Made by a program: the position numbers and the translations under genes. Shown here one piece after another: positions 1 to 64,000 of a stretch of 64,000 bases of DNA. The stretch's first letter is position 1, and the number at the start of each line of letters is the position of its first letter. A model generated the notes under the pieces. It did no database searches and had not been told where the DNA came from. It saw only the letters and a list, made by a program, of their open reading frames with translations. Source of the stretch: Prunus persica (lineage: Eukaryota > Streptophyta > Magnoliopsida > Rosales > Rosaceae); assembly GCF_000346465.2 (NCBI RefSeq), contig NC_034009.1, positions 44,980,240 to 45,044,239 on the forward strand, given 5' to 3'.

Positions 1-854
1 TTTGATAGCACATTGAATTTTGATGACATTACATGAAAATGAAAAAAAAAAAAAAAAGAGTATGTTATCGAATTATTGTTTTGTTGTAATTCGAATAATG
101 AAGTTTGAAAAAATGCAAAAGAAAAAAGGATTAGCCGTGTAAAACCCTTCTAATCCGAAGCAAACTGCCGTGTACAAATTGGAACTTCACCCAAAAAAAA
201 AAAAAAAAATCCCAAAATTAATTAGGGCTACAGAGAATCCAAATCATAATTTAACCCTTTGGGTTAATTGAAAGGCGTTTTCCTTTCACCCCAAAAAAAA
301 AAAAAAAAAAAACAAAGCGTATTCCTTTTAAAAATTACCTTTTGTTTTCTTGTTGGTGAGTTTTGAACTTTTGATAGCTTTCTGTCCAAGACGCAAAGTA
401 AAGGACGCGGCTGGGAAGGAATAGCGAACCCACCTAGAAAAATCCCAAATTTGCATTTTCAATATTCAGAAATTTCCCAAAATTAGTTAGGGATAAGCGA
501 ATATTGAACTGATCGAGCTCGGATCTCATCAATCGTCCTCCTCTTATTTTCCTCTCATCAACTTTGAGTTGAAAATTCCCATTTTCCTGGTAAGTTTGAT
601 GGAAATCTTATTGGGTTTTTGTAGATTTGGATTTCTTTTTGTATGTAATGAGAAACCAGATTCAATTTTCTGATTGAATGCTCTGCCTTGGTTTCAGATA
701 TATCCCATTGACTACAAAAGGGGGTGATTTGCTGAAGCAGACCATTCAAGTATTGCTCTCTCTCTCTCTGCGTGTTGTGTTCAAGTGCTTTGGGAGAAAA
801 AGCTTGGTTGAATCGGTCGTAGCTTAGGTCAAAGGAGGAGAAGTACGTGAGAAG
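1..854 (+). promoter_or_regulatory. Upstream region and 5' UTR of VPS60
   Basis: This is AT-rich DNA with several poly-A runs, the longest near 190–210 and 290–312. The transcript leader probably contains an intron at 590–697: it opens with GTAAGT, closes with TTTCAG, and lies wholly before the start codon at 855. A short CT run lies at about 755–772. I could not place a TATA box or transcription start with confidence. Confidence 0.45.
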
Positions 855-3800
855 ATGAAGAGGGTCTTCGGTGTCAAGAAAGAAAAAGAACCTCCGCCGT
901 CTGTTGGAGATGCCTCCGAAAGGGTCCTCTCTCTCTCTCTACTCTTCTAGTTTATTTCCTAAAGCTATTGTTGGGTATCGCAGAATTACGGTTGGGGTAA
1001 TCAGGTTTTTATTGTTCTTTAGGTTACTTGGGAAGAATCCTGGATTTTTCAACTTGTATTCTCTTCTTTGCTTTAATATGTTTAGATTGGTAATATGGGA
1101 AACATTAACAAAATGCATAATTGCCAAAAATGGGTCATGAACAATTTTAAGTATTGCCAACTAACTGGTGTATCCATCTTGTTACAAACCCATATTCAAT
1201 ATCTGTTGGGAGAGCCAGGTAATGAGAAACCCTACTATAATCAAGAGTGAAGATTTAGTCAAATCATTATGACCAGCTTTAGAAACGATAATGGTTGTAA
1301 CTAATTTGATGCTTGGTTTCCGAGCAACTCTTGTTTGAATATTTCAGCTTTACAATTTCTGTTGGTATTCTGCTAGAACTGTTGGGTGAAGTAAACATTA
1401 TTATGCAACAGATTAATAAAAGAGGCGAAACAGTGGATGAGAAGATCAAGAAGCTTGATATTGAACTTAATAGATACAAAGAGCAGATCAAGAAGACAAG
1501 GCCTGGTCCTGCACAAGAAGCTGTTAAGTCTCGAGCCATGAGGGTTCTCAAGCAAAAGCGAATGTAAGTGCCCCCCTTCATGTTAATGGTTTATTGCTCC
1601 TCTATGTGATTTATGTTTCCCCTATTTTGTTGCATGTTTCATTCATGTGAAATCAGTCAGCAGTTTTATCAGGATTTGGAAGTTGGTTTATTTGGACTTT
1701 TCAGAAAAGCTTGGTATTTGATTCAAATCTTTGAAGAAGGTTACGACTGGGGAAATAGGAAGAATGGTTAAATATTTTTGTGACATCAGAAGGGTTAAGA
1801 ATGGATACTTATGTGTTGGACGTAAGTGGTTGATTGAAGACTTGGAATGATATTGTTGGAACAAAAATTCACATAAACATGATGGGCAACTGAAGTGTGA
1901 ACAGTAGTGCTAGAAGGTTATGCTTCAGTGGCATACTAAGTAGGCATGCATACGGATGAGTATGTGCATGTACTTAGATTTTCTAGAGCGTGGTGTAGCT
2001 AATTGAAGGCATAAGGTTTAAGTTTTTGCATTGTCTGGCCTCAAATAAAAATAGAATCTTTTGCATCGTGAAATACAAAATTTAGGTCGTCACTGGGACA
2101 TCGAAATGAGTGAGATAGGGTTACATTTATGCAAACACATTTTTTTTATTTGCCATTAATATTGGGATCATTCTCTTTGGCATCTAGAATTTGATTGATA
2201 CATTTTGCAAATTGTAAGGGGTATGGTGAATATACTGTATGACTCAATTTCCATTATCCTTTTTCCTTCAATGATTTGTTTTAATTCATTAAGTTTCTGG
2301 ACACAGGTATGAAGGACAGCGTGACATGCTGTATAATCAGACATTTAACCTTGACCAAGTGGCCTTTGCCTCAGAGGGTATAAAAGATGCTCAGCAAACG
2401 GTACGTCTTTAGCTGTTAAATTTTGTGATTATATTCACATGTTTTTTATGGAGTGTATACGTATAAGGATCTATTAGTCTCACCATGTCCATGTGTTGGA
2501 TTGTCTTGATTGTCAAATGTGAGGATTGGAGGATAATGCATGTCGTAGCTCAGCATAACAAATGACATTGTACCACGAACTTTTATCTTTTTATTGGTGA
2601 AATTACACCTTTAGCCTTGAGGGCTGGGGGTATGAACCCTGTCCTTTTTTTTTTTAATGACATGTATTTAGATGGATAAGATGCCTTCTTTCCTCTCATA
2701 AAAGGGGGGAAAAAGGATAAGTAGGATGCCCAAATTAATGAGGTAGTTACTGATTTGCAACATGTTGGAGAGTCACTCTATGCTACATCAAATTTGGTTG
2801 AACTGGGGCTATACTATATTCACCTTAAAATTGTTGGTTTTCCTTGGTAGCGCCCCAAGGGGCATAGTTCAAGGCTGTTGAGGAGGAGCTTTTTCTGTAC
2901 CCTGATTGGAACCTGCTGCCTACCTCATGAGAGGTAGGAGATGGACCATTTGTGTATAGGGAGGGTTTTTGCTTATAAATATGTGATTGGTATAAGTCCT
3001 AGATTCTGTTGTACTCATTCCTGGTATCCATTTAGATTTCTAAATGTAGATTCCATGGAGGCATATTTTCTGCAGTAAGATTTTGTTTGGAAATTAACTT
3101 TGATATGTTTTGCACAGATGACAGCTCTGAAATCTGCCAACAAGGAGCTAAAAGGAATGATGAAAACGGTGAAGATTCAAGATATTGATGTCAGTAGCAG
3201 TACTCTCTTCTGTTTTTTGTTTCCCGTTGCTTCCATGCTTTGTACGTTTGAAAGTATCTCTTACTGACATGTGAATACTCGTTTGCCATAGAATTTGCAA
3301 GATGAAATGATGGACCTGATGGATGTAAGCAATGAAATTCAAGAGACCCTTGGTAGAAGCTATAATGTTCCTGATGACATTGATGAGGAGGATCTTATGG
3401 GTGGTAAGCTTAGAAATCATTGAATTCTTAAATATTGAAGGATATACTGGCTACAGGTTCCATACAAAGAAGAGAACTTTCTGATTAATTTCACCCAGAG
3501 GCTTGGGTGAAGTAAATCATGCAAAGAGTGTCAAAAGCTGATTTGTGATTTGTCTGCATGACAAGATTGTAGGTTCTGAAATAAGGGATTTAGAATATAG
3601 GCTAGGTGAAACTGTCTTGTTCATCTTGCGCGCAAACTTTTAAGTGACTTTACTTGTCAATGGTACTGCATTAAGACCTATTGTGGTCTCATATAAAGCA
3701 TCAATGCATATGATTCCATGTTCTGATGCAATCTTGTTCTGTTTTTAATTGCCCAACTGTATTTCAATCTTGTCTGCAGAGCTGGATGCTCTAGAAGCAG

Positions 3801-4272
3801 ACATGGGTTTGGAAACTGAAGCCGATGGCGTTCCCTCCTATCTCCAACCTGATAAGGAATCTGATTTAGATGCAGAGCTCCACTTGCCTTCAGCACCCAT
3901 AGGACATGCAGCAGCTCCAGCGGGCAGATCCAATGCCCAGGTACAAGTGTATTGAATTTGTGTGCTGAAACGCACATTTGCCTTATGGTTAAAATACCAT
4001 TTTTTTTAAAATTTTGAACATTGTTTTTATCTCATGAGAAAATTTGTGTTGAACGAAAGAGGCAAGTCTTCGGCCTCAGCTTCCACCTCGTCATTGGAAT
4101 GATTGTTTATTTACTTGGGTGGTGGCACCGGGTGGAGGGGAGTACTTACTCCACTGGCCACATGCCACCCATCATTGTTGCCTTGTGCTAATTCTTCTTT
4201 AAAATTCACTGCTGGCAGGCTGAGGACGAATTGGGTTTACCAGCTGTCCCCCGGGCGTCACTTCGTGGTTAG
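855..4272 (+). CDS. VPS60: VPS60 / CHMP5-like ESCRT-III-associated protein
   Basis: It encodes a Snf7-family, charged multivesicular body protein of the CHMP5/VPS60 type, which works with ESCRT-III and the LIP5–VPS4 machinery on endosomal membranes. Seven coding exons join in frame: 855–923, 1412–1563, 2307–2400, 3118–3189, 3292–3403, 3780–3940 and 4219–4272 (714 nt, 237 aa). All introns have GT and AG ends. The protein opens MKRVFGVKKEKEPPPS and continues with a basic helix (INKRGETVDEKIKKL, then KKTRPGPAQEAVKSRAMR). Next come the central helices (YEGQRDMLYNQTFNLDQ, MTALKSANKELKGMM) and the acidic DDIDEEDLMGELDALEAD segment. It ends LGLPAVPRASLRG. Length and block order match plant VPS60, and no break is visible. 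The start is the only ATG in frame with the conserved N-terminus. The symbol is from family recognition; which paralogue it is cannot be told. Confidence 0.95.
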
Positions 4273-6586
4273 GGGTTGTGCATTCGCTGTATCTTGTGCA
4301 TGAGGAGCTGGATGGAGCAACCTCGTTATAAACGTATTGTGCAGAAGTGAATTCATTTAGTGTTCAAATTCACGCATTGTGATTGGCTATTATATACATT
4401 AAATAGTTTGGTTTTCGACATTTCATAATAAATATTACTGAGATTTGGAATGAAAGATGAAATCACACAAGTTCGTTATTATTTAGGCTCAAGACATCTG
4501 AAGACTAAGAAAAATAATCAGACAGGTTCAGTATCTTGACAAAGATTCGGGATACCTGAAATAAAAATGAAATGCTCCATGGCGGAGGCTTTCGTTGCTT
4601 GAGAAATCAGATAAGCCCTTAAATAATTAGATTATCAAAACAAGAATGACTACCAGAAGAAAGACCAAATTTCAAACCATGTGCTTGTTCAGCCTCTAGT
4701 ACAGAACAAAAACCAATAGGAATGGCTTACTAATCCGATACGGATTAGGAGGAATTGAATGTAATAATGCCATGGGAATTACAAATAACATAACCAGCAG
4801 CGTCTTTTCCATTTTGATGGACATTCTGAATGTTCCAAAAGTCATACATAATTTGTTTAATGGAAGTAGTGGTACCAATGGCATGAGCAATTTTGGACTG
4901 AAAAATTACACGATTACGTTGCAACTATATCTGCCAAGAAGTTTTCTCAATAGTTAAGTGTTCATGATTTAGGATTAGCATCTAGAATTTACCTTGAAAC
5001 TGTAATGAAAAATGCGGGTTGAAATTTCTTGGTTTTGGACATGGTGTAAAATTACCACAGAAAACATACGCCATGGGTCCGGACTCGAACCACAATATGA
5101 AACTCAAGTCCCACATTTTAATTCCAATCACTTAAAAGCCAACTATATTGCTTCTCCAATGCTGGAAGATGTTCAACCTTCGAATCCCTCCCCCACTGAT
5201 TAGAAAAAGCCTCAACAAATTAAATCCTAATCAAGGTTTACGTTTTGTGACAAGAAACAGAGAGCTGCTGGGACAGGTTGTGAACAAAACATATCATCAG
5301 TCGCAGCACTAGTCATCCAATGAGATTTCATCTCTAACCAAGTCTGGCAAATATCATCTAACAATTATTGTAATCAAGTGTTCTTCGTCGAGAGTCATTC
5401 GATTAAGGGATTGACAGAGGAAATCTGGTAATAAGGAAGTACATTTAAAGAGTTCATGTCAAAGTTCTTCAAAGAAAGCAGGAAAAATCCCTCAACTTGA
5501 GCAACTATTAGGCTTAGATTATTCCATACGAAATTTGAACGGGAGGAGAGCACATCTCTAACATCCACTTCTATGCAGTACGGCCCTGTACAAAAGGAAA
5601 TTTACAATCAGTTATCCGGCACAATTTTCGTTTTTCTTAAACAATCACTCTCATATCCCAGCTGTGTAAGAAAATACAAAAAGAGGTATCAAAGCTGAGA
5701 GGTATGTAAGAAGAATAAGCAATAGGAAACAAAATTTTGCTATAAACTTGAACATTTTAGTGGAGAACTACTATAGATCACGAGACTGCACTCTGGAGTT
5801 GATTTACATAATACTTTAGAGCATGCAGACTTAATCAAAAGCACATAATCAAGCTACCTATATTTCGACTTCACACAATCTCATAACAAATTCTGTCTGC
5901 TTGTTGAAATTCAAGGGGAATGAAAATATAGCATATCCTGGGAAAGCACAATATGGTTTTAAATATAGCAAAAGTTAATTTCTCTTATTTCGTCAAGTTT
6001 TTTACAAAGCCGACCACTTTTAGCACCCATGGTGATGTGCGAACCCTTTTCCTTTATGCAAATAAAAAATTTTGAGCAAATTGCAAATGGAAATACCATA
6101 TACCCCTAATGAATAGCCACACACCACTTAACCCAATCTTCTCTTTCACTCACATAAATGTGGGTCTCACACTCTCATCATCTCACCCTATAACACCGAC
6201 ACTCATCTCTATCATAAACCTCAAACTCCCAAAGAACCACACTCCTGCCAAGCTCCACCGTGAAAGCCTCTCATTTTTAGCAACCAAAAAACAAAGGTAT
6301 ATAATAATTTCGTTTTCTTATATCCGATGGATATAAGACGTATTTGAAAACAATTAAGTACCTATCGTACCTTAACCACATCCAGGGCTTCATATATGTG
6401 GGTAATATCTATAGCACTGGTACCTACACAGAATTCTACAAATAATAATAATTGAAGGCCTTAAAAGGCAAAGTCAAAAAGCACTAAATGGAAATTTCAC
6501 ATACACTTGCCAGGTCATTCAAATCACAACAGATATATGAAACCAGAGTTTTAGCAAAGAGGAAAAGGTACTGACCGAGCTACGTC
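4273..6586. other. Intergenic region, no gene recognised
   Basis: AT-rich sequence lies between the VPS60 stop and the small minus-strand gene. The first 150 bases are probably VPS60 3' UTR, with AATAAA-like sequence near 4426. The last kilobase may be 3' UTR of the 48-aa gene. Short open frames such as the one at 4772–4957 show no family resemblance. A tRNA-promoter-like motif is listed separately. Confidence 0.4.
5030..5210 (-). repeat. Possible tRNA-derived SINE remnant
   Basis: On the minus strand 5081–5091 reads GGTTCGAGTCC, a perfect match to the tRNA B-box consensus. About 50 bases before it is an A-box-like TAGTTGGCTTTTAAGTG. The stretch does not fold as a tRNA by eye, so a decayed tRNA-derived SINE is the more likely explanation. 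No tail or target duplication was found. Confidence 0.3.
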
Positions 6587-6733
6587 TTATTTGGTGGACT
6601 TAGGATCGTTCTTGGAAGAAGTGTAATCAGGAGGTGAATAGATGAGGGCGGCGACCATGGCTCCAGGAAGAACCACGTACTTGGCCAACACTGCAAGCTT
6701 CGTCACTAGTGGCTCTCCCCTCATTAAGGCCAT
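6587..6733 (-). CDS. 48-aa single-membrane-span protein, unrecognised
   Basis: A single coding exon of 49 codons including stop reads MALMRGEPLVTKLAVLAKY, then a hydrophobic stretch (VVLPGAMVAALIY, residues about 20–32), then a polar tail ending KNDPKSTK. A short basic N-terminus, one short membrane span and a hydrophilic tail fit a small mitochondrial or other organelle membrane protein, but I do not recognise the family. Support for a real gene: an acceptor (TTTTACAG) lies 20 bases before the ATG, and codons read cleanly to the stop. A matching donor (GCTCG|GTAAGT) and a purine-rich leader lie near 9666–9830. It could instead be the last exon of a longer protein. Transcript data would decide. 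Confidence 0.6.
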   Translation of the reverse strand: MALMRGEPLVTKLAVLAKYVVLPGAMVAALIYSPPDYTSSKNDPKSTK

Positions 6734-9700
6734 TTTTCTGCTTAGCTCAGAGCCTGTAAAACTTTCTGCTACATTTCAACAAAAACGTCCAAAGAATCAC
6801 ACAACAAAACTTAAAATAAAACAAACACAAAACATAATATTTTTCAGAAGCTACAAATTTCCACTTTCTAAGTGTTTTTCAGCAACATAAGAAATAAAAT
6901 TTTCTTTTAGGGTTTTGTTTTCATGGCAACCAAATGCATAATATACAGAATATGCAGATCGTACTCCAGCCTTCGATTAATAAAAACTAAATAACAAAGT
7001 TAGATTATAAACATTATAAATAACAAATACATTATCACAACTGAAAAATCAGCATCCCATTTAGAGTCCCACAGGGGAAAATGTAAGAGTTCATGTCTGA
7101 ACTCAGTGATGTGAACGTGTATACAACTCAAACACTAGTTCTTAGTAATGGCCTACAAACACAAATTATAACATCTAAAATTATTTCCTTTCCCTTCAGT
7201 TGGGCATTAGAAACAGAACAGAACACTAACTTCTCATGGAAATGTCTTCAAATACTTGTTACATAGGTCCTACATGTACACACATTGGTAAGATTGGGAC
7301 TTACCGACCCAACAAAAGATCACTTGAAAAGGGAGTTCAAAATAAAAACCATATTCAGCAAGGAACCAGAAAATCAGGGCAAGCCTAAAGAATCCCATTA
7401 AATCTTAAAAATTTCAGCCTTTCTAAGAAGAGAATCTAGCATGAGTACATGTTTTTATTATCTAAAATAAAAACTTATTTATCTTAAGCCATCTTCACTC
7501 AGTGCTACTTAACTGTAATACTCATTGCCTGGACACAGGTACGAGTATAATGACATGATATGGTGATACAACAAATGTCCAAAAACTAGGATAAGAGTAC
7601 AGCAAGGATACGACAATTAAAATAATGTAAATATATATTTTAAATAATTTAAATACAAAATTGGTTATAATGAATGAATTGGTTATAACTCCACATCATG
7701 AGCATCATTAGCACTAGAAGTGCCCACATCGCCCACACTACCCATTCTTGTTCGAAAATATCTTTCATAAAAGAGTTTTAATTTCTTGTCACTCGATAGA
7801 ATCTGGACAGGATTTGGATTTGGTTATAATGAATAAACTAACTCTAATACATCTGCAAAGTAAGTGAAGGAGCAACAAGTTAACGTGAGCTAAGACCTGG
7901 TGGAGCAGATGCAGCAGCAGAACTTTCAGTGGAGAAGAAGAGGTCCTTTTGAAATTTCTTTCTTCTTCCTTCTTCCTTCTGGATCTTTGAATTGGTTGGT
8001 GCCGCTGTTTCTTTTCAAATGTGAAAACCTAGCGTTTTCCTCTTTCTGTTGAGAAGAATAGGCTGGGTGTGATCTGGCCAAGTTTTAAAATTCACCGACC
8101 CCATATTTGTTATAATATTCAAAAAGACCACATAAATTTTCAAACAATTTCTAAATAACCACTAGCCGTATCTTGACCGTATTGGGACAGTTTCCTGTGA
8201 GTATCAGTTCTGTATCGACGCCGTATCCCGCAAAATATAAAAGTTAACAATACTTCATTTCCAGCATGTATTATCGTATCTGTATCTATATTTGATACCT
8301 CCCCTGGCCAAAGTTTGAAGTATAGGTGCAGTATGGTTCAAACTTAGAATTAAAATTATAAGTTATTCTCTGTGGTAAAGAATCACCTCATCATTTCAGA
8401 AAGTGGCCAAGAAGCTTGATTTTTACTTAGGTTTTGCTGCTACTATATTTTTTTTTAATACAAACTTTTGTATTAATAATCAAGAGGATAAGTTATCCTC
8501 GATCGACAACAAAGAGAAAACCTGCTCTATTATAGGCAGAGTTAAAAAGACGAAAGACATCTAAGCTAAGCTTATGCTGCTTCTAAGTTGGCAATTATAA
8601 CTGTCCAACCTTATAAACAAAATCTACACATTGAAGTTGAAGAAGAGGACACAGCTATAGAGTTGCAGATACTCAAGTTGCAAGATATGATTGAGAAATC
8701 ATTTCTATCTGAGAATATTTTTCAATTATTACATAATTAATTTACACATCGAAATTTGAGAAAATTAGAATGCAAAAACATTTGTCACTGTTATTCGAAA
8801 GAGGGCATGACACATTATCTTTGGATAATGGTTTCTGCACATCTTAAATATGCCCCTTGCAGTTTTTTCATAAAAACAAAGTATACAGCTTTCAAATATA
8901 AATCTCAGTTATGACACAAAGTACCTCTTAGACAAATAAGCACTTTTAAGAAAGATCTGAATTGATCATTCAATCATCGTACAGATGACCTTTCACTTGA
9001 TTCTTACTGCCACCCAGTGAAATAATTTTGTTTTCAGATAAGCAGACTTTGTTTTGTTCTTTATAAACCAAAAGGAAAAGAAAAAGAGGAAGACATCTAA
9101 ACAATCCAAATCCTACTGTTACATTTTCAAGTATCAAAAGAAAGGAGTGTTGGACATCTAGCAACCAAAAATAAGCTACATCCCATAATCAATGGGTGGG
9201 CAAGGAACGCATTAGTTTGGTTTGAGCCCCGACCGCACACTTGAACCTATAAACACAATCCCTTTTGGGCAGTTTGATTGGTTTGGGCAGCAGATTTAAC
9301 CCAAACAAATAATTGCAAATGTGTGATAATCACTAACCAAAAACAGACTAAAAAATCAATCCTTACAAATCAAACACAAGAACCAAAAACATAAAAACCA
9401 GATACAAAAGCATATATACCAAATAATACTTAAAAATTTCACTGCTCGATGGGTGAATGGGGCAAGAGGAAGTTGGTGGCGGCCAATTTTCCAATCAATA
9501 CTAATAATGAAACAAAAATAAAAACATGCTTGCTGATTTTCAAATTATAATCAAACAATTTTCAATTATTCTTTTTTCCTTTGGTTAGACAAACAATATT
9601 TGATTATTCACGAAACCCATAAATACAATAGGAATTAAAAAAAAAAAATTACAGCATACACTTACCGAGCAAGAGACTGAAAGGAGGGAGCTGGGACTGA

Positions 9701-9830
9701 AAATGAAAGATGAAGATGGAGGGCGCACAGCAGAGAGGGCTCTAATGGGTTGGACTGAAAATGCAAGTGTCGAGAGGCTTGCTCTTTGTTTTCAGAAGTG
9801 CGGGGAGGCTCCAGTGTCCAGAGACTAGAT
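6734..9830 (-). other. Probable leader intron and 5' UTR exon of the 48-aa gene
   Basis: Reading the minus strand, an untranslated exon around 9830–9666 ends CTCG|GTAAGT and the acceptor is at 6755–6754. This implies an intron of about 2.9 kb and a 20-base leader piece before the ATG at 6733. The interval is AT-rich and contains no ORF I would call a gene. The part at about 7500–8310 has several 'CGTATC/GATACG' words in both orientations and looks like decayed repeat. The intron is inferred from splice signals only. Confidence 0.4.
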
Positions 9831-10507
9831 CAAGTATTTGGGGAATTCTATTTGCGCCCCTAAATTTGCTGATCCCACCCCCGAATAATTCTTTTCACCC
9901 AATATTTCGATTTTACCCTTAGATAGAGTTTAAAGAAAATAAATTGAAACCATGGGAATTCTATTCAACGTGTGATTTTTTATTTAACGGAAATTTTAAT
10001 AGAAAATTAAACGTGAAAAGTCAATTGCTACATTTGTAAAATTGAGTGGTTGATTTGATAGTAAAATTTGAAAGTTCAAGTAGTAATTAAGCACATAGCT
10101 AAAAGTTCATATAATATTTACACAAATATTCTTAATTTTTTTTTTTTTTTAAAGACTTGTGATTTTTTATCAATTGAAGTGTGGATTTCACATATATGTC
10201 ACATTAACAATTTAGTAGAAGTTTTGACGGAATTACAATAGAGACCAATTTGATGTATGCTTTGTTTGTAATGTAAAAAACCAATTATGTATAAAAAAAA
10301 ATATATAAAAGATCAAATGTGATAATTTTGCGAACGGACTACTTGTGATTAAAAGCAAAAAAAAATAGAAAATCTTTTCCAACCAAAAAAGAAAAAAAAC
10401 TCTAAAACGGGTTGCCTTCTTTTAACCGGGTAAAAGAAACCGGTTGCCGCTGAAATTTTTTTAAACGCATCTCTTTCTCTTGAGTCCCTCTTCACTCGCA
10501 GTCTCAA
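9831..10507. other. Divergent intergenic region between the 48-aa gene and EME1
   Basis: About 0.7 kb of AT-rich DNA separates the inferred minus-strand leader from the EME1 start, so the two genes are divergently arranged. Poly-T at 10138–10150 and A-runs at 10290–10395 are the only marked features. I see no gene here. Confidence 0.4.
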
Positions 10508-13500
10508 ATGTCGAATCATCAGCAGCCAATCGTCCTTTCCGACGAAGAAGAAGAAGAAAATGACCAGAATGCCCTCTCCTCACCTCCTCCATTCCAACCA
10601 TTCCACTGCTCTAATAAGAAACGCCGAACCGAACTCTACCCCTACCCAAACCTCAATACTCAGACTCCGGTTCTCGTCCTTGACGACGACGACGACCCGA
10701 CCAGACCGACACGGAAGCCACCGGGCCCCACCTCACCCCACTACTTCGAGGTCCTTGACGAGTCTCCATGCTCAAAAGCCCCTTCCGACTCCCAAGCAAG
10801 CGTTTCAGATTCCCCGATCAAGTTCTCCGGTTGGTTGATTGATTGATTGGTTTCTGTTATTATTTCACGCATTTTGTTTGAACTAGGGTTTCTGGGCTTA
10901 CACTCGATTTTTGTGTGCTTTGTGGAAAATGCTTAGTTATTTGCCATTTTGGTTTTTGTGTGAACTTCTTGTTTATGCTTTGTTTCTTAATTGTTATGGT
11001 TGGTGTTTAATCATATTATTTTCTTTTTGTTGGTTAAATTGATTCAGTTCATTTCAAATTTTTGTTTTGTTTTGTTATTAAATTTTTTATTTCCATCATA
11101 AGAACTGTTATGCATACAACGACATCCCGATCTGGCCGAAGCCTATGTTGAGATTATAATTATTTTTGGGTGAAATTGGGGAAGAAGCCTATACGAAGAT
11201 GAAAACATTACTAAACAACAACAACCCTATCTTGGCATTTCCACATCAATGTTCTTTAATTCATTTTGCCAAGCAAGTTGTAATCCATAAGGTAGTCCCC
11301 AAAGTTCTGTCTCCATACAGCACCAATATTTACACTAAATCCACCCAACCAGTCGCCATTAGAATCCCTTAAAAGACCACCTGCAGTAGTTTTGCCCTCA
11401 CCACTTTTATAGCGGCCATCTACGTTAGTTTTAACCCTACCGGCTTGAGGAGAATGCCATTTAAGTTGCACAGTTTCTCTAGCAGGCTTACAGTTCATAA
11501 CCAAGTTAGCCTCATGCCACTCCTTGGCAAATTGAACTATTATCTCAGCCATAATAACTGGAGATTCATAACTAGGATTAACGATATGATTACAACGCCA
11601 TTTCTAGAAATGCTGTAATATAGCAAAAAACACTAAATTCCAAGGCAGATTTTGTACAAAAATACCTTACTTTTCAAATTATGCAGCAGCCATACATCAA
11701 AAGGCCGAGAGAAAGTGGGAATTACCTCAAAAGAAACATTTATCACATTCCATACTGTTCTGTATTAGTTGCTATACATCACTATTGTTACAAACTTAAA
11801 ACTAAAATTAATTCGAATTAGAAAAAAAAAAAAAAAGCAGCAAGGGAGGTAAGCCTCACTAGCTTGAGAAGGCTAGAGCTAGAACCATGTCGGCCTTCTC
11901 AAGCCAGTGAAGCTGGTCTTCTTTGGCCAGGTCGGCATTGCCTCTTTTCTTTTGTATAATTTTTGTTAATTTTGAATTTTAATTTAAAGAGTGTTGAGAA
12001 AAAGCCTTTTATGATTTATTTATTTTTCTAATAGAATGTCGTACTATAAATGGAAAATAATTTGGAAATAAACTTTCCGGTATGAACAGAATCACCCCGT
12101 GATTTAAATATTGTTGAAAATTTTATTTTAGTTTGCAAATGTTGAAGTTCTTTCTCATGTATACTGTGTTTTGTTTACATTCAGGCATTAATGACTTGGT
12201 ATTTCTGGAATCTGATAATGAGTCTGAAAGTAGTTCTGGAAGGGAAAGGGGGAAGGATAACAAATCAATTTCTAGTGGTTTTGGTGTGGCGAAGGGCTTA
12301 GATTGGAGTTCCAGATTTGTTGAATCCACATCTTCTCTTGGTATGTTTTTCGTGTATCTGTCATACCTTTGGTTATGGTTATTTATCAGCTTAGATTTCA
12401 AAATGTTCAACAAAATGACTCTACTCCCTGGAATATGTTTTTCCTTTTAATATGGACACATACATGTTTATCAGGACATGACAGTCTAGCACATATGTCT
12501 GAGGACTGTTCTGCGCATCCTGTTTCTTTGCAAGATGCTTTTGATATTAATCAGGTACAATTGATAGCCTGGTCTATGATGTTTACTAATTATGTTTGAT
12601 TGTTCTGAGACATGCTTCTTGTTACAAGTGTGTTTTGTTCTGTTAATTTCTATGGGGGATTATATTTTCTAAATGTAGGCAATACATGATTCCTAACCTT
12701 AATAAGTTTCAAATTCATTATGATTTGGATGTCAAGACTAATTGATGAAGACATTTCAGAAGGGACTGGTGAAAATTTAGTGAAAGAAGTGTTGATTGAA
12801 ATGAAAGTTATGAGTGTTTTTAAAAATTTATTAAAATCTAGCAACCTAAAGTATATTGTTTATTGGGATAGATTTTTGGGTACTTAAAAAAAATAAAAAT
12901 AAATGAGTATCATATTTCTTTGGATAAGAAATAAAATTTATTAGTAGGTTTGTTAAAATATAGAGTTGTGGACAAGTTGTCCATTGCGTACAATACAAAA
13001 CCAGCAAACAAAAGTACAAAAGACATTAATAAAGACTATTATTAAGTGAAGCCCTCCAATGCAGAGAACTAAATTTTGAAACTTGGAGAAACCGATGGTG
13101 AAAGTGAAGTCCAATACCTTACTCTGTCCCAAAGAAACTCTTCATCCTCTTTTCTATTAATTTCAAAATTCCTTTTGTTGCTTTCCAACCAAACCACTGG
13201 AAAAAAATGCCAGTACCCAACAGTTTCAGATTACCGTTGTTTTTCTCCCTCAAACTACTTATGACTCTAAAATGGAATGGATCTGCAATTGGGTGGAATA
13301 ACCCAGCTCAGTTCAGCATCCTTAAGTAATCTCCTTCACAGATGTACAACATAATGAGAACAAGTTTTAGCTCCTCTGCATTTGCTTTTACTAAGGAGGA
13401 GAAAAGTAATCTGTACTTCTACAATTTCCTCAATTAACAAGTTTTAGCTCCTCTGAATGTTTTATGTTTGCTGTTTTGCTGATTTCATCTTCACATTGAC

Positions 13501-16500
13501 AGTCTAGTTAGTTGCACCAGTCTTGCAGTATAACAATCATCTTGTTATGTCTAATATCTATTTTTTCCCCTCTATTTGTTGAACTGGAATGTATAATAAT
13601 CAAGAAATAAGCTATTTTGGACAGTTTCTAGTTGTTTGTCATTAGTTTCTGTGGCCCTGTGTTATTCAAACTAAATGTTATTATATGTATAGACCATTCA
13701 TGAGACGTCAAAAAGTTTTGATATTTCGTTGTGTTCTCATTTTAAATGAAGGTGTGGTGTGCTATCTTTCATTTGCTGCTATCCTTACATGCCATTGGGT
13801 GTTTATCCTAAAATGTATGACATGCTGAGATCAGGTACTTGATTATCCTACTGACAAAGAAAATAGAATGGATCAGATGGGCAACATTGTGAAACAGAGA
13901 AGAAAAACTAAAGCTATTACTGAAAAAAGTATTAGAGACGAAGCAATGGGTAGAAGGAAGATGGCGAAAGAGGAAAGGATACGCCTAATGGAAGAAAAGA
14001 ATCTAAAGAAGCAAGTAAGTTGCTATTTACGGTCTTTACCCAATTCTTGTTAACAGAAAAATGAAATAATCGAGATTAATGAAAAACAGCAAGAGAAGTT
14101 GCAAAGAGCAGCTCTGAAAGCTGAAGCAGCAGAGATGAAAAAGATTCAGAAAGAACAACAAAAGCGGGAAAAAGGAAAGTTTGCTGTGAAATCCATAGTG
14201 GCTGAGATTGACCTTAAAGTAGTGGAATTGGGGTCAGTTGGAGGTGTGCTCTTCATATTCTTCACTTTCTTTTTCCGTATAACATCATATCTGGTAGCTG
14301 AGATATATAAACTTTTGTGGTAGGAAATCTGCTTACAAGGTTTGCTGAAAGAGGGATCACATACCGTATAACATCAAATCCAATTGAAAGATCAATTGTC
14401 TGGACCATGACTGTTCCAGAACATATTTCGCAGGTAATAAGTGTATGAAATTGAAGAGTTTTGTAAGCTCCGCCAATATAAAGTATTTTTCTACTAGCAT
14501 TATCTCCTAAACTTCATAATAGGAAAATTAGCTGGAATTAGATTTATTTTTGATATTTTCTGGTAGGGTTGGAACTTTTTTGCCCCCCCCCCCCCCCCCC
14601 CCCCCCCCCAAATAGATCATAATAGTAGGTAAATTCATTTTTCACATAAAAAATATAAACCCTGATACCAAAGGTTTATTGTGAGTTGAAGATTCGCTCT
14701 TAAAGGATCATGATATAGTGATTAGTTACTGGGGTGCATCTTTATGCATTGTGTGTGTAGGTAGGCCCGGATCATTATTTTGAGGATATAATTTTTAGCA
14801 TATATTAACCTCACAGATTGCTATTATTTTTAGCATATGTTAATCTCAATATCTAATTGCAGAGTTCTCCTGAACGAATAGAGATTCAATATGTATTGCT
14901 CGTGTATGAAGCTGAAGAATTTTGTAACCTTGTCATCAATGAATCTCTCTTGGACCATGTTTTTAGTGTTCGAAGTCGTTATCCATCCTCTACAGTGTGT
15001 TATCTTACAAATAGGTTGATGGCATATATTAATAAAAGGTGAGAGATTAATGAAAACAGGATTTTACCATTGTGCATATGTAGTTCATTTTAATTATGTA
15101 AATATATGTGTTATATCATAGTGATGAATTTTTACCATGCCATCTCATTCATTCATCTTCCGAAACTGTTCTATGTATTCTTCTTAGACGGATGCTGCAG
15201 AATTGTTATCCTGATTTAGATAAACAGTCTGCGCATGATGTTACTAACATCTTTATCTTATACTGTTCTTTTATTTTTCTTGCGGTCTAGGTTGCTTCTT
15301 CACTATGAGCATGCCTCTTTGTTTTTGTTTTCTATCATCAATGTGGTTCTAAATTCATGAATACCTACTAAATTAAGTAGAGAACAAAAGCTGTGTTATT
15401 AATATGGCTCTTAAGCTTAATTGCTCAAAGTGGTCTCAGCCCTCTTTATTCTTAATAAGTAAGTCTGCAGCCATTTCTTACACAACATAAATGAAACATC
15501 AAATTTGGATATACGAAGATTTTAATTTTGTGCTTGTGAACTTGGGTTCATTAAACAATTTTATGATGGCTCCACAAGCTGATTATCTAAGAACTTAAAT
15601 ATTCTTTTTTCTTTCAGTAGATAATTGGTATTTCATTCAAATGGAAGCGAGCAATAAGTAAAGATGAGCTGATTTCCAGAAAAGTCAAGCTTTGTTATTT
15701 TCTTTTCCTTGCTCTTTTTACTCTTTTTTTTAATTTTAAAAACAGGTGGAACTTATGCAATGTTCATTAAAATTACGTACCTTTTGAGTATTATCAGTTG
15801 ATTATAACTACCTGTTGAAACCGTGTTTTGTGCTCTTGTTGAAAAATCATATGAATTAAATGACTGAAATTGAAAGGATCTATTTATTTTGTGTTGACAT
15901 TCAATCCTGTATACTTGCTATATGAAATATACAATTTTTTGAGCTTTATTTGTTACAAATACACAATGTTTCCTCATTTATGCCCGTAGCAGTTGAATGC
16001 GTTTGTCACAAGCATGTGTTTTGTCACATTTGTTGGACCTCATAATTGTACTTAAATTGTTTCACTGTCTTCAGATGCAGTATGAACACATTGGTTTAGA
16101 ATGTAGTTTTTCCTGATAGATTATCAATTTGTTATTTATTTATTTCTTGATGCAAGTTTACCGTTTGTGATGAGCCTGGCAATTGAAATCTTTATTTTCC
16201 ATTTTCCTATACAATAATAGTTATTTCTTAGGTTTGTGCAATAGTCATGATGTAATGCTTCATCTCATGGAATTGTTTACAATGTTAGGGAACAAGAAGT
16301 GTACAAGAACCTAACAAAGGATAATGATTGGAGACGCCCGCCTGTTGAGGAGGTTGAACTACTAACAGAAAATGCTTCGGATTCCAACATTTCATTCATG
16401 TCTTGCAGAATAATGGATCTGTTTTTTAAATTAGTATTTTGACTTCTTCCTTTTTTTACCAGGTGCTGGCAAAATTGACCACTAATTTTTTTAAAGTACA

Positions 16501-16857
16501 TTCCAGGCAGTGCATAGATGAGGCTGAACTTGCTGAACACATTGTTGGTTTGACGTGCAGCCTCTCATCCTGCCAATTTAGGTGTTTGATCCATTTGTTT
16601 TTCTAATGAACTTAAAACCTTATAACAGTTTGAGAATGCTTTAAAACACATATCCCAGGGAAGACAGGTTTTCTAGTCTCAAGATTTGATATATACATCT
16701 ACATTGTACGCTTTTCTTTTTTGTTTAAGACTTTGTACGAGTTTCACATAGCTTCACCCAGTTTTTGAACATTGAAATTCAGTTTTCGCTCTGGTTTAAT
16801 ATCAACTAGGAATAGTTGTGTTTTCAGTAAAGTTTTTATTTCTATGTAAAAAGGACA

Positions 16858-16898
<41 letters not shown>

Positions 16899-19800
16899 CC
16901 TCTCTCTGCATTTTCATATTTTAACTGGTTACTGTTCTGATTCTACCTTTCCTTTATGAAATTGCAGAAAGAAGTTAACGAGACTGGACGTAAATGCTAA
17001 TGGACCTCTTATGATTAAGGACTGTGTTGACCGGAATATAATTAATAAGAGCGCATGGTGAGTAGTATGATGTTAATAGATAGAGACCAGTGATAAGATG
17101 AAGCTTTCTTCTACGGGTCTGAACTGAACTGCTTAATCATTGTTCCTGGCACCAAGAGTAACTGTAGCATGGACACATATTTTAATCATGTCCTATGGTT
17201 GTGTGGTTCTACTTGATATTTCATCTGGTGTACTTTCTTATTTCCTTGAGGGGCATTTGAATCTTTGACTTCACTTTTTGGGATCAAAGAGTCCCAATCC
17301 AGCTTTTATGACCCTGTGTTGCAAGGAGCACTATTTAAGTTTCAGGAGATCTAGATATAGGCTGATGAGTTTCCTTTGTCTCGTCTATTTGAGGAGGGTT
17401 TGATATGACAGGAAGGACAAGGGGAACCGTGATGAAAGTGAGAGGGTTGAGAGAAACCTACAAGCCTAGTTGTCTAGTTAGTTGGGACAATCTATCCTTC
17501 CTACAAGCCCTCCTCCAACCACTGCCTCGAAAGAACCATGGCCCCCTCAACTAAACTTGGATTTCCGGAATTCCACATATATTTATGAATTGAATTTCAA
17601 TTAATCTCCCAAACCCTAGCATGGCTTAGTTTCACTCAGTATTTTTCTTTCTCCCTATTCGTGTTCTCAACTACAGATGTCAAATCACTTTTAGCAGACG
17701 TCCGGAAAATATGTTGTTCAACAAGCCTTCTCTGTACAAAATACAAATTAATTTGGTTTGTCTGTTTTTCACAAGTTTTTCATTACTCTGCAGGGATTTT
17801 TATTTTATACCTAATACTAGTTTCTGCATCCAGGTTAAAAGCTTTGGTAGCTATCCCAAAGGTACAGCCACGGTTTGCTATTGCTATATGGAAGAAGTAC
17901 GCTACCATGAAATCTCTGTTGAGTGTTTACATGGATCAAAATGTATCGGTAAGTATAATATGCTTCAACCTGCCTGAAATATAAATGAACATTTGTTGAT
18001 TGATCTAACACTGTCTTCATTAGACCCATATGCACTTCAATTTAGGCGCATTTGGTTTCCCAGGAAGAAGTGAACGGATTTATGGCTATTGACAAGTCAC
18101 AGATCCATATTATCTTGGAATACAGTTTTCTAGAACGTTTTGCTCATCAACCTAATGGGATGATATTTGACAAGTTTTGGAACCATTTTATAAATTTACA
18201 TTAGTTCAGTTGATTGCTGCTATGGTCTGCAACGGCCTCCATTTTGATGATGAATTTTTTGTGAACTGCAGTGCTAACACATCTAGTTTCCTTAGGTGTC
18301 TAAACACACCCTTTTTGTGTTTTTCCGACATTAAATATATATTATAATGTTTCTCTTTTGCCCTTTTCATTTTCCATGGAAACTAGATGGAAACCTTCCT
18401 TAATAAGTTAAAAGCATGAACATACTGTAGGTCCTGTAGGAATCTCAAGGGCTTGTTTTGGAGATGTGATGGAGGAGCAGCATCTACAAGTCTCCCTCTC
18501 CAGGAGTACTTGGGCCCCGCTTGCCACCTATTTTAGGGTTCTAATTAGTTTGGGATTTAGGTTATGTTTGTTGTCTTTTATTTGTCTTGCTTAGGGTTTT
18601 ATGTTTTATGTTATGTGATAGATGATACTTACAGTCCTAGTGTTAAATAATCAGCACACTAGATCTTGTTCTTTAATGTAACCGACGGCAATAGACTAAA
18701 CTAGCAAATATTAGAAAACTTAGAAACACACAAGAATTATACTGGTTCGGCAGAACTTTTACCTACGTCCAGTTGTGATTTCTCTAGGTAGAGAAATCAC
18801 CGCTCCTTTGATTAATAATAGAGATTACAGAACTTTTGCAAACCCTAGAACTAATCTCAAAACTCTCAGCTGTCTCTGGCTGTTTTTCCTCTCTAAAATA
18901 AGCCCTGCCGCACCCTATTTATAGATATAGAGTTGGCTTACATGTCCCAAGGCTGATTGAATTCCTATTCCTAAGTGGATTAGGAAATTACACTTATCCA
19001 AATCCTAATAGACTTCTAGAAATCCAAACCTAAATTGAATAAGGAAAACTGAAATTCTTTCCTAATCCCTCTAGGACAATAATTGATATACCTCTAATTT
19101 TCCTAAAACAATCCTAAACCAATTAGGACATATTTGACGAGCCAAAATCCTAACACCTAGTGCTTTCAATTAGTAGCCAGGTTAGTTTTTAAAGAGAATA
19201 GGCTAAGATTTATTAGGTACTTTCATAATTAAGGCTAGCAGGCTAGGGGTGCTGTAATCCTAGTATAAATAGCCTATGAAGAGACTTTGTATTCGAGTTT
19301 TATTAATTTAATTCCAGAAATCATATTATAGAATTCCTGTAAGAGTTGCTTTGCCCTAGAACTCTTATTTTCGTTCGAACTGCAATTTTATTGCTTTATT
19401 TCACTATTTTTCTGCTGTTCACCACTGGGAATTTTTTTTTCAGCTGTGATTTGACGCTGTATAGCCAGGAGCTTAGTATATTTTTCTGGTATTTGCTGAA
19501 ACTGAAAGAAATTTTCCACCCTGAAATTCCGACTAGCTGATCTTGTTGTATTTATGAAACCAACTTGTTGATCTTGTCCAACATTAAAACAGTGAAAATC
19601 AAGTTCCACACACTTCGGGGTGTAGGATTGTTGTGATCCATTTAAATGGGCCCCCTTAGTGTTGCTATTCCCATGTCATTAACCATGAACATATTTGAGT
19701 GCTTCATGATCACAGATAGTTCCAATCTTGCTATGCTCTAATACCACTTTATAGGACCCATGGACAGAGTTTCCCTTGCAAACTGGCTTGCAAGGAAAGA

Positions 19801-20617
19801 CTGCCCATAGATGCCCGACTTTTCCAATGTGGGGGGATACTGGGATCTTGTCATTGTCACTATCCCCCCTTTTACCAAACCGGTTTGAAGGGATTTTGTC
19901 CAACTTTAGGTTCAGCTGGTTCTGCTTCCTGAATAGCCATTTATGGTTTGTGCAATGCAGATGACTACTGAGAAATATGTCTAATGACTACTCACCATTT
20001 ATGCGGTACAGCCATGAAATTCCGCTATATGTTAATTAGAATTATGATATGCCTGTTTTATGTCACTGTGAACAAAGTTGCTTTGTTTGCCTCTGTAAAT
20101 TATAATGATGTATAATTTTTTTCTTTGACCGAGTTAATTGATGCCTGTAAAAGTACACTGATTTGGAGGGTTAACTTGCAAGGTATATTTAGTTGAATTT
20201 GTACCCTCCTAATGCTTAGTGCTTTTGCAATATGCATTGATATAAGATAGATATTTGATTACATATATATATGTATGTATATACCATTTTTCACAAGGCA
20301 TACTTGCATTCAGCAGCTTGTACATTGCTATATCAAGGCAGAATTCAACACTTTTTTGTAGATTCTATTTACTTTGTTTTGTTTTTTTTTTGTTTTTTTT
20401 TTTTCAATTTTCTTGGTTGCTCTATATGAAATGACAGGTTCATCAAAAGGAATTTCTGCTGAAGGACCTGGTAACTGAAGGTTTACTTCGCGATGACAGA
20501 AGAGTGGGTGAGGTTTGTTCCAAGAGAGTGTACAGAATACTTATGGCACAAAGTGGATCCATTAAAACTGATGATGTTGAGGATGGTGCTGATTTGTTTA
20601 GGCGTCAACTGGATTAA
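10508..20617 (+). CDS. EME1: EME1, crossover junction endonuclease subunit
   Basis: It encodes the non-catalytic partner of MUS81; the heterodimer cleaves branched DNA such as nicked Holliday junctions and 3' flaps in the nucleus. Twelve exons join in frame: 10508–10829, 12185–12340, 12475–12554, 13835–14014, 14057–14243, 14324–14433, 14863–15038, 16289–16352, 16463–16581, 16968–17057, 17834–17948 and 20438–20617 (1,779 nt, 592 aa). The N-terminal half is low-complexity and acidic (VLSDEEEEEN at the start). A lysine/glutamate-rich coiled coil follows (about residues 200–285). Then comes an ERCC4-like fold beginning IVAEIDLKVVELGSVGG. The catalytic ERKxxxD motif of MUS81/XPF nucleases is absent, as expected for EME1. 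The C-terminal part (LKALVAIPKVQPRFAIAIWKK onward) is the helix-hairpin-helix region. The 2.5-kb last intron carries LTR insertions. All exon junctions keep phase and no stop is present. Confidence 0.93.
11256..11552 (-). pseudogene. RNase H-like (RVT_3) fragment of a LINE, in EME1 intron 1
   Basis: An antisense reading frame inside EME1 intron 1 contains LKWHSPQAGRVKTNVDGR, then GGLLRDSNGDWLGGFSVNIG. That is the start of the RNase H-like domain of plant LINE polyproteins, including the first catalytic Asp (NVDG). It stops after about 100 residues without the rest of the domain, so it is a truncated relic. It should not affect EME1 coding because it lies between donor 10830 and acceptor 12184. 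Confidence 0.7.
14583..14609. repeat. Poly-C run of 27 bases
   Basis: An uninterrupted run of 27 cytosines lies in EME1 intron 6, between the donor at 14434 and the acceptor at 14862. Such a homopolymer may be miscounted by the sequencing method. Confidence 0.95.
16861..16907. repeat. (TC)n microsatellite
   Basis: A nearly pure TC tract with one CCCCC interruption lies in EME1 intron 9, about 60 bases before the exon 10 acceptor at 16967. It extends the polypyrimidine character of that intron end. Confidence 0.95.
18530..19640 (+). repeat. LTR-like repeat, split by a solo LTR
   Basis: Plus-strand sequence around 19161–19560 has an LTR look: TATAAATAGCC near 19264, then GAGACTTTGTATTCGAG, then GCCCTAGAACTC. 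The same order (TATAACTAGGC, GAGACTCTTGTATTTAG, GCCCTAGAACTC) recurs at about 26850–26955, so both are copies of one family. The left part of this copy (about 18530–18640) is separated from the rest by the solo LTR at 18641–19155. No coding sequence was seen. The outer ends are not defined. Confidence 0.6.
18641..19155 (-). mobile_element. Solo LTR with 5-bp target duplication, in EME1 intron 11
   Basis: The 515-bp unit starts TGTTA and ends TAACA, and is flanked on both sides by CCTAG (18636–18640 and 19156–19160). No internal retrotransposon sequence remains, which is the mark of a solo LTR left by LTR–LTR recombination. The TATA-like ATCTATAAATAGG (minus strand, near 18925) sets its orientation. 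It sits inside an older LTR-like repeat. Confidence 0.85.
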
Positions 20618-21356
20618 ATAACTCCAGATTTGTCTATTACTTGTATTCTGCGGTAGCGCTCTGATTCCTTTTTGGTAAATGTTATTTTCAGAGCCTTAAG
20701 TAGTAGTTCTTGCTGTGTAAAGTACAACTCATTAATGTCAAGAAAAAATGTAAATATTCTTGCGGTTTTGGTATATCAAAGGGAAGAGAATTTAGACTTA
20801 GCACCTCATCGAATATTGGAAAAGGAGGTACCACTCATCAAGAGCTAGTTTGTTACAGTTGTAGACGAAATCGATCCATACTTTTGTGACGATGATGTAA
20901 ATGCAACATATTACTATGACTATTTAAAAACCAAAGAAAAGATTTGCGACGTGTGCTTGGCTGTATCACCCATTAATGGAAGTGAGTCTCCCAGTGGAGT
21001 ACATGTGCAGGTGACAATAGCTAAGCCTAAGACACAAAAGCAAATACACATCAGGTAATTTTGTGTCACGAATAGTATACCAACCTCATCATTTTAGTCC
21101 ATATTCTTCATATTAGATCTGTCATTCTTGTCGCCTTACCCAGTATATGTCAGTCTCGACTTCAAATTTTTGATTAAAATCAAAGGCAATATTGTCCAAT
21201 CACTCCATTAAAAAATATTTGTGTCCCGAATTGAACCGATCGGTGCTCATGCTTATTTTCACTGCAGGATAATAAGTTCCATGCATTGGGTACAATTGAT
21301 AGCACAAATGCGAAAATCACAATAGTTTAAGTAATTTGAACTATAGATGCAAATAG
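20618..21356. other. Intergenic region between EME1 and the first TNL
   Basis: The first 150 bases are probably EME1 3' UTR. The remainder lies downstream of the minus-strand TNL and may be its 3' UTR. No further gene or clear repeat was seen. Confidence 0.4.
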
Positions 21357-21527
21357 TCAAAGCTTTTCATTCAAAACCGAAAACTTTGGGGCACAACCGA
21401 GTATTTCACCCTTGGTGTCGACACTCCTCAACCATGAAGGAAAATCATTTGTAGGAAGAAAAAGGCAACCATTTCGGCACGCACTCCATCCCTACATGAT
21501 GTGCGGCAAGATTTAAACAAGCAATTA

Positions 21528-21598
<71 letters not shown>

Positions 21599-24500
21599 CT
21601 GTATGATTGCATCCTTAAAATCAGCAGTGAGATTGATGCACCATTCCATATGAACTCTTGTCATGGAGTTCAACGACTTATCCAAGCCTGGAATCTCAGT
21701 AAGTTTTGGGGAGCGATTAAGGTGCAATTCTCTCATGCACAACATTCTTGAAAAATTTGGCATTTCTTCCAATGCAATGCACTCATCCGCTTGAAGGATT
21801 TCCAGATTAGTTGGTAAATCTGGGATCGCCCGAAGGTTTGCGCAATTAGTCAATTGTAAACTTTGAAGCCTGGAAAGCCTACTAAGGGTTGGTAACCCAT
21901 TAAATACATTGCCTCTTAGATCTAACTCTTCTAAAGAAGTTAGATCCCCAAGATCTTCAGGAATTGCTTCATCAGTTAAGTTGCAGTCTGCAAGGCACAA
22001 ATATTTAAGGGTTTTCAGTTGTAGTATAGAATGGTGAATCTCAGACAAACTGTTGCAGCCTTGGAGTATCAATTTCTCGAGATTTGGGAGTTTTAAAAAG
22101 TCCGGTGATTGTTTCAGGCGATCGCAATAACCAAGATTAAGAAACTTCAACTTCTCAAGAGGCTGTGAGACAAAAAGGAAAACAAACGTAAAAAAACCAA
22201 CTAGATGAGAGAAAGCATGACATTGGTATTTAAAAAACCTGGAGGAAAGAATTAATAATTTGGTTGAGATTATAGTGTACCATGTCAGAATCCTTCCAAA
22301 CTTGTATGCAGCTATGACTCAGGTCGATATCAACTATGTTTGGTTGATTGAAATCTTCTGGTATGGCTTCTGGAGGAAACCCAGGCCAACACAACCATCT
22401 TAACCTTTTGGAAAGATGTTTGCAGTCCCCCGTGAACTTTACACCTTTGAGTTTGAGCAATCTGAGTCCCTGCATATTTTTCAATGCTTCTGCACTGAAG
22501 CTAGGCTCGTGAGATCCTTGCAAATCTAATGTGACCCCTTCAATTCTCTCTGTCCCCTGTAAGAAAAAACAAAAGGAAATAAGTAAGAAGACGCTAAATT
22601 GCAAGTGAAAAGATTATTTGTACACATGAAGCAAAGCCATAAATTGGATGTATGAACTAAAAGAGAGGTATAGGCAGCATTTATTATCTACTATCAGCTG
22701 CTGCGGTACCTCTAGATCAAATAAATATACTAGTTCTGTTTTACAAACTCTCTACATTGGTTAGGTATCTTTGCCAGCTTCTGGCGGCACAGGTATTACA
22801 TTTTCTTTATTGTATTTATGATAATTCAATCATTCAGTTTCTATCTTACACTTTCCTTTCTCTGCTTTATTTCTCTTTTCATTCAACCTGCAGTATAATG
22901 TTTGTTGACACATTCTGGGCTTACAATTTATGAGATAGGGATGCATATATACTTCTCTTTTATTACGTACATGCATTTAATCCAATTTGATTGTGAATGT
23001 ACTTACAGAATTGGTTATCAATACGTCTGTTACATCTTCAGGATCCCACAATCTGCTACGTTTTCCTCTGATGCCAGGAGATTTTTCACGTACGATTTCT
23101 CTGCCCATATCTCGAAGCAAATCATGCATCATCAGGTTGTTTCCTTCATCAACACTTACAAGGCATCGATCATGGAGTTCTCCAATTCCTAATAATGTAT
23201 CAAAATCACAACCATCCAATATTGCCGTGACATGGTCCTTGTTCATTCCAATAAAAAAACAACATATATCAAGGAAGATAGCCTGCACTTCATCATCAAT
23301 TAGCCCATCATAGCTTATTTTAAGCTTTTCCTGAATTTCCCCATGAGGCTTTCTTTTCAATTTACGCAATGCACTTCTCCATTCTCTTTTGGTTCTTTTA
23401 CATAAATAAGAACCTAAAACTTCAAGCGCCAGTGGCAAACCTCCACAGTATTCAACAACTTTTCTTGAAAGTTCAAGATATTCTTCATCGCTAGGATGAC
23501 GCTCAGTAAAGGCACGACAACATAGGAGTTGAAGAGCTTCTTCATTACTCATTGCTGGTGGAAAATATGTATCATCTACTTCAAGTATCCTTAGAAAATG
23601 CGCGTTTGTTGTTGTTATAATAATTCTACTCCCTGAACCAAATGAGTCACGTTTTATAGCTAACTCATCTAATTTTTTCCGACAATCAACATCATCTATT
23701 ATGACAAGTGCCCTTATACTGCTAAGTCTTTTTTTAATCTCCTTCGTCCCTTCAGCGATACTACGTACCTCTTTCTTGGCCGGTTTCAAGATATCACAAA
23801 GAAGTTGATTTTGCAATTTAACCATATCCCCTTTCCTCACTTTTGAAAGGAAACTTTTGCCTTCAAACCTTTGATGAAATTTGTTGAAGATGGCTTTTGC
23901 AACTGCTGTCTTACCCATTCCGACCATACCCCAAATGCCAATAATACGAACATCATCTGATCCTCCAACATTTAAATAGTTACTGACTTCTCGCACACGA
24001 GATTCTATTCCAATTTGGTTGGTGGCTACGTCTAAGCATGTGTTGTTCAGTTTTCTAGTGATGTGGTCGACAATTTTCCTTATAAATTTTCCTTCATACC
24101 TGGCAGTTCAAATTAAAAATTAAGTAAAGGTAAGTTTTAAGATTTATTATGCAGCTGCAGGATTAAACTCAAATTTGAACAGCTCATTGGCAAGGTGTAA
24201 ATAACAGATTCTAAGCCTTATTCACATTTGGTAATAGCAAGGAAGTGTGTGTGTATCCAGCAAAAACAAAAACAAAAACAAAAAATAGTTTGTGTAATTA
24301 CCCATCAGTGTTTCTAAGATTTGCACCAGCCAAATTTGCCGCTTCAGTAAATGCATATCTCCACCTCTGTACTTTATCTTTATCCTCACGGAAACGCTCT
24401 TCATGTCTCCGAAATGCTTGTGCAAAGCTACCAGTTTGTTTCCTGACATGAGTAGGATCAACATCGTAGAAAACTGGCAAAACCATTTGCCCCAATCTTG

Positions 24501-24825
24501 CTCTTCTACACTCCATGATCTTCTCCAGCTCCTCAAGACACCATGTGGAATCCGCATACCTCTTCGAGAAGACGATAACAGAGATCCTAGACCGTTCGAT
24601 TGCATGCTTCAGTTCGTCTGGTATATTTTCCCCTCTTCTTAGCTCGTTCTCGTCAATGTAGGCGTTGACCCCGTTGTCTTTTAGTGTCCAGTAGAGGTGG
24701 TCTGTGAACGTCTGGCGTGTGTCTATGCCTCTAAAGCTCAAGAACACGTCGTATTTCCAATGTTCTGTGGAAGAGGAGGGTGGGGATGAAGAGGAGGCTG
24801 CAAGGGCTGTACTGGCGACATCCAT
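21357..24825 (-). CDS. TNL disease-resistance protein, type A copy 1
   Basis: Intracellular TIR-NBS-LRR immune receptor. Five exons on the minus strand join in frame: 24302–24825, 23007–24099, 22281–22556, 21599–22162 and 21357–21491 (2,592 nt, 863 aa). The TIR domain starts at WKYDVFLSFRG (about residue 23) and keeps the Glu in WCLEELEKIMEC; plant TIR NADases use a Glu in this helix. P-loop GMVGMGKT is at 232–239, kinase-2 ALVIIDDVD at 305–313, GLPLAL at 395–400 and MHD at 499–501. An LRR region follows (LEKLILQGCNSL, LEELDLRGNVF, LQSLQLTNC). The last exon has GCLFLPTNDFPSWL, the start of the post-LRR C-JID domain, but stops 23 codons later, so the C-JID is cut short. Intron 4 begins with a weak donor followed by a long CT tract. 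Its start is conserved in the 54.5-kb copy. The pathogen recognised is unknown. Confidence 0.9.
21531..21596. repeat. (GA)33 microsatellite at a TNL splice donor
   Basis: On the coding (minus) strand the donor of TNL intron 4 reads ATACAG|GTT and is followed at once by about 33 CT units. If the intron is retained, translation stays open and adds a Leu-Ser repeat before a stop at about 21428. Confidence 0.95.
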
Positions 24826-24870
24826 GGATTGTTCTTGATAGAGGTTTGTGTTTTACACAGATGATTTGGA
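24826..24870 (-). promoter_or_regulatory. Conserved leader upstream of TNL type A copy 1
   Basis: Directly before the ATG the minus strand reads ATCTGTGTAAAACACAAACC, then TCTATCAAGAACAATCC. Nearly the same sequence precedes the ATG of the type A copy at 54518. The match shows the copies share upstream DNA as well as coding sequence. Confidence 0.75.
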
Positions 24871-25456
24871 AATGGAAATACCGCAAGTGAAGTCAACTCC
24901 TCGTTTCAGTCCACAAAGGTAAAGGAGCGCCCCACCAGCTTAGGCTACAGCATATAGTTTATTTTAGTTTAGTTTAGTTTAGTTGTTTTTTTTTTTTTGG
25001 GGGGGGGAGGGGGGGTTTGTTTTTATTTAAAAAAAGTAAAAAGTCATTCTAAGGGCAGATTTCAAATTTATGTCAAATCTCTCCCAATTTCGTTAAGTGT
25101 GAACCACTTGCTCATACAGATACATGGGTATTTAGCTCCACTCGAGCCAAATTCGCTCAAATTTTAACTAAGAGATGCATATTTGTTTGAAAGATTAATC
25201 TTCAAAATAGTACCTAAAAATGAGAAGAGCTCTAACTTGTATTTTACCATTAGAGGGACTCGAGCATAACCTCATCATCCAAGGGAAGGATACATGGTCA
25301 AAATTTAACAAAATTAAGAAGAATTTAATAGAAACTAAAATGTGTCTTTATTGCTTCGAACTGAAACTATAAAAATAAAATCAACAAAATTGAAACTAAT
25401 ATAGTTAAACCACTAGGCACTAATGTAGTGTAGTGTGTGAGTAAATCTCCAATTCC
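24871..25456. other. Intergenic, low-complexity DNA
   Basis: It contains repeated TTTAG units, a T run and a G-rich run (about 24960–25018), then AT-rich DNA. No gene was seen. It is part of the 2.4-kb space between the divergent TNL and TIR-VQ genes. Confidence 0.4.
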
Positions 25457-25479
25457 TTGCTACCTTTCACTGAAAAACA

Positions 25480-25781
25480 AAATAGCCCAACCATTCCCAC
25501 TCATCCACTTTTAAGCATCATATGTTGTTGTAAGCTAATGATCAGCAAGGAATGGCGTTGCTCTATTAATCATATCTACCGTGAGCAGAATATTGCTGCT
25601 GATGCTTTATCTGCTAGAAGCATCGATTTTGGTCCTGGGATTCATCTCTTTGAGACGGCTCCTGACTTCCTGAAGGATATTTTGTATGCTGATGCCATGG
25701 GTGTGTCCAGGCATCGTTTTTTTGCTGCTTAGGTGCTGCTGTGCTGGGCTTTTAGCCCCCCATGTTACCAAAAAAAAAAAA
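25480..25781 (+). mobile_element. LINE 3' end: RNase H tail plus poly-A
   Basis: The frame ends with ISKEWRCSINHIYREQNIAA, then DALS, then a tail reading FLKDILYADAMGVSR and a stop at 25730–25732. This is the C-terminal part of the RNase H-like domain of plant LINE polyproteins (HxYREQNxAADAL). About 40 bases later comes a run of 12 A at 25770–25781, as expected for the 3' end of a 5'-truncated LINE. I could not identify a target duplication. Confidence 0.75.
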
Positions 25782-25925
25782 CAAAATACGAGAGTTAATA
25801 GTGGTAAAATCCGCCAACTACTGGGACTGAAAGTAAATTTTTGCGTTTATTTTTTCTTTCTAAAATGGTGTTAACTTTTACCTTCTGCTATGTCTCTACA
25901 CTTTACCTTCTGCTATTTTGACCCC

Positions 25926-25961
25926 AAAAAATAAAAAAATAAAAAAATAAAAAAATAAAAG
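25926..25961. repeat. (A6-7T)n short tandem repeat
   Basis: Four or five units of AAAAAAT follow the LINE tail. No function is suggested. Confidence 0.85.
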
Positions 25962-26059
25962 CCTTTTCCTTCTGCTGTCTCGACCCTCGCGACCAGGTCA
26001 GCTTTCCACCTCTTCCTTCTTTCTCCTTTATTCCTATCTTGGCGTCACGACTCACAAAT

Positions 26060-26640
26060 TCTTTCTTGTCAGTTGGGGAATCAGGTTTGGTCCAGAATCA
26101 GAGGGCTATTTCTCGTCATCGTTTTCTTATGTAAAATTGTTATTCATCATCAGAGAGGCTGGGTCGTTGCAAGGAAAGGAGCAACCAGGTTTTTCATCTT
26201 TCTTTTGAATCTCTTCTAGTTTTTCTCATTTACTTCGTTACCTTATGCCGATTTCCCTTTCTGAAAACTCATCGTATTTCATTTTGGGGCTGAGCAGAGA
26301 TCTAGCCGCGATCGGATGAACGGCTCTGATAGCAGATAATAGGTACCTTGCCAGAGAATTTTTAGAAAAAGGAAATAGACAGATTGAGAGATAGGAAAAG
26401 ATTAGATTTCATTCATAATTTTGCCCCAGATAGAGTCAGGCAATTTATACAAGTATCTCCTATGAGATACATCCGAGGCTAGTAACATTATTCAATACAG
26501 TAGGGAATATATAGATGGTATTTGTACAAGTAGCTGGGCCTGTAGACGGGTCTCAGCAGAGTGATTATGGAGGTGTTGGTTTTGTCTGTGACAAATTGTT
26601 TCGACTACCAAGTTGTTTAGCTGCTGCTTTTTTGATGCAG
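26060..26640 (-). repeat. Possible Copia-type leader and LTR remnant
   Basis: On the minus strand, CTATCAGAGCCG near 26315–26326 resembles the end of the initiator-Met tRNA primer site (TGGTATCAGAGC) used by many plant Copia elements. A candidate LTR lies just to its right (about 26340–26640) and a leader-like stretch to its left. No gag or pol survives and ends are not defined, so this is tentative. Confidence 0.35.
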
Positions 26641-26696
26641 GTGCATCTATTAGACTTCCTAATCTAAATAGGCTCATCAGCCAATAAGGCTAAATT

Positions 26697-27060
26697 TTAG
26701 TTATAATAGATTAATAGGTTATTTTATTATTTGTTTTCCTATTCTTACTAGGATTTGGTTCAATTTCCTGTTTTGGTTTTAATTTCCTTCGTCAATTAGG
26801 GTTTCTTATTAAACTAGGAATAGGAATACTTGGCTGGTGTATTCTAGTATAACTAGGCTATTTAGAGACTCTTGTATTTAGTTTTTGTTGATGAATATAA
26901 TTTCAGACGTTAGTCTATAGAGTTTCTGTTGGGAGTTTGCCCTAGAACTCAATTATCTTTGTACCAACTTCAATTCTATTGCTTTATCCTTCTATTCTCT
27001 GTATTTTGGGTATGTTTGGGTCGCTGAACAGCAGCTTATAGTTGCTGCCCTGCATCATTT
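26697..27060 (+). repeat. LTR-like repeat related to the one in EME1 intron 11
   Basis: It contains TATAACTAGGC, GAGACTCTTGTATTTAG and GCCCTAGAACTC in the same order and spacing as 19260–19360. It ends about 160 bases before the TIR-VQ start codon, so it may have altered that promoter. No coding sequence was seen. Confidence 0.6.
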
Positions 27061-27181
27061 TTGCTTTGCTGGGTTACTCTAAGGTGAATAGTTTTTGGTA
27101 GACAGAAATGAGGGTTTGAATATTCAGTATTATTATTTGTGCAGCACACGCCCTTTTTCATGAAAATTAATCACACGAAAC

Positions 27182-27218
27182 TACTTGTTCAGCATACAAG
27201 TCTGCAATAACAATATTA
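27182..27218 (+). promoter_or_regulatory. Conserved leader upstream of TIR-VQ (type B)
   Basis: The block ACTTGTTCAGCATACAAGTC ends about 15 bases before the ATG. The same 20 bases occur in the same place before the type B TNL start at 43046 on the opposite strand. This ties the two genes to a common ancestor including promoter-proximal DNA. Confidence 0.8.
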
Positions 27219-28983
27219 ATGGATACCAGTATAGTGGATGAAGCCTCCTCTCCATCCTCTTCATCCTGCTCCTCAAATGATGAGATGTATGATGTGTTCT
27301 TGAGCTTTATCGGCGTAGACTCACGCAAGACCTTCATGGACCACCTCTACTGGACATTGAAAGACGCCAGAGTCGATGTCTTTATTGCTGAGAATAAACT
27401 AAGAGGACCAAAACTGATGCAAGCAATTGAACAATCCAGAATCGCTGTCATCATCTTCTCAAGTGGGTATGCATTTTCCATAGGGTGTCTTCAGGAGCTG
27501 GAGAAGATCATGGAGTGTAGAAGAACACTAGGGCAAATGGTTTTGCCAATTTTCTATCATGTTGATCCTAAAAATGTCGGGAAACAAATCGATAGTTTTC
27601 CAGTGAACCACCATGGAGTTAAAGATTGGGAAGAAATGATGCGGTCATGGAGAAAATCTCTAATTGAGGCCACAAATTTGTCCGGCCTTGTTTATATGAA
27701 GAGTGAAGGGTAACTACATACTTATTTCCATCTTTGTTTATTCTTTTCTTCTTTTTCTTAATGTTTTTTCCCGACCTATTTTTTGCATACCACCACCATA
27801 CATTATTTCAATGATTCCTTTTTACAATATTTAAGTGCCAAAATCATCTTTGGTTTTTATCAGTGTAATGCAAAGTTTAGGATCACTGATACGAGAATTT
27901 ATAAACACTCTTTTTCTATCACACGTGTGGTCAGATATGGAGCTAATCGATTCACATGGATTTACATAGTGCACCACTATATTATTTATATTTAAATATA
28001 TTTCCATTAGAGTTTTCAGAAGTTTACAAAATCGTAGTGGGATTCTGAGATTTTGATTCAGCAATTTTGGATAAATGTTGAACTAATACATTCAAATCTT
28101 ATTCAATCCCAAGCTCTGTAGTCATAATGAATAAGATGGTAGTTCAATTTAATCTTGCAGCGGCCTAATAAATCTTACTTTTGCACAATTTTGAGTTTTA
28201 ACTATCAGGTATGAAGGAATGTTAATCAGAAAAATTGTTGACGAGATCACCAGAAAACTGAAGAGCACATGCGTAGACGTAGTCACCGAACAAGTAGAAT
28301 TAGATTCAAGCATTCAAGAAATCAGTAATGATTTAAAGGTTCATGTTGGAAAAGATTCTCGATTGCAAGAAATCAGTGCTCGTTTAGATATTGGAGGCCC
28401 AAAATATGCTCACATTCAACCCCAGGGCCCACGGCCCACTGCTTTCAAAGTCAACAAAGCGTCGGTCAAGATAAAGAAGCGACCACCTCATGCAGTTGTG
28501 AAATGCTGCCGGACTGTGGTCATCCAAGCCAATCCTAGTGAGTTCAAGTCCTTAGTCCAACGCTTTACCAGCACTTCCTCTTCACCGTCCTCCGGTGATG
28601 GCGGCCTCTCACCAGCCGCAAGACTCGCCTCCATCAACAAAACAACCCTTCATTCTTCTTCCACTTCAGATCACAAGAAGCCTTTGATTCCCACCATTTC
28701 TTCTCATGACGAAGACTTTATGGGAAGTATTTGTAATAATCTTAAAGATCTAGGAAGAGGAGAAGGAGGAGGAGGATCCCTGCAAATTGATGAAACGCGT
28801 CACTTTCCAGGCTTATTGTCTCCTGCCCCAGCCAGTTTGCCGTCTATCCCACATGGGTTTTTCTCTCATCAGCATGACGGCGCCCTTATGCCATCTCCAA
28901 CTGGAGCAGGCCAAATCCAAAAATTGAGTTCTAGCCCATATTGTTTACTGGCCAGGCCAAAATTTCCCCCAAGCCCAAGATAA
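27219..28983 (+). CDS. TIR–VQ fusion protein (TNL exon 1 joined to an MKS1-like VQ protein)
   Basis: Two exons, 27219–27709 and 28209–28983, join in frame (1,266 nt, 421 aa). Exon 1 is a TIR domain close to the 43-kb TNL (MYDVFLSF, CLQELEKIMEC, GQMVLPIFY). It has changes: RGEDTR is IGVDSR, WCL is GCL, and about five residues are lost after ENKLRG. Exon 2 starts as a normal TNL NBS exon (YEGMLIRKIVDEITRKL, then RLQEISARLDIGG). Where the P-loop should follow it becomes a VQ protein: QGPRPTAFKVNKASVKIKK, the VQ core FKSLVQRFT at about 276–284, SPAARLAS, and at least six Ser-Pro sites. QGPRPTP, KIKKPP and SP sites are typical of MKS1-type VQ proteins, which bind MAP kinases and WRKY factors. No NB-ARC or LRR is left in frame. 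Expression is not shown. It may be a working fusion or a recent pseudogene. Confidence 0.75.
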
Positions 28984-29214
28984 AGCGGAATATAGCCTGA
29001 GATTCCAGTCGCACTCAAAATGGTGGAGCCGACGATCGGATGCTGAGCGAGCAGCCAACGTGAAAATGAAGCTTAAGATGGACCCCAGCTGATAGCTGCT
29101 ATTGAAGGCAAGCTGCTGTAAGCTATCCAACGGCTTGATTGGAATTGCTTTTTAATTTTTTCAATTAAACGGCAAACATGATTATATATCCAACAACTGT
29201 AGTGCAATCTCATT
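28984..29214 (+). other. 3' flank of TIR-VQ up to the gypsy insertion
   Basis: About 230 bases follow the stop, of mixed composition becoming AT-rich, probably the fusion's 3' UTR. They end with TCATT (29210–29214), the left target duplication of the gypsy element. Confidence 0.4.
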
Positions 29215-29272
29215 TGTTGATGCTCAAAATGGTTAGGCCAAGGTTGAACCCAACTTAGTGATGAGGTATGTG
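29215..29272 (-). repeat. Truncated 3' LTR of the gypsy element
   Basis: These 58 bases match the start of the right-hand LTR (34004 onward) with one visible difference, then the similarity stops abruptly at GAGGTATGTG. The remaining 440 bases of LTR are missing. Confidence 0.9.
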
Positions 29273-32229
29273 ATCAATGGTACAGATGAGTGGGGCTTGT
29301 GTGCTGGGTTGGTCCAAGAATTCAATGTGGATGTGGCGACCTATGCCCTGCTCCAAGGCGGATGCTAACCTGGCCAACGCATCAGCATGGCTGTTCTCAG
29401 AGCGTGGCACCTGGTTTATAGAATGGGCGTGGAAGGTTGCAAGCAAGTGCCGGGTGTGCTGGAGGTAAGCTGTCATAGAGGCATCCTTGGCCGTGAAGTC
29501 CTGGTTGACCTGATGGACGACGAGCTGTGAATCGCTGAATATCTGAATTTGTTTGGCGTCCATCTCTTTGGCTAGTCGAAGACCAGCTAAGAGTGCTTCA
29601 TATTCGGCCTCATTGTTGGAGGCTTGGAATTTGAAGCGGAGGGCGTACTCAAGGGTAACCCTGTCTGGGGAGATGAGAACGAGGCCGACCCCACACCCCT
29701 GGGCATTAGAAGAGCCATTCACAAATAAAGTCCATAGGGGCTGGGTCAAGTTGAAAGTGCCTTTGTGGGCGGTGTGGTCTTGGCCCGGAGGGGGATTGGG
29801 TTCGTTGACGAGCTGGGTAGCTACTGAAGTTTGGGGTTCCGTGAATTCGGATAAGAAGTCAGCAACGGCCTGGCCCTTTGTAGTTGGGCGGGGTTTGTAG
29901 TGAATATCAAACTCACCAAGTTCAATGGCCTACTTAAGCAACCTCCCAGAGGTGTCTGGTTTCTGCAACACTTGTCGGAGTGGCTGGTTGGTTAAGACAT
30001 GGATGATGTGAGCTTGAAAATATGGTCGGAGGCGTCTAGCCGAGACGACCAGGGCGAACGCCAGTTTTTCAATGTCTGGGTACAGGGCCTCGACATCTTG
30101 CAATGCTTTACTAACATAATGCATTGGGTGCTCCGCGTTATCCCTTGGTCGGATAAGCACAGAGCTTACTGCTGAAACGGAGACGGAGAGATAAATTACG
30201 AGGATGTCTCCGTGCTCAGGGGTTGACAATAAAGGGGCCCGGCCCATATACTCCTTGAGCTTGCTGAAAGCCGTGTCACATTTAGCAATCCAGGTGATGC
30301 TTCGCTTGCTGCCCTTAAGTGCCTTGAAGAATGGGGCGCAGCGGTCAGTGGCCTTGGAGATAAATTTGGTCAGGGTTGCAACACGCCCTGTAAGGCTTTG
30401 GATATCTTTGACCGTCTTAGGTATTGTCATGTCTAAGATGGCCTGGATCTTTTCTAAATTGGCCTCAATACCCCTCTGGCTGATCATGAAGCCAATGAAT
30501 TTATCGGAAGCCACCCCGAATGCACATTTGGTGGGGTTGAGCCTTATTTTGTACTGCTTCAAGATGGTGAACATGGCAGAGAGGTTAGGGATGTGTTGGT
30601 CAGCTGTGCGACTCTTGACCAGCATGTCATCAACATATACTTCCATGGTGTTGCCAATCAGTGGGGCGAAGAGGCTGTTCACCAGACGCTGATAAGTAGC
30701 CCCGGCGTTCTTGAGGCCAAAGGGCATCACCTTATAGCAGTAGAGGCCACGATCCGTAATGAAGGAGGTGTGGGCTTGATCTTCGGGGTGCATAAAGATC
30801 TGGTTGTAACCTGAGTAAGCATCCATGAAGCTAAGAAGGGCGTGGCCAGCTGTGGCGTCGACTAGCTGGTCAATGCGGGGTAGGGGGAAGCTATCTTTTG
30901 GGCAGGCCCGATTAAGGTTGGTGTAATCTACACACATGTGCCAGCCCTTTCTTGGTTTACGGACCATCACTACATTAGCCAGCCATGTAGGGTAGTCAAC
31001 TTCCCTGATGAATCCGATACTACGCAATCGATTCACCTCTGCCCTCATGGCCTCATAGCGCTCGGGGTCGTAAGCGCGATGCTTCTGTCGGACTGGTCGA
31101 ACGGCTAGATTGACGCTGAGCCTATGGGATATGATATCTGGTGATATGCCAGGCATGTCATTGTAGGACCATGCGAAGACTTCGGAGTTGAGGCGGAGGA
31201 AGGCGACGAGGTCAGAACGAAGCTCTTGAGAGATGGAGGTGCCGATCCGGACTTGCCGATTCGGGATGTCGTCATGAAGAGTAACCAGCTCTAGGTCTTC
31301 TACAGGTTCAGCCTGCTGTGTGACAGACTCCTCCCTTAGGTCCTCAGGTCATTCTGTGCCAGCTTGAGGAGGGGCGGGAGCCTTGGTTACTGCGAGGGCC
31401 TCACGACTATGTTGGCGATTTGTGGATTTGACTGCTGAAGCATAGCAGCTTCGGGCACCGAGTTGATCGCCGTGCACCATGCCTGTGCCATTAGGCGTAG
31501 GGAACTTCAGCAGCAGCATATGTGTGGAAATAAAAGCCCTCATTTGGGCCAAGACGGGGCGTCCAAGGATGACGTTGTATGCTGTGGGATAGTCAATGAT
31601 AAGGAAGGGGGTAGTGATCGTCGCCCGCCGGGGTGCGGCCCCAATAGATATAGGGAGATGAATGCTGCCAATGGGCTAGACCACATCACCTGAGAAGCTC
31701 ACAAGGGGTGTGATGCTTCGGTCGAGTAAGTGAGACGGGACCTGGAGCTCATTGAAAGCGTCAGCAAACATCACACTGACTGAGCTGCCAGTGTCCACTA
31801 AGATACGCCCAACGTCGAAATTAGAAATGTCCGCACGGATAATGAGTGGATCATCATTGGGGAGGATAACACCACGCTCTTCCTCATCGCAGAAGGTAAT
31901 GGGGGCCCAACCCAACTTTTGGGTCTTCGGCAGGCGTCCCTATTCGGTGCTGAAGACTTGGTGCGCATAGGTGGAGCGGACATAATGTTTGATGGACTTG
32001 TTGGAGGTGCCGGCCAGGGTAGGACCACCACTGATGGTGGAGATCATGTTGATCTGTCTTTGGTGAGGGTTAGGCGGGGGTGCTAGGTTGTGCACGTAGT
32101 TGTCCAGCTTTCCCTCACGGATAAGCCATTCAATTATGTTGTGCAACGCAACACAAGATTCGGTGTCATGGCCGTTGAATTGATGAAAGCGGCAGAAGAC
32201 ACCCTTGTTTGGCATAGGCTTGCTAAATG
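29255..32229 (-). pseudogene. Gypsy pol: protease, reverse transcriptase, RNase H (broken)
   Basis: Minus-strand reading frame 31915→29255 shows protease ILVDTGSSVSVMF. It then shows reverse transcriptase with VRKPRKGWHMCVDYTNLN, MPFGLKNAGATYQR and the catalytic YVDDMLVKS, and two RNase H regions. The upstream gag end region (MPNKGVFCRFHQFNGHDTES) is in the same frame. In-frame stops interrupt it after VFSTE, GDVV, QAGTE and SGRLLK. Several look like CAG or TGG codons turned to TAG. Integrase is absent. Confidence 0.88.
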
Positions 32230-33891
32230 GTCTCCAGGGGGTGGCTTGGGGATGATAGGGGCTTCACGCACTAGGACATTCTCATAGGTGGTGTTGAGGG
32301 TGGTAAAAACCTCGAACCTAGGCCTGGGTGTGAAGGGAAGTGGGGCCCGATCAGTAGTCTTGGGAGGGTTGCCTCCACTAGATTGGTGGTGGTTGCCATG
32401 TTTGCCACGTTTGTTGTTGCTGAAGGGGTGCTGGTAGCTATCCTTCTGTTTTGGTTGTTGGGTACCCTAGGTACTTGGGGCTGGGGTAGAATGCTGAGGT
32501 GGGGCTGGGGCGGGCACTGAAGCAGGTGGAGGATCGGCGAAAGTGTGGCGCGCCAGGTTGGCTGGGCCACGCTTGGAATTGAAGTATTCGGCTTTAGCAT
32601 GGAACGCTGCCTACTTCATTAGCTCTGTATATGTGTTCCAACTGTTGCTATGAACCAGGTAGCGGAAGTTGGATTCGCGGAGGCCACTCTTGAAAGCCCC
32701 AAGGGCAGCGCGATCGTCAGTCCCTGGGCAGCGGAAGTATTCGTGACTGAACAGGGCTGCATATTCCCGAAGGGATTCGTCCTCAGCCTGCCGAAGCATA
32801 TACAAGTCGTCGGCGGAGGAGTATAGGCGATCAGTCTGGATCATAAAATGGTCCAGGAAGGTCTGCTTGAGACTGTCGAACGAGTTGATGGTGCGGGGGT
32901 GGAGTCTATAGAACCAGTTTAGGGCCACGCCGCTGAGGGTGGAAGGGAAGAGGAGGCACATGCCTTCGTCAGTGAGGGCTTTGCACCCAAGGGCAGACTG
33001 GAAGGAGTGGATATGGGTGAGAGGGTCCTCCGTGCCAGTGTAGAAGGCGATGCGGAGCGGCTGGATATCTTTCTCCTGGTGGTAGTGGAGGATACGTTCA
33101 GTAAAGGGCCCCGGTCGTGGTTTTGCCCAGAGGGGTTGATGGCTGCGATGTTGTTCGCTTTCCAGACGCCGGACCTTCTCAAAGAGAAGCCTCATGGCCG
33201 GGTTGGCATGAGGAAGAGTTTCGGGTGCTAAAGGCCTGGGGGGTGGGCAGACAGGGGCTGGGGAATGTTCCCAATCTTCCGATGCCTCGGTGTGGTAAGT
33301 TGGCCAGGCCTCTGAATTATAAAATTCCCAGCTATAAGAGTCCCCTACGCCCTCCTCGTCGGGTAAGCGGGCGGGCCCTGGTGAAGGGCCCAGGTGTGTC
33401 ACTCGTGGGTCTTCGAGGTTAACAAGAACAGGGATCGGCTCCGGTTGACGGTCTGAAATACGGTCTCTGCAATCTCTGTAGATCCTGACCGGTTCATGAG
33501 GCCGGTCCTTCGGTGGGGGAATGCAAAGGAGTCGCGACTGAGTTAGCTCCGGATGAAGGTGGCCTTTACCCTTGCGGAGCCTAGATTGGGCCGGGGCGCT
33601 CTGGCTGGAATGTACTAGCTGATTTGGCTGGGTATGCTCAACATTCTGGGTGAGGTCTTGTTGGGCATCCTGGGTGTGAGTCCTCTCCCAGTTCCGCTTT
33701 AGAGCATGATAGTCATGCTCTAGCTCAACATTCCTGCAATGAAGATGCTTGTATTTCTCCGACATTTTAGTAATACTGTCGCGGAGGCGCTCCACTTCTG
33801 CCTGGAGAGTGGCATCTCCCGGAGATTTCCTTCGGGAAGTACCATCGCGGGGGGTATGGTGCTGGGTATCGCGGCTATCCTCGGTCGGCAT
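32230..33891 (-). pseudogene. Gypsy gag (broken)
   Basis: The frame opens at 33891 (MPTEDSRDTQ) and includes a coiled coil (TLQAEVERLRDSITKMSEKY). The retrotransposon gag core follows: IAFYTGTEDPLTHIHSFQSA, LNWFYRLHP, FLDHFM, and LREYAALFSHEY. A stop falls after NTYTELMK (about 32610); the frame then continues AAFHAKAEYFNSKRG, so one codon has mutated. A frameshift near 32230–32245 separates it from the pol frame. Confidence 0.85.
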
Positions 33892-33984
33892 AGCAGAGTG
33901 TGGGGTGAAGAAGAGGCGACGGGGCCTGATGGGTGAAGGAGCCAGCTGGGCTGATAGAGAAAGAGGGGATTCTAGTGTCGTTTC

Positions 33985-34003
33985 CCACAGACGGCGCCAA
34001 ACT
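33985..34003 (-). other. Primer-binding region of the gypsy element
   Basis: Immediately inside the right LTR the minus strand reads GTTTGGCGCCGTCTGTGGG. A TGGCGCC primer-binding core in this position is common in plant gypsy elements. It confirms that the right LTR is the 5' LTR and that the element reads leftward. Confidence 0.75.
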
Positions 34004-34501
34004 GTTGATGCTCAAAATGGTTAGGCCAAGGTTGAGCCCAACTTAGTGATGAGGTATGTGGAGTCTTCAGCAGGGAAGAGGGCTAAGGCCCTTGGTGAAA
34101 TAGGCTGGTGGGGGGCCTGCAGAAGACAAAATGGGAGAAGCAATTGTTAAGCTTCGGGCACCAGTGTGGTGCCGGTCGAAGGCTCTCCGATGCCTAAGTC
34201 AGCTATAAGTGGTAACTGTGGCAGAGTAACAGTAAAAGTCAGAAAGTAGTTCTCCTTTTTTACCTGGGTACTGTTCCCTATTTATAGGGAAGTAAAAGTA
34301 GGAGGTTTGCACAAAGTTTCAATGTGGGACTTTGTGCAAGTCGTCGTGGAGGCGACACGTATCCTGGAGATTAGGTTTGGCCATTGGGAGCTTCAGCAGG
34401 TGTCTGGCACCTCGGAAGTGTGTCTTCAGGGAAGAAGGCGTGGCTGCCTTGGTGCTAGTCGCTTTGATGCTGGGTCTGCTCGGTTCACTATGGTGTAAAC
34501 A
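34004..34501 (-). repeat. 5' LTR of the gypsy element
   Basis: A complete 498-bp LTR runs from TGTTGATGC to GTAAACA in plus coordinates and contains CTATTTATAGGG near 34278, a TATA-type signal in either orientation. Its first 35 bases closely match the left end of the separate element at 43948, so the two elements are relatives. Confidence 0.88.
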
Positions 34502-34534
34502 TCATTGATTTATTTTCATAATTGGCAGGGAATT

Positions 34535-34912
34535 GGCAATCTCATTGATTTCTTCTCTATGCACAAAAAGCACAAGCGGAATGGAATTGCATTGGATAAA
34601 TTGAAAACACTTTCTCATTGGGAAACTCACGTAAAGCTTAAAATAAGCTATGTTCAGCTAGCTGATGATTGCCCGAGAGATACATTGCTTGATATATCTT
34701 GTTTCTTCATTGGAATGAACAAGAACTATGTCATGCATTTATTGGACGGTTGTGGCTTTTCTCCAGTAATAGGAATGAGCCTTTTAACTGTTGGTGATAA
34801 AAAAACAAGCTGATGATGCATGGTTTGGTTCGAGACATGGACAGAGAAATCGGACGTGCAAAATCTTTACATCCATGGAAGGCCTAGTAGATTGTGGAAT
34901 CATGAAATGTAA
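34535..34912 (+). pseudogene. NB-ARC (ARC2) remnant of the type B TNL
   Basis: The frame gives IALDKLKTLSHWETHVKLKI, then SYVQLADD, then LLDISCFFIGMNKNYVMHLL and GFSPVIGMSLLTVGD. This matches the RNBS-D region of the 43-kb TNL. A segment is missing after VIGMS, and an A-run shifts the frame before LMMHGLVRDMDREIGRAK, the MHD motif with Asp changed to Gly. Two adjacent stops follow. It is the C-terminal end of the NBS exon that the TIR-VQ gene lost. Confidence 0.85.
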
Positions 34913-35140
34913 AACGCCTACTGAGGAACCAATTGGTAACATTTGCTATCAGTTGTATTACATGCATGTAGGTAATGAAAGAGAAGTATACGTATATCCC
35001 ACATCTAATAAATTTTATGCCTTTCATGTAGTTCCTACATCCAATTCATGGCTTTTCTTCATGTGTATATATGACATCTTTTTTACATGCAAATAACCCC
35101 CTTCTTACTTTGCCCTTTTCATTTTATTTTCTTCTAACAG
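34913..35140 (+). other. Decayed TNL intron
   Basis: This lies between the NB-ARC remnant and the next exon remnant. No open frame is seen, and an acceptor-like TTCTAACAG ends it at about 35141. Confidence 0.4.
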
Positions 35141-35370
35141 GAAACGGGGGAAATTGAAGGACTCACTTCAGAATCTGACGAGCGTAGCTTCAGTACAGAA
35201 GCATTTAGAAGGATGTGAAGACGAGATTGGTCAAACTCAATTACATAAAGCTGACTGGTAGTTAATAGCATCTTTCGAAAGAGTTACGATTATTGTGTTA
35301 GTATGGATTTCTTCTGGAGGTCATACCCGAAGATTTTAATCAAGAAAACCTAGTTGCTATTTAAATGGAG
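35141..35370 (+). pseudogene. First LRR exon remnant of the type B TNL
   Basis: After TCTAACAG the frame reads ETGEIEGLTSESDERSFSTE, then AFRRM and a stop. The equivalent exon of the 43-kb TNL reads EEIEALTLDLQESEDPSFSS then EAFRRMWRLRLL. Later matching pieces (near 35310–35350, GGTCATACCCGAAGATTTT for VIPEDF) are in broken frames. No further LRR exon is found to the right, where the MITE at 35565 begins. Confidence 0.8.
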
Positions 35371-35564
35371 GGTGAATTAACAACTTCATTATGGCTGCCA
35401 AATATAATCATTCTATTAATTAACATCAGACAAAAAAACCAAGATGATGGACAGGGTTTTACCATAACAAGAGGGAGAAAATTATGAATCTTTTATGTTA
35501 ATTACAAATAAGATGATGAAACGGACATGTTTGTAGAAAAGAGAAGACAACATAATTATTTCCT

Positions 35565-36083
35565 GGGTTAATCGTTTTATTAGTCCTTGAATTTAAACCC
35601 GATTTACATTTGAGTAATTCAATTTTCAAAATGGTTTCCATGGTCCTTTAACTTTATTTTCATTAGGACATGCCATCAATTTTGTTAACTTTTTTGTTAA
35701 ATGCGAGGGTAAAATGGTATTTTTGTATCAAAATTGATTAAAATATGAATAAAAAATTTAAATAAACTAGAAAATTAAAATTAAACTCTCTCTCCCCCCT
35801 TACCAGATTTCTACTCCCCAAAACATGAATTTTTTTTTTTTGGTTTTTTTATTTGATTTGATTTTATTGTTATTTTAAAGATATAATTTTTTATTCATTT
35901 TTTTGGTTTTAATATAAAAATATCATTTTACCCCTGCATTTAACAGAAAAAGTTAAGAAAATTAACGGCAGGACTATTTGTCCAAAAGAAACTAAAGTTA
36001 AAAACTACGGAAACCATTTTGAAAATTGAGGTACTCAAATGCAAATCGGGTCAAAGTTTAAGGACTAATAGAACAATTAACCC
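35565..36083. mobile_element. Mutator-type MITE with 9-bp target duplication
   Basis: The 519-bp unit has terminal inverted repeats of about 85 bases: the left starts GGGTTAATCGTTTTATTAGT and the reversed right end GGGTTAATTGTTCTATTAGT. The flanks are TTATTTCCT (35556–35564) and TTATTTACT (36084–36092), 8 of 9 identical. Long inverted repeats with a 9-bp duplication are the mark of Mutator-like elements. No coding capacity is present. Confidence 0.88.
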
Positions 36084-36105
36084 TTATTTACTGAAAAAAC
36101 CACCA

Positions 36106-36431
36106 CTTAACGACCCGGTCCTAAATAAATTGGTGAATATTAATTTATTCAGATGAAAGACCATTTTGCCCATAGAATATTTTATTTGGTTTAAAGTTGA
36201 CTTTTTGACCAGGAAGGAATTTGGAAATTCCGACTATACCGTTGCGTAGATCAAGATGAGATGAGTTCGTAGACACGTAGTGAGCTCGAATCAGAGTTGT
36301 AACGAGAGAGATACAATCAAAATACCCTTAGTGGCATAACCGTAATTTTGGAGAAAAGGGTTTGATAAAAATCACTTAGTGGCATAACCGTAATTTTGGA
36401 GAAAAGGGTTTGATAAAAATCACTCACTCAC

Positions 36432-36433
<2 letters not shown>
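36106..36433. repeat. Unassigned repeat region with a 47–48-bp direct duplication
   Basis: The segment CTTAGTGGCATAACCGTAAT and what follows (36329–36376) is repeated in tandem at 36377–36424. The DNA around it has no gene and runs into the CT tract. It may be the left part of an LTR-like repeat reaching to about 38680, whose ends I could not define. Confidence 0.6.

Positions 36434-36474
<41 letters not shown>
36434..36474. repeat. (CT)n microsatellite
   Basis: About 20 uninterrupted CT units follow a short CACT repeat. It is intergenic. Confidence 0.95.
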
Positions 36475-36478
<4 letters not shown>

Positions 36479-37632
36479 AACTCCGGCCACCTGCCACGGC
36501 TGCGGACGGGACCGGTGCCAAAAGGACTGGCTCAGCCCTAGCGTTAAGACCTGGCCTTTCCTCGACATCGGCCGACGCTCCTGCCGCCAGAAAAAGCTGT
36601 GAAATGGCTGGTTTTTTGCCCAATTTTTGCCGGCTTCGTTCTCCGTCGTCCAGCCGCCATTTTTGGTGCTCAAGGTATGGAAATTCATCGTTTCTTCATA
36701 ATCTAGCTGATGGTTGAGTAGGATTTCATTAATTTTGAGCCTAGATTGTCTGATTTTCAAATTGGATTTTGGCCGATTTTGGGATCGCTATTTCGGCCAC
36801 TTCCGGTCAGTTTTTGGGGTAGGTCCAAGAACAAAAGTGGTTCCAAATAGGGTGTTACACCTAGGGTAGGAGTCTTGAGCCATGATTTTGAGTTTTTCCG
36901 TTGATGGGGTATCGTTTTGAACACCCACGCGCTGCCAGCGCGTGGACACTGTAGAAAAGGGGCATTGTGTCCCAAGGTGATTTCTTGGTCCTCACGAGCA
37001 CGTAGATGTGCTCGGATTTCAATTTGGATACCGTTCGAGTATCGAAAAGATTTCGCCTATTGTGTGTTATCTGGGTTCGATAGATTTGAATAGTTGGATC
37101 GTCTTGAAGTTAAAGTATAATAATCTAGACATCCTTAGGATCGTGTAGAACGGAGTCCCGGATACTTTGAAAATGCCAACCCTAGGACTAGGTTTACAGT
37201 AAACGTCCGATCGTGCGATCGTGAGCGATCCGACTGTCCGATATGGACCAAACTTGCAGGACTAGTGTCCTAAACCTTGTAGAACCCATATGAACTTTTG
37301 GATCGGAATTTGGAGGTCATGGGCCCCGTGGGCCCGCTTGACCAAGTTTGGGGTAGTTTGACTCTTGGTTGACAGTGAGTCTTCCGGGGTAGTTTCACCC
37401 TCCTAGGAGGATTAAGATGACCACAGAGACAGGTCTTGATTGTTAGTTGAATTATTGTTGATTATGTGGGTTTAGGATGGAAATTTATTGTTTTAAAATA
37501 GGGGAAATCGGAAATAAGTATTATTATTTATTGGGGGAAATTAATGTATATGTGTGTGTATATATATATATATATATTAAAGATATAAAAAGGTTTGTTT
37601 TCACTGTGTAAGTACTACCCTGTGATTGTTAT
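36475..37632. other. Non-coding DNA upstream of the 98-bp array
   Basis: Mixed-composition sequence with no supported gene. The short ORFs across the CT tract (minus strand, 36428–36760) are microsatellite artefacts. A TA-rich run lies at about 37550–37578. Confidence 0.35.
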
Positions 37633-38113
37633 GTCACACGTGGCGTTGGATTTTCCAACGTGTTGACAGACCCCATACGTGGCGTTAGATGTTTCAGCGT
37701 ATAGGGTGATTATGTGATATGAGATGATAGGTCACACGTGGCGTATGATTTTTCGATGTGTTGACAGACCCCATATGTGGCGTTGGATGTTCCGGCGTAT
37801 GGGGAGATTATGTGATGTGATTGTTAGGTCCCACATGGCGTTGGATTTTCCGGCATGTGGACAGACTTAATACGTGGCGTTGGATGTTCCGGCGTATGGG
37901 GAGCTTATGTGACATGAGATGAGAGGTCACACGTGGCGTTGGATTTTCTGGCGTGTTGACAGACCCCATACGTGGCGTTGGATGTTCCAGCGTATGGGAA
38001 GATTATGTGATATGAGATGATAGGTCACACGTGGCGTAGGATTTTCCGGCTTGTTGACAAGCCCCATACATGACGTTGGATGTTCTGGCGTATGGGGAGA
38101 TAATGTGATTATT
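37633..38113. repeat. Tandem array, five units of about 98 bp, with CACGTGGCG boxes
   Basis: Units start at about 37633, 37731, 37828, 37926 and 38024 with GTCACACGTGGCGTTGGAT or close variants. Each unit has two related halves, the second reading CCCCATACGTGGCGTTGGAT and a GGATGTTCCGGCGTATGGGG half. Most first halves carry CACGTG, the G-box core that bZIP and bHLH factors bind; whether it acts here is unknown. The array lies downstream of the minus-strand TNL at 38772. Confidence 0.88.
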
Positions 38114-38689
38114 AGGGAGATAAATTAAAGATTATGTTCGGTGAGTTGTGACCTAAAGTAAATGGTTTTAGGGAAAGAATTACGTATGACTTAATTCCTC
38201 AGCAAGGGTACGTAGGCAGCCTAGGATAGTGCCTAGGTGCGGCCACGGGCTAAACTTTACTTATGTTGAATAATTTGGGAAAGTTAGATGAGGTAAGCTG
38301 CGTTTGGCATTCATAATTATTATTGGAGTTTATTAAATGCATGGTTTATTTTCATTATTTGATTTAAGAACTTAGTAGGTGGTTTTGCTTCGGATTATTT
38401 GAAGGCCGGAGGCCGTTATGTGAATTGCATGTTATTACATTGTGCATACTGCCAGTTGTGGATATTAAATGTGTTTTATGCATGTTGAAATTCTGGGAAA
38501 TGTTCTATTTACAAGGGAGACTCTACCAAAATTTCGGTAGAAAGTCTCGTACCCTTATTCCTTTTTGGGAAAAGAGGATATAGTTTCAGAAGTGGGCCCG
38601 ACATTAGGGTGATGTCGGTGATGGCGAGAATTCCACATGATTCGTCTCTAGTTTCGAAAAATTCGGGGCGGGTCCTGCCAATAGCCACT
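38114..38689. other. Non-coding repeat-like DNA
   Basis: No gene was seen. The stretch near 38380–38660 (GAAGGCCGGAGGCCGTTATG, and TTCGGGGCGGGTCCTG at its right end) looks like an LTR end, but a matching partner is not clear in this window. Confidence 0.3.
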
Positions 38690-38771
38690 TCTTCCATACT
38701 TTTTCATACGCTTCTTCACACACTTCTTTAGACGCTTCTTCACGCACTTCTTCAGACGCTTCTTCACGCAC
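38690..38771 (-). repeat. Short tandem repeat after the TNL stop
   Basis: On the minus strand a 24-bp-like unit (GCGTCTGAAGAAGTGCGTGA) is repeated about three times just beyond the TNL stop. It resembles the acidic/basic coding repeat at the protein's C-terminus, which suggests the coding region once ran further. Confidence 0.6.
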
Positions 38772-41700
38772 TTATTCAGGCCTCATACGCTTCTTCACGT
38801 AATTCTTCCGATAACTCTCTAGTAAGAGGTCACGCGAGGGTTTGCTTGGCCACGCGTCATCATCAGCCGCTTCTTCAGACTCTTCACTCCTTCGCTTTCC
38901 TTTTTCAGGCATCAAGTTGCCTTCCAGTCGCAAGTAAATTTCCTTTACCGACAACGGTGTCGTTTTCCATATGAGGTTATGCGAGGGTTTGCTTGGCCAC
39001 GCGTCATCATCAGTATCAGGATATGTATATGGTTTAGACTCCCACTCCATCTCATGTACCTTACCTGCATGTGTAGAAACACTCTGTTCTAGACAGAGTC
39101 CTGTTTTCTTCAACTTTAAATGCTTCTTGCCCTCTTCTCTTAAGAATTCTGCGCGAGCATGAACCTTGTCCCCGCCTTTCAGATTGAGAACATTGTTTGG
39201 TATACGTCCAAGCCAGAGATAATCTTCATGGGGAGTCACTCCAGAGACGGTCATTGGAAATATGGAAAATGCAGTGCGCTGGGTACGATTCGCAACAGTC
39301 AAAGAAAATCTCCCACTAGACTCCGAGTCGTCTGAGGAATAAATGATGCACACAGTCAAGGCAGCTATGCCAGAATTCGGCACATCGATATAGACAATTT
39401 CATCCTCATTGACCACAGCTGTGAACCACGAAGGAATATCATTTCCAGAGAAGAAAAGGCCACCCCCTCCGCTCGCGGCCCATCCCTATACCATGTGGAG
39501 AAAGTTTTGTGTAAGCATTACAAATCTTGACTCTGCGTGAATGTATGCATGTGAGTCAGAGAAAGATAGAGAGATTACCTGTAGGATTCTCTCCTTAAAC
39601 CGAGCACTGAGATTGGTGCAGCCTTCCATATGAATCGTTTCCATGGAGTGTAACAAGTCACCCAAGGCTTTAGTATACTGGAGGTTGCGGCAGTCCTTCA
39701 GATCCAATTCTCTCATATTCGACCTCTTTGCCAAAAATTCAATGCTTTTTAGTACAGTGCAGTAATTCGCTTTCAGGAATTTCAAAGTCTTTGGTAAATC
39801 ACTGATTCGTGTAAGGTTTTTGCAATCATTTAAAGTTAACTCTTCAAGTTCGGAAAGAGAACCGAGCCCAGGTAGCCTATCGAAACCATTTCCATCCAGA
39901 CGTAAAATTTTTAAAGAACGTAGAAAACGAAGCTCATTAACAACTTTATCTTCAGTTAAGTTGCAGTACCCAAGATCAAACAATTTAAGCTTGTCCAACC
40001 GTCTCATCATGGAATAGTGACCCCATAACAAACGCTTACAGCCTCTGAGTATCAATTCCTCGAGATTTGGGAGTCTTGAAAAGTCGGGTAATTCTTTCAG
40101 GCAAGCGGAATGGCTGAGATGAAGACACTTCAACTCCGAAAGAAACTGTTAGACAAAACGGAAAACAAAAATCAAAATTCAAATAGAAGTGAGAAAGCAT
40201 GGAGGAACGGATTAATGAATTGGTTGAGGTTATGATTATACTGTACCACGTGGGAATCCTCCCAAACTCGTATGAGCTTGCTATGGCTCATGTCAATAGC
40301 AACTAGGTTTTTTTGATAAAAGTCTTTTGGTATGACCTCCAGAGGAAATCCATGCCAACATAACCATCTTAACTCTTTGGAAATATGCTTGTAGCTTCCA
40401 GTCAGCTGTACATAATTGAGTTTGAGCAATCTCAATCTCCACATCCTTCTAAATGCTTCGGAACTGAAGCTAGGATCCTCAGATTCTTGCAAATCTAAAG
40501 TGAGTGCTTCAATTTCCTCTGTTCCCTGTTAGAAGCAAAAAAGAAAATGAAAAAGACAAAAGGAAAGAAGAAAAGGGAACGAAGTAAGAAAAGGGTACCC
40601 CTGGAAAGCCATATAATTCAATAAAAAGATTTTGAGATAATTCAATAAAACCAGTTCCTCTCTTCTCTATATACCCAAAGTTTACAATTTATAGACATGC
40701 CATTTTTAGTTAACTAGCTCATGCGCTATTGTAACATTGGGTTATACCAGTGATCCATTTGACTACATTATTTTTTTCTTAGCTACCAAATTGAAATTCT
40801 GTGTAAAACCCAGTAACCAAAAAGATCTTTAACAATTATTTTAATGCCGCTCTCTCAGTTTACTTAGCGAAAAACTACTGGTATATCTACTGGTATATTT
40901 ATATAAATTGTAAACGTTGTGTTACACAATGATCAATTTTGTTACTCAGTGATAAATGGATATTTAACCCCCCGAAATCTAATATGTATACACGACATTG
41001 TATTGTATACTCAGTGTCCTCATTAAATTTATTAGATGTAGGATATGCATAAACTTCTCTAACTACCTGCATTTAAACAATCAGATTGTGAATGTACTTA
41101 CAGATTTGTTCCTCAATACGTCTTTTACATCTTCCTGATGCCACAATCTACTACGTTCTCCAGCGATGTTAGGGGATTGTGCACGTGCAATTTCTCTGCC
41201 CATGTCTCGAACCAAATCATGCATCATCAACTTGTTATCTTCACCAACAGTTAAGAGGCTCTCTTCAAGGAGGACACTCAGTCCTATTACCGGAGAAAAG
41301 CCACGACGGACCAATATTCGCATGACATAGTTCATGTCCATTCCAATGAAGAAACATGATATATCAAGGAATGCATCTCTCAGGTAATTATCAGGTAGCT
41401 CATCATAGCTTAATTTAAGCTTTTGGTGAATTTCCTTAGGAGGAAGACTTTTCCATTTATCCAATGCATTTCTCCATTCTGTTGTGCTTCTATTGTATAG
41501 AGAAGAGCCTAAAACTTTCAGTGCTAGTGGCAAACCACCACAGTAAACAACAACTTCTCTTGAGAGTTCAAGATATCCTTCACTTGGACAACGACGTTTA
41601 AAGGCATGCAAACTAAGTAGCTCAAGAGCTTCTACTTCATTCATTGCTTTAAGGCTACATATCTTATCCACTTCAATTATCTCTAGCAAATGTTTGTTTC

Positions 41701-43046
41701 TTGTTGTTATAACAATTCTACTTCCTCGACCAAAGGAGTCACGTTTAATAGCTAATGCCTTTAGTTGGTCTACATGACAGATATCATCAAATATAACAAG
41801 TACCTTTCTTGTTGGAAGTCTTTTCTTTATCTCATACCTCCTGTCATCCATACTACTTCCCTCTGCCTTTGTCGGTTTCAAGATATCAAAGAGAAGTTGT
41901 TCTTGAAGATCAACCAGTTTCCTTTCCCTCATGTTTTGAATGAAACTTTTAGCATCAAAACTGGGATGATATTTGTTGAAAATAGCTTCTGCAACCGTTG
42001 TTTTACCCATTCCGCCCATACCCCAAATTCCAATTATGCGAACATCATTTGATCCTCCAACATCTAAATGAGTACTAATATCTTGCAAGCGAGAATCTAC
42101 TCCAACTGCAACCGTTGTTAATTTTCTGTTGATCTCGTCAATAATTTTCCTGATAAACACTCCTTCATACCTGGTAGATAAAATCAAAATTGAGCAAAGT
42201 AAGATTTATTAGGAACAGATTAAATTGAACTAATATTTTACTATTATGAATACAGAGCTTGGGAAAATTGAATATATAGTTGAACATTTAATCAGAAATT
42301 GATGAACCAAACTTTTAAAATCCTACTAAAATTTTGTAAACTTCTGAAAACATTACAAGAAACATATTTAATTGCGGTGCACCATGTTGATCCTGATCCA
42401 TGTGAATCGATCAGAGTTTAGCTCAGCATTACTCTGAAAACCCAAAGATGGGTCGGGAATAACATTAAGAAAATGAAGAAAAAAACAAAGAAATGGAAAT
42501 AAATAATTACCCATCACTCTTGCTAAAAACAAGGCCGTCCAGACCTGCAGCTTCAGTTAGAGACTTTCTCCACGACTGTATATTTTCTTCCTCATCTTTA
42601 AATCCATGGAAGCGCACTTCATGTGTCTGAAATGCTTCTGCAAAACTACCAGTTTGTTTCCTGACATCTTCAGCATCAACATCATAGAAAATTGGCAAAA
42701 CGATTTGCCCCAGTGTTCTTCTACACTCCATGATCTTCTCCAGCTCCTCAAGACACCATATGGAATCCGCATACCTCCTTGAGAAGATGATGACAGAGAT
42801 CCTGGACCGTTCGATTATTTGCTTGAGTTCGTCTGGTAAAATTTCTCCTCCTCTTATTTCATTCTCATCAATAAACACGTCGACTCTAGCATGTTTTAAC
42901 CTCCAGTAGAGGTGGTCGGTGAAGGTCTTGCGTGTGTCTTCACCTCTAAAGCTCAAGAACACATCGTACATCTCATCGTCTAAGGAGCAGGTTGAAGAGG
43001 ATGAGAAGGTTGGAGAGGAGGCTTCAACGGCTGTACTGGTATCCAT
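38772..43046 (-). CDS. TNL disease-resistance protein, type B copy 2 (full length)
   Basis: TIR-NBS-LRR immune receptor. Five exons join in frame: 42511–43046, 41102–42170, 40247–40525, 39579–40145 and 38772–39485 (3,165 nt, 1,054 aa). The TIR domain begins at MYDVFLSFRGEDTRKTFTDH and keeps WCLEELEKIMEC. P-loop GMGGMGKT is at 229–236, kinase-2 VLVIFDDI at 302–309, GLPLAL at 391–396 and MHD at 495–497. LRRs follow (LEELILRGCKRL, LKILRLDGNGF, LEELTLNDCKNL). The last exon encodes a long C-JID starting LFFSGNDIPSWF, which in TNLs helps bind effectors. The C-terminus repeats DDDAWPSKPS twice. The start at 43046 is chosen because MDTS and its leader match the TIR-VQ gene; a 50-codon upstream extension is open but unlike any TIR leader. 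No break is seen, so this is the best candidate for a working receptor here. Confidence 0.92.
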
Positions 43047-43085
43047 TAATTGTTCCTGCAGTGCAGACTTGTATGCTGAACAAGT
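43047..43085 (-). promoter_or_regulatory. Conserved leader upstream of TNL type B copy 2
   Basis: The minus strand reads ACTTGTTCAGCATACAAGTC then TGCA about 20 bases before the ATG, the same block as before TIR-VQ at 27182–27218. It lies next to the site where the 10.5-kb element later inserted. Confidence 0.8.
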
Positions 43086-43942
43086 TTTTCGTCTAATTAG
43101 TAATCCGATTGAAGTCAAACCGCTTCTTTCAGGGACAGAGCTAGAATGGCAAGTCCAGGAGTCCAATACTAGTATAAAAATTACATAAATATTCAAATAT
43201 TACATGTTAAAACTAAACATAGTTGCCCTAACTTATTCACGTATAATAATACTATTTATATTAACAAGTAAATGTTACTTGTTGGGGGGGCCCAAGTTTT
43301 TTGTCTCTCCGCATTAAAAAAAAAAAAGGTTTTTGTTTCTTGAGAAAGAAAGAAAATTTAATCATAAATCAAGCAAATGAATCATCTCTCTCCGGCAAGA
43401 TGAGAGGAAAAAAGGAATTCCTAGCAAAAAGACAAAAAGATATCGGACTCCATCGCCTCCGACCCAAAACAAAAAAACAAGGACAACCAACGGCTCCATA
43501 ATCACTCGCAGATCCGATTGCCCAAGGTTAAAGGACTAGATCTGTAGTTCACTCCAAAACGAAATACGATGATGGCCTTTGGGAAAAGGAAATCGACATA
43601 AGCTAAAAAACTAAGGGAGAAAAAATACAACAGATTCAAAAGAAAGTTAAAAATAAACCTGCTTGATCCTTGCCACCACCCAGCCTCTCTTATGAATAGG
43701 GAAAACGACCCGGCCTCTCTTCTTGATCCTTCAGACCAAACTTAATTCCCCAATTGATAAGAATAAAGGAGAACGAAAGGGGGAGGAAATGGACAGCTGA
43801 TCGCCGGGGGAAGAGACATATCATTTGCTTCTGCCTCTGGTTTGATAACACTAAAGCAGAAATAAGTTAAACTATCATTCGCAAAGAAAAATAAAAAACT
43901 TATTACCGGCTTCTTTTGTGGACTGGTAGGTGTTGACTTAAC
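43086..43942. other. Divergent promoter region between TNL B2 and A2 (left part)
   Basis: About 0.86 kb of mostly AT-rich DNA without a gene. Together with 54469–54517 it formed the original spacer of under 1 kb between the two divergent TNLs, before the LTR element inserted at TTGGT (43943–43947). Confidence 0.5.
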
Positions 43943-43947
43943 TTGGT

Positions 43948-44371
43948 TGTTGATGCTCAAAATGGTTAGGTCAAGGTTGAGTTTAACTTAGTGATGAGGT
44001 GTGATGGATGATGGATGAACGTGAGGACCTTCACCAAGTGTGTGAGGATTTGGGCAAACAATAAATATATAGAAGACAAGATATACGTGATTCACCCGAA
44101 TGATGGGCTACGTCCACGGAGAAAGGTGTTCTTATTATGATAATGTTTGTTTACATTTGTAAAGGGGATTAGACCCAAATATAAAGATAACAAGTGAGAA
44201 GCCCAGCCCAGAGATGGATCCAGAAGAGAGAGTCCAAGGCCTAAGGGTCTAGATCCAAGACCAGAATCCTAAGGAAAGACCAGTCTTCTTTTATAAGTGA
44301 GGGGGGAGTCTCCATCTCTTGTAGTTTTCCAATGTGGGACTCCTCTTGCTCGGTTAGTCACGGTACAAACA
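43948..44371 (-). repeat. Left (3') LTR of the 10.5-kb element
   Basis: A complete 424-bp LTR from TGTTGATG to ACAAACA. The outer 35 bases resemble the 29–34-kb gypsy LTR. The sequence from about 44000 on is nearly identical to 54085–54463, so the insertion is probably fairly recent. Confidence 0.9.
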
Positions 44372-44555
44372 GTAGTCCCCCAAGTTCGTGAGTAAGAAGG
44401 TACTTCTTGGTCGGGGACTTGTAATTTTAAGTGCACTGGCTGAGCAACACCACAGTTCATCTTCCAAGCTGTATAGTGCACTGCCCATAGTCCCCCAAGT
44501 TCCCGGGTAAGAAGGACATTTGGAAGGGAAAGAACTTGGCACAAGGGTGCCAAAG

Positions 44556-45600
44556 GTTAAGAGGTTGTTGAAGGCACAAAGTTGTATGTCGCAAGGCGAT
44601 GGGCTTAGGCACGAAAGTGCCAAAGGTGACACAAAGCTTGCCTGTTTGCAAAGCGATGTGCTTAGGCACGGTGGTGCCGAAGGCAACACAAAGCTAGTAT
44701 GTTGCAAGGTAATGTGGCTAGGCACGAGGGTGCCGAAGGCATAAAGCTTGCATGTCGCAAGATGATGTGGCTAGGCACAGGGGTGCCGAAGGCAAAGGGA
44801 TGCCGAAGGCACAAAGCTTGTATGTCGCAAGGTGATCTGGCTAGGCACGGGGGTGCCGAAGGCACAAAGCTTGCATGTCGCAAGGCGATGTGGCTAGGCG
44901 TGAGGGTGCCGAAGATAACACAGAGCTTGCGTGTCGCAAGGCGATGTGGTTAGGCACGGGGGTGCCGAATGCACAAAGCTTGCATGTCACAAGACGATGT
45001 GGCTAGGCACAGGGGTGCCGAAGGCAAAAGGATGCCAAAGGCATAAAGCTTGCATGTCGCAAGACAATGGTGCCGAAGGTGACACAAAGCTTGCATGTTA
45101 CAAGGCAATGTGCTTAGGCATGCGGGTGCTGAAGGTATAAAACTTGTATGTTGCAAGGCGATGTGCCTAGGCACGAGGGTGTCGAATGCGACACAAAGCT
45201 TGCATGTTTGCAAGGCAATGCAGCTAGGCATGAGGATACCGAAGGCACAAAGCTTGCATGTTGCAAGGCAATGTGCCTAGGCACGAGGGTGTCGAAGAAG
45301 ACCCAAAGCTTGCATGTTTGCAAGGCAATGCAGCTAGGCACGGAGGTGCCAAAGGCAAAGGGGATACCGAAGATGACACAAAGCTTGCATGTCGCAAGGT
45401 GATGTGCCTAAGCATGAGGGTGCCGAAGGCGACACAAAGCTTGCATGTCGTAAGGCGATGTAGCTTGGGCACGGGGGTGCCGAAGACCTAAGAATTACAT
45501 GTCGGAAGGCAATGGGCCTAGGCACAAAGGCGATGTGGCTAGGCACGGGGGTGCCAAAGCCGAAGGCAAAGGGGATGCCTAAGGCACAAGGGTGCTGAAG
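44556..45600. repeat. Tandem array of about 54-bp units in the 10.5-kb element
   Basis: Roughly twenty degenerate units follow the pattern GGCACGGGGGTGCCGAAGGC, then ACAAAGCTTGCATGTCGCAA, then GGCGATGTGGCTA. Each unit has its own small inverted repeat (GGCACnnGGGTGCC). All the short ORFs here are frames of the same repeat, so none is called as a gene. Confidence 0.88.
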
Positions 45601-45817
45601 GGAAAAAAATGCAAGAATGCATTTTTTTTATTATTATTTGAAGAAATAATAATAATAATAGCTTCTTCTTTATTTTTTATTTTTTTTTGGTACCTTGTGG
45701 CTGTGGCTCGATGTTTAGGCAAGTGGGATGCGCTGGGCCACGTGGGGCTGGGTCTGGTCTTGGCTTCGGCAATGAGAGAGACCCATTAGCACATCACTTT
45801 GCCTGAGTGAATCCCTT

Positions 45818-48800
45818 GTCGTTCGGCAAGGGTACCATGCATTAGTTGGCTTGGCGTATAGCAAGAGGCTGTGACCACGGTGGCCAAAGTTTGGGCTTTT
45901 GGCAAGGAGGCCGGGTCGCTTGAACTTGCGTGAACCCAGGCGTGGAGAGTTGAGGCAAGTAGTGAGCGCTTGGCAAGTGGGCCATGTACATGACCATTGC
46001 CGTTCGGCAAGGGGGGCCAAGACTGCGCAAGTTGGGCTTTGACAAGGGCTGGTCCTTGGAGCTGGGCCTTCAAGGCTTCGACAAGAACTTGAAGGGCTTG
46101 ATCCTGCAAGTTTCCAAGTTCTTGGTAGGTGAGCCTCATGAGCTGGGCTTTGGCAAAGGCCTGGGGTTTGTGCTCTGTGGAGCTGGGCTGCAAGGGGTTA
46201 GGCAAGAGAAATTTGCCGTGATGTACGCCATGGCCTGAGCATGGGCCTTGCCGTTCGGCATGGTCAAGTGGGAATGATTTTCTCTAGGGCCTAAGTACCT
46301 TCAGCAGGGGGCTAGGGCCTTAAAGCTTCGGCAAGGGTGTCCTGGGGAGCACTTTACGAGTCCCTTTATTCCTTTTGCACAGTGCCTGCTGTTCGGCAAG
46401 GCTTTTTTTTTTTTTTTGTGTTCAGCAAGATCTTTCTTGGAAGGAGGTTGGGTTTGGGCCTTTGGTAAAAAGGAGGCGTGGCGCAACTTCGTGGGCCTCC
46501 AAGCTTGTGTACGGAGCTTGGCCTTAGGAGTTTGTTTTGGAGCCGAGCCTTAGTTGGAGCTGGGCCTTCTATTGTCTGCACAACCCTTGCCGAACGGCAA
46601 GGGTTGATTGAAAGTTTTTGTAGAGCCTGTGGTGTCTTCGGCAAGTTGGTCTGGGCACACTCTTCAGCTAGGAGCTTCTGCAAGTGTTGACCTAAGTACC
46701 TTTTCGACTGGGGTGAGTAAAGTTTTGTGTTTGAAGCCTCGCATTCATATCTTCGGGTAGTCGGGGTTGCCTATGATTTTGAGCCGGGCATCGCTAGCTG
46801 GGCTCTTTGTGTAGGCATGAGAGCTCGGGGTTAGGCCACCAGAATTTCGGCAAGAAATTTTTTCGTCAAAGTTTCGACAAGGAAGCTTCGGCAAGGGTGA
46901 TTTCGTGAGGTTCCCCAACTTCGGCACCGTGATGTTGTGAGCTTGTAAGGTCGATAAGGCTGTCTTGCGAGCTTCCTTGGTTTTGGCCCTCATCAAAGAG
47001 GCTGGACTGTTAGCGATACCTTAGAACACTTCAGCATGAACCTTGCCGTTCGGCAAGGTTGGCTGGGAAGGAGTTTCGTTGTTGGAAAAATAGGCTTCAA
47101 TAGCACGACCTGGGTTCAAGGTATATTCGGTAAGACTTTTCAAGATCTGCCAATTGCCTTTACTCAGCCCTTGCCATTTGGCAAGGGTGGGTTTTTCGTG
47201 AAAGAGAGCTTCTTGGAGCTGGGATTTTTGAAGACAGATTATATTTGAGTTTGGACCTTTGGCAAGGCAGTGCTGAAAAAAGATCCTTCTCGAGAATGGC
47301 TTTTGTCTTCGGCAGAGAAGGTTTGAAGCAGATTTTGTGCTCAACAGCCCTTGCCGTTCGGCAAGGGTTATTTGGAAAGTTTTTGAGGCCTCTTCATAGA
47401 CCTTGGCTTTGGCAAGGAGTGGGGCTTGGAGCGGGATTTTGTCGTTCGGTAGGATTTGGAGTTTTGTGACTTTTTCTTTTCGTGCATTTGCCTTATGCGA
47501 GACTTTCGGGTTGAACAGCTTTTGCAGTTCGGCATTTAGACCCTCTGCAAGATTTTTGGAGCTGAGGAAGTCGAGAGGCCTTCATAAATTCAGCACGGCC
47601 CTTGCCGTTCGGCAAGGGTGAAAGCTGGTGGAGCTGGGTTCGCAAGGGTTGGGCCTAAGCCTGCAATTCAGGTGCTCCTTGGAGCTAGTCTTGCTTCGGT
47701 AAGGAGGACTTGGATAGGTTTTGGTTTTGTGGGTTCGCAAGTCCCAGCGTTCGGCAAATGGTGAGCTCGTTGAAACAATTCTTGGGGCTGGGCCCTTGGT
47801 GTGTTGTTAATAACTAGGGTTTTGGAAGTGTACTTCTCTTATAAGCCTTGCCGTTCGGCAAGGTCCCTTTGGGAAATATGGGTATTCTTGCGAGCAGGGG
47901 TAACTCGACAGAGCTTGGTCAGTGTTCCCCTTCGGCAAAAGGCTTCGGCAAGGTATGAAAGAATGTTTGGAGGAGCTCAGATTTTGCATAGGCCGTTGCC
48001 GTTCGACAGTGCCCTCCGAAATAAATAGGAACCATCATAGTGCGAAATCTCAGCCCCCGAATTCCTTCGGAAGCAACAGTCCCATTTTGCGACGTCCATA
48101 GCTTGAACATATGTGCGAGCCTCCTTTTAAATCCTCGGTAAGAGATATCAAAGAGAGCTGGCAAGGGTGCATTGAGAAAATTTTGAGCTTCTTGTGGTGG
48201 TTTCGCACAGACCTTCGGCAGGTGTCCTTGCGAAAGGACCATGAGGTTTCACGGGTGCGGCAGATTTGATCGGTAGAAGCTGATACCGTTCGACAAGGAT
48301 CTGGGTCCTTGGTTCCTGCGACGAGTTGGGGCTGGGTCTTTGGTGTCGTGCCCCCATTTGTTTTTTCTCAACCCTTGCCGCGGCAAGGGTCGATTGGGAA
48401 TTTTTTTTTAGGCCTCTTGTGTCTTCGGCAAGGTGTGATCTAGGCAGTTTTCAGCAGGGTCATTTGGTGACAAATTTCGGGGAGCTCCGAGATCTTCTTC
48501 ACGGTTCTTACCGTTTGGCAAGGGGACTGGGTTCGTGAGAGGACTGTGTAGTCTCATGGGTGTGGCCGATTGTCGTGCTTGATCTTCGAAAGGAGTTTTG
48601 TTGGAGGGCCTTGCAGCTTCTGCACAACCCTAGCCGTTCGGCAAGGGAGCCGGGCCGAGATTGGAGCTTCGTGGTTTCGACAAAGGGTGAAAGCTGGTGG
48701 AGCTGGGTTCGCAAAGGTTGGGCCTAAGCCTGCAATTCGGGTGCTCCTTGAGCTAGTCTTGCTTCGGTAAGGAGCACTTGGATCGGTTTTGGTTTTGTGG

Positions 48801-48900
48801 GTTTGCAAGTCCCAGCGTTCGGCAAGTGGTGAGCTCGTTGAAGCAATTCTTGTGAGGTTACTGCTAGACTCGCACCGGACTTGCTGTTCGGCAAGATTAA
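45818..48900. repeat. Dispersed 18-bp hairpin CCTTGCCGTTCGGCAAGG, about 17 copies
   Basis: The hairpin (8-bp stem, TT loop) recurs with variants near 45823, 46000, 46245, 46390, 46588, 47041, 47169, 47350, 47598, 47846, 47997, 48286, 48375, 48509, 48628 and 48880. It is separated by 40–400 bases of G/T-rich spacer with frequent TTCGGCAAG and GAGCTGGGC words. Two segments of spacer (about 47620–47770 and 48685–48840) are near-copies of each other. No ORF here resembles a protein. Confidence 0.85.
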
Positions 48901-49216
48901 TTGGGAAGGTTTTGTTACTTTGGAGCCGGGCCTGCCTTGGAGCTGGGCTTCACGAGTTAGCGATTTTGTGAGCCTCCTTGCCTTTGCATAGTTTTGCCGA
49001 AGGGTAAGAGCATTTCCACCAGTTGCCTCTTGCCATGGCAAGATTAGCCCTAGGGCAGGCACTATTCATGTGAATAGTGCCTACCCTAGCCCCCTCCAGC
49101 AAAATGTGTTTCCAGCAGTTGGGGCTTGCCATGGCAAATACTATTCATTTTTTTGTTTTTTTCACAACTTTGTTTACTTAAACAATTAATTTGGATAATA
49201 TTTTCGGATAAGATTT

Positions 49217-49425
49217 TTGGGTTCCTACGTGCCAATACTATTCATATCGGATAAGATTTTCGGTTTCAAATTTCAGATAAATTTCAAATTTCAGATACAT
49301 TTCAAAATTCAAATTTCAGATAAATTTAAAATGTCAAATTTCAGATACATATCGAAATTCAAATTTCAGATAAATTTGAATTTTGAAATTTCATTTGAAT
49401 TTCAAATTTCAGATAAGATTTTCAC
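49217..49425. repeat. Subterminal repeats of the Harbinger element
   Basis: About ten degenerate units of TTTCAGATAAATTTCAAA and shorter forms lie between the left terminal repeat and the transposase gene. Subterminal repeats in this position often serve as transposase binding sites. That role is inferred. Confidence 0.7.
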
Positions 49426-49561
49426 CCTCTAAGATTGCGCCGCGTGTCATATCTATATGTGTACATTTTTCTATAAAATCAGAGGTTCAGCTCATACCTC
49501 CCACACCAGTTCTTCTCTACATTTCCATTTCTCAAATTTTAGATTTCATTCTCCATTCTCA

Positions 49562-50827
49562 ATGGCAGACATGGAAGAGGTTTTGGAGAGGCAAGAGCGA
49601 GAAACTAGAGAAAGAATGCGTAGACGAGCTGCAAGCAAAAGGGCGCAGAGAGAACTAGATGAGCAACTTGGCATAGCAGTTGCTTTGCTGGAGGAAGAAA
49701 AGCAGGCTTGTTGTGGTTCACGAGAAGGCCGTCGCCCAAATGTGGACAGACATAGACATTCCCGGGGTAAGAATCTTATGAAAGATTATTTTATCCCACA
49801 ATCTCTGTACTCTGATGTTCATTTTCGAGGGAGATATAGAATGCAACCCCATTTGTTCAATAAAATCATGCATGATATTTGCAATTATGATGAATATTTT
49901 GTTCAAAAAAGAAATTGTGCTGGAAATTTGGGACTTCTTCCAGAGCAGAAGTTCACAGCTGTGATACGAATGTTGGCGTATGGGTCATCTGCTGATCAGG
50001 TGGATGAGATTGCTCGGATGGGGAAGTCCACTGTTTTGGAGAGCTTGGTGCGATTTTGTGATGCAGTGGAAACTCTTTACACCAGAGACTACCTCCGCAG
50101 ACCTACGCCCAGGGACCTGCAAAGGCTTCTCCAAAAAGCTGAGTCTCGAGGATTCCCTGGCATGATTGGTAGCATTGACTGCATGCACTGGCAGTGGAAA
50201 AATTGTCCAACTGCTTGGCAAGGGGACTACGGAAATAGAAAAGGGCAGAAAAGTATCATCCTGGAAGCAGTTGCTGGTTTTGATACATGGGTTTGGCACG
50301 CCTTCTTCGGAGTTGCCGGATCTCAAAACGATTTGAATGTCCTATGTCAATCCCCGGTGTTCAATGATGTTTTGAGAGGTGAAGCCCCAAATATCACATA
50401 TGAAATTAACAATACCATCTACCAGACCGGGTATTATCTAGCTGATGGCATATACCCGAGGTGGACAACATTTGTGAAAACAATTCCACATCCCCGATCC
50501 CATAAGGAAATTTTTTTTGCTCGCTATCTAGAGGGGTACAGAAAAGATGTTGAGAGGTGCTTTGGTATCCTTCAAGCTCGGTGGGCTATTATCAGGGGCG
50601 CGGCACGTCTATTTGACGAGGAGGTGCTTAGGAGTATAATGATGACTTGTATCATCCTCCATAACATGATTGTGGAAGATGAATATGATTACGATGCTGA
50701 TGACGTGTATGAACCAAATCCCATGGACATGGCCCTAACACGAATTTATGAAAACCAGTGGGGCCAAATGGAGAAGCAGTGCAGCATAAACCGTTGGTTA
50801 GAGACGGTAGTTTCATGCCCCGTATGA
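49562..50827 (+). CDS. PIF/Harbinger transposase (DDE_Tnp_4)
   Basis: A single 421-aa open frame from MADMEEVLERQERETRERMR. Arg/Glu-rich N-terminus, then a domain entry (YRMQPHLFNKIMHDICNYD, LAYGSSADQVDEIARMGKST) that resembles the helix-turn-helix part. The catalytic triad is visible: Asp206 in GMIGSIDCMHWQW, Asp257 in GVAGSQNDLNVL and Glu331 in YRKDVERCFGILQARW. LADGIYPRWTTF and CIILHNMIVEDE are family hallmarks. The ATG at 49562 is chosen because it starts the conserved protein; an open 35-codon extension upstream lies in AT-rich leader. No stop or frameshift is present. Transposition would also need the partner ORF, which is broken in this copy but could be supplied from elsewhere. Confidence 0.93.
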   Translation: MADMEEVLERQERETRERMRRRAASKRAQRELDEQLGIAVALLEEEKQACCGSREGRRPNVDRHRHSRGKNLMKDYFIPQSLYSDVHFRGRYRMQPHLFNKIMHDICNYDEYFVQKRNCAGNLGLLPEQKFTAVIRMLAYGSSADQVDEIARMGKSTVLESLVRFCDAVETLYTRDYLRRPTPRDLQRLLQKAESRGFPGMIGSIDCMHWQWKNCPTAWQGDYGNRKGQKSIILEAVAGFDTWVWHAFFGVAGSQNDLNVLCQSPVFNDVLRGEAPNITYEINNTIYQTGYYLADGIYPRWTTFVKTIPHPRSHKEIFFARYLEGYRKDVERCFGILQARWAIIRGAARLFDEEVLRSIMMTCIILHNMIVEDEYDYDADDVYEPNPMDMALTRIYENQWGQMEKQCSINRWLETVVSCPV

Positions 50828-51170
50828 TTGATCGCTACACGGAGATGCAATCGTCGTATATTCATTAACACCGTCAAGTTGACTTGATGGAGCATTTATG
50901 GGCGGTGAAAGGCAATGAAGGAAATGAAGGTGAATAAAGTGAAGTGAAGAAGTTGTTTTTATTTTATTATGTTTATGTTGTATGTTGTTTATTTTTTGTT
51001 GTGAGTGGGTTGTTTATGTTTTATGATTTGGTTGTGGGTTGTTTATTTTTTATGCTTTGGTTGTGGTTTGTTTTTTATGTATGGAATGTTTTGAATAAAA
51101 AGGATTTTTGTTGAATATTTTCTTTATTGACTAAAAGAAAAGCAATACAACTAATAATAAAATAAAATAC

Positions 51171-51297
51171 ATGAATTAAACAAAACAAAAAATACAATGA
51201 AATGAAAGGTACATGAATTAAAGAAAACAAAAAATACAATGAAATCAAAGGTACATGAATTAAAGAAAACAAAAAATACAATGAAATCAAAGGCAAG
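51171..51297. repeat. Three 42-bp tandem units between the Harbinger genes
   Basis: The unit ATGAATTAAAGAAAACAAAA plus TACAATGAAATCAAAGGTAC is repeated three times with few changes, in the intergenic space of the convergent genes. Confidence 0.85.
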
Positions 51298-51329
51298 TAA
51301 ACTAAGACATGAAAGGCAAACAAACTATT

Positions 51330-52434
51330 TTAATGGTTTCCATTATTTAACCAATCCGTGTTGCTAGGTCCATTGTCACGAAAAAGTCTTCGTCTCATAA
51401 TATCCCTTCGTTCTAGCTTCCAATATTGTTTTGTTTCAGGGGACATATGGCTTGTATCCATGGCCATGGTTTCCCGATCTTTTTTTTCAATGTTTTGTTC
51501 GCGTACATACTCCCTTTCTTTGCGTACATACTCCCTTTCTTTTGCATATTCTACTTGAATAGCCATATCGTGCTCTTGTTGTTTCAAGTCCATTTCAATT
51601 CTCATGGCTTGGTGCTTTGAAAGTTCCTCCAAAAATTGAGATGCATTCTTGCTAGAATTACTCCCTCTCTTCGCCTTCGCCGCCTTCCTCCCAATAGGCC
51701 TTGGCTTATTTTCAATGGGTGAGTCTAGATTCATCGGGGAATCCATAGGTGAATCCGATGCCGGCGTCTCATGAAGTGGAGTCTCGTTCAAGACTACCGT
51801 CGGACCGGTTGGAATAATTTGGAATCTCTTACAAGTCTTCACCACCTCCCAACAATGGGTATGGTTGAAACTTTTTTTCCCTTGGCCAGTAGCACCAAAC
51901 CACATTTGTGCTTGTATAATCTATAAAAAAAAAATGAAATGGAAATGCAAGAGAATTTTTAAAATATTGGCAATGCAACATGTAAAAAAAAACTAATGGA
52001 AATTAAAGAAATAATAAAAAAATGCAACATGTATTAAAAAAAAACTAGAGACATATTAACAAAATATATAAATTGCAAGAAACATTTAAATAAAAATTAA
52101 TATGACATAGAAATTAATAGAAGAAAAATGACAAATAATTTACCTCACTGCTAAGATTTTCTCCGCTTCGATGGTTGTCAATCGCTTTTGCTAAGGCATT
52201 TCTCCATTTCCCCAACTCTTTATTAAGAACTTTCCACCTACTGGATAATGCCATTTCTGTACGTGTAGAACCAATTGCCCTTTCACAAAATGCTTGATGA
52301 ATTTTTTTTCACATATGAGAAAATTTAATCTCATTGCCCGTCACGGGACAATGACTAACTTGGACCCAAGCCTCACACAAGCTAACATCTTCCATCATGC
52401 TCCATGCCCCTCCATTTTCATTAGAAGAACCCAT
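51330..52434 (-). pseudogene. Harbinger ORF1, Myb/SANT-like (one nonsense codon)
   Basis: Two exons on the minus strand, 52144–52434 and 51330–51920, join in frame (phase 0). Exon 1 reads MGSSNENGGAWSMMEDVSLC, then EAWVQVSHCPVTGNEIKFSH and a stop at 52309–52311 where a Trp is expected (M-stop-KKIHQAFCERAIGS). It then continues with SRWKVLNKELGKWRNALAKA. Exon 2 begins IIQAQMWF and has the Lys-rich GRKAAKAKRGS, a long acidic/basic coiled coil and the C-terminal MRRRLFRDNGPSNTDWLNNG. This is the DNA-binding partner needed for transposition in PIF/Pong-type elements. Apart from the one TGG-to-TGA-like change at codon 42 it is intact. Confidence 0.85.
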
Positions 52435-53016
52435 AATATGCTAGAAAAAAATTACAACTTCAAAGTGAAAAAATATTGAATAGAAAGTGAATAAAATTTG
52501 AGGAGAAAGTGAACAATAGTAGAAGGAGAAGAAAATATATGAGGATTTGGTATTAAAAGTGAAGAGTATTGGTTGGTATTTATACACAAAAAATACTGTA
52601 ATTTGTGTGTATTTTTTTTTAAAAAATTCGATTTTTTTTCAATTTTTTTTGGCAGAAAAATTGGCTGCCGTTGGATTGAAGAAAAAATTCCAATCGGAGC
52701 GACCAGAGGCCGCCACGTGTCAAGGAGCCGTTGGCGGCCACTGTAGCGCTGATTTGAAATTTTTTTTAACGTTGGCGCGTGCAATGCACGCACCAACGGT
52801 AAAAAAAAAAAATTCAAATCTCCAGGGCTGACGCCAGCATGGCGTCAGCTATTTTGTCCCAGACCTCGGGCCCGAGCTCGGGCCGAATTCGCCTTCGGGC
52901 CTGCCCGTTTTGGTGGCCCCCACTCTCGCCCGGGCTGAACCTTTGCTGCTGGACTTGGTTTTTTGCCCCAAACCCCCCCCAGCCCGAGTCCACCAGCACT
53001 GCTGGACTTGCTCTAA

Positions 53017-54082
53017 GGCATCACCAATAGGATTTGGGTGCCTTGAGAGGTTGTGGCAGAGATGGGGAGGAGATAGTGCGAGGTGGCGGCGGTCCATGCT
53101 CTGGTTTTTGGAGAAACATAGCATCGCAGAGAGCTACTTCTTCTTCTTTGCTGTTTCAGGTTTGGCCAATTGGTTGACTTGGCTGATGGAGTTCCGAACG
53201 GCATGTTGCCACTGTCAATTCGTAGTATATTTATCCACATTTGCTGAATTATGTTCAACTCGCTAGCCCTTAAATCATAGAATGACAGTGTGCCAAGCTT
53301 CTGATTTAAGTGATGGAGGGTGCTGGGTGCCTTGAGAAATTTCTTGGCGGGGTGTGCCATATTTTGGAGACAATATGTGAGGTGCAGATCTGAAGCTCGT
53401 ACTTTGTCTTCAGATGGTGGGATTTTTGGTGGCTTCCTTTGTACCTTATGTGCATCAGCATGCTGGGCTGTGATTGGACCGATGTCCATGTGTATTTTCA
53501 CCATGTTGGCCCACCAATGGCTTTTATTCTGACCACATAGGCTTTGTTTATTCTCATATCTCATGTTAAATTGGCTTGTAATAAATATGGTGTGCTTGCA
53601 AGTATATTGAAATAACGAAATGCAAGAAAAAGGAATCTTATCTTTTGGGGAGAATGCATGTGTGCATCCTTCATATCGAAACATTGGTTTGCTCCTTGGC
53701 CATGCAAAGTGGCGGCAAGACATTCAGCAACCGCCAAATTGGTGCTATTGTCAATGTGTTTTCTTCACTTCATTTAAATAATTGGAATTGAAACGTGGGC
53801 TTCCTTTGGATTGAAATGGTGGCTTGTTCCTGGTTATGCAAGCCATGCAAAGTGATATTCTAGATGAATATTTGGCAGCCTTCAAACTCCTTAAAGTATC
53901 TGAAAGGTGGGTTGCTTCAGCAAATACATGTCTTCGGCATATTGGTGCCTCGAGATCTCATGGTGGCTTCGGCACGTATTGTGTTAAACGATAAGCTTAA
54001 AAGGTGATGATTGAAAGGGTGCCGAAGGGCACTGAAGGAAGGGAGAACGACAAAGGCTTCTTGTGTCGATTCCCACAGACAA
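53017..54082 (-). other. Remainder of the 10.5-kb element, right of the Harbinger
   Basis: About 1.07 kb with no protein I can recognise. It includes GCCGAAGGGCACTGAAGG near 54022, like the tandem-array units at the other end, and finishes with TCCCACAGAC next to the truncated right LTR. Confidence 0.5.
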
Positions 54083-54463
54083 GATATACATGGATGATGG
54101 ATGAAGGTGAGGACCTTCACCAAGTGTGTGAGGATTTGGGCAAACGATAAACATATAGAAGACAAGATATACGTGGTTCACCCGAATGATGGGCTACGTC
54201 CACGGAGAAGGGTGTTCTCATTATGATAATGTTTGTTTACATTTGTAAACGGGAATTAGACCCAAATATAAAGATAACAAGTGAGAAGCCCAGCCCAGAG
54301 ATGGATCCAGAAGAGAGAGTCCAAGGCCTAAGGGTCTAGATCCAAGACCAGGATCCCCTTCTAAGGAAAGAGCAGTCTTCTTTTATAAGTGAGGGGGGAG
54401 TCTCCATCTCTTGTAGTTTTCCAATGTGGGACTCCTCTTGCTCGGTTAGTCACGGTACAAACA
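54083..54463 (-). repeat. Right (5') LTR of the 10.5-kb element, first part deleted
   Basis: From about 54090 it matches the left LTR to the last base. The first 50 to 60 bases of LTR and the primer site are replaced by direct junction to TCCCACAGAC. Confidence 0.88.
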
Positions 54464-54477
54464 TTGGTCATTTCCCA

Positions 54478-54517
54478 TATCATCTGTGCAAAACACAACC
54501 TCTGTCAAGAACAATTC
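54478..54517 (+). promoter_or_regulatory. Conserved leader upstream of TNL type A copy 2
   Basis: ATCTGTGCAAAACACAACCT, then CTGTCAAGAACAATTC, lies just before the ATG. It matches the leader of the type A gene at 24826–24866. The LTR element ends only 14 bases to the left, so regulatory DNA further upstream has been moved 10.5 kb away. Confidence 0.75.
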
Positions 54518-55040
54518 ATGGATGCCGCCAGTACAGCGCTCGAAGCCTCCTCTTCATCCTCACCATCCAATTCCTCAAAACAGTGGAAATACGACGTGTT
54601 CTTGAGCTTTAGAGATGAAGACACAAGCAAGAACTTCACGGACCACCCCTATTGTACATTAATAGACAACAGGGTCAACGCCTATATTGATGAGAAAGAA
54701 CTACCAAGAGGCGAAAATATATCAGGAGAACTAAAGCAAGCAATCGAACAGTCTAGGATCTCTGTCATCGTCTTCTCAAACAGGTATGCGGATTCCACAT
54801 GGTGTCTTGAGGAGCTGGAGAAGATCATGGAGTGTAGAAGAAGAAGACTTGGGCAAATGGTTTTGCCAATTTTCTATGATGTTGATCCTACACGTCAGGA
54901 ACCAAACTGGTAGTTTTGCAGAAGCATTTCAAAGACATGAATCGAACTTCCCTGAAGATAAAGATAAGATAGAGAGGTGGAGATCTGCTTTGTCTGAAGC
55001 TGCAAATTTGGCTGGCGGGAACCTTAACAACAATAATGGG
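54518..55040 (+). pseudogene. TIR exon of TNL type A copy 2 (frameshifted)
   Basis: It opens MDAASTALEASSSSSPSNSS and continues WKYDVFLSFRDEDTSKNFTD through STWCLEELEKIMECRRRR and MVLPIFYDVDPT. There a net 2-base loss shifts frame and gives a stop at 54911. In the shifted frame the domain continues VRNQTGSFAEAFQRHE to GGNLNNNNG and a donor at 55040, matching the copy at 24.3–24.8 kb. Other changes are FRGIDTR to FRDEDTS and HLYW to HPYC. Only a truncated TIR could be made. Confidence 0.9.
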
Positions 55041-55339
55041 TAATTACACAAATATTTCAACGATCTACATTTTTTTTTTAAATTTATTTTTTATTTTATA
55101 GAAAGCAGATCTATTTTTTAACTTCCTGCTATTACCCTTTCCTTTTTCCAAAATTTAATTGCCAACATAATGTATGTTGGTTTTTTTTTAACCCTCTATT
55201 TACCATATGTCAGTAACTATTCAAGTAGGAAAATGCTAGGTTTACTATATTCCCAAAATTGCTTGATATCATAAAGGAAGTTGAGGTTTCACACCAAAAC
55301 CAACTAGCAATAGGTGGAGTAGCCCAACTACTTATAAAT

Positions 55340-55540
55340 TCAGACTAGGTCCCTTAAGGGGTCGTTTGTTACACAGGCTTGCCTTGGACTAAATTTAGTA
55401 CCATGTTTGTTTTATCTAATCCTAGTCTTAGATGAGATTGCTAATACTAGGCCCACCAAAAACACCTCCTTAAGAGGGGACTACTAAGCCCATGTAGAAA
55501 GGGAGGATTAACTAGTCTCATGCTCACTAATGTATAAAAT
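55340..55540. repeat. Possible DNA-element end in the TNL intron
   Basis: GGGGTCGTTTGTTACACAGG resembles the start of GGCCCGTTTGG-type MITEs. A matching opposite end was not found, so it may have been disrupted by the AT tract that follows. Confidence 0.3.
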
Positions 55541-55549
55541 GCATATATA

Positions 55550-56350
55550 TAATACTATATTGTAATACTAATAACATATATTATTATTATTATTATTATT
55601 ATACTTATATACACATATACTATAATGTACATATATACATGTATTATTATTATAATATACCCATATACATATCAATATTATAATAATAGCATACATGCAT
55701 ATATTTAATATATATTATAATATATATATATATATATATGTGTGTATATATATTATACTCATGTATGCATTATAATATATATACACATACATATACACAC
55801 ATATACATTATATATGTATATATATATATTATAATATACATATATACATGTATATTATTATATAACATACCCATGTGTGTATATATATATATATATTATA
55901 TTATAATATACATATACACCTACATGCACATATATTATATATGTATAATATATGTGTATATATATTATATTATATTATAATATACATATATACATGTATA
56001 TTATTATATAACATACCCATGTGTGTATATATATATATATAATATTATATTATAATATACATATACACCTACATGCACATATATTATATATGTATAATAT
56101 ATGTGTATATATTATATTATATTATATTATAATATACATATATACACACGTATATATACATATACATTATATATGTATAATATATGTATATATATTATAA
56201 TATACATATATACATATATATTATATATATTATAAAAAACATATATATACATACATAATATATGTATTTATACATATATACATATAAAGAACATATATAT
56301 ACATACATAATGTATGTATTTATACATATATACATATATATATATATACA
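55550..56350. repeat. 800-bp AT/AC/TATG compound microsatellite
   Basis: A long stretch of TATA, ACATAT and TATTATTA runs, with a block of about 135 bp repeated at least twice (around 55850–55990 and 55980–56125). It is intron sequence of the dead TNL copy. All ORFs inside are artefacts. Confidence 0.95.
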
Positions 56351-56591
56351 GTTTTGAAAAAAAAAGAAAAAAGAATCTAGTCCTAATCCATCTGGTCCAG
56401 AAATTACTCAAGTGCGAGTCTAATGCTCTGCCTAATATATTCAAATCTTATTCATTCTCAAAATCTTTAGTCATGGTGAAGGAAAGGTGTAAAATCTTAT
56501 TCAATCAATTTACTCCTACACTCAATAATAAATCTTGCATTTGTTTAATTTTTACTTTGAACTGCTTGTAACCAAAAAATTTCAACGGCCA

Positions 56592-56606
56592 GGTATGAAG
56601 GAAAAT
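56592..56606 (+). pseudogene. First bases of the NBS exon of TNL type A copy 2
   Basis: After the acceptor CGGCCAG the exon starts GTATGAAGGAAAATTA, equal to the normal start of TNL exon 2. It then changes abruptly to minus-orientation P-loop sequence (CCCGTTCCACCCATACCC). This is the break point of the rearrangement. Confidence 0.85.
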
Positions 56607-58833
56607 TACCCGTTCCACCCATACCCGAAATGTCAATAATGCGAACATCATCTGATCCTCCAACATGCAAATAATTACTGACTTCTTGCACGCGGGATTT
56701 CATTTCAATTTCGTTGGTGGCTATGTGTAAGCATGTGTTATTCAATTTTCTGGTGATCTCGACCAATATTCTTTGTCGTGCAAAACTTTGCGCGACCAAT
56801 ACTTTTTGTCGTGCAAAACTTGCGCGAGCGACCAATATTTTTCGTTGCTCAAGGTAGATTTACGTGACGTTAAGTTTCGTCGCGCAAAGTAGCTCTGCGG
56901 GACGAAGTTTATTTTTCGTCGTGCAAACCCTTTCTTCACGAGTTTTGCGCGATGGATCATGCGTTTCGTTGTGCAGGTTTTGCGCGACAAAATTGTACTT
57001 TGTGCAACAAACTTATTTTATCGCGCAAAGTATTTTTTTAAGTAGTGTACTTACCTCTATCTTGGCCGGTTTCAAGACATCATAAAGTAGTTGATTTTGC
57101 AATTTAACCATATCCCCTTTCCTCACTTCTGAAAGAAAACTCTCACCTTGAAAACTTTGATGAAATTTGTTGAAAATGGCGTTTGCAACTGTCGTCTTAC
57201 CCATTCCACCCACACCCGAAATGCTAATAATGCGAACATCATCTGATCCTCCAACATGCAAATAAGTACTGACTTCTTGCACGCGGGATTTCATTCCAAT
57301 TTCGTTGGTGGATATGTGTAAGCATGTATTGTTCAATTTTCTGGTAATCTTGACCAATATTCTTTGTCTCGCAAAACTTTGAGCAATCAATACTTTTCGT
57401 CACGCAAAACTTGCTCGAGCGATCAATATTTTTCGTCGCTCAAGGTAGATTTGTGCATCGTTAAGTTTCGTCGTGCAAAGTAGCTCTGCGCGACGAAGTT
57501 CAATTTTTGTTGCGCAAACCCTTTCTTCACGGGCTTTGCGCGACGGATCACGCGCGACGAAATTTTCGTCGTGCAGGTTTTGTGCGACGAAATTGTACTT
57601 TGCGCAACAAACTTATTTCGTCGCGCAAAGTGTTTTTTTGTAGAAGTGTACTTACCTCTATCTTGGCTGGTTTCAAGACATCACAAAGAAGTTGATTTTG
57701 CAATTTAACCATATCCATTTTCCTCACTTTTGAAAAAAAAACTCTCACCTTGAAAACTTTGATGAAATTCGTTGAAAATGGTTTTTGCAACTGTCGTCTT
57801 ACCCGTTCCACCCATACCCGAAATGCCAATAATGCGAACATCATCTGATCCTCTAACATGCAAATAATTACTAACTTCTTGCACGCGGGATTTCATTCCA
57901 ATTTCATTAGTGGATATGTGTAAGCATGTGTTGTTCAACTTTCTGGTGATCTCGACCAATATTCTTCGCCGCGCAAAACTTTGCTCGACCTATACTTTTC
58001 GTCGTGCAAAACTTGAGCAAGCGACCAATATTTTCCGTCGCTCAAGGTAGATTTATGCGACGTTAAGTTTCGTCGCACAAAGTAGCTCTACGCGATGAAG
58101 TTTATTTTTCATCGTGCAAAACCTTTTTTCATGAGTTTTGTGCGATGGATCATTCATTTCGTCGCGCAGGTTTTGCTCGACAAAATTGTACTTTGCGCAA
58201 CAAACTTATTTCATCGCACAAAGTATTTTTTAAAGTAGTGTACTTACCTCTATCTTGGCCGGTTTCAAAACATCATAAAGAAGTTGATTTTGCAATTTAA
58301 CCATCCCATTTCCTCATTTCTGAAAGAAAACTCTCACCTTCTTTGACGAAATTCGTTGAAAATGGCTTTTGCAACTGTTGTCTTACCCGTTCCACCCATA
58401 CCCGAAATGCCAATAATGCGAACATCATCTGATCCTTCAACATGTAAATAATTACTGACTTCTTGCACGCGGGATTTAATTCCAATTTCGTTGGTGGCTA
58501 TGTTTAAGCATGTGTTGTTCAATTTTCTGGTGATCTCGACTAATATTCTTCGTTGCGCAAAACTTTGCGCGACCAATACTTTTCGTCGTGCAAAACTTGT
58601 GCGAGCGACCAATATTTTTCGTCGCTTAAGGTAGATTTGCGCAACGTTAAGTTTCATTGCGCAAAGTAGCTCTGCGCAACGAAGTTTATTTTTCATCACG
58701 CAAACCCTTTCTTCACGAGTTTTGCATGACGGATCATGCGGGACCAAATTTTCGTCGCGCAGGTTTTGTGTGACGAAATTGTACTTTGCGCAATAAACTT
58801 ATTTCGTCGAGCAAAATGTTTTTTTTAGTAGTG
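56607..58833 (-). repeat. Array of antisense P-loop fragments alternating with a 'GCGCGACG' element
   Basis: Read on the minus strand, each unit of about 590 bp has a 0.3-kb piece of a TNL NBS exon (ITRKLNNTC, SRVQEVSNYLHVGGSDDVRI, GMGGTGKTTVA, FLSEVRKGDMVKLQNQLL, KPAKIEVS). Then follows a 0.29-kb element starting CACTACTT and rich in TTTGCGCGACGAA. There are four element copies (about 56756–57048, 57352–57650, 57957–58242, 58540–58833), three full NBS pieces and one partial. Copies have different small deletions and frameshifts and none is a whole gene. The element's CACTA start suggests a CACTA-type or Pack-type origin. That is inference. Confidence 0.85.
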
Positions 58834-59341
58834 AATCTTGAGACTCCACGACTGTAAGAGTTTGTCCAAGATTCACCAATCCATAGTACAACTGAAAAAC
58901 CTTAAATACTTATACCTTGCGGACTACAAATTAGTTGATAGAGCAATTCCTAAAGATCTTGGGGGTCTATGTTCTTTGAGAGTTTTAGATTTAAGAGGAA
59001 ATGCTTTTAAGAGGCTGCTAACCCTCAACCACCTTTCCAAGCTTCAAACTTTACAATTGTCTAATTGCACAAAGCTTCTAGCAATCCCGGATTTACCAAC
59101 TAATTTGGAAATCCTGCAAGCAGATGAGTGCATTGCATTGGAAAAAATGCCAAATTTTTCAAAAATGTTGCGCATGAGAGAATTGCATCTTAATCACACC
59201 CCCAAGCTTACTGAGATTATTGGCTTGGAGAAGTCATTAAACTCCTTAACAAGAATTCATATGGAAGGGTGTAGCAATCTCACTCCTGCTTTTAAAGCAA
59301 TCCTACACAATCTCACTCCTGCTTTTAAAGCAATCATACAG
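58834..59341 (+). pseudogene. LRR exon of TNL type A copy 2
   Basis: Open LRR sequence: LRLHDCKSLSKIHQSIVQL, KNLKYLYLADYKLVDRAIPK, LRVLDLRGNAFKRL, LQTLQLSNCTKL and LEILQADECIALEKMPNF. It is very close to exon 4 of the 21–24-kb TNL but lacks its first LRR. A 33-bp tandem duplication near the end repeats NLTPAFKAI. The exon ends ATACAG|GTTCTC like its relative. The NBS region and the first LRR exon are missing from this copy. Confidence 0.88.

Positions 59342-59343
<2 letters not shown>

Positions 59344-59421
<78 letters not shown>
59344..59421. repeat. (CT)n microsatellite at the TNL splice donor
   Basis: About 39 CT units start one base inside intron 4, as in the related copy at 21531–21596. 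Read-through gives a Leu-Ser repeat. Confidence 0.95.
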
Positions 59422-59423
<2 letters not shown>

Positions 59424-59498
59424 GTTTACATAATACATATCCATGCATGTCAACATGTGTATTAATTACTTGTACAAATCTTGCACCATATGGTATAG

Positions 59499-59594
59499 GG
59501 ACGGAGTGCGAATGAAAATGGTGACCTTTTTCGTTCTGGAAATGATTCTCCTTCATGGTTTAGGCGTGTCGACCGTATGGGTGAAATAACTTGA
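59499..59594 (+). pseudogene. Last exon of TNL type A copy 2
   Basis: After the acceptor GGTATAG the frame reads GRSANENGDLFRSGNDSPSW, then FRRVDRMGEIT and a stop. It matches the short last exon of the type A gene at 21357–21491, including the early end of the C-JID. Confidence 0.8.
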
Positions 59595-59639
59595 TGTCTC
59601 TCAAAGTGTGGGTTGTGATTAAAAGTATTGACTGTTTGC

Positions 59640-59890
59640 ATTATTTACTATTGAGGATGACTTCATCTGATGATTGTCTTCGCATTTATTTTGTCAATTG
59701 TAAGTTGTAATAATAACCAAAGGAATTTATCATCCGTACATTGAAAATAGGCTTGGCCTTGGATCGGTTTGATTTGAAACACAAGTTCTTTTTTGTTTTT
59801 TTATGGACTGATTGGACAAGATTGTCTTTGATTTTAATTATAAAAAAATTGACATTCACAAACATATTATTCAAATATATTATTAAGTAA
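59640..59890. other. Intergenic AT-rich DNA
   Basis: No gene or repeat was recognised between the last TNL exon and the next repeat. Confidence 0.35.
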
Positions 59891-59892
59891 AC

Positions 59893-60856
59893 TGTGGGTG
59901 GTTGCGGTTCGGTAACCGCGAATTTTTGCCCAAATCGCAAACCAACCGACTATATGAGGTAAGGTGATTTTTGAAACCGCATATTGACCGCTTTTTGTGG
60001 TTTACCGCATTGCGGTAAAACCACAAGTTTGGTTGGTTACCGTGAATTAACGGTTTAAACCCCAAGTTCTTTTTATGTCATAAAAATCCAATCTTCCACA
60101 TTTTAGGCCTAGTTTTGATGCTTCTTTTGAAGCCTTTTGAGTTCAAGCATACTTTAACCCAAAAATATAAATTCACAACCTCAACTTCTCAAGTATATAT
60201 AAATTCACAACCTCAACCTCAATATCTCAAGCATTCACAACCTAAAGAAAAATTGAATTCCAAATCCTTTAAAGTTAGAAACCAAAAGACAAACGCAATG
60301 CAAAATGAATTAAAGTTACAACCCAAAGAAAAAATCCAATTCAAAGTTAATTAAAGTTACAAACCAAAAGGAAGATGCAATGCAAAATGAATTTAAGTTA
60401 CAATCCAAAGGAAAAATCCAATTCAAAGTTAATTGAAGTTACAAATCAAAAGGAGAACTCAAGTGTTGGTGGTGGTGAGTGGATTTGAAGGACCCGGTTG
60501 CGTTGTTTGAGCACCAATGTTATCTACAAATAAAACAACATAAGTTTAGTACATTTTATTATAAGAAGAAGTATAAATAACATGAGCATAAATAAACAAA
60601 TTACTTACAAGTTGTCATATGTTCCATTTCCTTGTAGAATTCAACCTCATCATCCTTGCAATTTTATTATTATTTAAAATATGATTGCGGTTTGCTATAA
60701 CTGCGAGTTGCCAACTTCATCAACCACAACCGCAATTGTGGTGCGGTTTCTAAAATAGCAATTTTCGGTCGGTTTCCGGGTATTGCGGTTTCAATGCGGT
60801 ATAATATCGGTTGGTTTTTACGGTTTTTCAGTTTTTCAGTCTAAAAGGCCACCCAT
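59893..60856. mobile_element. Probable non-autonomous DNA element with GCGGTT-rich ends
   Basis: The left end reads TGTGGGTGGTTGCGGTTCGG and the reversed right end starts TATGGGTGGCCTTTTAGAC. Both ends carry many GCGGTT / AACCGC words. The centre (about 60160–60460) has three units of an 85-bp-like direct repeat (CAATGCAAAATGAATTAAAG). The GTGGGTGG ends suggest a hAT-type MITE, but I could not confirm an 8-bp target duplication. Confidence 0.45.
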
Positions 60857-61118
60857 AAAGTAACAAATGTTGCTTTGAAAGATCAAATATATACGTGTTC
60901 AGCTTTCCAAATTCAAGGATTTTTTCTGTGGTTTCCCAATGGCAAATTCGAGGGACTATTTAGCTTCCTCGATTCGTTTACAATATCTTGAGGGGTAATT
61001 CCAATTCAGCAATTTCAAATCTACACCAAATATATTTTCAAAGTCAGTGCTTACGAACTTAACTTTACAAAAAGTAACTATGAACTAAATATTACTTGGA
61101 AAGCAAAGCTCAATCCCT
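60857..61118. other. Intergenic AT-rich DNA
   Basis: No supported feature was seen. Confidence 0.3.
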
Positions 61119-61700
61119 TTATACTCCATCCCGATCGTCTTTTCTTCCCCTTTTCACTGACCTCTTCACCTCATGTTTTCCAAGAGCAAACAACAAAGAA
61201 TATTGCATGTGCTCAAACAATATAGAGCCCCACAGATAATTGTTGAATTCATTCATATTATGTACTAAGTGTAAGTACTCCTCGTTTATCTTAACATTTT
61301 GGGCTTTCCCCAATATCACAAACTCGACAAAATAAAGCATTCCCAATTTGAATAAGTCATCGCTTCCTCTTTTGCACGTTAAGAATGCATTTTCTAAGTC
61401 CTCACACATAATTTGATTTTTGTTGCTAACTGATTCTAAGCATCATCGGCGGCCGTTATGGGAGGCTTTATTCAATAAATTTTATATCACTGATTAGATA
61501 AAAGTATTTTACAGTGAAGTGAGTAACGATAAACTCTATTGCATAACTAAGCCCATGCATGTCCTTCACACCAAGTCTTGCAACACGTCGAAGTGCCAAA
61601 TCATGCACAATTTGACCACTAAATTGAATTGTATGCAGGTTCATCAGGTGCCCAAAATAGGTCCCTCTAAATCTTGTCATAAGTGAGTCAATGAACTACA
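61119..61700 (-). pseudogene. DUF1985-type fragment (Ulp1-transposon related)
   Basis: Two minus-strand pieces in order: 61680–61468 (FRGTYFGHLMNLHTIQFSGQ, RRVARLGVKDMHGLSYAIEF) and 61409–61119 (LENAFLTCKRGSDDLFKLGM, LYFVEFVILGKAQNVKINEE, YLHLVHNMNEFNNYLWGS). Both resemble DUF1985, a domain found in plant genes that often travel with Mutator-like transposons and Ulp1-type proteases. Stops separate the pieces and no protease domain follows, so this is a decayed fragment. Confidence 0.65.
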
Positions 61701-62335
61701 TGGCAAAATTACACATGACTATACTCGTCACAAAAAAATTATTTATCAGCGCATAATTGAACTTTGACTCTGGAAAACATAGTTCAAACCCAGATTCCAT
61801 TTTATACCTGCAACATACACCGTTGACATAACATACTCAATTATCTCAATAACAAGTGTTTACCATTCAGAGGTTACCAAAGTTAATATATTACCCCCCA
61901 TACTATTGATACTATTATGAAAACATGAAGATGCATAAATGATACCCATATCCATACTACTTATACTATTTTCAACACATAAAGATACAGAAATGATACA
62001 TACTCACACTATTATCAACACATTAAGATACATCAATAATACATCTACTATTCACACTTTTATCAACAAATTAATATACACATAAGACACCTGATATGCA
62101 CCAAAGTAATATGATTTTTATCCCTAAAATTATATTTGTTTGTGTTTTCGGTTAGTTTATTTTGACTATTTAAGTTGAAGTTTGATATTCTTATGTATTT
62201 GTAATAAAAACAATTGAAAACCTAATATCCACTACGTTCAAGGAGATAATTTCAATGTTTTATTGTCAAGTTAAACAATGGATGGTGGCTTGAGTGGATT
62301 TGGCATCCCTTGGACTATTAAAACTATGGGATAAT
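61701..62335. other. Intergenic DNA with short imperfect repeats
   Basis: Around 61920–62060 phrases such as GATACATACTCACACTATTA and CAACACATTAAGATACA recur two or three times. No gene was seen. Confidence 0.35.
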
Positions 62336-62960
62336 TGTTGGTGCAGCAAATGCAATGATGGATAAAACAAGAGGTGCCACACCCATGCTAACAAAAGAAA
62401 AGAAAAGAAGAGATATAGTTAATAAAGTAGAGAAGAATGACAATTGGTGGTGCAACAAGATGGAGAAATTGTTAAAACAAAGACAATTGGAAGTGGAAGC
62501 CGACAACACTAAAGCAAGGAATATTGTAAATGAATTAATAATGGGCTATCCAACAAGATGGAGAAATTGTTTATTCAAGGCATGTTGCAGTCGGTTGCAA
62601 CAGTAGTAGCTCCAAACTCCTATAAAAAGAGATGTAACCCTTGTCCAAAAACACACCAAGAGCTCCACACTTCATGAGCTTTCTCTCCTTTCTCCATCTC
62701 TATATAGTTTTAATTTCTGTTTTAATTTTCATGGGGAGCTAACTCCCTAGCCTTAGCTAGGGAGAAGCTCTCAATATAAGTGTGTAATTTATTTAATTTG
62801 ATCCGAATTTAAGTTTAATGTAAATGATTTTTATTATGATTGTTCAAATAAAATTGGTAGTTTTTCTCTTTATTTAATTGGCGTGTGTTTTCAATCTATT
62901 CATTGGTTCAGTCAAGCTTTTTCTATAGTTTGGTAAAAACATTCATGCATTTGAGTGAGA
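62336..62960 (+). repeat. Possible LTR or TRIM-like sequence
   Basis: It starts TGTTGGTGCAGC and has a strong TATA box (CCTATAAAAAGAG, about 62618–62630). About 105 bases later there is a strong hairpin. The layout resembles an LTR with promoter and terminator, but I found no matching end or target duplication. The ORF at 62355–62606 inside it resembles nothing I know. Confidence 0.35.
62736..62770 (+). terminator. Strong hairpin (possible LTR terminator or structural RNA element)
   Basis: GAGCT-AA-CTCCCTAGC, a CTTA loop, then GCTAGGGAG-A-AGCTC: a perfect 9-bp stem extended by a 5-bp outer stem. It lies in the same orientation as, and downstream of, the TATA box at 62618. Its role is unknown. 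Confidence 0.4.
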
Positions 62961-62982
62961 AGTGAACTATTAGAATAGAGTA

Positions 62983-63227
62983 ATGCTACACTTACCACAT
63001 TTTTATCCCACATTTCTATATCATATGATGTGTCATGTCCATATTATATGCCACATTAATTAAATCAATGAAGTGTATTTTAATTAAGACAATTAGAAAA
63101 ATAAATACTGAAATAAATCATAAAAGAAAAGAAAATATGAAATAATTTTAATTGATGTGGATGTCCACCTTAGCTGCCACATAAGATGATATAAGAATGT
63201 GGTATACAAATGTGGTAAGAGTAGCAT
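62983..63227. mobile_element. 245-bp MITE flanked by TA
   Basis: The inverted ends read ATGCTACACTTACCACATTT (left) and, reversed, ATGCTACTCTTACCACATTT (right); similarity continues for about 45 bases. TA flanks both sides (62981–62982, 63228–63229), which fits a Tc1/Mariner (Stowaway-like) origin. No coding capacity. Confidence 0.8.
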
Positions 63228-63252
63228 TATTATTTGTGAGTATAGTTCGTAA

Positions 63253-63619
63253 GAGCATCCATAATGGGATGATGTATTTTCAGGGGCGTAAAGCCACTTT
63301 TACATCCCCTTTACACCTTTGGGGGTTGTAAATGTAATTTTTGCTCCAATAGGGAAGATGTAAATCTAAAGATATATAATTGATTTCATTCACTTTTTTG
63401 CTGTATGTCCCACTTTTGTCCATTTTTCTCACATTTTCTCATGTAGGTCCCCACATGCAAGAGATGTAAAAAAAGATGTATATGTGCATCTAAATTTGCA
63501 TCTCATAGTGGTTATGCAAATTTACACTCGTTTACACATCTCCATTACGGGTGATTCCGATCACAAAGGGTGCATATTTAACATACACCTCATTATACAC
63601 TCTCCCACTGTGGATGCTC
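63253..63619. mobile_element. 367-bp Tourist-like MITE
   Basis: The left end reads GAGCATCCATAATGGGA and the reversed right end GAGCATCCACAGTGGGA. The GAGCA start is shared with the Harbinger element at 49008. The left flank is TAA; the right flank (TGG) no longer matches. Inside, ATGTAAA-type words are in inverted orientation. Confidence 0.7.
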
Positions 63620-63621
63620 TG

Positions 63622-64000
63622 GCCCCGTTTGGTTCATGGGAAAGGAGGCTTGAGAATGAGAATTCAATTACTTTCCCATGTTTGGTAAGTCCATGCATGT
63701 GAATGGCTGCCTGGCACATAGGAAAGTAGGGGGGAAAGTGAAGCCCTCCTCTTAACTTGGGTTTTGTTTTCCCTCCTCAGGGGAAAGTTTGGGAAAACGA
63801 GCCAACATTCAATGCACAATTTTCATGACTATTTTGTCCCTATGAGCAATTTATAATTACAACGTATCATTAAATGCATTTTTTTTTTGATTTAATATGG
63901 GTATGATTGGAAAATTATACAAAATTTGTTTTCCATTCCCACTCAAAACAAACATGGGAAATAAAACAAAGTGAAATCTCCCGATTACTTTCCCGACATT
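63622..64000 (+). mobile_element. MITE with GGCCCCGTTTGG end, cut by the window end
   Basis: It starts GGCCCCGTTTGGTTCATGGG, a pattern common at the ends of plant MITEs. Near the window end CCCACTCAAAACAAACATGG appears as part of a reversed, imperfect partner. The right end is probably beyond 64000. Confidence 0.5.

Follow-up and report, generated by a model that had tools for sequence, protein, structure and literature searches.

A TIR-VQ gene of Prunus persica: an MKS1-like VQ segment in the remains of a TNL

VQ proteins in plant immune receptors

The MAP-kinase substrate MKS1 (VQ21) belongs to a defence pathway that also includes MPK4 and WRKY33, and VQ proteins are among the sequences that immune receptors can take up. 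In regard to such captures, VQ is listed among the NLR-integrated domains of nine species, peach not being one of them in the available part of the survey (PMC4759884), and in strawberry FvVQ13, for which the octoploid has reference transcripts, presents the layout VQ-LRR-NB-ARC (PMC6427031). A further protein search gave three matches at E<=0.01 among 650 candidates, namely Rubus argutus P0126, apricot P0008 and Brassica carinata P0127. The Brassica protein has the architecture kinase-VQ-TIR-NB-ARC-LRR, and its VQ is MKS1-like, with a motif that reads VH. In P0126, one predicted protein comprises an RPW8 domain together with an MKS1 that is almost entire and includes the start Met, and it may represent either a second MKS1 capture in Rosaceae or two merged gene models. 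The joining of VQ proteins to immune receptors, which an earlier note on the DNA described here had invoked, is thus met with elsewhere, in strawberry and Brassica and perhaps in Rubus.

No report of a TIR-VQ layout was found in literature searches in which mostly titles and summaries were scanned. The survey of VQ genes in six Prunus species (PMC8710041) counts 26 in peach, and its main text, in the part available, contains no TIR, NB-ARC, fusion or MKS1, the gene lists being placed in the supplements; as our scan of the peach genome returned 27 VQ places, the gene described below may be one of the 26. The term 'VQ motif' was not found in the available part of a paper on peach NLRs (PMC13269891), nor were 'VQ motif', 'VQ domain' or Prunus in the available main text of an integrated-domain survey of 305 genomes (PMC12787737). 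Given the strawberry, Brassica and nine-species precedents, receptor capture of VQ is already known, and it is the replacement of the NB core and the survival as TIR-VQ for which no report was found.

Organization and history of the TIR-VQ locus

The window, i.e. the whole analysed stretch of 64,000 nucleotides (C1:44980240-45044239), was placed in a genome scan covering 227,527,450 bases in 192 contigs. On its plus strand, exon 1 of the TIR-VQ gene (27219-27709) encodes the TIR domain, with residues 1-163 and two bases of codon 164, and is followed by a phase-preserving GT-AG intron (27710-28208) and by exon 2 of 775 nt (28209-28983). The ATG at 27219, the donor GT at 27710, the acceptor AG at 28207-28208 and the stop at 28981-28983 are all in place, and the spliced frame of 1266 nt gives 421 aa without an internal stop, so the TIR exon is indeed joined in phase to the second one. 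Exon 2 opens with a TNL-derived linker that lies upstream of the P-loop (28209-28413), where 72 nt inserted in frame (28262-28333), in comparison with the adjacent TNL, yield a repeated S..QEIS pattern. At about 28414, within a few bases according to the ends of blast matches to TNL and MKS1 DNA, the exon switches to MKS1-like sequence, which agrees with the proposal that it starts as a TNL/NBS-type exon and turns into a VQ protein just before the P-loop. The MKS1-derived segment runs from about MKS1 codon 15 onward (28414-28896, the end being approximate), and the VQ motif FKSLVQRFTS within it, placed by the Pfam match and by motif positions, occupies 28543-28572.

When the two exons were searched apart against Pfam, TIR (4.5e-31), VQ (1.1e-6) and TIR_2 exceeded their cut-offs, three unrelated families gave weak matches below theirs, and neither NB-ARC nor LRR was among the matches, with HMMER reporting set so that most matches above about 0.1 were dropped. 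The VQ match reaches 28.4 bits against a cut-off of 20.5, the motif ending in S where the consensus FxxhVQxhTG has G, and the segment thus carries the VQ motif expected of an MKS1-type VQ protein. The motifs quoted in the earlier note (QGPRPTAF, KIKKRPP, FKSLVQRFT and SPAARLAS) were located at residues 236, 251, 276 and 298. The protein therefore combines an N-terminal TIR of the plant TNL type with the absence of NB-ARC and LRR, as TIR-X proteins do, and does not unite an NB-ARC with an extra domain as an NLR with an integrated domain would. Upstream of the gene, a repeat at 26700-27058, with dozens of copies genome-wide and some same-strand pairs 1.4-2.8 kb apart, ends some 160 bases short of the ATG and is a possible source of the promoter.

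The MKS1 segment is interrupted by a single-copy insert (28897-29214, plus strand, start approximate), from which the stop and some 30 C-terminal residues derive; a genome search with its 231 bases downstream of the stop returned only the insert itself. As the protein tail at about residues 392-421 comes from this insert, three of the six Ser-Pro sites in exon 2 (residues 393, 406 and 419) were not inherited from MKS1, so the claim of at least six such sites holds as a count but only in part as an MKS1 feature. A gypsy-like LTR element lies next on the minus strand (29215-34501), flanked by the target-site duplication TCATT at 29210-29214 and 34502-34506; it was classed by eye from its minus-strand frames, which look gag- and reverse-transcriptase-like, and it has 58-bp repeats. 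The second LTR of this element matches over 58 bp only, no integrase frame was seen by eye, and a primer-binding-like TTGGCGCC adjoins the other LTR.

Beyond the element, the MKS1 segment continues on the plus strand at 34514-34545 (NWQGIGN), with 23/26 bases equal to peach MKS1 at 34514-34539; although short (26 nt), the match resumes within 15 bases of where homology had ended. It is followed on the same strand by a frameshifted, decayed ARC2, corresponding to the last two-fifths of a TNL NB-ARC exon (34551-35021), and by decayed sequence from the following TNL exon, on the LRR side (35101-35367). Because MKS1 and then ARC2/LRR remains resume past the insert and the element, the MKS1 piece replaced the P-loop part of the NB-ARC. 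The chimera thus has no NB-ARC or LRR of its own within the frame, as had been noted, but their decayed remains still exist on the same strand at about 34551-35367. MKS1 continuation and ARC2 share one frame today (NWQGIGN...ALDKLK...DISCFFIGM), an agreement with a chance of 1 in 3 whose value is weakened by small indels adjoining the join. The order of VQ segment, insert and MKS1-ARC2 join is supported from a second species, since the Prunus brigantina protein P0004 maps collinearly to 28612-28818 (VQ segment), 29056-29118 (insert, 81%) and 34526-34579 (join, 89%).

As a template for the ancestral layout serves the closest TNL paralog on the minus strand at 38775-43046, whose TIR is also the closest in the genome (70% identical). 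The intermediate architecture TIR-VQ(MKS1)-ARC2-LRR would have arisen in an ancestor within Prunus, when a TNL lost its NB-ARC core, between a point shortly upstream of the P-loop and one shortly past the GLPL motif, and received instead a fragment of a duplicated MKS1 reaching from about codon 15 to near the C-terminus. The gene would then have been duplicated in tandem, and the insert in the MKS1 tail would have introduced a stop that left TIR-VQ, probably before the split of peach and cherry; the ARC2-LRR behind the new stop would have decayed, and the gypsy-like element would have landed in the insert later. This history is well supported, and we consider it very probably correct.

About 28 kb upstream lies a relic second TIR-VQ copy (C1:44974198-44979476), which holds the last 32 TIR residues, the linker and the first ~20 VQ residues before a stop, and whose intron contains a Copia-type element with 247-bp terminal repeats that are 95.5% alike. 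GTAAC(T) is repeated on both sides of this Copia-type element. The introns of the two peach copies differ at 27/437 sites (6.2%) and their exons 2 at 32/260, which is more than the intron (Fisher 0.007). Positive selection on exon 2 was dropped as an explanation, as dS is also high (0.167, with dN 0.121) and gene conversion or uneven rates explain the excess equally. In the neighbouring sequence, a 464-aa open frame at 49433-50824 resembles by eye a plant PIF/Harbinger-type transposase, and a minus-strand open frame at 58337-58798, with a short repeated peptide followed by a TNL linker and P-loop, adjoins plus-strand TNL pieces.

Relatives and conservation

Of 1495 candidates in a protein database search with the VQ part, eight reached E<=0.001. 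Almond P0001, of 421 aa, is a TIR-VQ protein 96% identical to the peach one, and P. speciosa has two predicted TIR-VQ proteins, P0003 and P0005, which neighbour each other in locus number, so the search of related proteomes for TIR plus VQ in one protein, which the earlier note had proposed, was successful and the fusion is present beyond a single assembly. An assembly or gene-model artefact is scarcely credible in view of these predicted proteins, and was rejected because orthologs exist in other Prunus. The layout is not found in every Prunus, given that four models deviate: almond P0002 has the VQ part without a TIR, the VQ part of P0005 is truncated and its motif scores 16.3 bits, under the Pfam cut-off of 20.5, and in apricot P0008 and P. 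brigantina P0004 the VQ pieces are placed after a DUF1421 domain (peach itself has a DUF1421 gene at C1:45053560, some 44 kb downstream of the TIR-VQ gene). The remaining two matches are ordinary MKS1 proteins from Malus and Pyrus.

Within the peach genome, the nearest relative of the VQ part is a single-frame MKS1 (C2:93.8-94.5 kb, 60% over query residues 27-172), and the two also group in a 16-row tree of the VQ part. The four TIR-VQ rows form one clade there (100/100), which sits beside peach MKS1 with a support of 90/84, under the tool's star mark. Inside the clade, P0005 joins peach and almond (86/85) and P0003 stays outside, so that the tandem duplication of the TIR-VQ gene is probably older than the peach-cherry split. 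The PPSPR end is shared by P0003 and is missing from P0005.

The lasting open frame had been taken as an argument against long neutral decay, and for the frame itself this holds. Relative to the adjacent TNL and peach MKS1 as templates, 9/9 indels are in frame (TIR 3/3, linker 1/1, MKS1 core 5/5, of 36, 24, 3, 3 and 27), some of which may predate the truncation or belong to the branch of the template; the MKS1 count omits a 13-nt gap left of the junction as well as gaps of 4, 2, 7, 46 and 1 beyond the MKS1 core, where homology is lacking. In the ARC2 coding stretch of the same locus, only 1/5 gaps is in frame (Fisher 0.005), or 3/7 if two by-eye gaps of 3 and 6 past the ARC2 exon end are added (Fisher 0.019), and TIR and linker alone compared with ARC2 give 0.048. 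A neutral simulation of the 1263-nt frame at 0.03 substitutions per site, assuming 0.1 indel per substitution, left 1.3% of the frames open with indels and 26% with stops alone.

The VQ part itself, by contrast, is not constrained in the way that MKS1 is, which touches on one of the results that the earlier note had named as refuting its proposal. With branch polarity taken from seven Rosaceae MKS1 proteins over 160 columns, in 112 of which peach MKS1 has the Rosaceae majority state, 36 amino-acid changes fall on the fusion branch and 6 on the MKS1 branch; the exclusion of block 258-271 leaves 27 vs 6, and that of the end as well 19 vs 6. Of the 55 columns in the most conserved third, 18 changed on the fusion branch and none on the MKS1 branch, nor did a permutation test show conserved columns to be spared on the former (0.62). 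The dN/dS of the VQ part against MKS1 amounts to 0.56 (0.40-0.79), of which a hand split according to 36:6 would place the fusion branch near 1, and that of the TIR against the adjacent TNL to 0.64 (0.38-1.17). Peach and almond differ at 11/188 positions in the VQ part and at 4/233 in TIR and linker (Fisher 0.03), and peach and P0003 at 36/180 and 30/233 (0.058). Judged from these sequence comparisons, TIR-VQ looks kept as a frame, and its MKS1 content looks not kept.

As to the blocks of MKS1, the GPRP, KIKK, VQ core (F..hVQ.hT) and SPAARLAS blocks are preserved, as is, with the register set by eye, a hydrophobic residue seven places ahead of the core, while IYxVSPKVIH and the C-terminal WDLFNNFL motif are lost. 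SIB1 requires both the VQ motif and the preceding segment for its interaction with WRKY33 (PMC11088704), and the mutation L32A in Arabidopsis MKS1 abolishes MPK4 binding (PMC3010986). The first hydrophobic residue of the N-terminal MAP-kinase docking motif, again with the register by eye, is Leu in both P. speciosa copies but Phe in peach and almond, so that peach TIR-VQ lacks the docking motif with Leu first. With the WRKY-type core kept and the docking Leu changed to Phe in peach and almond, binding of a WRKY by the VQ part would be more plausible than binding of a MAP kinase.

The best PDB relatives of the TIR by sequence are RPV1, RUN1 and RPP1. The catalytic Glu is kept (Glu93, which in the alignment corresponds to the position mutated in RUN1 E100A, entry 7s2z), and His42 of helix A is invariant in a 10-row TIR alignment. 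The BB loop is incomplete, however, for a catalytic TIR (NADase): it lacks five residues in all three Prunus TIR-VQ rows and in none of the seven other peach TIRs, and in alignments with RPV1, RUN1, RPP1 and SNC1 it is 3-4 residues shorter. In the fusion TIR, FRG has become FIG and SxW has become SxG, the Arg being present in 7/7 and the Trp in 6/7 of the other rows, and seven residues of the D/E side are missing from the TIRs of the window and P0003, i.e. two of the three TIR-VQ rows, and likewise from almond, and are present in P0005. When TNLs assemble into resistosomes, adjacent TIRs form a composite substrate site from their BB loop and DE surface, and one TNL without the catalytic Glu nonetheless confers resistance (PMC12856790). 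Because of the shortened BB loop and the altered DE side, the fusion TIR is likely to be a poor NADase, with weak or no activity. The predicted model of almond P0001 shows the plant TIR fold at a mean pLDDT of 60.8; as the model is of low quality except in the TIR and the linker helix, the VQ part was not interpreted structurally.

Possible roles and comparison with known systems

It is quite possible, if short of probable, that the present protein is a TIR-X retained as a frame and not as MKS1. Given the probable weakness of the TIR as an NADase, the protein would have a non-enzymatic mode of action: the TIR would associate, via the helix A/E side, with intact TNLs encoded in this cluster, and the disordered VQ tail, which retains the WRKY-binding core, would offer a WRKY or an effector a bait or tether. 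The same structures could also be a decaying by-product, i.e. a TNL broken by the MKS1 insertion whose frame is open by luck and has no selected role, which is a real possibility, though not the one we prefer. A VQ part that has accumulated roughly six times as many changes as MKS1, with no regard to conserved columns, would be expected from this, as would the shortened BB loop, an upstream sister copy that is already a truncated relic split by a Copia element, fragmented layouts in the apricot-clade models and one truncated P. speciosa copy. Decay is harder to reconcile with the indels, all in frame here and mostly not downstream at the same locus, with a frame open in peach, almond and P. 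speciosa despite the intron divergence between the peach copies, and with the low neutral chance in the simulation.

Two further readings would keep more of the ancestral functions. An active TIR enzyme could be gated by the VQ part as a sensor, an effector or MAP kinase on the tail freeing NADase signalling via EDS1; the BB loop shortened in every TIR-VQ row, its share in the composite site of TNLs and the D/E-side deletion make this very unlikely. Equally improbable is a tethered MKS1, merely positioned by the TIR, whose VQ part would go on regulating WRKY33-like factors under the control of MAP kinases: the preserved GPRP, KIKK, VQ core and SPAARLAS blocks speak for it, but peach and almond have Phe at the residue equivalent to Leu32, on which MPK4 binding depends, both IYxVSPKVIH and the C-terminal motif are gone, and MKS1-type constraint is absent. 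The suggestion of a decoy or signalling chimera is therefore right about the chimera, and such a role is possible but unproven, as VQ constraint, docking Leu and BB loop are all compromised. In the account preferred here, of a TIR-X kept as a frame, a selected role as bait or adaptor is doubtful, and it is unlikely that TIR-VQ, once separated from its LRR, would have become a stable new form of TIR-X, retained in Prunus as a non-enzymatic adaptor whose VQ bait reports attacks on MPK4-MKS1-WRKY33 via the adjacent intact TNLs.

Repeated capture of MKS1 in unrelated plants (Prunus and Brassica, perhaps Rubus) would mark MKS1 as a target worth guarding. The locus also shows a captured domain replacing the nucleotide-binding core and then outliving the receptor, which bears on the origins of TIR-X proteins. 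Like TIR-X (TX) proteins, TIR-VQ has a TIR followed by a C-terminal region other than NB-ARC and lies in a TNL cluster, but here X is a recognisable MKS1-type VQ in a former TNL, and the TIR has a short BB loop. With the integrated-VQ NLRs it shares the uptake of a VQ protein by an immune receptor, MKS1-like also in Brassica P0127; in peach, however, the VQ replaced the NB-ARC core rather than being added, and the frame stops before ARC2-LRR. With MKS1 it shares the GPRP/KIKK block, the VQ core and the SPAARLAS block and groups with the peach protein, and it differs from it in the missing start, IYxVSPKVIH and C-terminal motif, the changed docking Leu, the fast evolution and the TIR placed ahead.
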